Shown here piece by piece: positions 1-64,000 of a stretch of 64,000 nucleotides of DNA. Under the pieces are notes generated by a model. It ran no database searches, was not told the origin of the DNA, and saw only the letters and a program-made list of their open reading frames with translations. Origin of the DNA: Nocardioides caldifontis (GTDB taxonomy: Bacteria > Actinomycetota > Actinomycetes > Propionibacteriales > Nocardioidaceae); the NCBI RefSeq assembly GCF_008087345.1, contig NZ_ML701735.1, positions 248,001 to 312,000 on the forward strand. The letters are read 5' to 3'. Numbering within the stretch: the first letter of the stretch is position 1; each line of letters starts with the position of its first letter. The position numbers were made by a program, and so were the translations under genes.

Positions 1-95
1 GGGTCCTGTGGCGAGGGCAGGACGGTCACGGACGAGGGGTCGGCCACCCACTCGAGCCGGGCCGGCGAAAAGCCGCACGCCACGACCGAGTACAT
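1..95 (-). CDS. N-terminal fragment of an unrecognised protein, cut by the window edge
   Basis: An open minus-strand frame begins with ATG at 95 and runs off the window, giving 31 complete codons. Codon choice is mostly G/C-ending, like the neighbouring genes. A G-rich stretch precedes the ATG, and a promoter-like pair lies further upstream at 152-180. The visible residues show no signal peptide and match no family I know. No function is proposed. Confidence 0.35.
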   Translation of the reverse strand, partial: MYSVVACGFSPARLEWVADPSSVTVLPSPQD

Positions 96-151
96 CCCAG
101 GTCCCCCCAACAACGCAGGCCCGAACCCCCTCGGGCACTCCCAGGAAGTGG

Positions 152-180
152 ACCATACCAGTGACTTAGGTCCCCAACCA
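152..180 (-). promoter_or_regulatory. Candidate promoter for the truncated leftmost gene
   Basis: Read on the minus strand, TGGTTG (180-175) is separated by 17 nt from TATGGT (157-152), a reasonable actinobacterial -10. It would start transcription about 50 nt upstream of the ATG at 95. The rest of 96-227 shows no gene. Confidence 0.3.
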
Positions 181-227
181 GACCCTCCCTCAGGTCTATC
201 CGGCCTAACGCGCGAGGGCCACGGAGG

Positions 228-674
228 TCACGCGAACGTTCGGTAAAGAACGATCGCGACGACCAGGACGAAGCCGCTGAAGACAGCCACGGCGACGCCG
301 GCCGCGACGAGCAGGCGGGCCAGCGTGGAGGACGTGGCGCCCCGGGCGAGCTCGACCTGGCGGGGGCGGCTGGGGTCGTAGCGCACCTGCACCCGGTCCC
401 CCGGCTTCGCCGGCGCCGGGGTCGCGCCGACCACCGTGGGCGCCTCGACGACCTGGCCGGAGGCGGTGCGGAACCGGACGACGGGGTGGAACAGGCCGCT
501 GCGTGGGTTCGCGGTGGTGCGGGGCCGGCGGTAGGCCACGTCGACGACCTCGGCGTCGGCCAGCGCGCTGCCGGCCCGGAACGTGCGGGACCGCCTGAGC
601 TCGCGGAGGCCGTAGCCGGCCAGGCCGAGCCCGGCCAGCAGGAGGCCGCCGGAGACGAGGACGAGGAAGGTCAC
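228..674 (-). CDS. DUF3592-type membrane protein
   Basis: This 148-residue protein starts at GTG 674, which overlaps the TGA of the upstream kinase gene by four bases (GTGA). It has a membrane segment at about residues 3-22, a soluble middle part, and a second membrane segment at about 118-144. The middle contains the DUF3592 pattern: 'HPVVRF' followed by a short strand and then 'GDRVQVRYDP'. The family's function is unknown; the soluble part should lie outside the membrane. Translational coupling suggests it is made together with the kinase. A much longer open reading continues upstream in this frame, but only as a shadow of the kinase gene. Confidence 0.75.
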   Translation of the reverse strand: MTFLVLVSGGLLLAGLGLAGYGLRELRRSRTFRAGSALADAEVVDVAYRRPRTTANPRSGLFHPVVRFRTASGQVVEAPTVVGATPAPAKPGDRVQVRYDPSRPRQVELARGATSSTLARLLVAAGVAVAVFSGFVLVVAIVLYRTFA

Positions 675-1741
675 AGCGCGACCAGCACGGCGAGGACGAG
701 CAGGACGACGCCCACCAGGGCGAGGACCCAGGCGGCGGCCGGGATCGTGCGCCGTGGCTCCGGCGCCGTCTCGGGACCGGTCTGCCGGATCAGCCGCGTG
801 GCCGGCGGCGACTCGTGGGCGGGCGGCGTCGGGGGACGGGGTTCGTCGGCCCCTCCGGCTCTCCCGGGCCCGTCGGGCCCCCAGCCGGGCGGGAGCGGCG
901 GCAGCTGGCGGAAGACCTCGACGGGGTTGTCCGGGTCGGCTCCCGCGGACAGCTCGCGCCCGCCGGGGACGGCGTCGAGCAGCCAGAGCGCCTCCTCCGC
1001 GGTCGGCCGGTCGCCCGGCTCCCGCGCGGTCATCCGCTCGGCGACTGCCCACAGCGCGGCGGCCGTGGCGTCGAGCCCCGGTGGGCGGGACGGTGGCGCG
1101 CCGGCGGCGTCGGGCGGGGTGCCGGTGAGCATCTGGCGGAGCACGACGCCCAAGGCGTAGACGTCCTGCGCCGGGTCGGGCTCCGCGCCCTCGGCCTGCT
1201 CGGGGGCGAGGTACCCCGGGGTGCCGATCACGGTGCCCACCGAGGTCAACCGCGGGCCTCCGACCTGCGCCGCGGCCCCGAAGTCGGAGAGCCGCACGTG
1301 GGGCGCCCCCGTCCCCGTCGCGTCGAGGAGCAGGTTGCCGGGCTTCACGTCCCGGTGCGCCAGCCCCGCCTCGTGGACCCGCGCGAGCGCGCCCAGCGCC
1401 TGTGCGGCGAGCTCGCCGGCCCATCCCGCCGGGAGCGCACCGTGGTCGGCGAGCAGCTGCGCGAGCGAGCCGCCGTCGACGAGCGGCATCGTGAACAGGA
1501 CCCGGTCGTCCTCGCCCGACCAGCCGTAGGGCGCCACGACGTGCGGGTGGCTGATCCGTCGCGACGTCTCCTGCACGAACCGGAGCAGCGAGTCGCTGTC
1601 GGACTGGCGAAGGATCTTGGCGGCGCGGTAGCACCCCTCGCGGTGGTCCCAGACGCGCCACACGGCGCCGGCCCCGCCGGCCCCGAGGAGGTCGACGAGC
1701 TCGTAGCGCCCGGCGATGACCTCACCCACGGCGGTCAGCAT
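671..1741 (-). CDS. Membrane-anchored Ser/Thr protein kinase (PknB/Hanks type)
   Basis: This 356-residue kinase keeps the catalytic elements: glycine loop LGAGGAGAV (19-27), Lys42, HRDVKPGN (129-136), DFG (153-155) and APE (179-181). A proline-rich linker follows, and the protein ends in a single membrane helix (about 333-355) with almost nothing after it. The kinase is therefore anchored to the inner face and has no extracellular PASTA-type sensor, unlike PknB. The ATG at 1741 lies just downstream of the HTH regulator's stop at 1754, and the 3' end overlaps the DUF3592 gene, so the three genes probably form one operon. Substrates are unknown. The divergent VWA protein and the HTH regulator are the obvious candidates for a shared pathway. 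Confidence 0.9.
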   Translation of the reverse strand: MLTAVGEVIAGRYELVDLLGAGGAGAVWRVWDHREGCYRAAKILRQSDSDSLLRFVQETSRRISHPHVVAPYGWSGEDDRVLFTMPLVDGGSLAQLLADHGALPAGWAGELAAQALGALARVHEAGLAHRDVKPGNLLLDATGTGAPHVRLSDFGAAAQVGGPRLTSVGTVIGTPGYLAPEQAEGAEPDPAQDVYALGVVLRQMLTGTPPDAAGAPPSRPPGLDATAAALWAVAERMTAREPGDRPTAEEALWLLDAVPGGRELSAGADPDNPVEVFRQLPPLPPGWGPDGPGRAGGADEPRPPTPPAHESPPATRLIRQTGPETAPEPRRTIPAAAWVLALVGVVLLVLAVLVAL

Positions 1742-1753
1742 GCCACAGCAGGG

Positions 1754-2275
1754 TCATGGGGCCAGGGCACGGCCGAAGTGCTCCTCGGCCGCGGAGAGCC
1801 GACCGGCTCCGTAGACGCGGACCAGCTCGGCGACCTCCGGGTAGCGCTCCCCGAGCAGCTCGGCGGCCGCCAGGTAGTCCGAGGCGGGGGCCACCGCACG
1901 GAAGAGCCGCTGCACCGTCTCGGCGCCCCGGCGGGGGCTGATCCGGGTGCTGCGGGTGAGCAGCGGCCCCTCGGTCTCCTCGGCCAGCACGGCGAGCGCC
2001 TCCTCGGCGCCGAGCGCGCCGTCGCGGACCTCGGCGGCCAGCTCGACGAGCCGCTGGAGCCGCGCGACGGCCGCCGGGTTCCCGATCTTGGTCCGGTGGC
2101 CGGAGGCGAGCTGGGAGACCATCGGCGCGGAGATCCCGAGCACCCCGGCGAGCCGGCCCTGGGACAGCCCGAGCACGCCGGCGACGTCGCGGAGGAGGTC
2201 GCCGAGCGGCGCGCCGTACAGTCGGAGCTGCTCCGCCTGCGCGCGGCGCTGGGCGTCGGTGACGGCCCGGGCCAT
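1754..2275 (-). CDS. XRE-like helix-turn-helix transcriptional regulator
   Basis: A cytoplasmic protein of 173 residues. Residues 26-62 form a helix-turn-helix of the phage-repressor/XRE kind, with 'LGLSQGRLAGVLGISAPMVS' as the core. The remainder is helical with no recognised ligand domain. ATG 2275 was chosen because GGAGGAAGGAG sits just upstream; the frame stays open further upstream but lacks such a site. The gene is first in a minus-strand set with the kinase and DUF3592 genes and is divergent from the VWA gene. The 139 bp between them hold inverted repeats sharing the TTTGCA core (see 2302-2321 and 2355-2397), so autoregulation and control of the VWA gene are likely but inferred. Confidence 0.8.
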   Translation of the reverse strand: MARAVTDAQRRAQAEQLRLYGAPLGDLLRDVAGVLGLSQGRLAGVLGISAPMVSQLASGHRTKIGNPAAVARLQRLVELAAEVRDGALGAEEALAVLAEETEGPLLTRSTRISPRRGAETVQRLFRAVAPASDYLAAAELLGERYPEVAELVRVYGAGRLSAAEEHFGRALAP

Positions 2276-2301
2276 GGGCTCTCCTTCCTCCGGGGACCGC
2301 C

Positions 2302-2321
2302 GGATTTGCAAGAGCGAATCC
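2302..2321. promoter_or_regulatory. Imperfect inverted repeat, candidate operator for the HTH regulator
   Basis: The arms GGATT-n-GC and GC-n-AATCC are separated by four bases. The left arm contains TTTGCA, as does the second repeat at 2382-2397. The site lies between a minus-strand -10-like TATGCT (2337-2332) and the regulator's ribosome-binding site, suiting autorepression. The assignment is inferred from position and shared core. Confidence 0.4.
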
Positions 2322-2354
2322 CGCGAGGAGGAGCATAGGCGGCAGACCGCCGGG

Positions 2355-2397
2355 TTGCACCCTCCCGAGGCGCGACCTAGTGTTTGCAACTGCAAAC
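2355..2397 (+). promoter_or_regulatory. Promoter of the VWA gene with overlapping palindromic operator
   Basis: TTGCAC (2355-2360), a 17-nt spacer and TAGTGT (2378-2383) make a good actinobacterial promoter. Overlapping its -10 and start site is the inverted repeat GTTTGCA-AC-TGCAAAC (2382-2397) with perfect 7-bp arms. A repressor bound there would block initiation; the adjacent divergent HTH protein is the natural candidate. Confidence 0.55.
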
Positions 2398-2414
2398 CCA
2401 CGGAAGGAGCCCCG

Positions 2415-4295
2415 ATGGCGCGCGTCGTCGCACTCCCGCTCGCGACCCTCATGGTGGCCGCCTGGCTGGTCAGCTGGGACCTCGCCCTGCCCGCCCACGC
2501 CGACGAGTCCGGCCGGATGGTCATGGTCCTCGACTCGTCCGGCTCGATGAAGGAGCAGGCCAACGGCGGCGAGACCAAGATCGCCGCCGCGAAGAAGGCC
2601 CTCGGCGACGTCGTCGACTCCCTCCCCGAGGACCAGTCCGTGGGGCTTCGCGTCTACGGGGCCGAGGTGTTCTCCGCCGACGACCCCGGCGCGTGCGAGG
2701 ACTCCCAGCTCGTCGTGCCGGTGGAGACCGGCAACCGTGACCAGCTCCGGCAGGCCATCTCGTCGTACCGCCCCTACGGCGAGACCCCGATCGGCTACGC
2801 GCTCCAGGAGGCCGGCAAGGACCTCGGCAACGAGGGCAAGCGCAACATCGTGCTCGTCTCCGACGGCGAGCCCACCTGCGCACCCGACCCGTGCGTCGTC
2901 GCGCGGGGGCTCGCGAAGGACGGCATCGACCTGCGCATCGACGTGGTCGGGCTCGACGTCGACGGCAAGGCGAAGTCGGTGCTCCAGTGCGTCGCCCGTG
3001 CCGGCGGCGGCGTCTACTACGACGCCTCCTCCTCGGAGGAGCTCAGCTCGTCGCTGACCAAGCTCGCGACCCGTGCGGCCCGCCCGTTCACCGGCATCGG
3101 CCAGCCCGTCACGGGCACCCCCACCACCGACGGCGCCCCCGAGATCGGCGCGGGCGACTGGCTCGACGAGATCGGCGAGCAGCAGGAGGACGTCCGCACC
3201 TACGAGGTGACCCGCGAGACCCCGGGCTCGACGCTCCACGTGAGCGCCTCGGTCCGCAACAGCTCCAGCTACGGCGAGGAGATCCGGATCGAGCTCACCA
3301 CCGAGGACGGCGCCACCTGCGGCGAGGCGGTCGACTTCACCCAGCTCAGCGCCGGGCAGCTGATCTCCGCCGGCACCAGCGCCGACGACATCGACCTCGC
3401 CGGCGGGGTGGTCGAGGACGACCCGTGCGCCACCGCGGACTCGGTGTTCGCCACCGTCACCGACAAGACGCTGCGCGACGACAACGAGCCCAAGCAGCTC
3501 GAGGTGCGCGTCTACGAGGAGCCGCCGGTCGAGGACGCCGCGTCGCTGCCGGAGCCCAGCGAGGACGGCACGTGGGCGGCGCCGCCGCGCGGCAAGGCCA
3601 CGAAGGTCGTCGGCGGCTCGTCCTTCGAGGACGCCCCGGTGCTCGAGCCCGGCGTCTACCGCGACACGATCGTCCCCGGCGAGGTGCTCACCTACCAGGT
3701 CGAGGCCGGCTGGGGGCAGCAGGTGAGCGCGCTGGCGAAGTTCGCGCCGATGAGCGGCAAGCTCGCCGACGCGGTCGGCAAGGTCGACGTGCTCAGCCGG
3801 GTCACGCTCTTCTCCCCCACCCGTCGCGTGGCCGCCGCACCGAACACCGTCGACGGCCCACCGATGCAGGCGTTCCTCGACACCAACGGCCACGAGGTCG
3901 GCGCGACCACCAGCCCGATCACCTACCGCAACCGCGGGATGTCGAACCAGTTCGGTGGCGCCAACATCGACGGCAGCTACACCGTGACCGTATACCTCGA
4001 GGAGGACCCGGACGGCGACGACTACCTCGTGCCGTTCACCCTCTCCGTCGGTGCGTCCGGCACGGTCGCCGGTGAGCCGACGTACGCCGAGGAGCCGGAG
4101 CCCGTCGAGTCGCCGACCCCGTCGTCGAGCGGCACCGCCTCCGGGCCGACCTCGTCCGGCGGCTCGACCAGCTCGTCCTCGGGCGACGACGGCGGGATCG
4201 ACCCCGCTGCGCTCGCGCTCGGCGGAGCCGGCGTCGCGGCCCTCGCGGCTGCCGGCGTGGTCGTCGCCCGCAGCCGCCGCAGCGCCACCGAGTAG
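2415..4295 (+). CDS. Secreted, membrane-anchored von Willebrand factor A domain protein
   Basis: The 626-residue protein starts at ATG 2415 behind GGAAGGAG. It has a signal peptide with a likely cleavage after Ala29 (PAHA|DE). A VWA domain follows directly, with MIDAS motif DSSGS (40-44), the later Thr in GETPIGYAL, and SDGEPTC. Two extracytoplasmic beta-rich stretches and a Ser/Thr/Pro-rich linker lead to one C-terminal membrane helix and a basic tail (RSRRSATE). There is no LPXTG sorting signal. VWA domains bind metal and ligand proteins, so this is probably a cell-surface adhesion or assembly factor; the ligand is unknown. Its promoter carries an operator-like palindrome next to the divergent HTH gene. 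A Cys pair in APDPCVVA and near GACEDS may form disulfides. Confidence 0.85.
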   Translation: MARVVALPLATLMVAAWLVSWDLALPAHADESGRMVMVLDSSGSMKEQANGGETKIAAAKKALGDVVDSLPEDQSVGLRVYGAEVFSADDPGACEDSQLVVPVETGNRDQLRQAISSYRPYGETPIGYALQEAGKDLGNEGKRNIVLVSDGEPTCAPDPCVVARGLAKDGIDLRIDVVGLDVDGKAKSVLQCVARAGGGVYYDASSSEELSSSLTKLATRAARPFTGIGQPVTGTPTTDGAPEIGAGDWLDEIGEQQEDVRTYEVTRETPGSTLHVSASVRNSSSYGEEIRIELTTEDGATCGEAVDFTQLSAGQLISAGTSADDIDLAGGVVEDDPCATADSVFATVTDKTLRDDNEPKQLEVRVYEEPPVEDAASLPEPSEDGTWAAPPRGKATKVVGGSSFEDAPVLEPGVYRDTIVPGEVLTYQVEAGWGQQVSALAKFAPMSGKLADAVGKVDVLSRVTLFSPTRRVAAAPNTVDGPPMQAFLDTNGHEVGATTSPITYRNRGMSNQFGGANIDGSYTVTVYLEEDPDGDDYLVPFTLSVGASGTVAGEPTYAEEPEPVESPTPSSSGTASGPTSSGGSTSSSSGDDGGIDPAALALGGAGVAALAAAGVVVARSRRSATE

Positions 4296-4306
4296 CCTCG
4301 GGGCCT

Positions 4307-4915
4307 GTGCGAGCACGGGTCATCGTCGTCGCGGGCCCGTCGGGCTCGGGCAAGTCGCGGCTCTGCCGCCGGCTCCACGAGCGGCGCGGGTGGCCCGTCG
4401 TCAACCTCGACGACTTCTACAAGGACGGCGACGACCCGACGCTCCCCCGCGTGCACCTCGCCGGCGGCGGCACGATCGTCGACTGGGACGACCCGGCCTC
4501 CTGGCACCAGGACGCCGCGGTCGACGCCCTCGAGGAGCTCTGCCGGTCGGGTAACGCCGAGATCCCGATCTACGAGCTCAGCAGGGACGGCCGGATCGGG
4601 AGCCGGAGGGTCTCGCTCACCGGGGCGCCGTACGTCCTGGCGGAGGGGGTCTTCGCCGACCGCGTCGTCCCGTCCTGCCGCTCCCGCGAGCTCCTCGCCG
4701 ACGCCGTCTGCGTCGCCAACCCGCGGCTGCTCACCTTCTGGCGGCGGCTGGTCCGCGACCTCCGCGAGAGCCGGAAGCCGCCGTGGGTGCTGGTCCGGCG
4801 CGGCTTCCTCCTGCTCCGCGCCGAGCCGCGCGTCGTCGCGCGAGCGGAGGCCGTCGGCTGCGTCACCCTCACCGGGAACCAGGCGTACGAGCGCCTCGCG
4901 CCCCTCGGTGGTTGA
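4307..4915 (+). CDS. Uridine-kinase-like P-loop kinase
   Basis: A cytoplasmic protein of 202 residues starting at GTG 4307. It has Walker A GPSGSGKS (10-17) and NLDDFYKDGDDPTLP, typical of the uridine kinase/phosphoribulokinase fold, where the Asp pair and Tyr contact the acceptor. It is close in size to uridine kinases but lacks a convincing nucleoside-binding signature, so the substrate is open. TAGCCT (4293-4298) lies 8 nt before the GTG, and no Shine-Dalgarno is visible, so the message may be leaderless. The last codons (Gly-Gly-stop) fall inside the first copy of an intergenic repeat. Confidence 0.75.
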   Translation: MRARVIVVAGPSGSGKSRLCRRLHERRGWPVVNLDDFYKDGDDPTLPRVHLAGGGTIVDWDDPASWHQDAAVDALEELCRSGNAEIPIYELSRDGRIGSRRVSLTGAPYVLAEGVFADRVVPSCRSRELLADAVCVANPRLLTFWRRLVRDLRESRKPPWVLVRRGFLLLRAEPRVVARAEAVGCVTLTGNQAYERLAPLGG

Positions 4916-4975
4916 GGGTGGTTGAGCGTGTCGAGACCATCGTGCCCGCCCACGGTGGTTGAGCTTGTCGGAACC
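4907..4975 (+). repeat. Cluster of three short interspersed repeats (GGTGGTTGAGCNTGTCG type)
   Basis: One partial copy GGTGGTTGAG (4907-4916) is followed by two full 22-nt copies, 4917-4938 and 4954-4975. They share GGTGGTTGAGCNTGTCG and end in NNACC. Similar GGTTGAGCTTGTCGAAACC units are frequent between genes in Nocardioides-type genomes (recalled, not searched). The first copy supplies the stop codon of the upstream kinase gene. The rest of 4976-5055 holds only the next gene's promoter. Confidence 0.7.
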
Positions 4976-5055
4976 ACGAAACCCCTTGCCTGCTTGGGGA
5001 TAACCGGTCCAGCCCGCTCCGCCGAAGTGTCGGTGGCTCCGCCTAGCGTCCTGCT

Positions 5056-6263
5056 ATGGCGATCGTCCCGCTCTCCTTCCTCGAGTCCACCGACGACGGT
5101 GGTGCGGGGGTGCTGGCGCGGGTCGCGGCGCACCGTGCGGAGGCCGACCAGGCTGCGGTCGCGGAGATGGTCGCGGTGCTCGACTACGTCGCGTCCCACC
5201 GGCTCGAGGAGGGCGAGTTCCTCGAGCATGGTGCGATCGAGCCGTCGCTTCGCGGGATGTTCGGTGCCGGCCCGATCCACCGGCTGGCTCCGAACGGCGC
5301 CGAGGGTGAGCTTCGGTTGGCCGGGCAGGGCAGCTTCTTGGTCGCCGAGTTCGCGGTCGCCCAGATCGCGACCGTGCTGGCGATGAGCGAGGGCTCGGCG
5401 CGGCGCTACGTCGGGCAGCTGATCGAGCTGCACGACCGGCTCCCCGACCTCTACGGCCAGGTGGTCGCCGGGGCGGTGCCGGTGTGGAAGGCGCGCCAGG
5501 TCGCGGAGCAGACCATCCCGCTCAACCCCGGTGCCGCGGCGTTCGTCGACCGGCACCTGGCCCGGTTCGCGCACAAGCTGTCGCTGCGCCGCATCGAGCG
5601 CGCGGTGCAGGCCGCGATCCTGCCGTCGGGGTGCTCGCGGACCCGCAGTACGCCCTCGACCTCGCCGCCACCGCGGATGCCGCCGCGATCGGTGCCGAGG
5701 CACCCCGCCCGCCACGGCGACGCGCCGCCGGCAGGCAGGGTCGGCAGGGGCCGGTGCTGCACGTCCACCTGCACACCACCGCCACCGGCCCCGCGGTCGG
5801 CACGGTGGGCCCGGTCGGTCCGGTGGCCCGGGTCGACGGCTACGGCCCCCGCAGCGTCGAGACGGTCCAGGCTTGGATCCAGGGGCTGGCCCCGGGCGCG
5901 GAGGTCACCCTGACCCCGGTGGTCGACCTCAACGACTACCTCCAGGTCGACGCCTACGAAGCCCCGCTCCCGATCCGCCTCCAAGTGCAGGAACGCGACA
6001 CCTGCTGCTCCTTCCCCTGGTGCGGCGGCACCGGCCGGTTCGACCTCGACCACATCGTCGAGTACGTGCCACCCGAGGACGGCGGCCCACCCGGCCAGAC
6101 CAACACCCTGAACCTGTCGAAGCTGTGCAGGTTCCACCACCGGCTCAAGACCCACACCCGGAGCTGGCGCTACCACCGACAACCCGACCAGTCCCTGGTC
6201 TGGCAATCACCGGCCGGGTACTGCTACCGCGTCGACGGCACCGGAACCACCAGCATCCTCTGA
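5056..6263 (+). pseudogene. DUF222/HNH endonuclease gene, frameshifted and internally deleted
   Basis: The first frame (from ATG 5056 to about 5630) encodes the N-terminal part of a DUF222 protein, with helices ending in 'RIERAVQAAI'. The downstream homology resumes in another frame from about 5632 with 'VGVLADPQYALDLA' and continues through a normal HNH domain: a CxWCG-like 'FPWCGGTG', 'DLDHIVEY', 'NTLNLSKLCRFHHR'. Intact family members have tens of residues between these blocks, so a deletion probably caused the frameshift. DUF222/HNH genes are multicopy in actinobacteria and behave like selfish elements. TAGCGT at 5044-5049 ends 6 nt before the ATG, suggesting a formerly leaderless transcript. 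The remaining 6264-6429 shows nothing. Confidence 0.75.
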
Positions 6264-6429
6264 CGCTCGACCCTGCGCAGCAGCCGCCTGTGCAGCGCGG
6301 AGGCATGGACGGCTGAGGCCGGTGATTGAAAAGCAAGCGCTTCGAACCGCGAACGCACTCTCGTGCCGAGATGAGGGCCGGCGCCCATCGCAGCTGCCGG
6401 ACGAGGGCGGTTGTAGCAGTCGTTCGGGC

Positions 6430-7074
6430 TCAGGCTGTCGCGGGCGCAGAGTCGCTCTCGTGCGAGCGGCGTGCGTAGGACCGGGCGGCTCGCACGCGGT
6501 CTCCGCACCTGACCGAGCACCAGGTGCGGCGGGCATGGGTGCGCAGCAGCACTCGTTCGCACGAGGGCGCGCCACAACGCGCAACCAGCTCGCCGTCGGG
6601 GCCGGTGAGGAGGTCGGCGAGGTCGGCGGCGATCACCGCGAGTGCCCGGTCCACGAGCTGGGTGACGGGGTGGGCCGCAGCCCGGTGCCACCGGCGCTCT
6701 TCGTCGTACTGCAGCAGCGAGGCCGACGGGACGCTGGTGAGCGCGGCGTTGACGGCCTCGAGTGACTCCGGCGGTGCTGGCCGGTTGTCGACGCGGGCCT
6801 CGAGCAGGGCTCGGACGTGCGTCCGCAGCTGACGCATGCGAGAGGCGCACAGCTCCCGGACATCCGCGGCGGCCGGCGCAAGGCCTACGGCGGCCAGCCA
6901 GGCGCGCGTGGCGTCTGGGGTGGCGAGCAGGTCGACGCGACCGTGCTTCGGCAGCAGGTAGGTGCTGTTGGCCAGCGCGAGCGCGACATGGTCGACCTCG
7001 CCCGGTGCGGGGGTCAGGTCTGTCGTCGCGGTCTCGGTAGCCACGCTCTCATGGTACCCATTTTGCTTTGCCAT
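6430..7074 (-). CDS. CGNR zinc-finger / ABATE-type putative stress regulator
   Basis: A protein of 214 residues from ATG 7074; a GTG ten codons further in is an alternative start. The first 150 residues match the helical ABATE region. The C-terminus carries a four-cysteine finger: C-x4-C, then WCSVRCGDRVRAARSYARR. The family signature CGNR appears here as CGDR. Such proteins are thought to bind DNA through the finger; the ligand of the N-terminal part is unknown. The gene is divergent from the metallo-hydrolase at 7130 across only 55 bp, a typical regulator-target arrangement. Codon use is a little less G/C-biased than in the core genes, fitting an accessory segment. Confidence 0.75.
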   Translation of the reverse strand: MAKQNGYHESVATETATTDLTPAPGEVDHVALALANSTYLLPKHGRVDLLATPDATRAWLAAVGLAPAAADVRELCASRMRQLRTHVRALLEARVDNRPAPPESLEAVNAALTSVPSASLLQYDEERRWHRAAAHPVTQLVDRALAVIAADLADLLTGPDGELVARCGAPSCERVLLRTHARRTWCSVRCGDRVRAARSYARRSHESDSAPATA

Positions 7075-7091
7075 GAGAACTCGCTTACCGT
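7063..7091 (+). promoter_or_regulatory. Candidate promoter of the metallo-hydrolase gene
   Basis: TTGCTT (7063-7068), a 17-nt gap and TACCGT (7086-7091) lie in the short space between two divergent genes and overlap the start region of the CGNR gene. The start would be about 30 nt before ATG 7130, leaving room for the GAGGA ribosome-binding site. Confidence 0.35.
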
Positions 7092-7129
7092 CTCTCACGG
7101 GAGACTTCCCTGCTACCCGTGAGGATGAC

Positions 7130-7903
7130 ATGTCCAACACTGAATCCCAGATCGAGGTCCGCGTGCTCAGCGGCCCGACCACCGTGATCGAGATCGGCGG
7201 GCTGCGCCTGCTGACCGACCCGACTTTCGACGCCCCCGGCGACTACGGGCTCGGCGGCCCGGGGCCGGTGCTGACCAAGACGGAACCTTCGCCTGTGAGC
7301 CCCGAGGAGCTCGGCGCCGTGGACGCGGTGCTGCTGTCTCACGAGCACCACCCCGACAACCTCGACACCTCCGGCCGCGCCTACCTCGCCCAGGTGCCGC
7401 TGGTCGTCACCACGCCCAGTGCCGCCGGCAACCTAGGTGAGCTCGGCGACGCGGCCCGGGGCCTGCAGCCGTGGGAGAGCCTCGAGCTGACCCGCCCGGA
7501 CGGCTCGGCGCTAGTGGTAACCGCGGCGCCTGCGCGGCACGGCCCGGTGGGCTGCGAGCCGGTGACCGGAGAGGTGACCGGATTCGTGCTTTCCGGCGAG
7601 AAACTGCCCACGGTCTACGTCAGCGGCGACAACGCCTCCCTCGACCTCGTCGGCGAGATCGTCCAGCGCGTCGGCCGGGTGGACACCGCGGTGATCTTCG
7701 CCGGAGCCGTCCGTACGCCGTTCTTCGACCAGGCGCTGCTCACCCTCGACGCCGCGCAGGCGGCCGAGGCCGTCCGCCTCCTCGGCGCCCGACGCGCCGT
7801 GGTTGCCCACACCGACAGCTGGGCCCACTTCACAGAGGACCGCGCCGCCGCCGAGGCGGCCTTCGCGGCAGTCGGGCTGGCGGACCGACTCCAGCCCGCC
7901 TGA
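7130..7903 (+). CDS. Metallo-beta-lactamase-fold hydrolase (UlaG/YtxD-like)
   Basis: A cytoplasmic protein of 257 residues starting at ATG 7130 behind GAGGA. The early strand 'GLRLLTDPTF' and the metal motif SHEHHPDN (the HxHxDH position, ending DN) mark the UlaG-like branch of metallo-beta-lactamase-fold enzymes. A second histidine site in 'APARHGP' and the late 'VSGDN' and 'AHTDSWAH' supply further ligands. The substrate cannot be told from the sequence. It is divergent from the CGNR regulator and 146 bp upstream of an efflux pump that has its own promoter, so shared transcription with the pump is doubtful. Confidence 0.8.
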   Translation: MSNTESQIEVRVLSGPTTVIEIGGLRLLTDPTFDAPGDYGLGGPGPVLTKTEPSPVSPEELGAVDAVLLSHEHHPDNLDTSGRAYLAQVPLVVTTPSAAGNLGELGDAARGLQPWESLELTRPDGSALVVTAAPARHGPVGCEPVTGEVTGFVLSGEKLPTVYVSGDNASLDLVGEIVQRVGRVDTAVIFAGAVRTPFFDQALLTLDAAQAAEAVRLLGARRAVVAHTDSWAHFTEDRAAAEAAFAAVGLADRLQPA

Positions 7904-7983
7904 ATGGGCCAAGTCTCGGGGCGCTCCGGCCAGGAACGCCCCGTGACTGCCGGCCGAGGAACGGACTCTGGCACTTCGCTGGA

Positions 7984-8012
7984 TTCGGAAATGTACCCCC
8001 CGGGGGTATCTT
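7984..8012 (+). promoter_or_regulatory. Promoter with CsoR-like palindromic operator
   Basis: A perfect inverted repeat, TACCCCC-C-GGGGGTA (7994-8008), sits between a weak -35 (TTCGGA, 7984-7989) and a -10 (TATCTT, 8007-8012) spaced 17 nt apart. G-tract palindromes flanked by TA are the typical operators of CsoR/RcnR-family repressors, which sense copper, other metals or persulfides. No CsoR gene is visible in the window, so the regulator would act in trans. The transcript would start about 30 nt before the pump's ATG. Confidence 0.6.
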
Positions 8013-8049
8013 TTCGCCTCGTGTCACAAGGATCTACCGAGAGGCCGAC

Positions 8050-9513
8050 ATGTTCCAGGGGACAACGACCCGTGCAGGAACCGAGCGCGCTCTGGTGCCG
8101 TTGCTAGTCATCGCGACGGCACAGCTGATGCTGGTGCTCGACGACTCCATCGTGAACATCGCGTTGCCGAGCATCCAGCGCGAGCTCGGCGTCGACCCAG
8201 TGCACCTGCCCTGGATCGTGAACGCCTACATCCTCGCGTTCGGGGCGCTGCTCCTCCTGGGCGGACGCGTCGGGGACCTGTGGGGCCGCCGCGGCACCCT
8301 CCAGGTTGGACTGGGCCTGTTCGTCCTCGGGTCTCTGGCCGGCGGCCTAGGGCAGAACGCCGAGATGTTGATCGCCGCCCGCGCCGCCCAAGGTGTCGGC
8401 GCAGCGCTCACCGCGCCGAACGCTCTCGCTCTCATCTCCACCACGTTCTCCGAGCGCAAGACCCGCGACTCCGCGCTCGCGCTCTACGGCGCCATGTCTG
8501 GGCTCGGCATTGTGGTCGGGCTGCTCCTCGGCGGCGTGCTGACCGACATCCTCGGGTGGCGGTGGGTGTTCTTCATCAACGTCCCGATCGGGCTGCTCGT
8601 CCTGCTCGGCAGCCGCACGCTGCTGCCCGCCGCACCGCACCGGGGTCAGCTCGGCGTCCTCGGCGGGACTCTCGGAACCGGTGGCATGGTCGCCCTTGTC
8701 TACGCCGTCACCCGGTTCGGGGAGCACGGCTTCACCGACCCCCTCGCGCTCACCCTGCTCGCTGCCGCCGCAGTGCTTCTCACCGCGTTCGTGGCCACCC
8801 AGGCCCGCAGCCGCCACCCGCTGCTGCCCTTGAGTCTGGTCCGCGACCGCAACCGCGGCGGCGCCTACCTGACCATGCTGCTACTGGCCATCGGGCCCAT
8901 GGGCACCTTCTACGTCATCACCCTCCACCTGCAGCAGGTTCAAGGGTTCACCCCGCTGCAGACCGGTGCTGCCTGGCTGCCGTTCGCCATCGGCATCGTC
9001 CTCGGCGCCGGCACCGCGCCCAAGCTGCTGCTTCTGGTCGGACCCCGCTACGTCGCCGCAATGGGCGCCCTGCTCAGCGCCGGCGCAGCGCTGTGGTTCT
9101 CCGCCATCAGCGTGGACACCAGCTATTGGACCCACCTCGCCCCCGCCATGCTGGTCCTCGCGCTCGGGTTCGGCTTCGGCGTCATGGCGCTCACCCAGGC
9201 GGCGGTCTACCACGTCGACCCGGACAAGGCCGGCGTCGCCTCGGCGCTGCTCAACTCCGCCCAGCAGATCGGCGTCGCCCTCGGGCTCGCCGTCCTCGCC
9301 GGGGTCGCTGCCACCGTCACCGCGCAGCCCGAGAACGCCGCCGCCGACCCGACCACCGGGCTCGTCGCCGGCTACAGCACCGCCCTGACCGTGGCCACCG
9401 GACTACTCCTCGCCGCGGCAGCACTGGGGCTCGCCACACTGCGCAGCCGGCCCGCGGACATCGAGGAGCCCCAGCTGGCCGGCACGTCGACGCTGGGAAC
9501 TGCCAGGCGGTGA
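8050..9513 (+). CDS. DHA2-family MFS drug:proton antiporter (EmrB/QacA type)
   Basis: An integral membrane protein of 487 residues with about 14 helices. Near the N-terminus, 'LDDSIVNIALPSIQREL' is the motif D1 of 14-helix exporters, and 'GGRVGDLWGRRGTL' is motif A in the first cytoplasmic loop. The start at ATG 8050 follows GAGAGG. Family members export antiseptics, dyes and antibiotics using the proton gradient; the substrate here is unknown. The operator-like palindrome in its promoter suggests induction by metal or reactive sulfur rather than a TetR-type drug sensor. It stands alone, followed by about 500 bp without an intact gene. Confidence 0.88.
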   Translation: MFQGTTTRAGTERALVPLLVIATAQLMLVLDDSIVNIALPSIQRELGVDPVHLPWIVNAYILAFGALLLLGGRVGDLWGRRGTLQVGLGLFVLGSLAGGLGQNAEMLIAARAAQGVGAALTAPNALALISTTFSERKTRDSALALYGAMSGLGIVVGLLLGGVLTDILGWRWVFFINVPIGLLVLLGSRTLLPAAPHRGQLGVLGGTLGTGGMVALVYAVTRFGEHGFTDPLALTLLAAAAVLLTAFVATQARSRHPLLPLSLVRDRNRGGAYLTMLLLAIGPMGTFYVITLHLQQVQGFTPLQTGAAWLPFAIGIVLGAGTAPKLLLLVGPRYVAAMGALLSAGAALWFSAISVDTSYWTHLAPAMLVLALGFGFGVMALTQAAVYHVDPDKAGVASALLNSAQQIGVALGLAVLAGVAATVTAQPENAAADPTTGLVAGYSTALTVATGLLLAAAALGLATLRSRPADIEEPQLAGTSTLGTARR

Positions 9514-9590
9514 CGGCCGCCCGGGGCTCGCCGGTGGCGGACCGCGGCACCCAGCGCCGATACCGCGCCTGGTCTTCAAGCGTCCGCATC

Positions 9591-9618
9591 TGCCGCAGAT
9601 AGCGTGCGCTGCGGCGCC
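9591..9618. repeat. 28-nt hairpin repeat, copy 1
   Basis: Stem GCCGCAG/CTGCGGC with a 10-nt loop. The unit TGCCGCAGAT...CTGCGGCGCC matches 24 of 28 bases of the copy at 9959-9986 in the same orientation. The two copies bracket a stretch of about 340 bp without an intact gene. Confidence 0.6.
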
Positions 9619-9648
9619 CCGATCTGCCGCTGTCCGCGGTCGTGCGGA

Positions 9649-9875
9649 TCAGTACGAGACGAGGACGACGCACGTCGCGCACACCATGGCAGCCCCCGCG
9701 AGCACCAGGGCGGCGGTGGCCATCGCACGAGTGGGTTGGTCCCGCGCGCGACGAAGCCGAGAATCACAGCAGGTGTGGCAGGTAGGTACGCGAGCAGGGC
9801 CAAGAAGTACGACGGCGCGAGCAGCAGGCTAAGTAGGGCGAAACGCCATTGCGATGAATCCGAGCGGACGGACAC
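9649..9875 (-). pseudogene. Remnant of a small two-helix membrane protein
   Basis: One minus-strand frame (possible GTG at 9875) encodes a hydrophobic stretch containing 'LLLAPSYFLALLAYLP' and then 'VILGFVAR'. A second frame takes over near 9730 with 'RAMATAALVLAGAAMVCATC' and stops at 9649. Together they look like one short protein of about 70 residues with two membrane helices joined by a basic loop, broken by a frameshift. No function is assigned. Together with the flanking hairpins this accounts for 9514-10021, where I see no intact gene. Confidence 0.3.
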
Positions 9876-9958
9876 TCGGCACCGCCTGCGGTGTGGCGAT
9901 GGGGGAGTTCGGTCAGCTCCCTGCACCTGGCGAGGGGGTAGACGCTGGACTCCTGACA

Positions 9959-9986
9959 TGCCGCAGATGCCATGCGCTGCGGCACC
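9959..9986. repeat. 28-nt hairpin repeat, copy 2
   Basis: Stem GCCGCAG/CTGCGGC with loop ATGCCATGCG; it differs from copy 1 at four positions, mostly in the loop. It lies just downstream of the ERCC4 nuclease gene's 3' end (minus strand), where it might also act as a terminator-like stem. Confidence 0.55.
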
Positions 9987-10021
9987 AGAACTGGCGCGGA
10001 AGCCATGCAGACTCGGGGTCC

Positions 10022-10879
10022 TCAGCCCGCGGAGGAGTGACTTACGGAGCCCGTCGCGACGACCTCACCGGTGAGGCTGTCGATCAGCTGGGCGCCGTCT
10101 CCGGCTGCCCGCAAGGCGCGGAGCGCGATGGCGCGACGGTCGAACGACTGCGCCTCCTCGCCGTCGTCCGGTCCGGTGAGGACCCAGCGGCGCGGAGGTC
10201 GCGTCCCGCGGGCACGCCGACCGTGCTCCGGGTCACGGTCGGCGAGCGCGACGTACCCGCCGTGCAGCGCCTCGGCGAGCCGAGCAGCGCGCACCGGGCC
10301 GATGCCGGGGTGGCGACGGAGCCCGTCGGGCCCGGCCGCGGCGACCCCTGCGACGCTGCCGAACGCGGCGAGCAGGCTGCGCGCCATCGTCGTGCTGATG
10401 CCGGGCACGACCGAGAGCATCACCTCGGCCTGCGCGGAAGGGTGACGCGGAGCGCGGCGCGGTCCCTCGTTGCGAACCGTCGGCGCGGCACGCCTGGCCC
10501 GCTTCGCGAGCCGGACGATCCATGCGGCGCTGTCCTCGGCGTCCAGGCTGTGCAGCACCGTGAAGCCGTCCTCGATGAGCCTGCACACCGCGCCCCGCCA
10601 CGCGTCCTCGGCGATCCCGCTCGGCTCACCCTCGAGCACCAGCACCGCCTGGGGGAACGCCGACTGCAACCGCACCGCCTGGTCGAAGAGCCGTCCGTCG
10701 CGGATCGACGCGCCCAGGTCGGTGGGACCCTTGCGCTCCACAGCCAGCCCGGGCCCCAGCACGTAGTCGCCCACCGGCAGGTCGGTCAGACGGACGTCGA
10801 GGCCGGCGGAGGCCAGGGCCTCCGGGATCGCGCTGCCTCGCTCGCGGTGGTCGACCAGCACCGGACCCGTCTCGACCAC
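10022..10879 (-). CDS. ERCC4-domain nuclease with tandem helix-hairpin-helix
   Basis: A protein of 285 residues. The N-terminal 150 residues hold an ERCC4 (XPF/Hef/Mus81-type) nuclease fold with GDY...VERKGPTDL, the conserved GDxxxERKxxxD metal centre. Residues of about 155-215 form two helix-hairpin-helix motifs ('VPGISTTMARSLL' and 'HPGIGPVRAARLAEAL') that bind DNA backbone. The order matches archaeal XPF/Hef nucleases without the helicase. A 60-residue tail of unknown role follows. The enzyme should cut branched or flapped DNA, although the bacterial versions are poorly studied. It is divergent from an acetyltransferase gene, 79 bp away, and is not part of an evident repair operon. Confidence 0.85.
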   Translation of the reverse strand: MVETGPVLVDHRERGSAIPEALASAGLDVRLTDLPVGDYVLGPGLAVERKGPTDLGASIRDGRLFDQAVRLQSAFPQAVLVLEGEPSGIAEDAWRGAVCRLIEDGFTVLHSLDAEDSAAWIVRLAKRARRAAPTVRNEGPRRAPRHPSAQAEVMLSVVPGISTTMARSLLAAFGSVAGVAAAGPDGLRRHPGIGPVRAARLAEALHGGYVALADRDPEHGRRARGTRPPRRWVLTGPDDGEEAQSFDRRAIALRALRAAGDGAQLIDSLTGEVVATGSVSHSSAG

Positions 10880-10958
10880 GCCACCACGCTACCCGCGCAC
10901 CACGGCCCTCCGAGAAATCGTTGGTGGCGACGTGAGGAGCTCACCGAGGATGGACGGC

Positions 10959-11753
10959 ATGGAGCTCCGTGACCAGCTGCTCGCCAGCTACGACGACCAG
11001 CTCCGCACCGAGGCGGAGACCGCCCACGCGGAGGCGGTGACCGTGCACGGTCCGCTGCGTCTGGCGACCTTCCCCGGCGGGCGCGGGCTGATCACCTACC
11101 GGGATCTCGGCGGCGCGGACGCCGTCGAGGTCGAGGAGCTGGTGGCCGCAGCGGTGGCGCACTACGAGGTCGTTCCGGAGGTCGACGAGGTCGAGTGGAA
11201 GACCCGGGCGCACGACGACGCACCGGGGCTGCACGACGCCCTGCTCGGCCACGGCTTCGTCGCGGAGGACCCCGAGTCGATCATGATCGGCGAGGCGGAG
11301 CGGTTGGCGGTGGACGTACCGCTGCCGGACGGCGTGACGCTGCGGCAGGTCACCGAGGGAAGCGACGTCTACGCGGCGTCCGCGATGACCGCGCAGGTCT
11401 TCGGGGACTCCCCCGCCATGGCCGAGACCATGACGAAGGCCATGCTGGGCCGGCTCTCCCTCGACTACGGCATGGAATTGTGGGTCGCCGAGGCGGACGG
11501 CCAGGTCGTCTGCGCCGGGCGGCTCGAGCCGGTCGACGGGACCGACTTCGCGGGCATCTGGGGCGGGTCGACGCGCGAGGACTGGCGCGGCCGCGGGATC
11601 TACCGGGCGCTGACGGCCGCGCGCGCACGATCGGCCCTCCGGATGGGCAAGACCCTCATCCACAGCGACTCCACCGAGTACTCACGCCCGATCCTCGAGC
11701 GGTACGGCCTCGTCAAGGTCTCGACCACCACGCCCTACGTGCGACGCCGCTAG
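10959..11753 (+). CDS. GNAT-family N-acetyltransferase
   Basis: A protein of 264 residues. ATG 10959 is preferred over in-frame ATGs at 10932 and 10950 because GAGGA lies at the right distance only for this one. The acetyl-CoA site is in the C-terminal half: 'EDWRGRGIYRALTAARARSA' is the R/Q-x-x-G-x-G/A loop. The N-terminal 110 residues form a degenerate, possibly second GNAT-like fold. The substrate is unknown. Its TAG overlaps the TAG of the convergent next gene in a shared CTAG (11750-11753). Confidence 0.75.
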   Translation: MELRDQLLASYDDQLRTEAETAHAEAVTVHGPLRLATFPGGRGLITYRDLGGADAVEVEELVAAAVAHYEVVPEVDEVEWKTRAHDDAPGLHDALLGHGFVAEDPESIMIGEAERLAVDVPLPDGVTLRQVTEGSDVYAASAMTAQVFGDSPAMAETMTKAMLGRLSLDYGMELWVAEADGQVVCAGRLEPVDGTDFAGIWGGSTREDWRGRGIYRALTAARARSALRMGKTLIHSDSTEYSRPILERYGLVKVSTTTPYVRRR

Positions 11754-12127
11754 TGCCCGTCGTCCTGCTCGGGCGCGAAGGGCCACTCCTCGAACGCCGA
11801 GCACCGCCCGTCGTCGACGAAGCGCAGCACCCAGAGGTCACGCCAGCGGTCGGTGACGGGCTCCCCGTAGTCGACCGAGACCCGCACGACCGCGGTGTTC
11901 CCGTCGACCGCGACGACCTCGGCGGCCATCACGAATTCCTCGTCGGGGCCGTCGCGCTCGGCGTCCCAGAACGCGGCGATCGCCTCCAGCCCCTCGACCG
12001 GGCGCGCCCACGGGGACGGCAGGTACGTCGCGTCCGTCGTGAACAACCCGTTCAGGTGGTCCGTCCCCGACGAGCGCCACGACCGCTCGTACCGCTCCAC
12101 CCACTGCTCCACTGCCTGAGGGTCCAT
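11750..12127 (-). CDS. SnoaL/NTF2-like protein
   Basis: A protein of 125 residues with an alpha+beta cone fold pattern: an N-terminal helix 'VEQWVERYERSWRSSG', 'LNGLFTTDATYLPSPW', then four strands ending 'LWVLRFVDDGRCSAFEEWPF'. This is the usual size for stand-alone NTF2-like proteins, which serve as small-molecule isomerases, hydrolases or simple binding folds. Nothing here fixes a reaction. The stop codon shares CTAG with the convergent acetyltransferase. The 197 bp upstream contain no convincing gene. Confidence 0.7.
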   Translation of the reverse strand: MDPQAVEQWVERYERSWRSSGTDHLNGLFTTDATYLPSPWARPVEGLEAIAAFWDAERDGPDEEFVMAAEVVAVDGNTAVVRVSVDYGEPVTDRWRDLWVLRFVDDGRCSAFEEWPFAPEQDDGH

Positions 12128-12324
12128 CGAGCCATTCTCACCCGCCTCAGGGACGTGCAGGGCTTTCCTTCACGGTAGGTCTCGACCGGGTACTCCGTGT
12201 GGTAGTACGCCCACGCACCGTGTTCTTGTTGATCACACACAAAATCCCGTGGAACAGCTGGCCTGCTTCCGGCGGAGCCACGGGCATGGCGGGTCGACGA
12301 GGCTGCGGTGCGCACCCAGGCAGG

Positions 12325-12906
12325 CTACGTCGCGGCGTGCAGGGTGGGCCGGTAGGTCAGCACCTGCACGCGGCCGTCCAGCGTGCGCTGGTCGAGCAGC
12401 TCGAGGTCGAAGTCGTCCGCGCCGGCGAACACCGCATCGACACCGGTGCGGCCCGTGACGACCGGGAAGACGGACACCTCGACACGGTCGACGAGCCCCG
12501 CGGCCATCAGCGACCGGTTCAGCGACAGGCTCCCGTGGGAGCGCAGGGGCACGTCCGACTCCTCCTTGAGCCGGGCGACCACCTCGACGGCGTCACCCCT
12601 CTCGAGCGTCGCGTCCGGCCAGTCGAGCGGCTCCTCGAGGATCGACGAGACCACGGTCGCCGGCAGCTCCCGCATCCGCGTCACCCACGCGTCGTGGACC
12701 GACTCCTCCTCGCCGGACGCCAGCAGCCCGGTGAACGCCCGGTAGGTGGTCGCCCCCATCACGAACCGCTGGTCGGGGGTGTACAGCGCCAGCCGGTGGT
12801 CGAGCAGCTCCGGGCCCTGCTTGCCCCAGTACCCCGACCAGTCCGAGCGCGCGGCCCCGAACCCGTCCAGGCTCATGAAGACGTCGAAGGTGTACGTCGC
12901 GGTCAT
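12325..12906 (-). CDS. Dihydrofolate-reductase-like (RibD C-terminal domain) oxidoreductase
   Basis: A protein of 193 residues starting at ATG 12906 behind GAGGAGGACCGGG; an upstream in-frame ATG lacks such a site. 'YTFDVFMSLDGF' at the N-terminus, 'FVMGATTYRAF' and 'HGSLSLNRSLMAAGLVDRVE' follow the pattern of the RibD C-terminal/DHFR-like reductases that bind NADPH. These proteins are common in actinobacteria and mostly of unknown substrate. They should not be taken for the essential folate enzyme FolA. The gene is 76 bp downstream of adenosine deaminase on the same strand. Confidence 0.8.
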   Translation of the reverse strand: MTATYTFDVFMSLDGFGAARSDWSGYWGKQGPELLDHRLALYTPDQRFVMGATTYRAFTGLLASGEEESVHDAWVTRMRELPATVVSSILEEPLDWPDATLERGDAVEVVARLKEESDVPLRSHGSLSLNRSLMAAGLVDRVEVSVFPVVTGRTGVDAVFAGADDFDLELLDQRTLDGRVQVLTYRPTLHAAT

Positions 12907-12982
12907 CCCGGTCCTCCTCGAGGCGGCGGTTGTCGTCATTCCTCATGACGATCCCCCGTCCCGGAACTCATCGAGTGGGCGC

Positions 12983-14065
12983 TCAGCCCCCGAGCGCGGC
13001 GTACGCCGGCTTGATCTGGTGCTCGATGATCTTCAGCCGCTCGTCGAAGGGGAGGAACGCCGACTTCATCGCGTTGACCGTGAACCAGCGGAGGTCGGCC
13101 GCGGTGTAGCCGAACGCGTCGACGAGCTTGCCCATCTCCTGGCTCATCGAGGTGCCGCTCATCAGCCGGTTGTCGGTGTTCACCGTGACCCTGAACCGCA
13201 GCTTCGTGAGCAGCCCGATGGGGTGCTCCTCGATGGACGGCGCCGCCCCGGTCTGCACGTTGGACGACGGGCACATCTCGAGCGGGATCCGCTTGTCGCG
13301 GACGTACTCCGCGAGCCGGCCGAGCACCGGGGTGCCGTCGTTGCCGACGCGCAGGTCGTCGACGATGCGTACGCCGTGGCCGAGCCGGTCGGCGCCGCAC
13401 CACTGGATCGCCTGCCAGATCGACGGCAGCCCGAACCCCTCGCCGGCGTGGATCGTGAAGTGCGCGTTCTCGCGCTGGAGGTACTCGAACGCGTCGAGGT
13501 GGCGGGTGGGCGGGTAGCCCGCTTCGGCGCCCGCGATGTCGAACCCGGCGACGCCGCGGTCGCGGTTGGCGATCATCAGCTCGGCGATCTCGCGCGACCG
13601 CGCCTCGTGGCGCATCGCGGTCAGCAGCTGGCGCACGGTGATCGGGCGGCCGTCGCGGCGGGCCGCCTCCTCGCCCTCGAGGAACCCCTCGCGCACCGCG
13701 TCGACCACCTGCTGCAGCGTCAGCCCGGCCCGCAGGTGCTGCTCGGGGGCGTAGCGCACCTCGGCGTAGACCACGTTGTCCGCGGCCAGGTCCTCGACGC
13801 ACTCCCGCGCCACCCGGCGCAGGTCCTCGGCGCGCTGCATGACCGCCACGGTGTGCTGGAAGGTGTCGAGGTAGCGCTCCAGCGAGCCGGAGTCGGCCGA
13901 GTCGCGGAACCAGCGGCCGAGCCCGTCGACGTCGTACGTCGGCAGCTCGTGGCCGATCTCCCGGGCGACCTCGGCGACCGTGGCCGGCCGGAGCCCTCCG
14001 TCGAGGTGGTCGTGGAGCAGCACCTTGGGGGCCCGCCGTACGTCGGGTCGACTACGTTCAACCAT
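12983..14065 (-). CDS. add: Adenosine deaminase
   Basis: This 360-residue enzyme converts adenosine and deoxyadenosine to inosine and deoxyinosine in purine salvage. The zinc motif LLHDHLDGG is near residue 22, HAGEG is in the middle, HGVRI follows, and NTDNRLMS supplies the late Asp residues. Length and motifs match actinobacterial adenosine deaminases. ATG 14065 was chosen because the family starts shortly before '[11 protein letters not shown]'; an ATG three codons upstream is possible. The gene is divergent from the MaoC gene with only 37 bp between them. Together with DeoA, Cdd and the BMP importer it forms a nucleoside-salvage neighbourhood. Confidence 0.93.
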
Positions 14066-14102
14066 GCAGGTCATGGAACCAGAGCAGGAGGAGGAACGGG
14101 CG

Positions 14103-14558
14103 ATGCGGGTGTTCCGGAGTCTCGAGGAGCTCTCGGCCGCCGTCGGCGTGGAGCTCGGCCCCACCGACTGGGTGACGGTGACGCAGCAGCAGGTCGACAT
14201 GTTCGCCGACGCGACCGGCGACCACCAGTGGATCCACGTCGACCGGGCCCGCGCGGCCGCCGGGCCCTTCGGCGGGACGATCGCGCACGGCTACCTCACT
14301 CTGTCGCTGGTGCCGATGCTGGCCGCGCAGCTGTTCCACCTCGACACCATGGGCGCGAAGCTCAACTACGGCGTCAACAAGGTGCGGTTCCCGCACCCGG
14401 TGCCGGTGGGCTCCCGGATCCGGGCCCGCGCGACGATCGCCGAGGTCACCGACGTGCCGGCGGGCAAGCAGATGGTGACCCGCTACGTCGTCGAGATCGA
14501 GGACGTCGAGAAGCCGGCCTGCGTCGCGGAGACCGTGGTCCTGCTGCTGCCGGCGTAG
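14103..14558 (+). CDS. MaoC-family (R)-enoyl-CoA hydratase/dehydratase
   Basis: A hot-dog-fold protein of 151 residues. The hydratase-2 motif is seen as '[12 protein letters not shown]' with the catalytic Asp and His, followed by '[16 protein letters not shown]'. ATG 14103 follows AGGAGGAGGAACGGG. An in-frame ATG at 14064, five bases after a -10-like TACGTT, could serve a leaderless transcript, but the strong internal ribosome-binding site favours 14103. The enzyme should hydrate trans-2-enoyl-CoA to (R)-3-hydroxyacyl-CoA, as in fatty-acid or polyhydroxyalkanoate metabolism; the partner enzymes are not nearby. Confidence 0.85.
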
Positions 14559-14561
14559 CCC

Positions 14562-15866
14562 TCAGCCGACGCGGCCGAGCACCAGCGGCGCCGGCTCGTG
14601 GCCCTCCCCCACGTCGAACCCGCCCTCGAGCGCGGCGCGGGCCCGCTCGATGCGGCCCGGCTCGTCGGTGTGCAGGGTCAGCAGCGGCTGCCCCTCGGTG
14701 ACGGTGTCGCCCGGCTTGGCGTGCATCTCGACGCCTGCGGCCGCCTGCACGGGCTCGCCCTGCGCGGCGCGCCCCGCCCCGAGCCGCCAGGCGGCGACGC
14801 CGACGGCCATCGCGTCGAGCCGGGTCAGCACCCCGCTCGCCGGGGCCGTGACGACCTCGGTGTGCTTCGCGGTCGGGAGCTCCGCGTCCGGGTCGCCGTT
14901 CTGCGCGGCGACCATCCGCCGCCACACGTCCATCGCGGAGCCGTCGGCCAGCCGGTCGGCGGGGTCCACGTCGTCGCGGCCGGCGCCCGCGAGCATCTCC
15001 CGGGCCAGCGCCAGGGTCAGCTCGACCACGTCGGCCGGGCCCCCGCCGGCGAGCACCTCGACCGACTCCCGCACCTCCAGCGCGTTTCCGGCGGTGAGCC
15101 CGAGCGGCGTGTCCATGTCGGTGAGCAGCGCGACCGTCCGCACCCCCGCGTCGGTGCCGAGCGCGACCATCGTCTCGGCGAGGTCCTGCGCCCGCTCGCG
15201 GGTCTTCATGAACGCACCCGAGCCGACCTTCACGTCGAGCACGAGCGACCCGGTGCCCTCGGCGATCTTCTTGCTCATGATCGACGAGGCGATCAGCGGG
15301 ATCGCCTCGACCGTGCCAGTGACGTCGCGGAGCGCGTAGAGCTTCTTGTCCGCCGGGGCCAGCCCGCTCCCGGCGGCGCAGATCACCGCGCCGACCTCCT
15401 CGAGCTGGGCCATGATCTCGTCGTTGGTGAGCGAGGCGCGCCACCCCGGGATCGACTCGAGCTTGTCGAGCGTGCCCCCGGTGTGCCCCAGGCCGCGTCC
15501 CGACAGCTGCGGCACGGCGACGCCGCAAGCCGCGACGAGCGGCGCCAGCGGCAGCGTGATCTTGTCCCCGACGCCGCCGGTGGAGTGCTTGTCGGCGGTC
15601 GGCCGCGACAGCCCGGAGAAGTCCATCCGCTCCCCCGAGGCGATCATCGCGGCGGTCCAGCGGCTGATCTCGTCGCGGGTCATCCCGTTGAGCAGGATCG
15701 CCATCGCCAGCGCGGACATCTGCTCGTCGGCGACCACGCCCCGCGTGTAGGCGTCCACCACCCAGTCGACCTGGCCGTCCTCCAGCGCGTGGCCGTCGCG
15801 CTTGGCGATGATCACGTCGACGGCGTCGTACGGCTCGGTCCGCTTCTCGGCCTGCTTCTCGCTCAT
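14562..15866 (-). CDS. deoA: Thymidine phosphorylase
   Basis: This 434-residue enzyme splits thymidine or deoxyuridine with phosphate to the base and deoxyribose-1-phosphate. The phosphate loop KHSTGGVGDK, 'LSGRGLGHTGGTLDKLESI', 'SSIMSKKIAEG' and 'LDVKVGSGAFMK' are all present, and the length is standard. It might also accept uridine (pyrimidine-nucleoside phosphorylase). The ATG at 15866 overlaps the stop of cdd (ATGA), so Cdd and DeoA are translationally coupled: cytidine deaminase makes the (deoxy)uridine this enzyme cleaves. The operon is divergent from the BMP nucleoside importer. Confidence 0.93.
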   Translation of the reverse strand: MSEKQAEKRTEPYDAVDVIIAKRDGHALEDGQVDWVVDAYTRGVVADEQMSALAMAILLNGMTRDEISRWTAAMIASGERMDFSGLSRPTADKHSTGGVGDKITLPLAPLVAACGVAVPQLSGRGLGHTGGTLDKLESIPGWRASLTNDEIMAQLEEVGAVICAAGSGLAPADKKLYALRDVTGTVEAIPLIASSIMSKKIAEGTGSLVLDVKVGSGAFMKTRERAQDLAETMVALGTDAGVRTVALLTDMDTPLGLTAGNALEVRESVEVLAGGGPADVVELTLALAREMLAGAGRDDVDPADRLADGSAMDVWRRMVAAQNGDPDAELPTAKHTEVVTAPASGVLTRLDAMAVGVAAWRLGAGRAAQGEPVQAAAGVEMHAKPGDTVTEGQPLLTLHTDEPGRIERARAALEGGFDVGEGHEPAPLVLGRVG

Positions 15867-16273
15867 GCTCCGCTCCCGTGCTCCAGGTCCTCGGGCCCGA
15901 AGGCGTCGGGCAGCACCTCGGTCATCGGCCGTACGCCGCGGACGGTCATGACCTCGAGGGCCGGACCGCCGTTCTCCCACAGCAGCTGACGGCACCGGCC
16001 GCACGGCATGATCACCTCGCCGTCGCCGTTGACGCAGACGAACCTGACCAACCGACCGCCCCCGCTCGCGTGCAGGGCGGAGACCAGCCCGCACTCCGCA
16101 CACAGCGTGACGCCGTAGGCGGCGTTCTCCACGTTGCAGCCGACCACCGTCCGGCCGTCGTCCACGAGGGCCGCCGCCCCCACCCGGTAGCCGGAGTAGG
16201 GCGCGTAGGCGCGCCGCATCACGTCCGTCGCCGCCGCCAGCAGCCGGTCCCAGTCGTCAGTCTGCCCGCTCAT
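15863..16273 (-). CDS. cdd: Cytidine deaminase
   Basis: A zinc enzyme of 136 residues converting cytidine and deoxycytidine to uridine forms. The diagnostic CNVENAAYG is followed by 'CAECGLVSALHA' and the zinc-binding PCGRCRQLLWE. The length matches the small tetrameric class. It overlaps deoA by four bases and is divergent from the BMP lipoprotein gene over 182 bp, a region with a small inverted repeat AGGTT-CC-AACCT (16339-16350) that might be a control site. Import, deamination and phosphorolysis probably form one salvage unit. Confidence 0.95.
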   Translation of the reverse strand: MSGQTDDWDRLLAAATDVMRRAYAPYSGYRVGAAALVDDGRTVVGCNVENAAYGVTLCAECGLVSALHASGGGRLVRFVCVNGDGEVIMPCGRCRQLLWENGGPALEVMTVRGVRPMTEVLPDAFGPEDLEHGSGA

Positions 16274-16455
16274 CGCGGCACACTATGCCCCAACAGTGCC
16301 GGTCGGGACCCTTCTCAGGACCTACGGAGGGACGCCGAAGGTTCCAACCTGATAACCACTGGGGCGGTGCGCTTCCCCGGGGTGGTCCGAACCGGCAGCA
16401 TTCGTCCCGACCGCTCAGCCCCCACCGAACGCGGGGCAAGGACATGGAGGAACTT

Positions 16456-17577
16456 GTGAACAGGAAGACGAGGGCCGTCGCCGGCGGACTTGCCACCCTG
16501 CTGGCCACCGCCGCACTGGCTGCGTGCGGGGACGCTCCCGAGGAGGACAACGACAGCGGGAACGGGAGCGGCAGCGGTGACTCGGCCAGCGACTTCATCC
16601 CCTGCATCGTGTCCGACGCCGGTGGCTTCGACGACAAGTCCTTCAACCAGCTGAGCTACGAGGGCGTCACGCAGGCGGCCGAGGAGCTGGGCGTCGAGGC
16701 GATCGAGGTCGAGTCCAACAGCGAGAACGACTACGGCCCGAACCTCGAGAGCCTCGTCTCCCAGGGCTGCCAGGCCATCGTGACCGTCGGCTTCGCGCTC
16801 GCCTCGGCGACCAAGGAGTCCGCGGCCGCGAACCCGGACCTCGAGTACATCCTGATCGACGACGCGGCCGACGGCGGCGAGGACGGCGAGACCTTCGACG
16901 GCCAGCCCGACCAGCCGAACATCAAGCCGATCCTCTACAACACCGCGGAGGCGGCGTTCCTCGCCGGCTACCTGGCGGCCGACTACTCCAAGACCGGCGT
17001 CGTCGGCACCTACGGCGGCCAGCCGTTCCCGACCGTGACGATCTTCATGGACGGCTTCAAGCAGGGCGTCGACTACTACAACCAGGAGAAGGGCAAGAAC
17101 GTCAAGGTCATCGGCTGGGACGGCAAGGACGGCGCCTTCACCGGCGGCTTCGAGGCCAACAACGTCGCCACGCAGACCGCGCAGCGGCTGATCGACCAGG
17201 ACGCCGACGTGCTCCTGCCGGTCGGCGGCCCGATCTACCAGGGCGCGCTGACCGCCATCGAGGACGCCGGTCGGGAGATCGCGCTGATCGGTGTGGACGC
17301 GGACTTCTACGAGACCGACCCGAACACCCAGGACGTCGTGCTCACCTCGATCCTGAAGAACATGAAGGTCTCGACCTACGAGGCCGTCAAGCAGGCGGGC
17401 GAGGGCGACCTCGACTTCACGCCGTACGTCGGCACCCTCGAGAACGACGGTGTGGGCCTGGCACCGTTCCACAACTTCGAGGGCAAGGTGTCCGACACCG
17501 TCGCCGACGAGCTGGAGCAGATCAAGGCCGGGATCATCGACGGTTCCATCGAGGTGACCTCCTACCTGGAGCAGTGA
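16456..17577 (+). CDS. BMP-family ABC transporter substrate-binding lipoprotein
   Basis: A lipoprotein of 373 residues. GTG 16456 is the likely start because GGAGG lies five bases upstream; an ATG at 16444 overlaps that site. The signal ends in lipobox LAAC with Cys24, then a Gly/Ser/Asn linker. The mature part begins 'CIVSDAGGFDDKSFNQLSYEG', the classic opening of BMP/PnrA-type nucleoside-binding proteins, with the repeated Rossmann halves through 'LIGVDADFYETDP'. It should capture purine or pyrimidine nucleosides outside the membrane. A 15-bp hairpin separates it from the ATPase gene, which may keep the binding protein in excess. Confidence 0.92.
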   Translation: MNRKTRAVAGGLATLLATAALAACGDAPEEDNDSGNGSGSGDSASDFIPCIVSDAGGFDDKSFNQLSYEGVTQAAEELGVEAIEVESNSENDYGPNLESLVSQGCQAIVTVGFALASATKESAAANPDLEYILIDDAADGGEDGETFDGQPDQPNIKPILYNTAEAAFLAGYLAADYSKTGVVGTYGGQPFPTVTIFMDGFKQGVDYYNQEKGKNVKVIGWDGKDGAFTGGFEANNVATQTAQRLIDQDADVLLPVGGPIYQGALTAIEDAGREIALIGVDADFYETDPNTQDVVLTSILKNMKVSTYEAVKQAGEGDLDFTPYVGTLENDGVGLAPFHNFEGKVSDTVADELEQIKAGIIDGSIEVTSYLEQ

Positions 17578-17608
17578 GGACTCGCCACCGCGAGATACCT
17601 TCAGCCAC

Positions 17609-17643
17609 GATCGGGGGAGGCCCTTCCGGGGCCTCCCCCGATC
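17609..17643 (+). terminator. Strong intercistronic hairpin (attenuator or mRNA stabiliser)
   Basis: A perfect 15-bp stem, GATCGGGGGAGGCCC, with loop TTCCG and the exact complement lies 32 nt after the lipoprotein stop and 38 nt before the ATPase start. There is no U tract. Within an ABC importer operon such stems often raise the amount of the binding protein relative to the membrane components. Confidence 0.7.
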
Positions 17644-17680
17644 CACGCCGAGCGGAACGAGGAACCATGGAGCCCGCCCC

Positions 17681-19191
<1,511 letters not shown>

Positions 19192-19195
<4 letters not shown>

Positions 19196-20427
19196 CCGGC
19201 GCACCTCCCGAGATCCCCGGCGAGACGTCGGAGGCGAAGTCGGGGACCACCGCCCCGGGCGATCCGCCGTCGTGGCGGCTGACCCTGCGCGAGATCGTGG
19301 CCGGCAACGTGCTGACCGCGGTCCTGGCGCTGGTGCTGGCCGTGATCGTCGGGTCGCTCCTCGTCGCGGTGACCGACGACGAGGTGCGGGAGGCGTCGAA
19401 GTACTTCTTCTCGCGCCCCGGCGACACCGTCGACGCCGCGTTCGACGCGATCTGGGGCGCCTACACCGCGCTGTTCCAGGGGTCGGTCTACAACAACCGC
19501 GTCGACGACCCGGCGACGGCGATCCGGCCGCTCACCGAGACCCTGAAGTTCGCGGGCCCGCTGATCCTCGCCGGGCTCGGCGTGGGGCTCGCGTTCCGGG
19601 CCGGGCTCTTCAACATCGGCGGCCGTGGCCAGATGCTCCTCGGTGGCGCGGCTGCCGGGTGGATCGGCGTCAAGGCCGACCTGCCCGCCGGGATCCACCT
19701 CGTCGTGGCCCTGCTCGTGGCGATGCTCTTCGGCGGCCTGTGGGGCGCGCTGGCCGGCTTTCTCAAGGCCCGCACCGGCGCCCACGAGGTGATCGTCACG
19801 ATCATGCTCAACTACGTCGGGTTCTATCTGGTCTTCTACGCCCTGTCGCAGGAGAGCATCCTCCAGGCGCCGAACTCAGCGAACCCCAAGTCGCTGCCGA
19901 TCCAGGACTCCGCGACGCTCCCCCGGCTCCTCGGCGACCGGTACACCCTCCACCTGGGCTTCCTGCTCGCGCTGGTCGCGGTCGCGGTCGTCTGGTGGAT
20001 CCTCAACCGGTCCGCGTTCGGCTTCCGGATCCGGGCGGCCGGCGAGAACCCCGAGGCGGCCCGCACGGCCGGCATCGACGTGGGCCGCACGTACACCGTC
20101 GTCATGCTGGTCGCCGGTGCGCTCGTCGGGCTCGCCGGCGCCAACCAGGTGCTCGGCACCGTGACCAGCGGCGTCACGGTCGACCTCGACGCCGGCATCG
20201 GCTTCGACGCGATCACCGTGGCGCTCCTCGGCCGCTCCCGGCCGCTGGGGATCCTCGCCGCGGGGCTGCTCTTCGGCGCCTTCAAGGCCGGCGGCTTCGC
20301 GATGCAGGCCTCCCAGGGGATCCCGATCGACCTGGTGCTCGTCGTGCAGTCGCTGATCGTGCTCTTCATCGCCGCGCCGCCGCTGGTCCGCGCGGTGTTC
20401 CGGCTCCCCGCGAAGGAGGCCGCATGA
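19192..20427 (+). CDS. BMP-type importer permease, subunit 1
   Basis: A permease of 411 residues, GTG start, coupled to the ATPase by a GTGA overlap. After a 35-residue cytoplasmic tail come about eight to ten membrane helices. The family features are 'AFRAGLFNIGGRGQMLLGG' and 'FGFRIRAAGENPEAARTAGIDV', the cytoplasmic loop that contacts the ATPase (EAA-like). The gene pairs with the second permease to form the heterodimeric channel, as in RnsC/RnsD or NupP/NupQ systems. Substrates are probably ribonucleosides and deoxyribonucleosides, inferred from the divergent salvage genes. Confidence 0.92.
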
Positions 20428-21710
20428 CCATCTCGGCCGCGCCGACGACCACCCCCGCGGAGGAGGCGCCGACCGTCGTCACCGTGGTGAGCCGCAAGGC
20501 CCCCGTGGTGCTCTCGATCTTCACCGTCGGGCTCGCGCTCGTCCTGCTGCTCGGCAGCCACGACGGCGACACGACGTTCCGGCTGTCGACCCGCGACGAC
20601 CTCTTCCAGCTCCCGGCGGTCACGGTGCCGGCGATGGTGACCGCGTGGCTCCTCGTGGTGGTCATGGCGGCGATCGCCGGCTGGTCCTGGGCGCTCACCC
20701 TGCGGGAACGGCCGACGCCGCTGTGGCTGGTCGCGCTCTTCACGGTGGCCGCGCTCGTGTCGTTCCTCGCCTGGGCCGCCGCGGGCGGCACCATTCCCGT
20801 CGTCGGGCTCCTCGGCGGCGCCATCGCGCTGGCGGTGCCGCTCGTCTTCGGCGCGATGTCGGGCGTGATCGGCGAGCGGGCCGGTGTCGTGAACATCGCC
20901 ATCGACGGCCAGCTGCTCGCCGGCGCCTTCGCGGCCGCGCTGGTCGGCTCGATGATCGGCTCCACCTGGGCCGGCCTCGCCGGCGCCGCGTTCGCCGGGC
21001 TGCTCGTCGCCGTCCTGCTCGGCGTCTTCGCGATCTCCTACCACGTCGACCAGGTGATCGTCGGCGTCGTGCTCAACGTGCTGGTGATCGGGCTGACCAG
21101 CTTCCTGTTCAGCCAGGTGCTCGCGCCGAACGCTGCCGAGCTGAACTCCCCGCCGCGGTTCAAGGCGATCGAGATCCCGCTGCTCGGCGAGATCCCGGTG
21201 ATCGGGCCCGTGCTGTTCCAGCAGACCGCCGTGGTCTACCTGATGTACGTCGCGGTCGCGGTGATCGCCTGGGCGCTCTACCGCTCCCGCTGGGGGCTGC
21301 GGCTCCGCGCGGTCGGGGAGCACCCGAAGGCCGCCGACACCGTCGGCATCAAGGTGAACCGCACCCGCTACCGCGCGGTCCTGCTCGCCGGCGCGATCGC
21401 CGGGCTCGGTGGTGCGTTCTACACGCTGGTGTCGGTGCCGCAGTTCAACCGCGAGATGACCGGCGGCGCGGGCTACATCGCGCTGGCGGCGGTCATCTTC
21501 GGCAAGTGGGACCCGATCCGCGCGACGCTCGCGGCGCTGCTCTTCGGCTTCGCCTCGACGCTGCAGGGCGTGCTGTCGGTGATCGGATCGCCGGTGCCCA
21601 GCCAGTTCATGCTGATGCTGCCCTACGTCGTCACGGTCTTCGCGGTGGCGGGGCTGGTCGGCCGCTCGCGGCCGCCGGCCGCGGACGGCGTCCCCTACGT
21701 CAAGGGGTGA
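20424..21710 (+). CDS. BMP-type importer permease, subunit 2
   Basis: A permease of 428 residues starting at ATG 20424 (ATGA overlap with subunit 1). It has a longer N-terminal part than usual, with about three extra membrane helices before the conserved core 'MSGVIGERAGVVNIAIDGQLL'. The core ends with 'GLRLRAVGEHPKAADTVGIKV', the ATPase-coupling loop. It is the last gene of the importer operon, ending three bases before the convergent amidohydrolase gene, with no visible terminator between them. Confidence 0.92.
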   Translation: MTISAAPTTTPAEEAPTVVTVVSRKAPVVLSIFTVGLALVLLLGSHDGDTTFRLSTRDDLFQLPAVTVPAMVTAWLLVVVMAAIAGWSWALTLRERPTPLWLVALFTVAALVSFLAWAAAGGTIPVVGLLGGAIALAVPLVFGAMSGVIGERAGVVNIAIDGQLLAGAFAAALVGSMIGSTWAGLAGAAFAGLLVAVLLGVFAISYHVDQVIVGVVLNVLVIGLTSFLFSQVLAPNAAELNSPPRFKAIEIPLLGEIPVIGPVLFQQTAVVYLMYVAVAVIAWALYRSRWGLRLRAVGEHPKAADTVGIKVNRTRYRAVLLAGAIAGLGGAFYTLVSVPQFNREMTGGAGYIALAAVIFGKWDPIRATLAALLFGFASTLQGVLSVIGSPVPSQFMLMLPYVVTVFAVAGLVGRSRPPAADGVPYVKG

Positions 21711-21713
21711 CCG

Positions 21714-22907
21714 TCAGGCGTTGAGCGCGAGCCGGGCGCTCTGGGCGAGCACCTTCGCCCCGATCGCCACGGCCCGGTCGTCGACGCGCAGGTCGCCCTG
21801 GTGCAGGTCGAACGTCGGGCCGCCCGGCGTCCGGGTGCCGAGGCGACCCATGGCGCCGCGGACCGTCTCGAGGTACCACCCGAAGTCCTCGCCGCCGAGG
21901 CTCTGCGTGGTGGTGACGATCCCGTCCTCGCCCAGCACCGTCTCGACCGCGTCGGCGAGGACGGCGGTGGAGCGGGGCTCGTTCACGACCGGGGGGACGC
22001 CGCGCACGTAGTGCACGTCCGCGTCCACGCCGTACGGCGCGAGGAGCTGGTCGACCGTCTCGCGGACCAGCGACTCGGCGTCGGCCCAGGCGACCTGGTC
22101 GAGCATCCGGACGGTCCCGGCGGCCTCGCCGGAGGCGGGGATGACGTTGACGGCGGAGCCGGCGCGGACCACGCCCCACACGACGCTCGCCCCGGCCCGC
22201 GGGTCGAGCCGCCGGCTGAGCGCGGCCGGGAGCTGGGTGATCAGCACCCCGAGGGCATAGGTGAGGTCCTGGGTGAGGTGCGGCCGCGAGGTGTGGCCGC
22301 CGCGGCCGGTGAGCCGGACCTTGACGTGGTCGGCGGCGCCGGTGATCGGGCCGACCCGGAGCCCGACGTGGCCGACGTCGAGCGAGGGGTCGCAGTGCAG
22401 CCCGAACGCGTGGGTGACCCCTTCGAGCCCGCCGGCGGCGATCACCTCGAGGGCGCCCCCGGGCATCACCTCCTCGGCCGGCTGGAAGAGCAGCCGCACG
22501 CCGCCGGGGAGCGGGTGCTCGACGTGCAGCCGCTGCAGGGCGAGCCCCGCGCCGAGCAGGCAGGCGGCGTGGACGTCGTGGCCGCAGGCGTGCGCGACCC
22601 CGTCGACCGTGCTCCGCCAGGGGTCGGTGGTCTGGTCCTCGACCGGGAGCGCGTCCAGGTCGGCGCGGAGCGCGACGACCGGCCCCTCCGTCGAGCCGAG
22701 GTCGGCGATCAGCCCCGACTTCGTGAGCCGCTCGACCTTGATCCCTTCCGCGGTGAGCCGGTCGGCGATCAGCTCGGTCGTGCGCGACTCGTTCCAGGCC
22801 AGCTCCGGGTGGCAGTGCAGGTCGCGGCGGAGGTCGACGATCTCGGCCTCGAGCGCGTCGATCGTGGCGGCGAGGGCCCGGGCGTGGGTGCTGGGAGGGA
22901 CGGTCAT
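21714..22907 (-). CDS. M20-family amidohydrolase (N-acyl-amino-acid or hippurate hydrolase type)
   Basis: A metallo-hydrolase of 397 residues. Metal ligands are seen in 'HACGHDVHAAC', 'LLFQPAEEVMPGG' and 'FGLHCDP', and the dimerisation domain starts near 'VRLTGRGGHTSRP'. This pattern is the HipO/AbgB/IAA-amino-acid-hydrolase branch, which removes acyl groups from amino acids. ATG 22907 follows GGGGAGG and overlaps the meaB stop (ATGA), so the gene is the last member of the mutA-mutB-meaB operon. The link to propionyl-CoA metabolism is unexplained; it may release branched-chain or acyl-amino acids feeding that pathway. Confidence 0.88.
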   Translation of the reverse strand: MTVPPSTHARALAATIDALEAEIVDLRRDLHCHPELAWNESRTTELIADRLTAEGIKVERLTKSGLIADLGSTEGPVVALRADLDALPVEDQTTDPWRSTVDGVAHACGHDVHAACLLGAGLALQRLHVEHPLPGGVRLLFQPAEEVMPGGALEVIAAGGLEGVTHAFGLHCDPSLDVGHVGLRVGPITGAADHVKVRLTGRGGHTSRPHLTQDLTYALGVLITQLPAALSRRLDPRAGASVVWGVVRAGSAVNVIPASGEAAGTVRMLDQVAWADAESLVRETVDQLLAPYGVDADVHYVRGVPPVVNEPRSTAVLADAVETVLGEDGIVTTTQSLGGEDFGWYLETVRGAMGRLGTRTPGGPTFDLHQGDLRVDDRAVAIGAKVLAQSARLALNA

Positions 22908-23956
22908 GACCTCCCCACGGTATCGGGTGCCGCAGACCCGCCGGCGAGCTCGGAGTCGAAGGCGGCGATGATCCGGTCCGCCGCGGTCGTGGCCTGCATC
23001 CGCCCGGAGAGCAGCTCCTCGCGCAGCTCGTCCCGGACCGCGGCCACCGAGCGCGAGCTCCGGAGCCGCTGCTCGAGCTCGTCGCGGACCAGGGCCCAGG
23101 TGAACTCCAGCTGCTGGGCGGCCCGCTTCCGCGCCAGCCCCTCCTCCCCCAGCGACTCGCGGTGGGCGAGCACCTGCTCCCAGACCTCGGGCACGCCCTG
23201 CCCGGAGAGCCCGGAGCAGGTGAGCACCGGCGGGACCCACCCGGGCTTGCTCCCCTGCGAGCGGTGGACGAAGCGCAGCGCGCCGGCCAGCTCCTTCGCG
23301 GCCGCCCGGGTCTCGACCTCGCGGTCGTCGGCCTTGTTCACCGCGATGACGTCGGCGATCTCGAGGATCCCCTTCTTGATCCCCTGCAGCTGGTCGCCGG
23401 TGCGGGCCAGGGTGAGGAACAGGAAGGTGTCGACCATGCCGGCGACGGTCACCTCGGACTGGCCGACGCCGACGGTCTCGACCAGCACGACGTCGTACCC
23501 GGCGGCCTCGAGCACGACCATCGCCTGGGAGGTCGCCTTGGCGACCCCGCCGAGAGTGCCGGCCGACGGGGAGGGACGGATGAACGCGTGGGGGTCGGCG
23601 GCGAGCCGGGCCATCCGGGTCTTGTCGCCGAGCACGGAGCCGCCGGTGCGCACCGACGACGGGTCGACGGCCAGCACGCCGACCTTGAGCCCGTCGCCGG
23701 TCAGCTGGGTGCCGAGGGTCTCGATGAACGTCGACTTCCCCACCCCGGGCACGCCGGAGATCCCGACCCGCGGCACCATGCGGTCGCCCGAGGAGTGGCC
23801 CGGCGCGCGTTCGCTGAGCGTCGCGACGAGCCGCCGGGCAGCGGCACGGTGGTCGGGCCGCGAGGACTCGACGAGCGTGATCGCCCGGGCGACCGCCGCG
23901 CGCCGGCCGGCGCGGACCTCGTCGACGAGCCCGTCGACGTCGACCTCCCTGGCCAT
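22904..23956 (-). CDS. meaB: Methylmalonyl-CoA mutase-associated GTPase (G-protein chaperone)
   Basis: This 350-residue P-loop GTPase protects and reloads B12-dependent methylmalonyl-CoA mutase. Motifs are 'GVPGVGKSTFIETLG' (Walker A), 'AVDPSSVRTGGSVLGDKTRM', 'VETVGVGQSE' and 'VNKAD' (guanine specificity). ATG 23956 shares a base with the mutB stop (TGATG), so the two are translationally coupled and expressed in a fixed ratio. The length and the extended C-terminal dimerisation helices match MeaB/ArgK proteins. Confidence 0.95.
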   Translation of the reverse strand: MAREVDVDGLVDEVRAGRRAAVARAITLVESSRPDHRAAARRLVATLSERAPGHSSGDRMVPRVGISGVPGVGKSTFIETLGTQLTGDGLKVGVLAVDPSSVRTGGSVLGDKTRMARLAADPHAFIRPSPSAGTLGGVAKATSQAMVVLEAAGYDVVLVETVGVGQSEVTVAGMVDTFLFLTLARTGDQLQGIKKGILEIADVIAVNKADDREVETRAAAKELAGALRFVHRSQGSKPGWVPPVLTCSGLSGQGVPEVWEQVLAHRESLGEEGLARKRAAQQLEFTWALVRDELEQRLRSSRSVAAVRDELREELLSGRMQATTAADRIIAAFDSELAGGSAAPDTVGRS

Positions 23957-26121
23957 CAGTGGCCGAGGCTCGCCGACAACTTCTCCAGCAGGGTCAGCGC
24001 GGACTCCGCGATCACCGTCCCCGGCGGGAAGACCGCGGCGGCCCCCATGTCGAGGAGCGCCGGGACGTCGTCGGGCGGGATCACGCCGCCCACGACCACC
24101 ATGACGTCCTCGCGCCCGAGGTCGGCGAGCGCCTTGCGCAGCGCCGGGACGAGCGTGAGGTGGCCCGCGGCGAGCGAGTTGACACCGACGATGTGCACGT
24201 CCGCGTCGACCGCCTGCTGCGCGACCTCCTCGGGGGTGGAGAACAGCGGGCCCACGTCGACGTCGAAGCCGAGGTCGGCGAAGGCGCTGACGATCACCTT
24301 CTGGCCGCGGTCGTGGCCGTCCTGCCCCATCTTGGCGACGAGGATGCGGGGGCGGCGCCCCTCGTCCTCCTCGAACTTCGCGGTGGCGTCGAGCACCCGC
24401 TGGACGGTCTCGTTGTCGCTGCCGGCCTCGGAGCGGTACACACCGGAGATCGTACGGATCACCGCCTGGTGGCGGCCCCAGACCTTCTCCAGCGCCTCGG
24501 AGATCTCCCCGACCGTCGCCTTCGCGCGGGCGGCGTCGACGGACAGCTTCAGCAGGTTGGACTCCATGGAGCCGTCCGACCCGCCCCTCTCGGCGGCCTC
24601 GGTGAGCGCCGCCAGTGCGCGTCGTACGGCGTCGGGGTCGCGCTCCGCGCGGAGCCGCTCGAGCTTCGCGACCTGGGAGGCGAGCACCGCGGCGTTGTCG
24701 ACCTTGAGCACGTCGAGCTCGTCGACCTCGGCGGGCCGGTAGGTGTTGACGCCGACGACCGCCTGGAGCCCGGAGTCGATCCGCGCCTGGGTGCGGGCGG
24801 CCGCCTCCTCGATGCGCATCTTCGGGATCCCGGCCTCGATCGCCTTCGCCATCCCGCCGGCCTGCTCGGCCTCCTGGATGTGTGCCCAGGCCCGCTCGGC
24901 GAGGTCCTGGGTGAGCCGCTCGACGTAGTAGGAGCCGGCCCAGGGGTCGATGATCCCGGTGGTGCCGGACTCCTGCTGGAGCAGCAGCTGGGTGTTGCGG
25001 GCGATGCGCGCCGAGAAGTCGGTCGGCAGCGCGATCGCCTCGTCGAGCGCGTTGGTGTGCAGCGACTGGGTGTGGCCCTGGGTCGCGGCCATCGCCTCGA
25101 TGCAGGTGCGTTGGACGTTGTTGAAGACGTCCTGCGCGGTCAAGGACCAGCCGCTGGTCTGCGAGTGGGTGCGCAGCGACAGCGACTTGGGGTTCTTCGG
25201 GTCGAAGTCGCTCACCAGCCGCGCCCACAGGGCCCGGGCCGCGCGCATCTTCGCGACCTCCATGAAGAAGTTCATCCCGATGGCCCAGAAGAAGCTGAGC
25301 CGCGGTGCGAAGCGGTCGATGTCGAGCCCGGCGGCGAGGCCGGCGCGGACGTACTCGACGCCGTCGGCCAGCGTGTACGCGAGCTCGAGGTCGGCGGTCG
25401 CCCCGGCCTCCTGCATGTGGTAGCCGGAGATCGAGATCGAGTTGAACCGCGGCATCTTCTCGGCGGTGTAGGCGAAGATGTCGCTGATCACCCGCATGCT
25501 CGGCAGCGGCGGGTAGATGTAGGTGTTGCGGACCATGAACTCCTTGAGGATGTCGTTCTGGATGGTCCCCGCGAGCTGCTCCGGCTTCACCCCCTGCTCC
25601 TCGGCCGCGACGATGTAGAGCGCCATGACCGGCAGCACCGCGCCGTTCATCGTCATCGACACCGACATCTGGTCCAGCGGGATGCCGTCGAAGAGGGTCC
25701 GCGCGTCGTAGATCGAGTCGATCGCCACGCCCGCCATGCCGACGTCGCCGCGCACCCGCGGGTGGTCGGAGTCGTAGCCCCGGTGGGTCGCGAGGTCGAA
25801 GGCGACCGACAGCCCCTTCTGGCCCGCCTTGAGGTTGCGGCGGTAGAAGGCGTTGGACTCCTCGGCGGTGGAGAACCCGGCGTACTGGCGGATCGTCCAC
25901 GGCTGGGTGGTGTACATCGTCGGGTAGGGGCCGCGCAGGAACGGGCTCAGCCCCGGGTAGGTGTCGAGGGCGTCGAGCCCCTCGAGGTCGGCCGCGGTGT
26001 AGAGCGGCTTGACGTCGATCCCCTCGGGCGACTGCCAGGGCACGCCGGGCTCGGGCGCGGCGGCCGTGGTGGGGGCCTCCCCGTCCAGGGTCAGGTCGGC
26101 GAACGACTCCGGGATGCTCAC
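23956..26121 (-). CDS. mutB: Methylmalonyl-CoA mutase, large (catalytic) subunit
   Basis: This 721-residue subunit interconverts (R)-methylmalonyl-CoA and succinyl-CoA with adenosylcobalamin. The N-terminal TIM barrel shows '[20 protein letters not shown]', '[12 protein letters not shown]' and '[14 protein letters not shown]'. The C-terminal cobalamin domain has [12 protein letters not shown], the DxHxxG motif that gives the lower axial histidine, near residue 600. GTG 26121 overlaps the mutA stop. This enzyme carries propionyl-CoA carbon into the TCA cycle, where sucCD and sdhAB also lie in this window. Confidence 0.97.
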
Positions 26122-27968
26122 TTCGCGAGCTCCTTCCGCACCCGGCCCAGGAAGGCGAGCGCATCGACACCCATCGCGCAGCTGTCGTCGACCTTGCCGA
26201 CGGGCACGGTCCTGTCCCCCGGCTTGCCCGCGAGGACGACGTACGACGCACCCGCCTCGCGCAGCTCGGCGGCGAGCTCGCTCCCCCACTCCGCGTAGGC
26301 CTGGTCCGTGCCGGCGAGGCAGACCACCGGGCTCATCGGCTCGCTCGACCGGTAGGCCGACACGACCTCCTCGACGCTGTTCGTCGCCCCGGCCTGGACG
26401 GTGTCCACACCGCCGGCGGCGAGCAGGTTGGCCGCGAAGCCGGCGCGGGCGGTGTGGTGGGCGACCGGGCCCATCGTGGCCAGGAAGACCGGCGTGGCGG
26501 CCGGCTCGTCGCGCAGCACCTCGTACGGCTCGGCGTAGCGCGTCACCACCGCGGCGCCCTCGGGGTGCGGGCGGCGCTCCGGGAGCGTCTCCTCGAGGTT
26601 CGGGAACTCGCTGACACCGGTGATCGGACGGCGCCGCTTGGCGATCTGGCGCTGCCGCGGCTCGACCGCCTGCGTGCGGATCCGGGTGAGCAGCCCGGTG
26701 TCGCTGCGGACCGACGCGTGCGCGCCGCCCTCGGCCTCGATGCGCTGGAACTGGTCCCAGCCGGCGCGCGCGAGGTCGTCGGTGAGCTTCTCGAGCGCGT
26801 AGGAGCCACCGCCGGGGTCGGTGACCCGGGCGACGTGCGACTCCGCGATCAGCAGCAGCGAGGTGTTGCGGGCGTTGCGCCGCGAGAAGCCGTCGGGCAG
26901 CCCGATCGCGTGGTCGAACGGGAGGACGGTGACCGCGCTCGCCCCGCCGACGCCGGCCGCGAAGGCGGCGACGGTGCCGCGGAGCATGTTCACCCAAGGG
27001 TCGTACTTGGTGTACATCGGCCGGCTGGTGACGGCGTGCTGGAGCTGGCCGGGAGCGTCGGGCGCGCCGGAGAGCTCGAGCACCCGGTGCCACGCGCGGC
27101 GGGCGGCGCGGAACTTGGCGATCGTCGTGAACTGCTCGTCGGTCGCGGCGTAGCGGAACTCGACCAGCGCCGCCGCGGTGGCGACGTCGAGCCCCGGGCC
27201 GGCGCGGTCGGTGAGCATCCGGAGGTACGCCGCACCGAGTGCGAGCGAGTAGCCGAGCTCCTGGGCGTCGGTCGCACCGGCGTCGTGGACCGCGGTCGCG
27301 TCGACCGTCAGCGCCAGCGTGCCGTGCTCGCGCGCGAGCTCGACCAGCCGGGTGACGACCTCCTGCGGGTCCCGTCCGATGTGTCCGCGGACCTCGGCGC
27401 CCACGGGGTCGCCGCCCAGCGAGGTGCCGGGCGCCGGCGTGACGTCACGGTCGGCCAGCACGGCGCAGAACGCCTCGGCGGCGGCCACGGGGTCGTCCGG
27501 GGAGTCGAGGACCACGGGCGCGAGGTCGACGTACACCTTCTCGAGGACCGTGGGCAGGTCGCCGGCCGCGACCCCGCCCCGGCCGACGGTGAGCCAGAGG
27601 CTGGTGACGCCGTTCTCCAGGTCGTCGAGGGCGGCCGCGGCCGCCTGCGCGGCGTCGGGGTCGGCCAGGTGCGCCCGGACGTCCCATCCCTGCTCGGTGC
27701 GCGAGACCGCGCTGCCGCGGGTGTACGGCGCGGCGCCCGGCAGTCCGGCGTCCGGGAGCCCGTCGAGGGACTCCACCGTGCCGAGCGGGGCGATCTCGAT
27801 GCCGTCGAGCGTGGTGCGGGTGAGCTTCTCCCAGACCAGGGAGTCGGGGTCCTCGGCCTTCATCCGGCCGGCCTTGCGGAGGACGTCGGCGGCCGCCTTC
27901 TCCCAGCGGGCCCGCTCACGACCGTGCTCGTGCTCCCGGCCGTCAGCCAGGAGGGACAGGTGCTCCAT
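26118..27968 (-). CDS. mutA: Methylmalonyl-CoA mutase, small subunit
   Basis: A 616-residue homologue of MutB without catalytic function. The barrel part is recognisable ('[20 protein letters not shown]', '[20 protein letters not shown]'). The C-terminal B12-like domain lacks the DxHxxG histidine: the corresponding stretch reads '[13 protein letters not shown]'. That loss is normal for MutA. ATG 27968 has only a weak ribosome-binding site. The gap to the preceding acylase gene on the same strand is 11 bp, so transcription may read through from the siderophore operon, although a separate mut promoter inside that gene cannot be excluded. Confidence 0.95.
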
Positions 27969-27979
27969 GATCGTCCAGC

Positions 27980-30037
27980 CTAGGAGCCGCTCCGTGAGGC
28001 CGACCACTCCTTGTGAGAAGAGCAACGGGTCACCGGCAGCAGCCCTCCCTCCGCGTAGGTTCGGGTCTGGTTGTGGTGGTGGGGGCTGCGCGGGTCGCCG
28101 GAAGCGCCGAGCGGCACCACCCAGCCGCTCGTGCCGTGGCCGGCGAGGTCCCAGACGTAGCGGGCCACCGAGCCGCGGACCACGGCGTCGGATCCGGGCA
28201 CGCCGCCGGCGCAGCGCACGCAGTCGTTGTCGCCGGGCAGCGCGGGCTCGTCGGGCAGCCGGTGGCCGAGGACGTGCGCGGGCCGGTAGCGGTGCCGCTC
28301 GCCCCAGGGGCGACGCGGCCGGGCGGCGACCTCCTCGACGGCGGCCAGCAGGTGGTCGTCGAGGTCCGGGACGAGGGTCCGGCCGAGGTCGGAGAGGACG
28401 CTGCCGAGGCTGCCCTGCAGCTGGCGCGGCAGGTCGAACCAGAGCCCGAGGAGCGGCCCGTGGGGCTGCTCCTCCCGCGTCACGGCGTCGAGGGGCGGCG
28501 CGGCTGCGAGCCGCTGCACGAACGCGTCGCGGACGTCGACGTACGCCGCGGCGGTGGTGCTGTCGACCTCGAACCGCTGGTCCCAGGCGCGGAGCTCCGC
28601 GAGCAGTGCCTGCGCCCCAGGGGTGCCGGACGACGCGTCGAGGGCGGCGAGCGCCTCGGCGAGGACCGCCGGCTGCCCGGCGAGCACGTCGCGGTGCATC
28701 GCCGCGAAGTCGTCCGGGGTGAGGTCGCTCCGGCCGTCGAGCAGCGCATCGAGGCGGCGGGACCGGCCGGGCGGGGCGAAGTCGACACCGACGGCGTCGA
28801 ACGAGGCGTCCATCCGGTGGTTGGCGGTGACCAGGTGCTCGTCAGGACCGACCGAGCGTCCCGGCAGCGCCACCCAGCCGTCCCAGCCGTGGTCCGGCTC
28901 CCACGCGGGGACGGGGCGCCAGCGGTTCTCCTCGGCCCGGCGCGGCACCCGGCCGACCACCTGCTGCCGCACGTCGCCGGCGGCGTCGGCGACCACGAGG
29001 TTGTTGACCGGCTCCACCCAGTGCGCCAGTGCGTCGACCACGTCCTGGGTGCACCGCGCCCGGAGCAGCGGCAGCAGGGCCGCGAACCCGACCTCGCCCA
29101 GCACCCACGTCGGCGTGCGCAGCGCGAACGCCTCGCCGTCGGGGCCGCCGCTGACGACCGGCCCGTTCGGGGTCGTCACGACCTCCACCTCGACCACGTC
29201 TCCCCCGCGCACCTCGACGTGCTCGACGTGCCGCTCCGCGGCACCCCACCCGTCCGGTGTCGCGGCGACGACCTGGTCGCCCCTCCGCTCGAGCCGCTCG
29301 ACGAAGACGTCCTGGTAGTCGCCCATCGCGTTGGTGATCCCCCACGCGACCGCTCCGGCATGGCCGAAGTGCTGCACGCCGGGCACGCCCGGGAAGGTGA
29401 ACCCGGCGACGTCGAAGGGGTCGTCGGGGTCGGTGCAGGTCAGCCGGACCTGCTGGTAGCCGTTGGGCATCTCGAAGGTGCGGTGCGGGTCGCCGCCGAG
29501 CAGCGGCAGCCCGGAGGCGGTCCGCCCGCCGCCGACCACCCAGGCGTTGCTCCCCGCGGTGGCCAGCCCCTCGTGGTGGAGCAGGGCGGCGACGTCGCAG
29601 CCGGCCAGCCGCTCGACGTGGCGGCGGAACAGCTTCTGCGGGAACGACGCGAACAGCACGTGCTGGACGAGGAAGACGCCGAGCGGCGTCCACGGCTCCC
29701 ACGGGCCGGGGCGGGCGTCGAGCTCCTCGAGCTCCGGGACGACGGGGGCCTCGGCGAGGCCGGCGTTCACCCCGTCGACGTACGCCTGCACGAAGCGGGT
29801 GGTCGCGGGGTCCAGGGCGTCGTACGCACGGCGGGCGAGCGCGGCGAGCCGGGCGCGACGGGAGAACCGGTCCCAGGCCAGCCCCCGCTCGCCGAGCAGG
29901 GCGGCCGTGGTCCCTTCCACCTCGCGGCGGACGCTCTCCAGCTGCCACGTGCGGTCGAGGGCGACGGAGTGCCCCTGCTCCCGGGCGACCGTCAGGACGT
30001 CGCCGGCGGTGTGGTGCGGGATGCCGTGGCTCGTCAC
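27980..30037 (-). CDS. Penicillin-acylase-family Ntn hydrolase, siderophore-operon associated
   Basis: A protein of 685 residues starting at GTG 30037. The N-terminal part resembles the alpha chain ('GIPHHTAGDVLTVAREQGHS', 'ALDRTWQLESVRREV'). The nucleophile is Ser163 in 'TAGSNAWVVGGGRT', the usual autoprocessing site GSN-aromatic. The beta chain follows with 'PNGPVVS' and a terminal 'HHHNQTRTYAEGG'. No signal peptide is visible, whereas most family members are exported. It starts 10 bp after desD on the same strand. Penicillin-amidase-like genes are reported in some desferrioxamine loci (sometimes called desG), where release or exchange of acyl/aryl-acyl groups has been proposed. The reaction here is not known. 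Confidence 0.85.
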   Translation of the reverse strand: MTSHGIPHHTAGDVLTVAREQGHSVALDRTWQLESVRREVEGTTAALLGERGLAWDRFSRRARLAALARRAYDALDPATTRFVQAYVDGVNAGLAEAPVVPELEELDARPGPWEPWTPLGVFLVQHVLFASFPQKLFRRHVERLAGCDVAALLHHEGLATAGSNAWVVGGGRTASGLPLLGGDPHRTFEMPNGYQQVRLTCTDPDDPFDVAGFTFPGVPGVQHFGHAGAVAWGITNAMGDYQDVFVERLERRGDQVVAATPDGWGAAERHVEHVEVRGGDVVEVEVVTTPNGPVVSGGPDGEAFALRTPTWVLGEVGFAALLPLLRARCTQDVVDALAHWVEPVNNLVVADAAGDVRQQVVGRVPRRAEENRWRPVPAWEPDHGWDGWVALPGRSVGPDEHLVTANHRMDASFDAVGVDFAPPGRSRRLDALLDGRSDLTPDDFAAMHRDVLAGQPAVLAEALAALDASSGTPGAQALLAELRAWDQRFEVDSTTAAAYVDVRDAFVQRLAAAPPLDAVTREEQPHGPLLGLWFDLPRQLQGSLGSVLSDLGRTLVPDLDDHLLAAVEEVAARPRRPWGERHRYRPAHVLGHRLPDEPALPGDNDCVRCAGGVPGSDAVVRGSVARYVWDLAGHGTSGWVVPLGASGDPRSPHHHNQTRTYAEGGLLPVTRCSSHKEWSASRSGS

Positions 30038-30047
30038 CCCTTCGACC

Positions 30048-31808
30048 CTAGGGGCCGAAGGGCGCGAGCGGGTTCGCCAGGGTGCCCTCGAGGATCAGCG
30101 ACTGCGCCTGGTCGGCGAGGTCGACCATCTGCTTCGGGTTGCGCAGCTGCAGGCGGTTGAGGCACGACCGCTCGATCCGCGGACGGAAGAGGTCGTAGCG
30201 CTTGGCCTGCAGCTCGAGCTCGGGGTGGGCCGCGCGGTGGTCGAGGACCACCTGGGCTACCTCGCGCCAGAACGTGTCCGCGTCGAGGACTCCTGCCTCG
30301 TGCATCGTGGCCGCGAGGTGGCGGAGGAAACCGTCGAGGACGTCGACGAGGAGCGAGAGCCCCTTGAGGTGCTCGGGCACGTCCTGCCGGATCCGTTCGG
30401 CCTCGGCCGGGAGCGGGGTGTCGCCCATCAGGCAGACCTCCTCGCCGATGTCCTTGATGACCACCCGGACCGGCACGTGGTCGCGGAGCACGAGGATGAG
30501 GTTCTCCCCGTGCGGCATGAAGGCGAGGTCGTGGCGGAGGAGGCAGTGCACCACCGGGAGCAGGTAGGCGTCGAGGTACGCGCGGAGCCAGCGACGGCCA
30601 CCGACACCGGAGGCGGCGACGAGCTCGGCGACGAAGGCCCCGCCCTCGGTGTCGCGGTGCAGGAGCGACGCCATGGTGGCCAGCCGCTCGCCTCCCTGCA
30701 GGCGGGGCACCGGGCTCTCGCGCCACAGGCAGCTGAGCAGGGTCTGGTGACCGTTCGGGAACCCCAACGAGTGGTAGACGTCGCCCGAGTAGCCCACCGC
30801 CGCGAACTCGCGGAGCACCGAGAAGCCGGCCTCCTGCAGCACCGGGTCGTCCGCCACGACGCCGGCCACCCAGTCGTTGATGGCCGGGGTGCCCCGCATG
30901 TACTTCGGCGACAGGCCGCGCACGAACCCCATGTTCTGGATCGACAGCGAGGTCTTCACGTACGGCCGCTCGGGGTGCTCGACGTCGAGGAAGGTGCGCA
31001 GCGACTGCTGGGGCTGCCACACCGGCTCGGTCGTGCCCACGTGCACGACGTCGCGGCGGGCCACGTCCGGCGCCAGCGTCGTGGTGACCTTGTTGGTCCA
31101 CTGCCAGGGGTGGCAGGCCATGAACAGGAAGTCGGCGGCGTCCTCGCCCAGGTCGCGGAGGTGCTGCTCGAACGTCCCGACGCGGTCCCCCAGGAGCTCG
31201 GCGTAGAGGGACGCTTCGGTGATGTCGGCGCCGGTGGACAGGTGCGCCTTGGTGCGCCGCACCGCGAGCCACTCGAGCGCGACGCGTGGCCCCGCCTCCG
31301 GGGCGTAGGCGGAGTGGTCGTCGACCCCGAAGCCGATGCGGCCGCTGTTCGCGACGAACCCGGGGTGCCCCTCGGTCATCGCTGCCTCGACCTCCTGGAA
31401 GGAGGCGTCGACGAGCTCGTGGGCCGAGAACCGTTGGTGGGCGACCTTCCAGGCGTGCGCCGCCAGCGTGCTGCTGACCTCCTCCAGGTAGACCGGGGTG
31501 GTGGCGTCGTCCATCCCCACGAGCGGCGCCAGGTCGGCGACCAGCCGCAGCGCGTCGGGCTCGACCTCCTCACCGTCGACGACGCACCGCAGCGACGCGG
31601 GATCCACCTGCCAGTGGTCGAGCGAGTGGCGACCCGCCCGGAAGCCGTAGTCGACATCACCTACCCGGAGGGACCAGCGGTCGCCGTCGGGGGTCGGCGC
31701 CCAGAGCCCCTCGTGGGCGAGCTCGGCGACGGTCTTCGCCACCACGTGCCGGTGGGCGTGGCGCATGGCGACGGGGTTGAGGTGGGCGGCGAGGAGAGCG
31801 TGGGTCAT
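30048..31808 (-). CDS. desD: NIS siderophore synthetase, DesD-like (IucA/IucC family)
   Basis: A synthetase of 586 residues that joins N-hydroxy-N-succinyl-cadaverine units with ATP and closes the macrocycle in desferrioxamine pathways. Family motifs are 'HPWQWTNKV', 'TSLSIQNMGFVRGLSPKYM', 'FMPHGENLILVL' and 'VIKDIGEE'. Length and order match DesD of Streptomyces (about 590 residues). ATG 31808 follows GGAAGGAGC and overlaps the desC stop (ATGA). The product could be desferrioxamine B or E, or bisucaberin; sequence alone does not say. Confidence 0.92.
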   Translation of the reverse strand: MTHALLAAHLNPVAMRHAHRHVVAKTVAELAHEGLWAPTPDGDRWSLRVGDVDYGFRAGRHSLDHWQVDPASLRCVVDGEEVEPDALRLVADLAPLVGMDDATTPVYLEEVSSTLAAHAWKVAHQRFSAHELVDASFQEVEAAMTEGHPGFVANSGRIGFGVDDHSAYAPEAGPRVALEWLAVRRTKAHLSTGADITEASLYAELLGDRVGTFEQHLRDLGEDAADFLFMACHPWQWTNKVTTTLAPDVARRDVVHVGTTEPVWQPQQSLRTFLDVEHPERPYVKTSLSIQNMGFVRGLSPKYMRGTPAINDWVAGVVADDPVLQEAGFSVLREFAAVGYSGDVYHSLGFPNGHQTLLSCLWRESPVPRLQGGERLATMASLLHRDTEGGAFVAELVAASGVGGRRWLRAYLDAYLLPVVHCLLRHDLAFMPHGENLILVLRDHVPVRVVIKDIGEEVCLMGDTPLPAEAERIRQDVPEHLKGLSLLVDVLDGFLRHLAATMHEAGVLDADTFWREVAQVVLDHRAAHPELELQAKRYDLFRPRIERSCLNRLQLRNPKQMVDLADQAQSLILEGTLANPLAPFGP

Positions 31809-32356
31809 GCCGTGCTCCTTCCGAGAGGGCTGGCGAGGTACTGGTCGCGGGTGCAGGAGCTCAGCGCGGCGACCTTGGTCGGGAGCTGGACCGGCCCGTG
31901 GACGACGAACCCCGCCTCGGCGTTGAGGACCGCGATCCGGTCGTTGCGGATGTCCGGCTCGACGACCACCCGCTCGACGGCCGGGTCCTCGAAGAGGAGC
32001 TCCATGACGGTGCGGAAGACCGCCCGGGTGAACCCCGGGACCGGGTCGTCCGCCGGTGCGACGAGCACGTGCATGCCGACGTCGCCGGGGCCCCACGGGC
32101 CGTGCGCCGCGAGCACGCCGTGCGCGGGGTCGTAGCGCTCCACCAGGAACGCCGGCGTCCCGTCGGCACGGCCCAGGAACGCCTCGTGGTGCGGGTCCGC
32201 CGCGATCTCCTCGTAGGCCGAGACGACGTCCGCCACGGAGGCGTCCGCCATCTCCCAGAAGACCGCCTTGGGGTGGGTCACCCAGGCGTGGAGCACCAGG
32301 GCGTCGCGCGCGACGTCGAGCGGCTCGACCGTGAGCCGGGCGGTCAGGCTCGTCAT
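31805..32356 (-). CDS. desC: N-hydroxycadaverine acyltransferase (GNAT, IucB/DesC-like)
   Basis: This 183-residue acyltransferase adds succinyl, acetyl or other acyl groups from CoA to N-hydroxycadaverine. The siderophore-type GNAT fold is visible as 'HAWVTHPKAVFWEMADASV', 'DVGMHVLVAP', 'VERVVVEPDIRNDRI' and 'LNAEAGFVVHGPVQLP'. It overlaps both desB and desD by four bases. Streptomyces DesC is known to accept several acyl donors, which decides the siderophore end group. That is relevant to the acylase-like gene at the operon's end. Confidence 0.92.
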   Translation of the reverse strand: MTSLTARLTVEPLDVARDALVLHAWVTHPKAVFWEMADASVADVVSAYEEIAADPHHEAFLGRADGTPAFLVERYDPAHGVLAAHGPWGPGDVGMHVLVAPADDPVPGFTRAVFRTVMELLFEDPAVERVVVEPDIRNDRIAVLNAEAGFVVHGPVQLPTKVAALSSCTRDQYLASPLGRSTA

Positions 32357-33684
32357 GCCACCACCTCCACGAGGCGGGGCTGGTCGGGCACCGCGCGGTC
32401 CTGGACCGGTGCGCCGAACTCCTGGAAGGCGATGCGCTTCTCGACCGGGTACACCTCGCGACCGGTCATCGCGGCGATGATCACCGAGTTCCGGTAGGCC
32501 CCCATCCCGAGGTCCGGGGCGACGAAGCCGTGGGTGTGCTCCTCGGCGTTCTGCACGAAGATCCCCCCGCTGTCGATGTCGACCGCGTAGCTGCGGTCCG
32601 CGACCACGCGCCCACGGTCGTCGGTGCGGACCCGGTGGCGGACCGGGTCGAGGAAGTCGGGCGTGCGGGCGGCGTAGCCGGTGGCGAGCACCAGCCCCTC
32701 CGTGCGGTGGCCGAACCGGACGTCCTGCTCCCACTGGTGGAGGTCGATGTCGTAGCCCGACCCGTCCCACCGGACGCCCGTCACCTCCGTGCAGGTGCGC
32801 AGCTCGGTGGCCACCTCGCCGTGGAGGTGCTTGCGGTAGAGGGTGTCGAAGATGTCGTCCACGAGGTCGCCGCTGATCCCCTTGTAGAGACCGCGCTGCT
32901 CCTTGAGCAGGGCGTCACGCTTTTCTTGTCGAAGGGACTGGAAGTAGGCGGTGTACTCCGGAGACGTCATCTCGAGCGTGAGCTTGGTGTACTCCAGCGG
33001 GAAGAACCGGGGCGACCGGGTGATCCAGCTGAGCCGGTAGCCGTGCTCGTCGACCCCCTCGAGCAGGTCGCGGAAGATCTCGGCCGCGCTCTGACCGCTC
33101 CCCACGACGGTGACGGAGCCGAGCGCCCGCAGGTCGTCCCGGTGGCGCAGGTAGTCGGAGGAGTGGATCGCCGGGCCGTCGAGGTCGCGGCAGCACACCG
33201 GGAGGTACGGCGGCGTGCCGGTGCCGAGGACGATCCTCCGGGCGAGGTGGCGCTCGCCGCGGCCGGTGGCACGGTCGACCGCGTGCACCACGTAGACCCC
33301 CTCGGCCTCGTCGTGCTCGACGCGGTGCACGTGGCGCCCGAAGCGGATGGTGTCCAGCTGCGCGGCGGCCCACCGGCAGTAGGCGTCGTACTCGGCACGG
33401 AGGGGGTAGAAGCTCTCCCGGATGTAGAAGGGGTACAGCCGCCCGACCTGCTTGAGGTAGGCCAGGAACGAGTACGGCGAGGTCGGGTCCGCCATCGTCA
33501 CCAGGTCGGCGAGGAACGGCACCTGGAGGCTCGCGTCCTCGAGCATCATCCCCGGGTGCCAGGAGAAGTCCGGGCGGGCCTCGAGGAAGAGCCCGTCCAG
33601 GTCCGGCACCGGGTCCGCCAGGCAGGCGAGACCGAGGTTGAAGGGGCCGAGCCCGATCGCGACGAAGTCGTGGACCCGCGCCAT
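32353..33684 (-). CDS. desB: Cadaverine N-monooxygenase (lysine N6-hydroxylase family)
   Basis: A flavoprotein of 443 residues that N-hydroxylates cadaverine with NADPH and O2. FAD site 'GLGPFNLGLACLAD' (residues 11-24), substrate region 'HPGMMLEDASLQVPFLADLV', NADPH site 'VVGSGQSAAEIFRDL' and the late LATGY motif are all in place. It is coupled to desA through TGATG and to desC through ATGA. Diamine specificity is inferred from the adjacent decarboxylase; alone it could equally be read as an IucD-type lysine hydroxylase. Confidence 0.93.
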   Translation of the reverse strand: MARVHDFVAIGLGPFNLGLACLADPVPDLDGLFLEARPDFSWHPGMMLEDASLQVPFLADLVTMADPTSPYSFLAYLKQVGRLYPFYIRESFYPLRAEYDAYCRWAAAQLDTIRFGRHVHRVEHDEAEGVYVVHAVDRATGRGERHLARRIVLGTGTPPYLPVCCRDLDGPAIHSSDYLRHRDDLRALGSVTVVGSGQSAAEIFRDLLEGVDEHGYRLSWITRSPRFFPLEYTKLTLEMTSPEYTAYFQSLRQEKRDALLKEQRGLYKGISGDLVDDIFDTLYRKHLHGEVATELRTCTEVTGVRWDGSGYDIDLHQWEQDVRFGHRTEGLVLATGYAARTPDFLDPVRHRVRTDDRGRVVADRSYAVDIDSGGIFVQNAEEHTHGFVAPDLGMGAYRNSVIIAAMTGREVYPVEKRIAFQEFGAPVQDRAVPDQPRLVEVVA

Positions 33685-35129
33685 CAGCAGGCCTCCTCGA
33701 GCTGCGCGCCGAGCTCCTTGCCGGTGGCCCGCACCAGCTCGACCACCTCGAGGAGCTGGGCGTGGGTGGTGGCGGCGTTGAGGAGCGTGAGCTTGAGCCA
33801 GGAGTGGCCGTCGACCTTGGTGCCGGCGACCACCGCGTCGCCCCGTTCGAAGAGCGCTCTCCGGATCCGCGGGTTCAGCTCGTCGGCCACGCCGACCGGC
33901 ATCTCGGCGGGGCGGTAGCGGAGGACCAGGGTGCTCAGCTCGGGCGCGGCCGCCATCTCCAGGTCGGGGTCGTCCGCGAGGGCGTCGTACAACGTGTGGG
34001 CGGCGTCGATCGCGGCGTCGAACAGCTCGCCGACCGCGTCGGCTCCCATCAGCCGGAGGGTGAGCCACAGCTTGAGCGCGTCGAACCGCCGCGTCGTCTG
34101 CATGCTCTTGTCGACCTGGTTGGGCACCACGGCGGTGCGCGGGTTCAGGTACTCCGCGTGCATCGTGACGTGGCGCAGGGTGCGGCCGTCGCGGACCAGC
34201 ACGGCGCTCGACGAGACCGGCTGGAAGAACGTCTTGTGGAAGTCGACCGTGACCGAGTCGGCCCGCTCGATGCCGTCCAGCAGGTGGCGCCGGCGGCGCG
34301 ACGCGAGCAGCCCCCCGCCGAACGCGGCGTCCACGTGGAGCCAGACGCGGTGCCGGGCGCACGTGGCGGCGATCTCCGCGAGCGGGTCGATCACGCCGAA
34401 GTCGGTGGTGCCGGCGGTCGCGACCACCGCCATCGGCACAGCGCCGTCGGCGAGGCAGCGCAACAGCTCGCGCTCGAGCGCGACCGGCTCCATCCGGTGG
34501 TGGCGGTCGACCGGGACGCGGACGACGGCCTCCCGCCCGAGCCCGAGGACGTCGGCCGCCTTCTCGACGCTGAAGTGCGCATCGGCGGAGGCGAGGACGC
34601 GCAGCCTGGACAGCGGCGCCCGGGTGGCCGCCACCGTCTCGCCACGGGCGAGCAGCAGCGCCTGCAGGTTCGAGGCGGTTCCGCCGGTGGTGAAGACGCC
34701 GTCGGCGTCGGCCCCGAGCCCGAGCCGCGCCGCCGTCCAGTCGACGAGCCGCCGCTCCACCAGCGTCCCGCCGGCGCTCTGGTCCCAGGTGTCGAGGGAG
34801 GAGTTCACCGCCGAGACGACGACCTCGGCCAGCAGTGCCGGGATCACCACCGGGCAGTTGAGGTGGGCGACGTAGCGGGGGTGGTGGAACCACACGGCGT
34901 CGTCGAGGTAGAGCGAGGACAGCTCGTCCAGCGCGCTCCGCACGTCGTCGACCGGGGCGTCGAGGTCGACGTCGGCGACCCGTTTCGCCAGGCGCTCGAC
35001 GTCGGGACCGGTGGTCGGAGCGCCCGCCTCGACGAGGTGGCGGGCGACGTGCTCGACGCCGTCGCGGATCGCGCGGCCGTAGCTCGGTGCGGTGGCGGCG
35101 GTCAGCAGGTGCTCGGTCGGATCGGCCAC
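33684..35129 (-). CDS. desA: PLP-dependent lysine decarboxylase of the siderophore pathway
   Basis: A group II decarboxylase of 481 residues making cadaverine from lysine, the first step of desferrioxamine synthesis. Motifs are 'TTGGTASNLQALLLAR' (cofactor phosphate), 'HVDAAFGG' and 'SVTVDFHKTFFQPVSSS' with the PLP lysine. The length equals Streptomyces DesA. GTG 35129 follows AAGGAG. The iron box ends nine bases upstream, so this is the first gene of the operon desA-B-C-D-acylase. No receptor or export gene (desEF-like) lies next to it in the window. Confidence 0.93.
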   Translation of the reverse strand: MADPTEHLLTAATAPSYGRAIRDGVEHVARHLVEAGAPTTGPDVERLAKRVADVDLDAPVDDVRSALDELSSLYLDDAVWFHHPRYVAHLNCPVVIPALLAEVVVSAVNSSLDTWDQSAGGTLVERRLVDWTAARLGLGADADGVFTTGGTASNLQALLLARGETVAATRAPLSRLRVLASADAHFSVEKAADVLGLGREAVVRVPVDRHHRMEPVALERELLRCLADGAVPMAVVATAGTTDFGVIDPLAEIAATCARHRVWLHVDAAFGGGLLASRRRRHLLDGIERADSVTVDFHKTFFQPVSSSAVLVRDGRTLRHVTMHAEYLNPRTAVVPNQVDKSMQTTRRFDALKLWLTLRLMGADAVGELFDAAIDAAHTLYDALADDPDLEMAAAPELSTLVLRYRPAEMPVGVADELNPRIRRALFERGDAVVAGTKVDGHSWLKLTLLNAATTHAQLLEVVELVRATGKELGAQLEEAC

Positions 35130-35137
35130 GTGGCTCC

Positions 35138-35156
35138 TTAGGTGAGGCTTACCTAA
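35138..35156 (-). promoter_or_regulatory. Iron box (IdeR/DmdR operator) of the des operon
   Basis: TTAGGTGAGGCTTACCTAA is a 19-bp palindrome with one mismatched pair, very close to the actinobacterial iron box TTAGGTTAGGCTAACCTAA. It covers the predicted transcription start and reaches to nine bases before the desA start. With iron present, an IdeR/DmdR1-type repressor should block transcription here. Confidence 0.92.
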
Positions 35157-35161
35157 CCCGC

Positions 35162-35190
35162 ACGCTAGGGAGTCGCGGCGAATGTCGCAA
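35162..35190 (-). promoter_or_regulatory. Promoter of the des operon
   Basis: On the minus strand TTGCGA (35190-35185), a 17-nt spacer and TAGCGT (35167-35162) match an actinobacterial housekeeping promoter. Initiation near 35155 would fall inside the iron box, explaining repression by simple overlap. The remaining bases to 35260 hold no gene. Confidence 0.7.
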
Positions 35191-35260
35191 CCGCCAGTTT
35201 CATGACCAAGGTCACCCGCGCTCGGGCTGGGGTCGCTCGACCACCCTGTCGCCCGAACGG

Positions 35261-35515
35261 TCAGCGCCGGGCGGAGACGTCCTCCGCGGCGCCGGCGGAC
35301 GCCTCGCGCCAGGCCTTCAGGCCGAGCCGGCCGAGGACGACCGCGATCGTCAGGTTGACGACGACCAACACGACGTGGGCGACGTAGTAGCCGGCTGCGC
35401 GCTCCTCGTCCCCGGTCCACGACTCCCAGAGGTTCCGGGCGAAGTTGGCGTAGCTGACGACGTTCCACACCGCGATCGCGAGGAAGAGCACGGCGTGCCG
35501 TCGGGTGAGGGTCAC
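35261..35515 (-). CDS. Small two-helix membrane protein of unknown function
   Basis: This 84-residue protein starts at GTG 35515, which overlaps the rhodanese stop (GTGA). Two membrane helices are clear: about 9-24 ('LFLAIAVWNVVSYANF') and about 45-63 ('VAHVVLVVVNLTIAVVL'). Between them is a short polar loop with 'WESWTGDEERAAGYY'. Small proteins of this kind (SCO4848-like) are common in actinobacteria and have no known role. It is the last gene of an operon running from the CNNM/CBS gene or trpS. Confidence 0.7.
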   Translation of the reverse strand: MTLTRRHAVLFLAIAVWNVVSYANFARNLWESWTGDEERAAGYYVAHVVLVVVNLTIAVVLGRLGLKAWREASAGAAEDVSARR

Positions 35516-35850
35516 GGCGCCTGCCCCTTCGTCGGCAGCCCGGCGGCCGACCATGCCCGGAAGCCGCCGTCGAGGTCGGTGGCGTCGACACCGAGCTCGC
35601 GCAGCGTGGCAGCGGCGAGGCTCGAGGAGTAGCCCTCGTTGCAGACCACCACCTTCCGGTCGTACGACGCGAGGGGAAGCCGCGCCTCGCAGGCCGGGTC
35701 GAGCCGCCACTCGAGCACCGTCCGCTCCACGACCACGGCCCCGGGCAGTGCCCCGTCCTGCTGGGCCCCGAACGCCTCGTGCGGTGCGAGCCGCACCAGC
35801 CCGGCACGGGCCTCGGCCAGCAGCTCGTCGATCGAGCGGCGGGCCGTCAC
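35512..35850 (-). CDS. Single-domain rhodanese (sulfurtransferase)
   Basis: A protein of 112 residues, GTG start at 35850, overlapping both neighbours by four bases. The active loop is 'VVVCNEGYSSSLAAATL' with the catalytic Cys followed by NEGYSS; the C-terminal 'DLDGGFRAWSAAGLPT' is the usual rhodanese end. The loop has six residues, as in GlpE-type enzymes that move sulfane sulfur to cyanide or thiol acceptors. Operon position behind trpS and a LigT-like gene might hint at tRNA sulfur chemistry, but that is speculative. Confidence 0.88.
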   Translation of the reverse strand: MTARRSIDELLAEARAGLVRLAPHEAFGAQQDGALPGAVVVERTVLEWRLDPACEARLPLASYDRKVVVCNEGYSSSLAAATLRELGVDATDLDGGFRAWSAAGLPTKGQAP

Positions 35851-36377
35851 CGGGCCCCGCCCGGGTTCCCCGTGAGCGCGAAGTCCTTCACCGGCGTCCA
35901 CCCGAGCTCGGCCTCGTGGACGTAGAGCGAGAAGCGGTCGACGGTGAACCGGCAGTCGAACGAGCCGAGCTCCTCGTAGGCCCGGTCGAGCAGCGGCTCC
36001 TCGAGGTGGTGCGCCACCGTCACGTGCGGGTGGTAGGGGAACTGCGCGTCGATGGCCAGCGGCCCCCGTCGCACCGCTGCCGCCAGCACCTCGCAGCTCG
36101 AGATCCCCTCGACCACGTTGACGAACACCACCGGGGACACCGGCCGGAACGTCCCGGTCCCGCGCAGCCGCATCGCGAAGGGCGCGGTGGCGGACGCGAT
36201 CGCAGCCAGGTGCTCGTGGATCCCGGGCACCAGCGCTTCGTCGACGTCGACGGGTGGGAGCAGGGTGACGTGGGTCGGGATGCCGGCGGCAGTGGGGTCC
36301 CCCAGCTTGACGCGGTACTCCTGGAGGTCGCTCCCCCACGGCTCCGGCACTGCGACCGACACGCCGATCGTCGTCAC
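35847..36377 (-). CDS. 2'-5' RNA ligase / LigT-type 2H phosphoesterase
   Basis: A protein of 176 residues with the paired HxT motifs of the 2H phosphoesterase superfamily: 'IPTHVTLLPPV' near residue 35 and 'YHPHVTVAHHL' near residue 117. Such enzymes open 2',3'-cyclic phosphates or join RNA ends through 2'-5' bonds. It lies 22 bp after trpS, on the same strand, and overlaps the rhodanese start. Its placement with a tRNA synthetase suggests a role in tRNA end processing, which is an inference from context only. Confidence 0.88.
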   Translation of the reverse strand: MTTIGVSVAVPEPWGSDLQEYRVKLGDPTAAGIPTHVTLLPPVDVDEALVPGIHEHLAAIASATAPFAMRLRGTGTFRPVSPVVFVNVVEGISSCEVLAAAVRRGPLAIDAQFPYHPHVTVAHHLEEPLLDRAYEELGSFDCRFTVDRFSLYVHEAELGWTPVKDFALTGNPGGAR

Positions 36378-36399
36378 GGTCGACCAGCCTAGTCCGGGC

Positions 36400-38857
<2,458 letters not shown>

Positions 38858-38920
38858 CGTGCGGGCCCGCCCGGGGTCCTGGGTCTATGACCGTCGTCCA
38901 TGACCCTCAGGATAGGCGGC

Positions 38921-40048
38921 ATGCCCTTCCCGCAAACCGTCCCCCGGCTCACCGAGGGCGCCGTCACCCTGCGCGCGCACACGCCGTCCGACGCCGGACC
39001 GGCCCTGGAGCAGTGCCTCGACCCGCTGAGCCGGCAGTGGACGACGGTGCCCCTCGACTACACCTACCGCGACGCGCAGGAGTTCGTCTCGGTCGTGATG
39101 CCGGCCGGCTGGGACGACGACAGCGAGTGGTCGTTCGCCGTCGAGGCCGAGGACGGCGGGGTCGGCCGCTTCGCCGGCACGATCTCCCTGCGCAACCGGG
39201 GCCACGGCCGCGCCGAGATCGCCTACGGCTCCCACCCCTGGGTGCGCGGCCGGGGCCACATGGAGACAGCGCTGCGACTGCTCCTGGCCTGGGGGTTCGA
39301 GGAGCGCGGGCTGCACAGCGTCGCCTGGCTGGCCAACCAGGGCAACTGGGCGTCCCGCAAGCTCGCCTGGCGGCTCGGCTTCCGCGTCGAGGGCGCGCCG
39401 CGCCGCTGGCTGGTGCACCGCGGCGACCTGGTCGACGCGTGGGTCGGCACGCTGCTCGACGACGACCCGCGCCACCCCACCACTCCCTGGTACGACGTGC
39501 CGCGGCTGGTCGGCGACGGGATCGTCCTGCGCCGCCTCGAGGAGCGGGACGCCGACCGGATGGTCGAGGCGTGCCGCGATCCGGCCACCGCCGGCTGGAT
39601 CGGCGCGATCCCGCAGCCCTTCACCGGGGCCGACGCGGTGGAGTACATCGCCGGCCGCGAGGAGCAGCCTGCCACCGGGCGAGGCGTGAGCTGGGCGGTC
39701 GCGGACGCAGCCACCGACGAGCTCGTGGCCCACGTCGACCTCTTCGACGTCCGTCGCGGGGCCGGCGCCGAGCTCGGCTACTGGGTCCACCCGGCCCGGC
39801 GCGGCCGCGGCGTCGCCACCGCCGCCTGCCGGCTCGCGGTCCGCCACGCGGTGGTCCCGGAGGAGGATGGCGGGCTCGGGCTGCCGCGCGTGCAGGCGCA
39901 GGTGGCGGTGGGCAACGACGCGTCGCTCCGGGTGGCCGCGAACGTGGGGATGACCGAGCAGGGCAGGCGGCGCCGGGCGCTCCGGCTCGGTGACGGGACC
40001 CTCGCCGACGCGGTCCTCCTCGACGTGCTCGCGGAGGAGGTCCGCTGA
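38921..40048 (+). CDS. Tandem GNAT acetyltransferase
   Basis: A protein of 375 residues with two complete GNAT domains. The first (about 10-180) contains 'AEIAYGSHPWVRGRGHMETA' and 'RKLAWRLGFRVEG'. The second (about 195-375) has 'AELGYWVHPARRGRGVATAA' with the R-x-x-G-x-G/A acetyl-CoA loop and 'LRVAANVGMTEQGR'. Both resemble RimJ/RimL-like protein or amino-sugar acetyltransferases. ATG 38921 has AGGATAGG in front; an ATG at 38900 is possible. The gene is divergent from the CNNM/CBS gene. Confidence 0.85.
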   Translation: MPFPQTVPRLTEGAVTLRAHTPSDAGPALEQCLDPLSRQWTTVPLDYTYRDAQEFVSVVMPAGWDDDSEWSFAVEAEDGGVGRFAGTISLRNRGHGRAEIAYGSHPWVRGRGHMETALRLLLAWGFEERGLHSVAWLANQGNWASRKLAWRLGFRVEGAPRRWLVHRGDLVDAWVGTLLDDDPRHPTTPWYDVPRLVGDGIVLRRLEERDADRMVEACRDPATAGWIGAIPQPFTGADAVEYIAGREEQPATGRGVSWAVADAATDELVAHVDLFDVRRGAGAELGYWVHPARRGRGVATAACRLAVRHAVVPEEDGGLGLPRVQAQVAVGNDASLRVAANVGMTEQGRRRRALRLGDGTLADAVLLDVLAEEVR

Positions 40049-40122
40049 TCCGGGGGTGCTGACCCCTAAGGTTCGAGGCGGGCGGTCGTGGGGGCTGCCC
40101 GGACCCGGGGGAAGGAACCGTG

Positions 40123-42867
40123 ATGCCGGGACGCCGAACCAGGATCCGTCGTGCCCGCGCAGGGGTGGTGGCCCCTGCCGTCGCCGCTCTCGTCGTCGGG
40201 CTGCTCGCGCCGCTCACCGGCGTCACCGGCCCGGCCGGCGCCGCACCGACCGACCCCGAGGACCCCTCGACCGGTCCAGGCCAGTGGAGCGTGGAGCCGA
40301 GCGCCGACGACAGGTGGGCGGTCGCCTGGCGCTCCCCCACCTTGCTGCCGCTGACCTCCGACCGCCCCACCGTGGTCGCGGCCGACGGAGCGCCGGACGG
40401 GCTGACGGTGGGCCCGCCCACCGTCCTCGACGACGGCCGCACGGTCACGGCCCTGGTCACCTCGCCCACCCGCCCCGACCCCGAGCAGCTCGACGTCCTC
40501 CTGTCCGGCCGGGCCCTCGACGAGCCCGAGCCGGACGAGGGGCTCGAGCGCTCCCGCCCGTCGACGTGGAACCCGCCGAAGCGGACGCGACTCTCCGCCG
40601 ACCCGGGCAAGGCCGGCGGTCGGCGCGTGGTCACCTCCGACTACCGCCGGGCGTCGGTCAAGCTGCCCGGGATGCCGCGGAAGGTCGAGGTGCGCGGCCA
40701 CGTCGTGCGCCCCGCGCGCGGCACCGGCCCGCTGGTGCTCTTCCTGCACGGCCGCCACGAGACCTGCTACCGGCCCTCCGACGGACGGCTCTCGGGCCGA
40801 TGGCCGTGCTCCTCGCGCGAGCGTGCGGTGCCGAGCCACCTCGGCTACGACTACCTCCAGAAGCGGCTCGCGAGCCAGGGATTCGTGACCGTCTCGATCT
40901 CCGCCAACGGGATCAACGCCCAGGACCACCTGCTCGCCGACGGCGGCGCGGCGGCGCGGGCGTCACTGGTCCGCCGCCACCTGCGGATGTGGAGCACATC
41001 GAAGAAGCTGCCCGACGCCCGGCTGCGCTCGGTGGTCCTGGTCGGCCACAGCCGCGGCGGCGAGGGGGTCGCCCGCGCCTCGCTGGAGATCCCGCTCAGC
41101 GCCCGGTTCCGGGTCGCCGGTCAGGTGCTCCTCGCGCCGACCGCGTTCTCGCGCCAGACCTCCCCCTACGTCCCGACGGTGACCGTGCTGCCGAGCTGCG
41201 ACGGCGACGTCGTCGACCTCCAGGGGCAGGGGTACACCGACGTCGCGCGGGACGTCGCGGCCGGCGACCCGTCGATGAAGAGCTCGCTGCTGGTCGTCGG
41301 CGCCAACCACAACTACTTCAACACCGAGTGGACGCCGGGCAAGGCCACCGCCGACGCCCGAGACGACTGGGGCTCGGGCCGCGGACCGTGCGGGACGGCG
41401 TCCGCGGACCGGTTGACCGCCAAGGAGCAGCGCCGCGTGGGCGCGGCGTACGTCTCGGGTGCCGTACGGCTCTTCTCCCGCGGCGAGCGGCGGTTCTCCC
41501 CGCTCTTCGACGGCAGCGCCGTCCGGCTCCGCTCGACCCGGGACGCGGTGGTGCTCAGCCACATGGTCGGCGGCGGCCGCGAGGTGCGGCGCCCCGGGGT
41601 AGACGCCGCGATGACCGGCTCGACCGGGGTGACGACGCGGCTGTGCCGGGGGCTGACCAGCTGGGAGCCGACGGCCGGTGAGTGCGGCCAGTCGGCGGGC
41701 GGGCTCCCCGCGACCCCGCACTGGCCGCTGAGCTTCCCGCCGGTCCCGGAGCAGCGTGCCTTCGAGATGCGCTGGGACCGCCCCGGGGGGCGTGGCGGGC
41801 TGTCGTTCTGGAACCCGTTGTCGCTCGGCGACCGCGAGCAGCTGGTGCTCCGCACGGTGGTCGACAACCAGGTCGGCTCCACCTCGGTCCGGCTCCGCGT
41901 CACCGACGCCGACGGCGGCCGGGTGCTGCTGCCGGCCACCTCGTTGACCGCGCTCCCGCACGGCCCCGCCTGGCACGTCGGTGCGCTGTGGGCGCAGGAG
42001 CTCCGCGTCGAGCCGGCGGCGCTGTCCGGGATCGACCGGTCGCGCATCTCGCGCATCGAGCTCGTCGCCACCGGCGACCGGGGCCACGTGTGGGTGCTCG
42101 ACGTCGCCGCGGCGCCGCGGCGGCTCCCCGCCGTGCCCGTCCGGCGGATGCCCTTCGTCGACCTCGGCGAGCTGCGCACCCCCGAGGGCGACGACGGTCC
42201 CCAGGTCGCCCGGATCCCCTACCGGGTCACGGGGTCCCTGACCAGCCCGGCGGTGTTCCGGGTCTACGGCTACGACCCCTGGACGGGGGCGAGCCGCGAG
42301 ATCGACGTGACGGTCCCCGCCGGCACCCGCCGCGGCACGATCCCGTGGAGCTACACCGGCAACCGGCGGCGCAGCCTCGACGCGGTCCGCCACGACCTCA
42401 CCGGCTACGGGCTGTCCGGGATCTCGGTGCGGGACTACTTCGGCCGGCTGGTGATCACCGACGACGACCCGATGCCGACGCTGTCGCTCGACGCCGTCGA
42501 GAGCACTGTCGTCGAGGGCCAGGAGGCGGTCTGGCGGCTGACGTTGTCCGAGCCGACCGACTTCGACCTCACCGTCCAGCTGGTCGCGGTGCGACCGGCG
42601 AACCGGGAACCCGTGCACGCCAGCGACCTGCCTGCCCACTGGCTGCGCCGCTGGGCGTTCGTGCCGCGGGGCACCGACCCGCCCCTCCACGAGACCGACC
42701 TGACCGTCGTGCGGGTCGTCGACGCCGGCCAGCGCACGGTCGAGCTCCGGGTGCCGCTGCGCGACGACGGCGTGGACGAGCCCGGCGAGGCGTTCCGGGT
42801 GCGGGTGGAGGCGCCCGAGCTCGGGCTGCGGACCCAGCCCTCCACGGTGGTCGTCACCGACCGGTGA
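40123..42867 (+). CDS. Large secreted alpha/beta hydrolase with C-terminal Calx-beta-like domain
   Basis: A 914-residue exported protein with a signal peptide (basic N-terminus, hydrophobic core, AGAAP cleavage near 40). The hydrolase domain spans about 170-420 with 'LFLHGRHETCY', the nucleophile elbow GHSRGG (Ser310), an acid in 'LPSCDGDVVDLQG' (Asp360 or Asp362) and His396 in 'GANHNYFNTEW'. That is a full catalytic triad. The middle part is beta-rich and unrecognised. Residues of about 780-914 look like a Calx-beta repeat ('SLDAVESTVVEGQEAVWRLT', 'DDGVDEPGEAFRVRVE'). It probably acts outside the cell on esters, lipids or polymers; the substrate is unknown. GTG 40120 is an alternative start. 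Confidence 0.8.
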   Translation: MPGRRTRIRRARAGVVAPAVAALVVGLLAPLTGVTGPAGAAPTDPEDPSTGPGQWSVEPSADDRWAVAWRSPTLLPLTSDRPTVVAADGAPDGLTVGPPTVLDDGRTVTALVTSPTRPDPEQLDVLLSGRALDEPEPDEGLERSRPSTWNPPKRTRLSADPGKAGGRRVVTSDYRRASVKLPGMPRKVEVRGHVVRPARGTGPLVLFLHGRHETCYRPSDGRLSGRWPCSSRERAVPSHLGYDYLQKRLASQGFVTVSISANGINAQDHLLADGGAAARASLVRRHLRMWSTSKKLPDARLRSVVLVGHSRGGEGVARASLEIPLSARFRVAGQVLLAPTAFSRQTSPYVPTVTVLPSCDGDVVDLQGQGYTDVARDVAAGDPSMKSSLLVVGANHNYFNTEWTPGKATADARDDWGSGRGPCGTASADRLTAKEQRRVGAAYVSGAVRLFSRGERRFSPLFDGSAVRLRSTRDAVVLSHMVGGGREVRRPGVDAAMTGSTGVTTRLCRGLTSWEPTAGECGQSAGGLPATPHWPLSFPPVPEQRAFEMRWDRPGGRGGLSFWNPLSLGDREQLVLRTVVDNQVGSTSVRLRVTDADGGRVLLPATSLTALPHGPAWHVGALWAQELRVEPAALSGIDRSRISRIELVATGDRGHVWVLDVAAAPRRLPAVPVRRMPFVDLGELRTPEGDDGPQVARIPYRVTGSLTSPAVFRVYGYDPWTGASREIDVTVPAGTRRGTIPWSYTGNRRRSLDAVRHDLTGYGLSGISVRDYFGRLVITDDDPMPTLSLDAVESTVVEGQEAVWRLTLSEPTDFDLTVQLVAVRPANREPVHASDLPAHWLRRWAFVPRGTDPPLHETDLTVVRVVDAGQRTVELRVPLRDDGVDEPGEAFRVRVEAPELGLRTQPSTVVVTDR

Positions 42868-42879
42868 CGACCACCGTGG
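42842..42879. terminator. Bidirectional terminator hairpin between convergent genes
   Basis: Perfect 18-bp inverted repeat CCACGGTGGTCGTCACCG / CGGTGACGACCACCGTGG with only two bases between the arms. It contains the last codons and stop of the hydrolase gene and ends seven bases before the icd stop. It would fold in transcripts from either strand. There is no U tract, as is usual in high-GC actinobacteria. Confidence 0.75.
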
Positions 42880-42885
42880 GCGAGG

Positions 42886-45117
42886 TCAGAACGAGGCCAG
42901 CGCCTGGTTGAAGGTGGTCGACGGACGCATGACCGCCGACGCCTTCTCGTCGTCGGGCCGGTAGTAGCCGCCGACGTCGGCGGGGTTGCCCTGGACCGCG
43001 AGCAGCTCCTCGTGGATCTTCTTCTCGTTCTCGGTCAGCGTCGCCGCCAGCCCCTCGAAGGCCGAGGCGAGCTCGGCGTCCTCGGTCTGCTTCGCCAGCT
43101 CCTGCGCCCAGTAGAGCGCGAGGTAGAAGTGGCTGCCGCGGTTGTCGATGCCGCCGACGCGGCGCGACGGAGACTTGCCCTCGTTGAGCAGCGTCTCGGT
43201 CGCCCGGTCGAGGGTCTCGGCCAGCACCTTGGCCTTCGCGTTGCCGGTGAACCCGGCGTAGTGCTCGAAGCTGACCGCCAGGGCCAGGAACTCGCCGAGG
43301 CTGTCCCAGCGCAGGTAGTTCTCCTTCACCAGCTGCTGGACGTGCTTCGGCGCGGACCCTCCGGCGCCGGTCTCGAACAGCCCGCCCCCGTTGATCAGCG
43401 GCACGACCGAGAGCATCTTCGCGCTGGTGCCGAGCTCGAGGATCGGGAAGAGGTCGGTGAGGTAGTCACGCAGCACGTTGCCGGTCACCGAGATCGTGTC
43501 CTCGCCACGACGGATCCGCTCGAGGCTGAACTTGATCGCCTCGACCGGCGGCATGATCTCGATCTGCAGCCCGTCGGTGTCGTGCTCGGGGAGGTATTCC
43601 CGCACCTTCGCGATGAGGTTGGCGTCGTGGGGACGGCTCTCGTCGAGCCAGAACACCGCCGGGGCGCCGGTCGCCCGGGCGCGCGTCACCGCGAGCTTGA
43701 CCCAGTCGCGGACCGGGACGTCCTTGGTCTGGCACATCCGCCAGATGTCGCCCTGCTCGACGGTGTGCTCGAAGAGCACCTCGCCGCTGCCGTCGACGAC
43801 CCGGACGGTGCCGGCGGCACCGAGCTCGAAGGTCTTGTCGTGGGAGCCGTACTCCTCGGCCGCCTGGGCCATCAGCCCGACGTTGGGGACCGAGCCCATC
43901 GTCGTCGGGTCGAAGGCGCCGTGGGCGCGGCAGTCGTCGATGACCGCCTGGTAGATCCCGGCGTAGCTGCTGTCCGGGATGACCGCGAGCGTGTCGTGCT
44001 CCTCGCCGTCGGGGCCCCACATGTGGCCGGAGGTGCGGATCATCGCCGGCATCGAGGCGTCGACGATGACGTCGCTCGGGACGTGGAGGTTGGTGATGCC
44101 GCGGTCGGAGTCGACCATCGCGAGCCGCGGGCCCTCCTCGAGCCCCTGCTTGACCGCGGCCTCGATCGCCGACCGCTCGCCGTCGGGGAGCTTGTCGAGC
44201 CCGTTGAGGATCGCGCCCAGCCCGTTGTTCGCCGAGAGCCCGGCCTTGGCCAGGGTGTCGCCGTGCTCCTCGAACACCTTCGGGAGGAAGGTCTCGACGA
44301 CGTGGCCGAAGATGATCGGGTCGGAGACCTTCATCATCGTGGCCTTGAGGTGCACGGAGAACAGCACGTCCTCGGCCTTGGCCCGCTCGACCTGCTCGGC
44401 GAGGAACGCCCGGAGCTCGGCGACCCGCATGACGGTGGCGTCGACGACCTCGCCCTCGAGCACCTTCAGCCCCTCGCGGAGGACGGTGGTGACGCCTTGC
44501 TCGTCGGTGTGCTCGATGCGCAGCACGTCGTCCTTGGCGAGCACCGCGGACTTCTCGTTGGAGCGGAAGTCGTCGGCGGTCATGTGCGCGACGTTGGTCT
44601 TGGAGTCGCTGCTCCACTCACCCATCGAGTGCGGGTGGTTGCGCGCGTAGTTCTTCACGCTCGCCGGCGCGCGACGGTCGGAGTTGCCCTCGCGGAGGAC
44701 CGGGTTGACCGCGCTGCCCTTGACCTTGTCGTAGCGGGCGCGGACCTCCTTCTCGTCCTCGGTCTGCGGGTCGCCGGGGTACTCCGGCAGGTCGAACCCC
44801 TGCTGCTGGAGCTCGGCGATCGCGGCCTTGAGCTGCGGCACGGAGGCGCTGATGTTCGGCAGCTTGATGATGTTCGCCTCGGGGCGCTTCGCGAGGTCGC
44901 CGAGCTCGGCGAGCGCGTCGGCGGTGCGCTGGTCCTCGGGGAGCCGGTCGGCGAAGACGGCGAGGATCCGGCCGGCGAGGGAGATGTCCCGCGTCTCGAC
45001 CTCGACGCCGGCCTTCCCGGCGTACGCCTGGACGACCGGGAGGAACGAGTACGTCGCCAGCATCGGCGCCTCGTCGGTCTTGGTGTAGATGATCTTCGAT
45101 CGGTTCGCGTCCGTCAC
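42886..45117 (-). CDS. icd: Isocitrate dehydrogenase, monomeric NADP-dependent type
   Basis: This 743-residue enzyme oxidises isocitrate to 2-oxoglutarate, making NADPH. The size and sequence ('[20 protein letters not shown]', '[20 protein letters not shown]' region, '[20 protein letters not shown]', '[14 protein letters not shown]') are those of the monomeric IDH-II class typical of actinobacteria, not the 400-residue dimer. GTG 45117 starts the protein. It is divergent from mdh, and the shared 195 bp hold a perfect palindrome (45175-45188), so both TCA genes may respond to one regulator. Confidence 0.97.
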
Positions 45118-45174
45118 TGCGGCTCCGTTGACTCTCGAGGGTTCGACTCAGGGTGTCGTGGACTGCGGGAAGTT

Positions 45175-45188
45175 TCTTGACGTCAAGA
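45175..45188. promoter_or_regulatory. Perfect palindrome in the icd-mdh divergent promoter, MarR/TamR-like site
   Basis: TCTTGACGTCAAGA is a perfect 14-bp palindrome, 57 bp before the icd start and 124 bp before mdh. In Streptomyces coelicolor the MarR-family regulator TamR controls aconitase, malate dehydrogenase and isocitrate dehydrogenase genes through similar CTTGA-type palindromes (recalled). The match in motif style and in target genes makes a TamR-like operator likely. No such regulator gene is in the window. Confidence 0.6.
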
Positions 45189-45312
45189 TACCTCACCGGG
45201 ACGTGGCCATCCTCCCCCGTTCCCCTGACGGCCATGCGGGGCGGCGCTCGGCCGCTGCTAGCGTCGGCACCCGACACGCACGTCCTCACACTTCCTGCAA
45301 GGAGCCCCCACC

Positions 45313-46299
45313 GTGACCCAGCCCGTCAAGGTGGCCGTGACCGGCGCCGCCGGCCAGATCGGCTACAGCCTGCTCTTCCGCATCGCCAACGGCGACATCC
45401 TCGGCCCGGACACCCCGGTGGAGCTGAGGCTGCTCGAGATCGAGCCGGCGCTGACGACGCTCGAGGGCGTCGTCATGGAGCTCGACGACTGCGCCTTCCC
45501 GCTGCTGTCGACGATCGAGATCGGCGCCGACGCGACGAAGGTCTTCGACGGCGTCAACCTGGCGCTCCTCGTCGGGGCGCGACCGCGCACCAAGGGGATG
45601 GAGCGCGGCGACCTGCTCGAGGCCAACGGTGCGATCTTCACCGCGCAGGGCAAGGCGCTCAACGAGGTCGCCGCCGACGACGTCCGCATCGCCGTGACCG
45701 GCAACCCGGCCAACACCAACGCGCTCATCGCGCTGAGCAACGCCCCCGACATCCCCAAGGAGCGGTTCTCCGCCCTGACCCGGCTCGACCACAACCGCGC
45801 GCTGTCGCAGCTGGCCGCGAAGACCGGCGCCTCGGTCACCGACATCCGCCGGATGACGATCTGGGGCAACCACTCCGCGACGCAGTACCCCGACATCTTC
45901 AACGCCGAGATCGACGGCCGGAACGCCGCCGAGGTCGTCGACGACCAGGCGTGGATCGAGAACGACTTCATCCCGACCGTCGCCAAGCGCGGCGCCGCGA
46001 TCATCGAGGCGCGGGGCTCCTCGTCGGCCGCCTCCGCGGCCTCCGCGACGATCGACGCCGCCCGCGACTGGCTGCGGGGCACCCCCGAGAACGACTGGGT
46101 GTCGATGGCGGTCGTCTCCGACGGTTCGTACGGCGTCCCCGAGGGGCTCGTCTACTCCTTCCCGGTCACCACCTCCGGCGGCGACTGGACGATCGTCAAG
46201 GGGCTCGCGGTCAACGAGTTCTCGCGCCAGCGGATGGACGCGACCGCGCAGGAGCTCATCGAGGAGCGCGACGCGGTCACGGAGCTGGGGCTCATCTGA
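45313..46299 (+). CDS. mdh: Malate dehydrogenase
   Basis: This 328-residue enzyme interconverts malate and oxaloacetate with NAD. '[20 protein letters not shown]' is the dinucleotide site; '[12 protein letters not shown]', '[13 protein letters not shown]' and '[14 protein letters not shown]', with the catalytic histidine, complete the family pattern. It belongs to the group with an insert found in actinobacterial and cytosolic enzymes. GTG 45313 follows AAGGAG. It is divergent from icd and ends 19 bp before the convergent sulfotransferase-like gene. Confidence 0.97.
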
Positions 46300-46318
46300 A
46301 CCCGGGCCCCGCGCCCGC

Positions 46319-47548
46319 TCAGCCGGCGGAGGTGCGGCGCAGGTACTCCCGCGCCGCCCACGCCAGCAGCCGGTTGCGGTCCGCCGCGTCCAGCGCCGCG
46401 ACGCGCGCGCGGAAGCCGGCGGCCCGGGCCGAGCTGCCGACCAGCTCGAGCAGCCCCGGGTCCTCCCCGCGCTGCTCGACGAACGCCCGCCGGTAGCGGC
46501 GGAAGAGGTTGCCGTGCGCGCGCGACAGCCGCGCCAGCGCGGCCTGCGAGGCGGCGAGCAGCTCGGCGTCGGTGACGTCGCCGATGCGCCGGGTGTCCGG
46601 CGCGGCCGCGGTGACCGGCACCAGCTCCGCCAGGTCGCCCTCGACCGGGTAGCCCCGCACCTCCAGCTCGGCGACGAGCCGCTCGGCCCGCTCCCGCACC
46701 CACGGGAGCTCCTCGGCGGGGAGCCGCAGCGGCCGGTCGTCGAGCTCGTCGAGCCCGGGGCGGATCCCCCGCTCGACGACCTGGAGGTACTGACGGTGGC
46801 TCAGCGCGCCGGCCAGGTCGGAGTTGAGCCGGCGCACCACCTCGAGGCCGGTGACGCCGAGCGAACGGTTCCGCGGCGGGAGGTCGGTGGGCAGGGTGCC
46901 GTCGGGAAGCCCGACCACCCGGGAGAACCGGTCGAGCAGCTCGGCCGTCGGCGCACCCGACGGCGGGACCGTCACCAGGTGGATCCGGTCGCGGGGCACC
47001 CTCCGGCCCCACACGTCGAGGACGCGCAGCAGGTCGTGGCGGAGCCAGAAGGCGGTGCCGGCCCGCACGCCGACGCTCGGGTCGCGGACCGCGGCGACGT
47101 AGTCGTCCCACGGCCAGGTCTGCCCGGTCACGATCTCCTGCTGCCAGGCCGCGAGCAGGGTGCGGCCCAGGTCGCGGACGGTCACCACCACGTGCAGCCG
47201 GTGGCCGCGCAGCGCCCGCGCCAGCCGGCGCACGTGCACCGGCCGGGCCAGCCCGAGGAGCTCCTCGGAGACCACCACCGTGCGTGCGGGGTGGCGGCGG
47301 ATCTCGCGCACCAGGACCTTGAAGGCGCCCGCCACCTTCTCGTCGTCACCGGGGATGCGGCGGCCGAGCAGGTCGTAGGCGGCCCGGCGCTGCTCGTGGT
47401 GCCGGGCGCCGGCGAAGAGCACGCCGTGCTCGAGCATCGCGTCGGCGCCACGCTCGAGCGCGAACTGCAGCGACGTGGTGCCGGTCTTGGGCAGCCCGAC
47501 ATGGACGTAGACGTCCTTGGCCCGGCGGCCGGAGGGGGCGGGGGTCAC
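46319..47548 (-). CDS. Sulfotransferase-like protein
   Basis: A protein of 409 residues. 'VYVHVGLPKTGTTSLQFAL' near residue 15 is the 5'-phosphosulfate-binding loop of PAPS-dependent sulfotransferases, and 'RTVVVSEELLG' to 'VVVTVRDLGRTLLAAW' resembles the 3'-phosphate site. The C-terminal 150 residues are helical and unassigned. The acceptor is unknown; in actinobacteria such proteins often modify glycolipids or polysaccharides. GTG 47548 overlaps the DUF3017 stop (GTGA), so it is expressed with folD and DUF3017, an unusual partner set. Confidence 0.7.
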   Translation of the reverse strand: MTPAPSGRRAKDVYVHVGLPKTGTTSLQFALERGADAMLEHGVLFAGARHHEQRRAAYDLLGRRIPGDDEKVAGAFKVLVREIRRHPARTVVVSEELLGLARPVHVRRLARALRGHRLHVVVTVRDLGRTLLAAWQQEIVTGQTWPWDDYVAAVRDPSVGVRAGTAFWLRHDLLRVLDVWGRRVPRDRIHLVTVPPSGAPTAELLDRFSRVVGLPDGTLPTDLPPRNRSLGVTGLEVVRRLNSDLAGALSHRQYLQVVERGIRPGLDELDDRPLRLPAEELPWVRERAERLVAELEVRGYPVEGDLAELVPVTAAAPDTRRIGDVTDAELLAASQAALARLSRAHGNLFRRYRRAFVEQRGEDPGLLELVGSSARAAGFRARVAALDAADRNRLLAWAAREYLRRTSAG

Positions 47549-47907
47549 GCGGGCGGCCTCCCGGGGATCAGGAACGCCAGCACCGTCAGCCCGCCGCCGA
47601 GCGCGAGGAGGGTGGTGACGTCGACGAGCTTGCGGCGGATCGCCAGCATCCCGCCCTGGTGCTGCGGGAGCACCAGCCGGGCGACGGCGCCGACCAGCAG
47701 CGCGCCGCCCAGCAGCGCCAGCCCGGTGCGCCACCGGTCGAGGGCGATGAGCGCCACGGCGGCGGTCGTCGTGGCGAGCATGGCGAGGTAGACCGCGCCG
47801 CCGACGGTCCGCGGCTTGCGGGGCGTGATGTCGTGCGTGGGGTCCGGGTGGGGGCGGTGGACCTCGTCCGGTGGCTCCGGCTCGACGGTGGGCTCCGGCG
47901 CGTTCAC
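47545..47907 (-). CDS. DUF3017 membrane protein
   Basis: A protein of 120 residues starting at GTG 47907, overlapping the folD stop. The first 35 residues are Pro/His-rich and polar. Three hydrophobic segments follow ('[18 protein letters not shown]', '[19 protein letters not shown]', '[17 protein letters not shown]') with 'RRKLVDV' between the last two. DUF3017 proteins sit next to folD in many actinobacteria; the function is unknown. Confidence 0.8.
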
Positions 47908-48758
47908 CGCAGCGCGTTCTCGGCGGCCTCCACGATGTTGGCCAGCAGCATCGCGCGCGTCATCGGGCCCACCCCGCCGGGGTTCGGCGAGATCCAGCCG
48001 GCCACGTCGTAGGCGTCCTGGGCGACGTCGCCGGCGATCTTGCCCTCGGCGTCGCGGGAGACCCCCACGTCGAGCACCGCGGCGCCGGGCTTGAGCATCG
48101 CGCCGGTGATGATGCCGGGCACCCCCGCCGCGGCGACGACGACGTCGGCCTGCCGCACGTGGTGGGCGAGGTCCCGGGTGCCGGTGTGGCAGAGCGTGAC
48201 CGTCGCGTTCTCGGAGCGCCGGGTGAGCAGCAGCCCCAGCGGGCGGCCGACGGTGACGCCGCGGCCGACGACGCAGACCTCCGCGCCGGCGATCGCCACG
48301 CCGTGGCGCCGCAGCAGCTCCACGATCCCGGCCGGCGTGCAGGGCAGCGGCGCCTTGCGTCCGAGGACCAGCCAGCCGAGGTTCGTCGGGTGGAGCCCGT
48401 CGGCGTCCTTGAGCGGGTCGATGCGCCCGAGGACGGCGTTCTCGTCCATGTGCTTGGGCAGCGGCAGCTGCACGATGTAGCCGGTGCAGGCCGGGTCGGC
48501 GTTGAGCCGGTCGATCGCCGCCTCGACCTCGCTCTGCGGCACGTCGCCGGGCAGGTCCACCCGGATCGACTCGATGCCGACCTCGGCGCAGTCCTTGTGC
48601 TTGCCGTTGACGTACCACCGGCTACCGGGGTCGTCGCCGACGAGCACCGTGCCGAGACCGGGCACGACGCCCTGCTCCTTGAGCTTGGCGACCCGCTCGG
48701 TCAGCTCGCGCTTGATCGCGGCCGCGGTGGCCTTGCCGTCCAGGATCTGTGCGGTCAC
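47904..48758 (-). CDS. folD: Bifunctional methylenetetrahydrofolate dehydrogenase/cyclohydrolase
   Basis: A protein of 284 residues that makes 10-formyl-THF from 5,10-methylene-THF, supplying PurH and PurN encoded just upstream. The catalytic YVNGK lysine is present ('[17 protein letters not shown]'), as are '[14 protein letters not shown]' and '[18 protein letters not shown]' (NADP site) and the end '[17 protein letters not shown]'. GTG 48758 is the start. Between it and purH lies the tandem 40-bp hairpin repeat. Confidence 0.96.
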
Positions 48759-48775
48759 GCGGTCATCCTCTCAGG

Positions 48776-48862
48776 AGGGCGGCAGCGTGGCGGCGAAGCC
48801 GACACGCTCGCCCCAATTCAGCAGGGCGGCAGCGTGGCGGCGAAGCCGACACGCTCGCCCCA
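48776..48862. repeat. Tandem 40-bp repeat with internal hairpins between purH and folD
   Basis: Two identical 40-bp units (48776-48815 and 48823-48862) are separated by seven bases. Each contains AGCGTG...CACGCT enclosing GGC-GAA-GCC, so each can fold into a hairpin in the purH-folD transcript. The second unit ends four bases before the purH stop codon. The duplication might be a processing or termination element, or a short repeat of the genome. Confidence 0.85.
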
Positions 48863-48866
48863 TGTG

Positions 48867-50464
<1,598 letters not shown>

Positions 50465-50468
<4 letters not shown>

Positions 50469-51094
50469 TTGCCGAACCGGACCTTCCTGTCGGTGATCGT
50501 GAATCCTTCTCGGGCCATCCGGCCCACGCTCTCGACGAGCATCTGCCGCTCGGCGCCCTTGATCCGCTCGTGGAGCGTCTCGATGGTGTCGTCGTCCTCG
50601 ACCGGCACGACCGTCTGGGCGACGATCGGGCCGGTGTCCACGCCGGCGTCGACGACGAACAGCGTCGCCCCGGTGACCTTGACGCCGTAGGCGAGCGCGT
50701 CCGCCGGCCCGCGCATCCCCGGGAACGCCGGCGAGAGGGCGGGGTGGGTGTTGACGCACCGGCCGCCGAAGGCGTCGAGGAACCGCTCGCCCACGAGCTT
50801 CATGAACCCCGCCAGCACGACGAGGTCGGGCTCGGCCGCGGCGACGCTCGCGGCCAGCGCCTCGTCCCACGAGTCCCGGTCGGGGTGGTCCTTCACCCGG
50901 TGCACGAACGTCGGCACACCGGCCCGCTCGGCGCGCGCCAGCGCCTCGATCCCGTCGCGGTCGGCGCCGACGGCCACCACCTGTGCCCCGTACGCCGGGT
51001 TGCGGCTGGCGTCGAGGAGGGCCTGGAGGTTGGTGCCGGTCCCCGAGACGAGCACGACGAGCCGTGCGGGACGTCGGGGGAAGGCGGAGGGCAC
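50465..51094 (-). CDS. purN: Phosphoribosylglycinamide formyltransferase
   Basis: A protein of 209 residues transferring formyl from 10-formyl-THF to GAR. '[15 protein letters not shown]' binds the phosphate. The catalytic triad residues appear in '[14 protein letters not shown]' (Asn, His) and '[13 protein letters not shown]' (Asp). GTG 51094 is chosen because the family begins a few residues before '[10 protein letters not shown]'. It overlaps purH and lies 58 bp after the DUF6350 gene. Confidence 0.95.
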
Positions 51095-51152
51095 GGTGGT
51101 CAGGGTATCCGCCGGACCGTGCCTCTCCGGACGCCGTCCGCGGCCTCGCGGC

Positions 51153-52613
51153 TCAGGCGTCCTCGTCGCCGAGCCACCGCCGCAGCCGCCGGGCCGTGGA
51201 GCCCCGGACGTCCTCGCGCAGCTGGTCGACACGGACCGCGACCGTGTCCTCGGTCGAGAGGTCGTGCTCGGGCTCCTCGGGCTTCGCGGAGTGGCGGCGC
51301 GCCGTGGGCACCACCGGGACCGGCACGGGAACGGGCACGGTCAGCTCGACGTCGCGGACGACCTGCACCGGGTGCTCGGCCTCGGGGAGGTCCCGCCTTC
51401 GGACCCACCACGTGCCGAGGAGCCCGCCGAGCGCGGCGGCCGGGGCGATCGCCAGCAGTGCGGCGAGGAAGGTGCCGAGGAACGCCACCCCGATGTCGGC
51501 CATCCGGCCCGGGCCGATGGCACCGCCTGCCGCGGAGGCGGCGACCGCGAGCAGCAGGCTGCCGAGCGCTCCGGCGCCGAGGGCGCGCCAGGCGCCGTCG
51601 GCCCAGCGGTGGGTCGGGTGGGTGCGTGCGGTGAGGAACCCGGCGACCGCCCCGACGAGGACGGGGACGGCGAGCACCGCCATCACCCAGCCGGGGGTCC
51701 AGCCGTTCTCGGGGAGCGCGGCGAGGACCGGCACCGACGGGACGGGACCGGTGACGACGTCCTGGGGCGAGACGACGGTGCCGGTGCCGACCGCGAAGCC
51801 GGGCCCGAGCAGGTACCCGTCGGCGAGCAACGAGAGGTTCGGGGCGATGCCGGCGAGCAGCAGGAGCATCATGAGCCCGCCGGCGAGGTCGGCGTCCAGC
51901 GCCTCGAGGACCCCGATCGCGGCGGGCCCGCGGAAGACGAGCGCGACGGCGACCAGCAGCGCGCCGAGGGCGGCCATCGCGAGCACGACGGTCGCCGCGC
52001 CGTGCAGCACCGCGAGGAGCGCGACGGGGACCCGGCGGCGGAGCTCGCCCGCCCGCCCGGAGCCACGGAGCAGCCCGGCCCCTCCTGCCACCGCGGCGAG
52101 CAGGGATCCGCCGAGGAACGAACCCGCGATGCTCGGGGACGCCGAGGGGGCGGAGGCCAGCACCGCGGCGAGCAGCGCCACGACGCCGTACACCCCTGCG
52201 ACCACGACCGTGGCCATCCCGACCCCGCGCAGCTCCTCGGGGGCGGAGGTGGCGCCCGCCCACCGGCCGGCGCGATAGGTCAGCCACCCGCACAGCAGCG
52301 TGAGCCCGAGCGGGGTGGCGGTGACGACGGCCCCCTTGACCGCCAGGTCGGCACCGTGCGCGAGGAGCCAGGTGTCGGTCGCCAGCCGGAGCACGGAACG
52401 CGTCGTGCCGTGGCTGCCGCCGTCCGCGGCGAACCAGCCGACCAGCCCGATGGCCCAGAGCAGCAGCAGGGCGACCGCGGGCGACGCGATGCCGGCGAGC
52501 GCGGCCCCGAGGACGAGCGGTCGACGGGTGTCCGCGTCCCCGGCGTTCCCCGGCGCGGGGCGGCGCGGGGGGCGGCGGGTGCGGGACGACACGGGGCTGA
52601 GCAGATCGGCCAT
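51153..52613 (-). CDS. DUF6350 multi-helix membrane protein
   Basis: A protein of 486 residues with about ten hydrophobic segments from residue 33 on, starting 'LVLGAALAGIASPAVALLLL'. The cytoplasmic tail contains the unusual run VPVPVPVPV and charged Glu/Arg stretches. DUF6350 proteins (called PerM-like or cell-division related in some annotations) precede purN in many actinobacteria; the function is not established. The start is ATG 52613. It is divergent from kynU with only 66 bp between. Confidence 0.75.
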   Translation of the reverse strand: MADLLSPVSSRTRRPPRRPAPGNAGDADTRRPLVLGAALAGIASPAVALLLLWAIGLVGWFAADGGSHGTTRSVLRLATDTWLLAHGADLAVKGAVVTATPLGLTLLCGWLTYRAGRWAGATSAPEELRGVGMATVVVAGVYGVVALLAAVLASAPSASPSIAGSFLGGSLLAAVAGGAGLLRGSGRAGELRRRVPVALLAVLHGAATVVLAMAALGALLVAVALVFRGPAAIGVLEALDADLAGGLMMLLLLAGIAPNLSLLADGYLLGPGFAVGTGTVVSPQDVVTGPVPSVPVLAALPENGWTPGWVMAVLAVPVLVGAVAGFLTARTHPTHRWADGAWRALGAGALGSLLLAVAASAAGGAIGPGRMADIGVAFLGTFLAALLAIAPAAALGGLLGTWWVRRRDLPEAEHPVQVVRDVELTVPVPVPVPVVPTARRHSAKPEEPEHDLSTEDTVAVRVDQLREDVRGSTARRLRRWLGDEDA

Positions 52614-52667
52614 CGGGGCCAGTGTCGTCCAGACCGCGCCCCGATCCGGGGAGCCCACGCCGGGACC

Positions 52668-52673
52668 TAGAGT
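52668..52673 (+). promoter_or_regulatory. -10 element for a leaderless kynU transcript
   Basis: TAGAGT fits the actinobacterial TANNNT -10 and ends six bases before GTG 52680. No ribosome-binding site is present. This spacing predicts transcription starting at the G of the start codon. No convincing -35 is seen. Confidence 0.5.
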
Positions 52674-52679
52674 CGGCTC

Positions 52680-53912
52680 GTGCCCCTCAGCCGTGACGAC
52701 GCCCTCGCCCTCGACTCCGCCAGCCCGCTCGCCGATCGACGAGCCCTCTTCGAGCTGCCCGAGGGGAAGGTCTACCTGTGCGGCAACTCGTTGGGGGCGC
52801 TGCCCACGGCGGTCCCCGACCGGATGGCCGAGACGGTCCGCGCGGAGTGGGGCGTCGAGCTGGTCTCCGGCTGGAACCGGGCCGGCTGGACGGGGCTGGT
52901 CCGCTCCGTCGGCGCCCGCATCGCGCCGCTCATCGGGGTGTCCGGCCGCGACGTGACCGTCGGCGACTCGACCAGCGTCTCCCTGTTCAAGCTCCTCGTC
53001 GCGGCCGCGCGGTTGCGGCCGGACCGCCGGGCGCTGGTGATGGAGCCGACCACGTTCCCCACCGACGGCTACGTCGCCCAGGGCGTGGCCCGCCTCCTCG
53101 ACCTGGAGCTGCGCTGGTGCGACCCCGCGGACCCGGCCGCCGCCCTCGACGACGACGTCGCGGTCCTCGCGCTCACCCACGTCGACTTCCGCACCGGCGC
53201 GATGTTCGACATGGCCGCCCTGACCCGGGCCGCCCACGACGCCGGTGCCGTCGCGCTCTGGGACCTCTGCCACTCCGCCGGCGCCGTGCCGGTCGACCTC
53301 ACCGCGGTGGACGCCGACCTGGCGGTCGGATGCACCTACAAGTACCTCAACGGCGGCCCCGGCGCGCCCGCCTTCACCTGGGTCGCGCCGCGGCTCCAGG
53401 GCCAGGTGGAGCAACCGATCACCGGCTGGTGGGGCCACAGGACGCCCTTCGACATGCCCCGCGAGTTCGAGCCCGCGGACGGCATCGCGCGGATGGATGT
53501 CGGCACCCCGCCGGTGCTGGCGCTCTCGGCCCTCGACGCCGCGCTCACCGCGTTCGACGGGGTGTCGGCCGACGAGCTGCGCGCCGCCTCGCTCTCGCTC
53601 ACCGACCTGTTCATCGCCCTCGTGGACGAGCGCCTCGACGGGCAGGGCTTCGAGGTGGTCACCCCGCGCGACCACGCCCGTCGCGGCAGCCAGGTGTCGC
53701 TGCGCCACCCCGAGGCCTACGGGGTCGTGCAGGCGCTCATCGCGCGCGGCGTGGTCGGCGACTTCCGGGTCCCCGACGTCGCGCGGTTCGGCTTCGCCCC
53801 GTTGTACGTGCGTCACGTCGACGTGCACGACGCCGTGGACCGGCTCGTGGAGGTCCTGGCGAACGACGAGCACCGCGACCCGGCGTACTCCCGGAGGAAC
53901 GCGGTCACCTGA
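52680..53912 (+). CDS. kynU: Kynureninase
   Basis: This 410-residue PLP enzyme cleaves kynurenine to anthranilate and alanine in tryptophan degradation. Features are 'GKVYLCGNSLGALPTAV', 'TVGDSTSVSLFKLLVAAARL', 'LWDLCHSAGAVPVDL' (PLP pyridine Asp) and Lys221 in 'GCTYKYLNGGPGAPAF', followed by 'GWWGHRTPF'. The length is standard. The usual partners kynA and kynB are not adjacent. It is probably transcribed as a leaderless mRNA and followed by a strong terminator. Confidence 0.95.
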   Translation: MPLSRDDALALDSASPLADRRALFELPEGKVYLCGNSLGALPTAVPDRMAETVRAEWGVELVSGWNRAGWTGLVRSVGARIAPLIGVSGRDVTVGDSTSVSLFKLLVAAARLRPDRRALVMEPTTFPTDGYVAQGVARLLDLELRWCDPADPAAALDDDVAVLALTHVDFRTGAMFDMAALTRAAHDAGAVALWDLCHSAGAVPVDLTAVDADLAVGCTYKYLNGGPGAPAFTWVAPRLQGQVEQPITGWWGHRTPFDMPREFEPADGIARMDVGTPPVLALSALDAALTAFDGVSADELRAASLSLTDLFIALVDERLDGQGFEVVTPRDHARRGSQVSLRHPEAYGVVQALIARGVVGDFRVPDVARFGFAPLYVRHVDVHDAVDRLVEVLANDEHRDPAYSRRNAVT

Positions 53913-53985
53913 GTCGTGCCTCCCGGGCGTGTCCCACCCGACACGAACCGACGAGGAGGGACGACGGGTCGACGCCCGGACGTGA

Positions 53986-54033
53986 CAGGACCCCCGTCCG
54001 GAAGCCGGTGCCGGTGTCCGAACGGGGGTCCTG
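53986..54033. terminator. Bidirectional terminator between kynU and the STAND gene
   Basis: Seventeen-base arms starting CAGGACCCCCGT pair at 16 of 17 positions around a 14-nt loop. It stands 74 bp after the kynU stop and about 120 bp beyond the convergent STAND gene's stop, so it may serve both. Confidence 0.65.
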
Positions 54034-54041
54034 CGGTGCGC

Positions 54042-54066
54042 GGGACCCCTCCCCCGCGGAGGTCCC
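54042..54066. terminator. Second hairpin in the kynU/STAND intergenic region
   Basis: GGGACC...GGTCCC arms with an inner CTC/GAG pair form a shorter stem next to the main terminator. It probably adds to termination of the minus-strand gene. Confidence 0.4.
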
Positions 54067-54150
54067 ACCGGGAACGGTAGGTCGGTCCGAGCGGGTGTTC
54101 GACGGTTGAGGGCCACCCCGTACAACCTCGTACGCCGCCGTGCGGGCCCC

Positions 54151-57100
54151 TCAGCAGGGCGGGTCGTACGGCACGCCGGGGAGGTACTGCTCCCACTCCT
54201 CCTGGGTGAGCGCCGACCCCGCCGTCGCGCACACCCGGTCACGGGCCGCCTGCACGTCGGTCGACCAGGCGCTGACCCGCCCCTCGGCCCCGCCGGCCAG
54301 CACCACCTCGGCCGTCGGGTGGTGCAGCGCCTGGTAGCCCGCGCCGCCGAGGGTGCCGAGCCGGGCGAACAGCTCGGCCCGCCCGTCGTCGAGCCGCCAG
54401 AGCCACAGCCGGCCGTCCTGGCTGGCGGCCGCGAGCGTCGAGCCCTCCGGGTCGAAGGCGACGGAGAAGACGGTGTCCGAGGGGCCACGGAGGGTGGCCA
54501 GCGGTTCGGGGTCCTCCGGGTCCGTGACGGACCAGAGCCGGACGGTGCCGTCCGCCCCACCGCCGGCGAGGAGGGAGCCGTCCCGTGAGAAGGCGAGGCC
54601 GTAGACGGAGCTCTCGAACCCGTCGAGCACCTCCGGGGCCCGGTCGGGCTCGTCGGTGGCCCACAGCCGCACCAGCCGGTCGGTCCCGCCGGACGCGACC
54701 AGCCCGCCGTCCGGGCTGAGCGCCACCCCCAGCGCGAGCTCCGCGCCCCCGAGGTCGGTCGCCAGCACCTCGCGCAGCCGGTCCCCCTCGACCGCGTAGA
54801 CGGTCGTCGAGCCGTCGTCCGCGGTCGCGGCCACGTGGCGGCCGTCGGCGCTGGTCGCGAGGTTCTCGACGAGCTCCTGCGCCGGGCGCACCACGAGGGT
54901 CCGCTCGGGGTCGGTCGCCGGGTCGCGCCACACGACCAGCCGTCCCTGGCGGGTGCCCGCCACCAGCAGCCGGCCGTCGGCGGTCACGGTCACGACGCCG
55001 TCCAGGCTGTCTCCGCCCGGCCCGCGCCAGGTCAGCGTCCCCAGGAGCCGGGGGCTGAGCGGGTCGGTGACGTCCACCCGGAGCACCTGGGGCGCCGCCG
55101 ACCCCACCCCGACGTACAGCACGTCGCCGGTGTCGGGAGCCGCCAGCCCCCAGACGTGGTCGCCGGCGCGCGGCAGCTGGGGCCCGGTCAGCGGGGTGAG
55201 GTGGACGGTGCCGTCGAGGGCCCCGGACAGCACCGCGGCGCCGCCGTCGAGCAAGGCCACCGACGTGTAGTTGGCGGGCCCGCGCTGGCGGTGCTCGAGG
55301 CTCCACCTCTGCGTGCGCCACAGCTGGACGAGCCCGCCCGACGCCGCGGCGGCGAGCCGGGTGCCGCTGTCGTCGAACGCCAGGTCGTTGACCCACGAGG
55401 TGAAGCCGCCGAGCGGCTCGGTCGCCGGCCGGCCGCTGTCGGTGCGCCAGACCCGGACGAGCCGGTCGGTGGCCCCGGCCGCGAGCAGCCCGCCGTCGGG
55501 GCTGAAGGCGACCGACCGGACGTCGTGGGCCGCACCGCCCAGCGAGAGGTCGTGGGACGGCTGCCACCCTCCCGCGCCCGGGCGCCAGAGCTGCACGAGC
55601 CCGTCCTCGCCGCCCACCGCGACCGTCCCGTCCGGCGCCGCGTCGACGGCGAGGAGCGGCGGCGCGTCGAGCACCGGGCCTTCGAGCCGGCCGTCGCCCG
55701 CGCGACGGCGCTGCAGCCCCGAGCCGCTGGTCGCGACGAGCAGCGTCCGGCCGTCGTCGCTGAAGACCAGGTCTTGCACCGCGGGGTGCTCCTCGTCGCG
55801 CTCCGCGCGGACCGTCCACGCCACCGTCGCCGCGGTCGGGTCGGAGACGTCGAGGACGGTCACAGCGCCGGGGCCGCCGCCGACGGCCACCAGCCGCCCG
55901 TCGGGGCTGAACGCGGCGGCGTAGAGCGGCCCACCGCCCGCGGCCTCCACCGAGCCGACCGGCTGCGGCGTGGCGCCCTGCTCGTCGCGGGCCAGCAGCC
56001 GCACCCGGCCGTCGGAGCCGGCCACCGCGAGCAGCCGCCCGTCGGGCGAGGCGACCGCGCGGACCGTGCCCTCGGGGCCGGTGAGCCGCGTCGTCGGCGC
56101 GAGGCCGGTGGTCTCCAGCAGCACCGACCGCGCCTCGACCGTGGGCGCGAGCCGGTAGGCCGCCAACGCGATCTGCGCGGCGAGCGCCGGCTCGGTCGCC
56201 CGCAGGTGGTCGGCCTGCACGGCGGCCTGCCGGGACTGCGCCTCGTTGCGTGCGGTTTCCGCGGCGGCGCGCAGCCGGTCGGTCTCGCGGCCGCTCTCCA
56301 GCAGGTACGCCGAGAGCACGCTCGTGGCCAGCGCGAGCAGCGCCACGGCGACGACGCCGATGCGGACCCGGCGGGCGCGCCGCTCCTCGAGCCGCTGCTG
56401 GCGCTCGTGGAGGGCCGTGGTCGCCTCGACGTAGCTCCGCTCCAGCGGGGTCAGCCCGCCTCCGGGGGCCGCCTCCGCCGCTGCCCGCACCCGCTCCACC
56501 TGCGGCCCGACCGCGAGCAGCGCCGGGTCCCGGCCGGAGCGGACCCAGTCCTCGGCCGCCCGCCCGAGCCGGCGGCGCAGCAGCAGCGCCTCGCGGTCCT
56601 CGGCGAGCCACGCCCGGAGCCGGGGCCACGCGGTCAGCAGCACCTCGTGGCTCACCTCGACGGTGGTCTCGGTGACGGTCAGGATCCGCCCGTCGACGAA
56701 CGTCTCGGCGACCTCACGGGTCCCCGGGTCGTCGTCGAGGTCGTCGAACCCGGCCCGCCGACGGGTGGCGGCGCCCTCCTCGTCGACGTTCACCAGCTGC
56801 GCGAACAGCCGACGGGCCCGGCGCTGGCCCTCGGGGGACAGCGCGGCGTAGAGCTCCTCGGCGGTGCGCTGCACGGCACCGGCGACGCCCCCGACCTCGA
56901 GGTAGTCGGCGACGGTCAGCCGTGCCCCGCGGGCCCGCTCCCACGTCGCGAGCAGCGCGTGCGAGAGCAGCGGGAGGGCGCTCGGGTCGGGGAGCCGCCC
57001 CGCCGGCACCACGTCGCGCAGCAGCAGGGCGACGAGCTCGGGCTCCGGGGGCCGTCCGGCCCGCGCCGCCGGCTCCTCGACCACCCGACGAAGGGCCTCC

Positions 57101-57924
57101 TCGGACAGCGGCCCGACCGGCACCTGGTGGTCGCCGAGGAGCGGCAGCAGCAGCGGCTCGGCGAGCGCCGCACCGTAGAAGTCGGCCCGGAGCCCGGCGA
57201 CCACCACGGTGCCCGGCTCCTCCGCGAGCGCGACCAGCTGCTCCAGGAAGGCGCGCCGCTCCGGCTCGCCCGCCGCGAACAGCTCCTCGAGCTGGTCGAC
57301 GACCAGGACCCTGGCCGCCGCACCGTCGACGACGTCGAGCGCCCCCGCCAGCTCGGCCCGGGCCTGCGGGCCCGGCTCGAGGAGCACGGTGGCGACGTCG
57401 GCCGCGGCGAGCCGCGCGACGAGCCCGGCGCGGAGCAGCGACGACTTGCCCGACCCCGACGCACCGACCAGGCAGACCAGCCCCGGTCCACCGGTGCGGT
57501 CCAGCAGCGCGGTGACCCGGCCGACCAGCTCGTCGGTCAGCTCCTCGCGCCCGACGAACCACGTCGCGTCGTCGACGCCGTAGCTCTCGAGCCCGCGGTA
57601 GGGCGGCACCCCGCCGGCTGTCCCGCTGCCCACGCGGCGGACCCGGTTGACCGCCGTCCACCACTCCTCGACGGCGTCACCGGCGCCGAGGACGTCGAGC
57701 ACGGCGGCGAGCTGCTGCTTCTGGCTCGCCGGCGGAAGGTGGCGGCCGCTGAACCAGCCACCCAGGGTCGCGCTGGGGATGCCGGTGCGTCGGCCCACCT
57801 CGCGGATCGTCAGCCCCGCACCGGTGCGCAGCTCGGTCAGCGCCCTGGCCAGTGCGGCCGGGTCGCCGGCGCCGCTCGGGTCCGCCGGCGTCGCACGCCG
57901 CGGACCACCGTCCCCCGTGGTCAC
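54151..57924 (-). CDS. HTH-STAND NTPase with transmembrane helix and WD40 propeller
   Basis: A single 1,257-residue chain. Residues 25-70 form a XRE-like helix-turn-helix ('GLTIREVGRRTGIPSATLG'). The nSTAND1-type NTPase follows with Walker A GASGSGKS (154-161), Walker B VLVVDQLEELF (206-216), and a helical winged region to about 500. One membrane helix lies near 520-545. Then about 14 WD40 blades run to the end (recurring 'SPDGRLLAV...DGRVRLL'). The end 'EEWEQYLPGVPYDPPC' is the usual tail of actinobacterial WD40 proteins. STAND proteins are ATP-driven switches for signalling, stress or phage defence. The trigger and output of this one are unknown. GTG 57924 is the start. Confidence 0.85.
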   Translation of the reverse strand: MTTGDGGPRRATPADPSGAGDPAALARALTELRTGAGLTIREVGRRTGIPSATLGGWFSGRHLPPASQKQQLAAVLDVLGAGDAVEEWWTAVNRVRRVGSGTAGGVPPYRGLESYGVDDATWFVGREELTDELVGRVTALLDRTGGPGLVCLVGASGSGKSSLLRAGLVARLAAADVATVLLEPGPQARAELAGALDVVDGAAARVLVVDQLEELFAAGEPERRAFLEQLVALAEEPGTVVVAGLRADFYGAALAEPLLLPLLGDHQVPVGPLSEEALRRVVEEPAARAGRPPEPELVALLLRDVVPAGRLPDPSALPLLSHALLATWERARGARLTVADYLEVGGVAGAVQRTAEELYAALSPEGQRRARRLFAQLVNVDEEGAATRRRAGFDDLDDDPGTREVAETFVDGRILTVTETTVEVSHEVLLTAWPRLRAWLAEDREALLLRRRLGRAAEDWVRSGRDPALLAVGPQVERVRAAAEAAPGGGLTPLERSYVEATTALHERQQRLEERRARRVRIGVVAVALLALATSVLSAYLLESGRETDRLRAAAETARNEAQSRQAAVQADHLRATEPALAAQIALAAYRLAPTVEARSVLLETTGLAPTTRLTGPEGTVRAVASPDGRLLAVAGSDGRVRLLARDEQGATPQPVGSVEAAGGGPLYAAAFSPDGRLVAVGGGPGAVTVLDVSDPTAATVAWTVRAERDEEHPAVQDLVFSDDGRTLLVATSGSGLQRRRAGDGRLEGPVLDAPPLLAVDAAPDGTVAVGGEDGLVQLWRPGAGGWQPSHDLSLGGAAHDVRSVAFSPDGGLLAAGATDRLVRVWRTDSGRPATEPLGGFTSWVNDLAFDDSGTRLAAAASGGLVQLWRTQRWSLEHRQRGPANYTSVALLDGGAAVLSGALDGTVHLTPLTGPQLPRAGDHVWGLAAPDTGDVLYVGVGSAAPQVLRVDVTDPLSPRLLGTLTWRGPGGDSLDGVVTVTADGRLLVAGTRQGRLVVWRDPATDPERTLVVRPAQELVENLATSADGRHVAATADDGSTTVYAVEGDRLREVLATDLGGAELALGVALSPDGGLVASGGTDRLVRLWATDEPDRAPEVLDGFESSVYGLAFSRDGSLLAGGGADGTVRLWSVTDPEDPEPLATLRGPSDTVFSVAFDPEGSTLAAASQDGRLWLWRLDDGRAELFARLGTLGGAGYQALHHPTAEVVLAGGAEGRVSAWSTDVQAARDRVCATAGSALTQEEWEQYLPGVPYDPPC

Positions 57925-58007
57925 GCAGGGACTCTAGGTCGCCGGACCGACAGGATCGTGCAGGGGCCGCGAGGTCGAGGACCTACGTCTCGACGCCGCC
58001 GGGGCTT

Positions 58008-58035
58008 CCGGCACCACCCGCCCGGATGGTGCCGG
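58008..58035 (-). terminator. Terminator-like hairpin after sucD
   Basis: A 9-bp stem, CCGGCACCA/TGGTGCCGG, with a 10-nt loop, 14 bp beyond the sucD stop. It separates the succinyl-CoA synthetase operon from the STAND gene on the same strand. The rest of 57925-58048 contains no gene. Confidence 0.55.
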
Positions 58036-58048
58036 TCCCGTCATGCGC

Positions 58049-58930
58049 TCAGCGCGACTGGAGGATCTCCCGCATCAGCTGCGCGGTCTCGGACGGCGTC
58101 TTGCCTACCTTGACGCCGACGGCCTCGAGGGCCTCCTTCTTCGCCTCCGCGGTGCCCGAGGAGCCGGAGACGATCGCGCCGGCGTGGCCCATCGTCTTGC
58201 CCTCGGGGGCGGTGAAGCCGGCGACGTAGCCGACGACCGGCTTGGTCACGTGGTCCTTGATGTAGGCCGCCGCGCGCTCTTCGGCGTCGCCGCCGATCTC
58301 GCCGATCATCACGATCGCCTCGGTCTCCGGGTCGTTCTCGAAGGCCTCGAGAGCGTCGATGTGGGTGGTCCCGATGACCGGGTCGCCGCCGATGCCGATC
58401 GCCGTCGAGAAGCCGAAGTCCCGCAGCTCGTACATCATCTGGTAGGTCAGCGTGCCCGACTTGGAGACCAGCCCGATCGGCCCCTTGCCGGCGATCGTGT
58501 GCGGGGTGATCCCCGCCAGCGACTCACCGGGCGTGATGATGCCCGGGCAGTTCGGCCCGATCATCCGCGTCTTCTTGCCCTGCAGGTAGGACCAGACCTC
58601 GGCGGTGTCCTGCACCGGCACGCCCTCGGTGATCACCACGAGCAACCCGATGCCGGCGTCGATCGCCTCGATGCAGGCGTCCTTGGTGAACGCCGGTGGC
58701 ACGAAGACCACCGACACGTCCGCGCCGGTCTTCTCCATCGCCTCCACGACCGTGCCGAAGACCGGCAGCTCCTGGCCGCCGAGCTCCACGGTGGTCCCCG
58801 CCTTGCGGGCGTTGACGCCGCCGACGATGTCGGTGCCCGCGTCGAGCATCAGCGTGGTGTGCTTGGAGCCCATCCCACCCGTCATGCCCTGGACGATGAC
58901 CTTGGAGTCCTTGTTCAGATAGATCGACAT
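58049..58930 (-). CDS. sucD: Succinyl-CoA synthetase, alpha subunit
   Basis: The 293-residue subunit that binds CoA and carries the phosphohistidine. '[20 protein letters not shown]' begins the CoA-binding Rossmann part; '[12 protein letters not shown]' and the active '[19 protein letters not shown]' with the phosphorylated His are present. ATG 58930 lies 33 bp after sucC. With the beta subunit it links substrate-level phosphorylation to succinate formation. Confidence 0.97.
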
Positions 58931-58963
58931 CGTGTGTCCTCGTTCTCCGTCGTCTCGGGGCGG

Positions 58964-60130
58964 TCAGGCGTTGGCCAGCTCGGCGGCCTTGTCGGCCGCG
59001 CCGTCCATCGTGTCGACCTGGGTCACCAGGGGGTGGTTCAGCTCGTCGAGGATGCGGCGGCCCTCCTCGACGTTGTTGCCGTCGAGGCGGACGACGAGCG
59101 GCTTGCTCGCCTCGTCGCCGAGGATCTCCAACGCGCCCTTGATGCCGTTGGCCACCTCGTCGCAGGCGGTGATGCCGCCGAAGACGTTGACGAAGACGCT
59201 CTTGACCTGCGGGTCGTGGAGGATGACGTCGAGCCCGTCGGCCATCACCTGGGCGTTCGCGCCGCCACCGATGTCGAGGAAGTTCGCCGGCTTGACACCG
59301 CCGTGCGCCTCACCGGCGTACGCGACGACGTCGAGGGTCGACATGACCAGCCCGGCGCCGTTGCCGATGATGCCGACCTGGCCGTCGAGCTTGACGTAGT
59401 TGAGCCCCTTGTCCTTCGCCTTCGCCTCGAGCGGGTCGGCCTCCTCGCGGATCACGAACGCCTCGTGGTCCGGGTGGCGGACCTCGGAGGCGTTGTCGTC
59501 CAGCGACACCTTGCCGTCGAGGGCCTCGAGCTTGTCACCGGCGAGCCGGGCGAGCGGGTTGACCTCGACGAGGGTCGCGTCCTCCTCGACGAAGACCTGG
59601 TAGAGCGCCTGGATTATCGCGACGGCCTGCTCGAAGACCGGCTCGGGGAACTTCGCCTCGGTCGCGATCGCGCGCGCCTTCTCCTCGTCGACGCCGGTGC
59701 CGGGGTCGACGGGGATCTGCTTGACCGCGTCGGGGTTGGTCTTGGCGACCTCCTCGATCTCGACGCCGCCCTCGACGGAGGCGATGCAGAGGTACTGCCG
59801 GTTCGCCCGGTCGAGGAGGAAGGAGAAGTAGTACTCCTCCTCCGGGGGCGTCGCCGGCGTGATCAGCACCCGGTTGACGGTGAGTCCCTTGATCTCCATC
59901 CCGAGGATGTTCGACGCGTGCTCGAAGGCCTCGTCGGCGGTCTTGGCGATCTTGACGCCGCCCGCCTTTCCGCGGCCGCCGGCCTTCACCTGCGCCTTGA
60001 CGACCGTGACGCCGCCCATCTCCTCGGCGGCGGCCTTCGCGGCCTCGGCGGTCTCGACGACGACGCCCACGGTGGTCGCCACGCCGTGCTTGGCGAAGAG
60101 CTCCTTCGCCTGGTACTCCATCAGGTCCAC
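58964..60130 (-). CDS. sucC: Succinyl-CoA synthetase, beta subunit (ADP-forming)
   Basis: A 388-residue ATP-grasp subunit. '[17 protein letters not shown]' is the usual start, so GTG 60130 is taken; the ATG three codons in is possible. '[20 protein letters not shown]' binds nucleotide, and '[17 protein letters not shown]' contacts the alpha subunit. The operon promoter must lie in 60131-60300; a possible -10 TACCCT (60194-60189) lacks a clear -35. Confidence 0.97.
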
Positions 60131-60402
60131 AGGTCAGCCTTCGGTGAGGGTCGGGATCCGCTGCCGGGGCAGCGGGCTGCCGCGGTCGAGGGTATGCCTC
60201 GGCAGGGGGCCGCGGCCACGTCGCCCCCGTCACACCCACCCTTCCCCAGGCACGACGGAGCAACGCACCGAAGGTGAACGGAAGGTGACCTGCACGTAAG
60301 ACCGCTCTCACCCCTCTCTCATGCCGGTCCCATCGTCACCGCCCAGAGTCGGTCGTGCCAGCAGGCGGAACCGCCTGACACCACCCACCGAAGGAGGCAC
60401 CC

Positions 60403-60579
60403 ATGGCACGCTCCAGCGTCCTCACCGCGCTCCAGCCCGCCAGGATCGCCCGGGCCGCCGGCTCGAGGAGCGACGACAGCGACGACCGCCGTCGCCGTCG
60501 CCGCCGCCGTCGCCGGATGCGCCGTCGCCGGCTGCGTCGTCGCCGCAACCGCAGCCGCAGCCGTAGCCGCACCAACTGA
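60403..60579 (+). CDS. Arginine-rich microprotein with SR repeats (58 residues)
   Basis: A short gene with a strong ribosome-binding site (AAGGAGG, 7 nt before ATG 60403). The 58-residue product has 26 arginines. It starts with a non-basic 20-residue head (MARSSVLTALQPARIARAAG), then an acidic SDDSDD patch (23-28), a run of ten Arg (29-38), two shorter Arg blocks (40-43, 45-48) and an N-R-S-R-S-R-S-R tail (49-56). The codons are varied CGN forms, not a simple repeat slip. It lies 37 bp upstream of an ABC exporter and two genes before a Ser/Thr kinase. It could bind nucleic acid like a protamine, be an exported peptide, or be a kinase substrate; none is shown. It is unlike ribosomal proteins bL34 or bL37. 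Confidence 0.65.
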   Translation: MARSSVLTALQPARIARAAGSRSDDSDDRRRRRRRRRRMRRRRLRRRRNRSRSRSRTN

Positions 60580-60616
60580 CCGGCCCAGGGGCCGGAGGAC
60601 CGGGAGGAGGAGCTCG

Positions 60617-62374
60617 ATGGGCACGACGTCCGCGCGGATCGCCGCCGCGCTGCGTCCCGAGGAGGACGACGCGCCGCTGGTCGAGCACGCTCCCGGCCTC
60701 CGGCTCCGCCAGGTGCTGGTCCGGTTCTGGCCGCGCGTGCGGCCGATGCGACGGTGGCTGGCCGCCGCCCTGCTCCTGGTGGCGGCGGCCCCGGCCATCG
60801 AGGTCGCCGAGATCCTGCTCTTCCAGCGGCTCGTCGACGACGTCCTCGTGCCGGCCAGCTGGCAGCCGCTGCTCTGGCTCGCCGCCGTCTTCATCGGACT
60901 GAACCTGGTGAGCGCGGTCGTCTCGGGGCTCGACGACTACCTCGGCACCTGGATCTCCCAGAAGTTCCTGCTCGACCTGCGCACCGAGGTCTTCCGCCAC
61001 GTCCTGTCCCTGCCCCTGCACACCCTCGAGCGCCGGCGGCTCGGCGACGTGATGACCCGGCTGACCTCGGACGTCGCCGCGGTCGAGACGTTCATGATCG
61101 GCCACCTCACCAACGGGATCGACTCCGCCGTACGGCTGCTGTTCTTCGTGGGGGCGCTCTTCTTCCTCCAGTGGGAGCTGGCGCTCGCCTCCCTCGTCGT
61201 CGTCCCGCTCTTCTGGTGGATCGCCACCAGGTTCGCCGAGTTCGTCCGACGGCTCTCCCGCGAGAGCAGCCGCCGCTCCGGTTCCCTGGGTGCGGTCACC
61301 GAGGAGAACCTGGCGAACCTCCCGCTGGTGCAGAGCTACAACCGTGAGCAGGACTCGGCGGAGAAGTACGAGCGGCAGAACCGCGCGATCTTCTCCGCCG
61401 AGCTCGCCGGCAGCCGGGTCCGGGCGCTGTTCCTCCCGCTCGTGGACCTGACCGAGCTCGTCGGCACCCTGCTCGTCGTCGCGATGGGGGTCTGGGCGTT
61501 GTCCACCGATCGGCTCACCCTCGGCGGGCTGCTCGCCTTCCTCACCCTGCTCGCCCAGTGCTACCGCCCGGTGCGGGACCTGGCCGACCTCGTCCCCTCC
61601 ATGTACGCCGCGACCGCGGGCATCGAGCGGCTGGTGGAGCTGCTCGACGAGCAGCCGCCGCAGGAGCGACCCGGTGCGCGGGACCTGCCGGCACCGCGCG
61701 GCGAGGTCTCGATGACCGGCGTCTCGGTCCGCTACCCCGGCGCCGACCACCGGGCGCTCGAGGGCGTCGACCTCGAGCTGCGCCCCGGCGAGGTCGTCGC
61801 CGTGGTGGGCGGCAGCGGCGCCGGGAAGTCCACCCTCGCGCGGGTGCTGACGCGCCACGTCGACGTGGAGGCCGGGACCGTCCGGCTCGACGGCGTGCCG
61901 CTCGAGGAGATCACCACCCGCTCGCTGCGCGAGGCGGTGACCGTGGTGCTCCAGGAGAACCTGCTGCTCGACGCCTCGGTGGCCGAGAACATCGCGTTCG
62001 CCCGCCCGGACGCAACCCCGGACGAGATCCGCGCGGCGGCACGGGCGGCGGACGCCGACGAGTTCGTCCGGCGGCTGCCGCGCGGGTACGCCACCCGGAT
62101 CGGGCAGCGCGGCCGCTCGCTCTCCGGCGGCCAGCGCCAGCGGCTCGCGATCGCCCGCGCGCTGCTGCGCGACTCCCCCGTGCTGGTCCTCGACGAGCCG
62201 ACCACCGGGCTCGACGCGGCCACCGCCCGACGGGTCCTGGAGCCGCTGCGCGCCGCCGCCCGGGACCGTACCGTCGTGGTCGTGACCCACGACCCCGTCG
62301 CCCTCGAGGTCGCCGACCGCGTCGTCCGGCTCGCGCACGGCCGCGTCGTCACCCCGGAACCGGTGGCAGGCTGA
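60617..62374 (+). CDS. ABC exporter half-transporter (fused membrane and ATPase domains)
   Basis: A type IV half-transporter of 585 residues that should work as a homodimer. Six membrane helices lie between residues 48 and 310, with the coupling loop 'HTLERRRLGDVMTRLTSDV'. The ATPase has Walker A GGSGAGKST (398-406), the Q-loop in 'VVLQENLLLDASVAENI', signature LSGGQ (502-506), Walker B 'VLVLDEPTTGLD' and H-loop 'VTHDP'. ATG 60617 follows GGGAGGAGGAG. Lipids, drugs or peptides are all possible cargo. Only one base separates it from the kinase gene, and the arginine-rich microprotein precedes it, so the three form an operon. Confidence 0.9.
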   Translation: MGTTSARIAAALRPEEDDAPLVEHAPGLRLRQVLVRFWPRVRPMRRWLAAALLLVAAAPAIEVAEILLFQRLVDDVLVPASWQPLLWLAAVFIGLNLVSAVVSGLDDYLGTWISQKFLLDLRTEVFRHVLSLPLHTLERRRLGDVMTRLTSDVAAVETFMIGHLTNGIDSAVRLLFFVGALFFLQWELALASLVVVPLFWWIATRFAEFVRRLSRESSRRSGSLGAVTEENLANLPLVQSYNREQDSAEKYERQNRAIFSAELAGSRVRALFLPLVDLTELVGTLLVVAMGVWALSTDRLTLGGLLAFLTLLAQCYRPVRDLADLVPSMYAATAGIERLVELLDEQPPQERPGARDLPAPRGEVSMTGVSVRYPGADHRALEGVDLELRPGEVVAVVGGSGAGKSTLARVLTRHVDVEAGTVRLDGVPLEEITTRSLREAVTVVLQENLLLDASVAENIAFARPDATPDEIRAAARAADADEFVRRLPRGYATRIGQRGRSLSGGQRQRLAIARALLRDSPVLVLDEPTTGLDAATARRVLEPLRAAARDRTVVVVTHDPVALEVADRVVRLAHGRVVTPEPVAG

Positions 62375-62375
62375 C

Positions 62376-63218
62376 GTGTTGTTCCGGAGCCGCGAGCGCG
62401 GCGTCGCAGGGCAGGTGCCGGTGGGCGAGGAGGTGCTCCCCGGCTACGAGGTCGTCGCGCTGCTGGCGCACGGCAAGCGGGTCGACACCTACGACGTCTG
62501 GAGCACCGAGCGCGAGTGCCGCTGCATCGTGAAGGTCCTGCGTCCCGACCGCTGCCACGAGCCCGAGGCCCGCGCCGCCGTCGAGCGCGAGGGGCGGGTG
62601 CTCCGCGAGCTGCAGCACCCGCACCTCGTGCGCTGCTACGAGGTGCACACCGGGCCGGTGCCGGCGATGGTCCTCGAGACGCTCACCGGCGCGACCCTCG
62701 CTGCCCTGGTCGACGACGAGCCGCTCGGCGTCCGCGACTCGGCGCTGCTGGGGCTCCAGCTCTCCTCGGTGCTCGGCTACCTGCACCGCCACGGCTGGCT
62801 CCACCTGGACGTGAAGCCGGAGAACGTGGTCGTCGAGCAGGGGAAGGCGACACTGCTGGACCTCAGCCTCGTCGGCCGGCCCGGCGACGGCCGCCCTGGT
62901 GCCGGGACGCGTGGCTACCTGGCACCGGAGCAGGCGCTCGGCCGGGACCTCTCCCCTGCCACCGACGTCTGGGGGCTGGGCGTCACCCTGGTCGAGGCGC
63001 TCACCGGCGAGCAGCCGCACGGCGACGAGGCGACGTGGGACAGCCTGCCGCGGAGGCCGCTGCTGCACCGGCGCGCCCCACGGCCTCCAGGCCCGATCCC
63101 CGGCCTTCCCACGGCGTACGACGAGGTGCTGCGCCGCACGCTCGAGCGCGACCCGGCCGCCCGTCCGACCCTCGCCGAGCTCCGGGCCGTGCTGACCGCT
63201 GTGCTCGACGAGGAGTGA
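62376..63218 (+). CDS. Atypical Ser/Thr protein kinase
   Basis: A soluble kinase-fold protein of 280 residues (GTG 62376). The ATP lysine (Lys53 in 'CIVKVLRP'), helix-C Glu72, catalytic loop HLDVKPEN (143-150; HRD has become HLD), metal Asp162 in DLS instead of DFG, and APE (184-186) are present. The glycine-rich loop is degenerate: 'LLAHGKRVDTYDVW' has one Gly. Enough remains for activity, but it is atypical, and there is no membrane segment or sensor domain. One base separates it from the ABC gene. Its TGA abuts the convergent sdhB stop in TGATCA (63216-63221). Confidence 0.82.
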   Translation: MLFRSRERGVAGQVPVGEEVLPGYEVVALLAHGKRVDTYDVWSTERECRCIVKVLRPDRCHEPEARAAVEREGRVLRELQHPHLVRCYEVHTGPVPAMVLETLTGATLAALVDDEPLGVRDSALLGLQLSSVLGYLHRHGWLHLDVKPENVVVEQGKATLLDLSLVGRPGDGRPGAGTRGYLAPEQALGRDLSPATDVWGLGVTLVEALTGEQPHGDEATWDSLPRRPLLHRRAPRPPGPIPGLPTAYDEVLRRTLERDPAARPTLAELRAVLTAVLDEE

Positions 63219-63959
63219 TCAGCCGGAGCGGAGCGCCTTGCGGAGGTCCTTGTTGAGCTGGGAGATCACGTCGAGCGGGATCTCCTTCGGGCAGGCCGCC
63301 GAGCACTCGCCGATGTTCGTGCAGTGGCCGAACCCCTCGTGGTCGTGCTGCGCGACCATCCCGAGCACCCGGCTGTGCCGCTCGGGCTGGCCCTGCGGCA
63401 GCTCACCGAGGTGGGTGATCTTGGCGCCGAGGAAGAGCGAGGCCGAGGCGTTCGGGCAGGCCGCCACGCAGGCGCCGCACGAGATGCAGGTGGCGGCGTC
63501 GAACGCGCGGTCGGCGTTCTCCTTCGGCACCGGGGTGGCGTGGGCGTCCGGGGCGGAGCCGGTGTTGACGCTGATGTAGCCGCCCGCCTGGATGATCCGG
63601 TCGAAGGCGCCTCGGTCGACGCAGAGGTCCTTCAGCACCGGGAACGCGTCCGCGCGCCACGGCTCGACGGTGATCGTGTCGCCGTCCTTGAACGACCGCA
63701 TGTGCAGCTGGCAGGCGGTGGTCTGCTCGGGGCCGTGTGCCTGGCCGTTGATCATGATCCCGCACATGCCGCAGATGCCCTCGCGGCAGTCGCTGTCGAA
63801 CGCGACCGGCTCCTCGTCGTTGGCGTTGAGCTGCTCGTTGAGCACGTCGAGCATCTCGAGGAACGACATGTCCTCGCTGACGTCGTCGAGGTCGTAGGTG
63901 CGCATCTCCCCCGCGACCTCGGAGTTGGGCTGGCGCCAGACCTTCAGGGTCAGTCTCAC
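63219..63959 (-). CDS. sdhB: Succinate dehydrogenase iron-sulfur subunit
   Basis: This 246-residue subunit carries electrons from SdhA to the quinone site. The [2Fe-2S] ligands are in '[17 protein letters not shown]' (Cys58, 63, 66) and Cys83; the other clusters use '[14 protein letters not shown]' and '[15 protein letters not shown]'. The shape is that of the actinobacterial/Bacteroides-type complex. GTG 63959 overlaps the sdhA stop (GTGA). It completes a set of TCA genes in the window with icd, sucCD and mdh. Confidence 0.96.
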
Positions 63960-64000
63960 TTGTAGCTCCGCTGCTTCATCTCGACGAACTCGTAGACAAG
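63956..64000 (-). CDS. sdhA: Succinate dehydrogenase flavoprotein subunit, C-terminal end only
   Basis: Only the last 14 codons and the stop are inside the window. They read [14 protein letters not shown], the normal end of SdhA, and overlap the sdhB start by four bases. The rest lies to the right of the window. Confidence 0.85.

Follow-up and report, generated by a model that had tools for sequence, protein, structure and literature searches.

The described systems that come closest to the locus reported here are the CsoR/RicR regulons, i.e., those of Streptomyces lividans CsoR and Mycobacterium tuberculosis RicR, which share with it the operator class, copper-type repressors and copper ATPases as targets, whereas the target considered here is a DHA2-type pump. 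Current models of copper homeostasis are built around P-type ATPases, together with chaperones, oxidases and RND systems. The RicR target Rv0849 is presumably a shorter MFS protein of another kind. In the available text of PMC10470581, Rv0849 is listed in the RicR regulon as an integral membrane transport protein, which provides a precedent for a transport gene under a copper repressor. For the CsoR family it was described that the apo-form represses and that Cu(I) leads to release (accessible parts of PMC3902906 and PMC7558416); the type 2 operators are TAC-N9-GTA dyads flanking G-tracts, and the S. lividans copZA1 probe includes TACCCCCTAGGGGTA (accessible part of PMC3902906). DHA2 drug:H+ antiporters such as EmrB, LmrA, QacA and EfpA have the fold and the drug-pump models in common with the pump of this locus, P0001, for which efflux is predicted; P0001 differs from them by the residues D32, P54, N124, G187, M284 and K325 and by its copper-sensor wiring. 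CcoA/CalT are MFS proteins tied to copper (accessible part of PMC7558416), but these are importers with MxxxM and HxxxM motifs, and P0001 carries neither. No report of a CsoR- or CueR-controlled DHA2 pump was found in a literature search that mostly covered sources other than subscription journals, and a word search for MFS terms in the available text of PMC8478169 and PMC9436591 gave no match.

The window, i.e., the whole analysed stretch of 64,000 nucleotides from Nocardioides caldifontis, contains a 15-mer palindrome of perfect symmetry which, read as TAC-CCCCCGGGG-GTA, corresponds to the CsoR type 2 definition (accessible part of PMC3902906). The original prediction had placed this palindrome between the -35 and the -10 element of a DHA2 pump, and this is the arrangement found (Table 1). 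The 15-mer is present, whereas the dashes with which it had been written are separators and not bases; read as N, they give no match in the window at up to two mismatches. The spacer between the two hexamers is 17 bp long and encloses the operator, whose right TA forms the first bases of the -10 element, and 41 bases separate the end of the operator from the ATG of the pump.

Table 1. Features around the pump promoter; positions are those of the window.
Feature	Position	Strand	Evidence and remarks
ABATE/zf-CGNR regulator	6430..7044	-	PF07336 3.5e-26, PF11706; divergent from MBL gene
MBL-fold hydrolase, probably separate transcript	7130..7903	+	PF12706 1e-17; upstream of pump
-35-like element TTCGGA	7984..7989	+	3/6 to consensus; weak alone
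CsoR-type (type 2, TAC-N9-GTA) operator TACCCCCCGGGGGTA	7994..8008		one of six exact matches in the genome; none for the reversed pattern
-10-like element TATCTT	8007..8012	+	4/6 to consensus
GAGAGG, probable ribosome-binding site	8039..8044	+	5 bases 5' of ATG; inferred from sequence
DHA2-type MFS pump P0001, 487 aa, no Cys	8050..9513	+	MFS_1 match, NCBIfam models, AlphaFold2

It had also been suggested to look for the same palindrome elsewhere in the genome, and this revealed five further exact sites, located at copper genes, at a pump and at a DUF4396 gene. In total, TACCCCN3GGGGTA matches six times in the 4.8 Mb genome and the reversed control not at all; from the base composition of the window, approximately 0.007 matches are expected per window and 0.50 per genome (Poisson P 1.4e-5 for six). 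The looser half-site pattern TACCN7GGTA gives seven matches compared to five for the control, which is not clearly above background, showing that the signal of the site resides in the long C/G tracts. Besides the window site, there are two exact sites in the region that separates csoR from a second DHA2 pump, two that precede units of an HMA protein and a downstream P-type ATPase (L011, L013) and one that belongs to DUF4396. Among 18 further matches in the genome search, this second DHA2 pump comes closest to the window pump (54% identity); it is encoded divergently from csoR-copA and has its own operator. With 524 bits, the ATPase adjoining csoR exceeds the cut-off of the copper-translocating model TIGR01511 (397 bits), and the ATPases of L011 and L013 were assigned from Pfam matches only.

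Several observations were made at these sites. The P-type ATPase L013:2844-5339 on the reverse strand, behind the operator at C9:120393, has CPD in place of the CPC motif seen in L009 and L011, which makes its metal uncertain. The perfect CsoR-type operator at G000:C5:184489-184503 (L012:5990-6004) lies 5' of a His-rich DUF4396 membrane protein, which may be a copper-response protein; in Geodermatophilus and Arthrobacter, DUF4396 homologues are also encoded close to relatives of the pump (L072, L075, L081, L082, L086). An unnamed ORF without Pfam match (L009:6903-7943) is located between csoR and copA and has relatives in pump loci of Geodermatophilus (L084) and of Bacteroidota (L065, L078, L085).

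GTDB contigs were scanned by protein using both pumps as queries, resulting in 358 relatives, of which 80 were analysed. The pattern TACCCN5GGGTA has 36 matches in the 80 loci and none in the reversed control; in 21 loci the operator is at most 350 bp from the pump start (30 sites), and nine of these 21 have two operators 29-36 bp apart. The genera include Actinoplanes, Cellulomonas, Geodermatophilus, Arthrobacter and Actinotalea and, furthermore, Brevibacterium, Promicromonospora, Corynebacterium, Janibacter and Microbacterium. A scan of window positions 7000-9000 with a generic sigma-70 consensus returned no promoter. Among the relatives' pump-linked sites, a TTG starts exactly 10 bp 5' of the operator in 12 of 30, some of them from close relatives, compared to at most two sites at any of 19 alternative offsets in the range of 25 to 6 bp, and the base following the operator's TA is a T in 22 of 30. 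As the hexamers are poor and the scan was negative, the promoter assignment is based on this comparison with relatives. The weak -35 element and the about 0.5 sites expected in the genome would fit a chance or decayed palindrome in front of a constitutive pump. However, the symmetry is perfect, the position is that of a promoter, the same site is found at the paralogue and at copper genes, and it is conserved in the relatives at the numbers given above; this explanation is thus rejected on count, position and conservation and appears scarcely credible.

A lack of any CsoR-family protein in the genome would have spoken against CsoR-type control, as had been pointed out beforehand. The genome encodes three, P0004 and P0005 of the copper type and the CstR-like P0006. 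P0004 and P0005 have the PF02583 fold (E 2.8e-28 and 6.1e-30), and both show the Cys...His-x3-Cys ligands and the conserved Gln of copper CsoR proteins, i.e., C43/H68/C72 and Q49 in P0004 and the same columns in P0005. In the PDB, P0004 is matched best by CsoR of S. lividans (4adz, E 1e-26). The RicR model NF052430 (cut-off 175 bits) is missed by both (116.8 and 147.1 bits), which is why they are addressed as CsoR/RicR-like and not as RicR. With two copper-type repressors carrying the C-H-C ligands and a palindrome recurring at copper genes, the reading as CsoR-type control is supported. Control by nickel/cobalt or by formaldehyde was considered and rejected, the NCBIfam cut-offs of RcnR and FrmR being reached by none of the three proteins. 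An imperfect operator, TACCCCCAGGGGGTG, is located just 5' of the start of the other copper-type csoR (L008:6383-6397), which may therefore control itself.

P0006 possesses C34 and C64 and no His ligand, and its neighbour is a rhodanese/lactamase-fold protein; on the basis of the absent His and of this neighbour it is called CstR-like, and persulfide sensing is predicted for it, two Cys without His next to persulfide-type neighbours being the hallmark of CstR. A CstR-like gene beside such a neighbour in the same genome raises the alternative that P0006 reads the operator and that the pump exports polysulfides or thiol persulfides, and Arthrobacter plasmid sulfur modules combine a CsoR-family gene with an MFS transporter (available text of PMC6305408). 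Matches to the rhodanese/lactamase-fold gene are also present in the related pump loci L084, L140, L065 and L085, but in the related loci as a whole copper genes are matched more frequently than sulfur genes. Moreover, the CstR-like locus carries two sites of 14 bp (N8), whereas the window site and the five other exact sites are of 15 bp (N9). N8 matches the genome four times in total; the two matches away from the CstR-like locus, one beyond the stop of an RpoC-like ORF and the other within an ORF, look like chance, and for this reason N8 spacing is no proof of CstR. The spacing at the window site speaks for the copper branch rather than the persulfide branch, the N8/N9 rule being derived from few sites, and persulfide control of the pump is judged very improbable.

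In a pump tree of 102 rows, all 23 operator-bearing rows fall into one set of 50 rows (SH-aLRT 98), and the 52 rows outside of this set have no operator. The set consists of a 20-row clade with the second pump (support 96) and a 30-row group with the window pump (84). The window pump's own clade comprises 16 rows (support 100) with the operator in 11; the remaining five are without a strict proximal site, and L138 has none even under a loose definition. Mapped on the tree, the operator label changes eight times compared to approximately 20.7 times in shuffles (0/500 as low).

For a uniform count, three near-copies were dropped and L108 was left out, leaving 44 distinct loci in the set. Within these, an operator within 350 bp is found in 21, a CueR-type box in 8 and a match to a copper gene or MerR-family protein in 20, so that 41 have at least one of them, compared to 0, 0, 1 and 1 of the other 33 loci; the groups were drawn after the operator labels were known, and the contrast is therefore descriptive. 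Placing L108 inside the set, as on the tree, gives 41/45 versus 1/32. A stricter count, which drops the loci with a generic MerR only (L066, L067, L076 and L087, and L104 outside the set) as well as L140, whose CsoR-family match may be CstR-like, gives 36/44 versus 0/33. The set loci L077, L116 and L138 show no copper link, and neither does L108. The wiring differs by phylum, with CsoR operators in Actinomycetota, CueR-type boxes in Pseudomonadota and HMA proteins in Bacteroidota. The CsoR-type site of the window pump is confirmed, and, going beyond the original prediction, the wiring is no peculiarity of a single pump; it is a trait of a subfamily across phyla. In two Streptomyces pump promoters (L116:5907-5946 and L140 near 5952) TAC...GTA sites were observed in which the all-C and all-G tracts are mirrored, forming one long palindrome, and this arrangement is possibly a variant operator.

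Across 120 genomes from the family of the window's genome, with E values up to 1e-80, none of the matches listed from outside the own genome exceeds 49% identity, for which reason the pumps are regarded as accessory in the family, and none of the 29 loci from this own-family search has a CsoR-type site. Regarding the genes upstream of the window pump, homologues of the MBL gene are present in 4 of the 80 loci, i.e., near related pumps in L072 and L075 (67-69% identity) and at most 6 kb from the pump in L130 and L132 (44-45%), and homologues of the ABATE/zf-CGNR gene are found near a related pump in six. The pair of ABATE/zf-CGNR gene and divergent MBL gene was also observed near the Geodermatophilus pumps of L072 and L075. 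On pTC2 (L147) a DUF1470-annotated gene, which we take to be of the ABATE/zf-CGNR kind, adjoins the pump, and LLM and isochorismatase genes follow the pump.

The relatives include copper operons and islands. Geodermatophilus telluris has the order csoR-CuORF-copA-pump (L084), an Arthrobacter locus has copA-csoR-pump followed by an AhpD-like gene (L101), L103 and L111 have operator-HMA protein-pump, and in the Bacteroidota loci L065, L078 and L085 an HMA protein (PF00403) is encoded before or after the pump. In Pseudomonadota the pump promoters carry a CueR-type box in 11 of the 80 loci (control 0), corresponding to seven distinct loci if five near-identical ones count once. CueR copper operons of the copA-cueR kind are adjoined by the pump, with a CueR-type box, in L090, in L105 and on the Marinobacter plasmid pMAD49a (copA-cueR-HMA-pump, with the box 5' of the pump), and differ from the known operons by the additional MFS pump gene, for which the annotation says no more than 'MFS transporter'. 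The MerR protein beside copA is CueR by TIGR02044 (cut-off 147.4) in L090 (177.4 bits) and L105 (178.6 bits), whereas the one adjoining the pump in L067 fails this model (85.2 bits). In L092-L096, five genome records from four alphaproteobacterial genera, the pumps are identical or nearly so and share one CueR-type box, which suggests a recent horizontal spread of a copper island. The Rhodococcus plasmid p_4-4_B carries the copper island copA-pump-copA-csoR with two operators at its head; on pTC2 the site lies 564 bp before the pump, and on the Arthrobacter plasmid pAD52 no such site was found at the pump relative. On all four plasmids the pump is annotated as MFS transporter or as EmrB/QacA drug transporter. 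Furthermore, AhpD-like CMD genes adjoin six Micrococcales pumps and glutaredoxin-MauE fusions precede five Pseudomonadota pumps (L066, L067, L070, L073, L076), and these thiol-disulfide-type partners point to an organic cargo tied to copper or thiol stress. A MerR-family regulator was observed nearby in the latter five loci, that of L067 being under the CueR cut-off.

The best NCBIfam models of P0001 are LmrA and EmrB; for the EmrB subfamily model TIGR00711 it scores 216.1 bits, just under the cut-off of 230.2, and the L084 relative passes with 253.3 bits. In the AlphaFold2 model (mean pLDDT 90.8) 14 predicted transmembrane helices were counted from the helix list, which together with the MFS_1 fold corresponds to DHA2 drug:H+ antiporters. 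The nearest solved fold is mycobacterial EfpA (8ufe, TM 0.77/0.80), 31-34% identical to P0001. A residue comparison of 46 members (the window pump, its 54% identical paralogue and the 44 loci) with 29 other DHA2 pumps revealed a recognisable signature: D32 (46/46 versus 2/29), P54 (46/46 versus 3/29), N124 and G187 (each 46/46 versus 4/29), M284 (45/46 versus 0/29) and K325 (43/46 versus 1/29). D31/D32, N124 and M284 would be located in the first, fourth and ninth transmembrane helices of P0001 as counted in the model. A low cysteine content was considered as a mark of the subfamily and discarded: 38 of 46 members are without Cys, but the 29 other DHA2 pumps have a mean of only 0.9.

These data bear on what the pump transports, for which a metal-ligand complex, a thiol adduct or a copper-active drug had originally been proposed. 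EfpA may move an envelope lipid, and since it is the best match in sequence and fold, with one EfpA structure titled as a lipid complex, the pump might do the same and copper might merely signal envelope damage. However, the identity to EfpA is low, 8ufe has S, T and T at the positions of D32, N124 and N58, respectively, and copper-gene neighbours in three phyla are left unexplained by a lipid cargo, which we thus hold to be quite improbable. Alternatively, the pump might itself export copper ions and thus supplement CopA with an MFS protein: its regulon is shared with copper ATPases, and M27, M149 and M284 are present in 44, 46 and 45 of the 46 members. M284 is confined to them in this comparison, but M27 and M149 occur in most of the 29 comparison pumps as well (27/29 and 20/29), P0001 has no Cys and none is conserved, a search of P0001 found no MxxxM or HxxxM motif of the CcoA type, and the fold and the best models are those of drug and lipid exporters. 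The absence of Cys, MxxxM and HxxxM leans towards an organic substrate over the bare ion, and direct copper export is considered rather unlikely.

The explanation we prefer, and regard as likely, is a copper-derepressed drug:proton antiporter for the export of an organic molecule that is toxic in connection with copper. The copper-sensor wiring of the pump is well supported by the sequence comparisons, and copper stress probably turns on this pump for something other than bare copper; from these comparisons we infer operator binding, induction by copper, transport direction and substrate. A copper-type CsoR would bind the palindrome between the -35 and the -10 element and block the promoter; the most likely candidate is encoded beside copA (C2:356143), and its paralogue at C1:436093 is a possible one. 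With a rise of Cu(I) in the cytoplasm, CsoR would be loaded with copper and release the DNA, and both DHA2 pumps would be derepressed together with csoR, the copper ATPase units and the DUF4396 protein. The pump would then act as drug:proton antiporter, its most likely cargo being a copper ionophore, a copper-ligand complex or a thiol/quinone product of copper stress. Against this explanation count the distance of 100 kb between csoR and the window pump and the -35 element, with only three of six consensus positions and no promoter from the scan; against a solely organic cargo count the conserved methionines 27, 149 and 284, by which copper handling is possible.

In a broader sense, and more tentatively, the DHA2 subfamily might be an unrecognised and horizontally spread one that forms a second arm of the bacterial copper response; it would have come under CsoR in Actinomycetota and, separately, under CueR in Pseudomonadota, and it would expel copper ionophores or copper-ligand complexes, e.g., from competing microbes, while CopA expels the metal; this extension we see as possible but somewhat doubtful. 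With a drug-type pump under copper sensors in several phyla, cells would handle copper stress partly as an organic-toxin problem, and exposure to copper would be linked to the expression of a multidrug-type pump that is also present on conjugative plasmids. A gene annotated only as 'MFS transporter' thereby gains a testable inducer and a residue signature by which it can be recognised.
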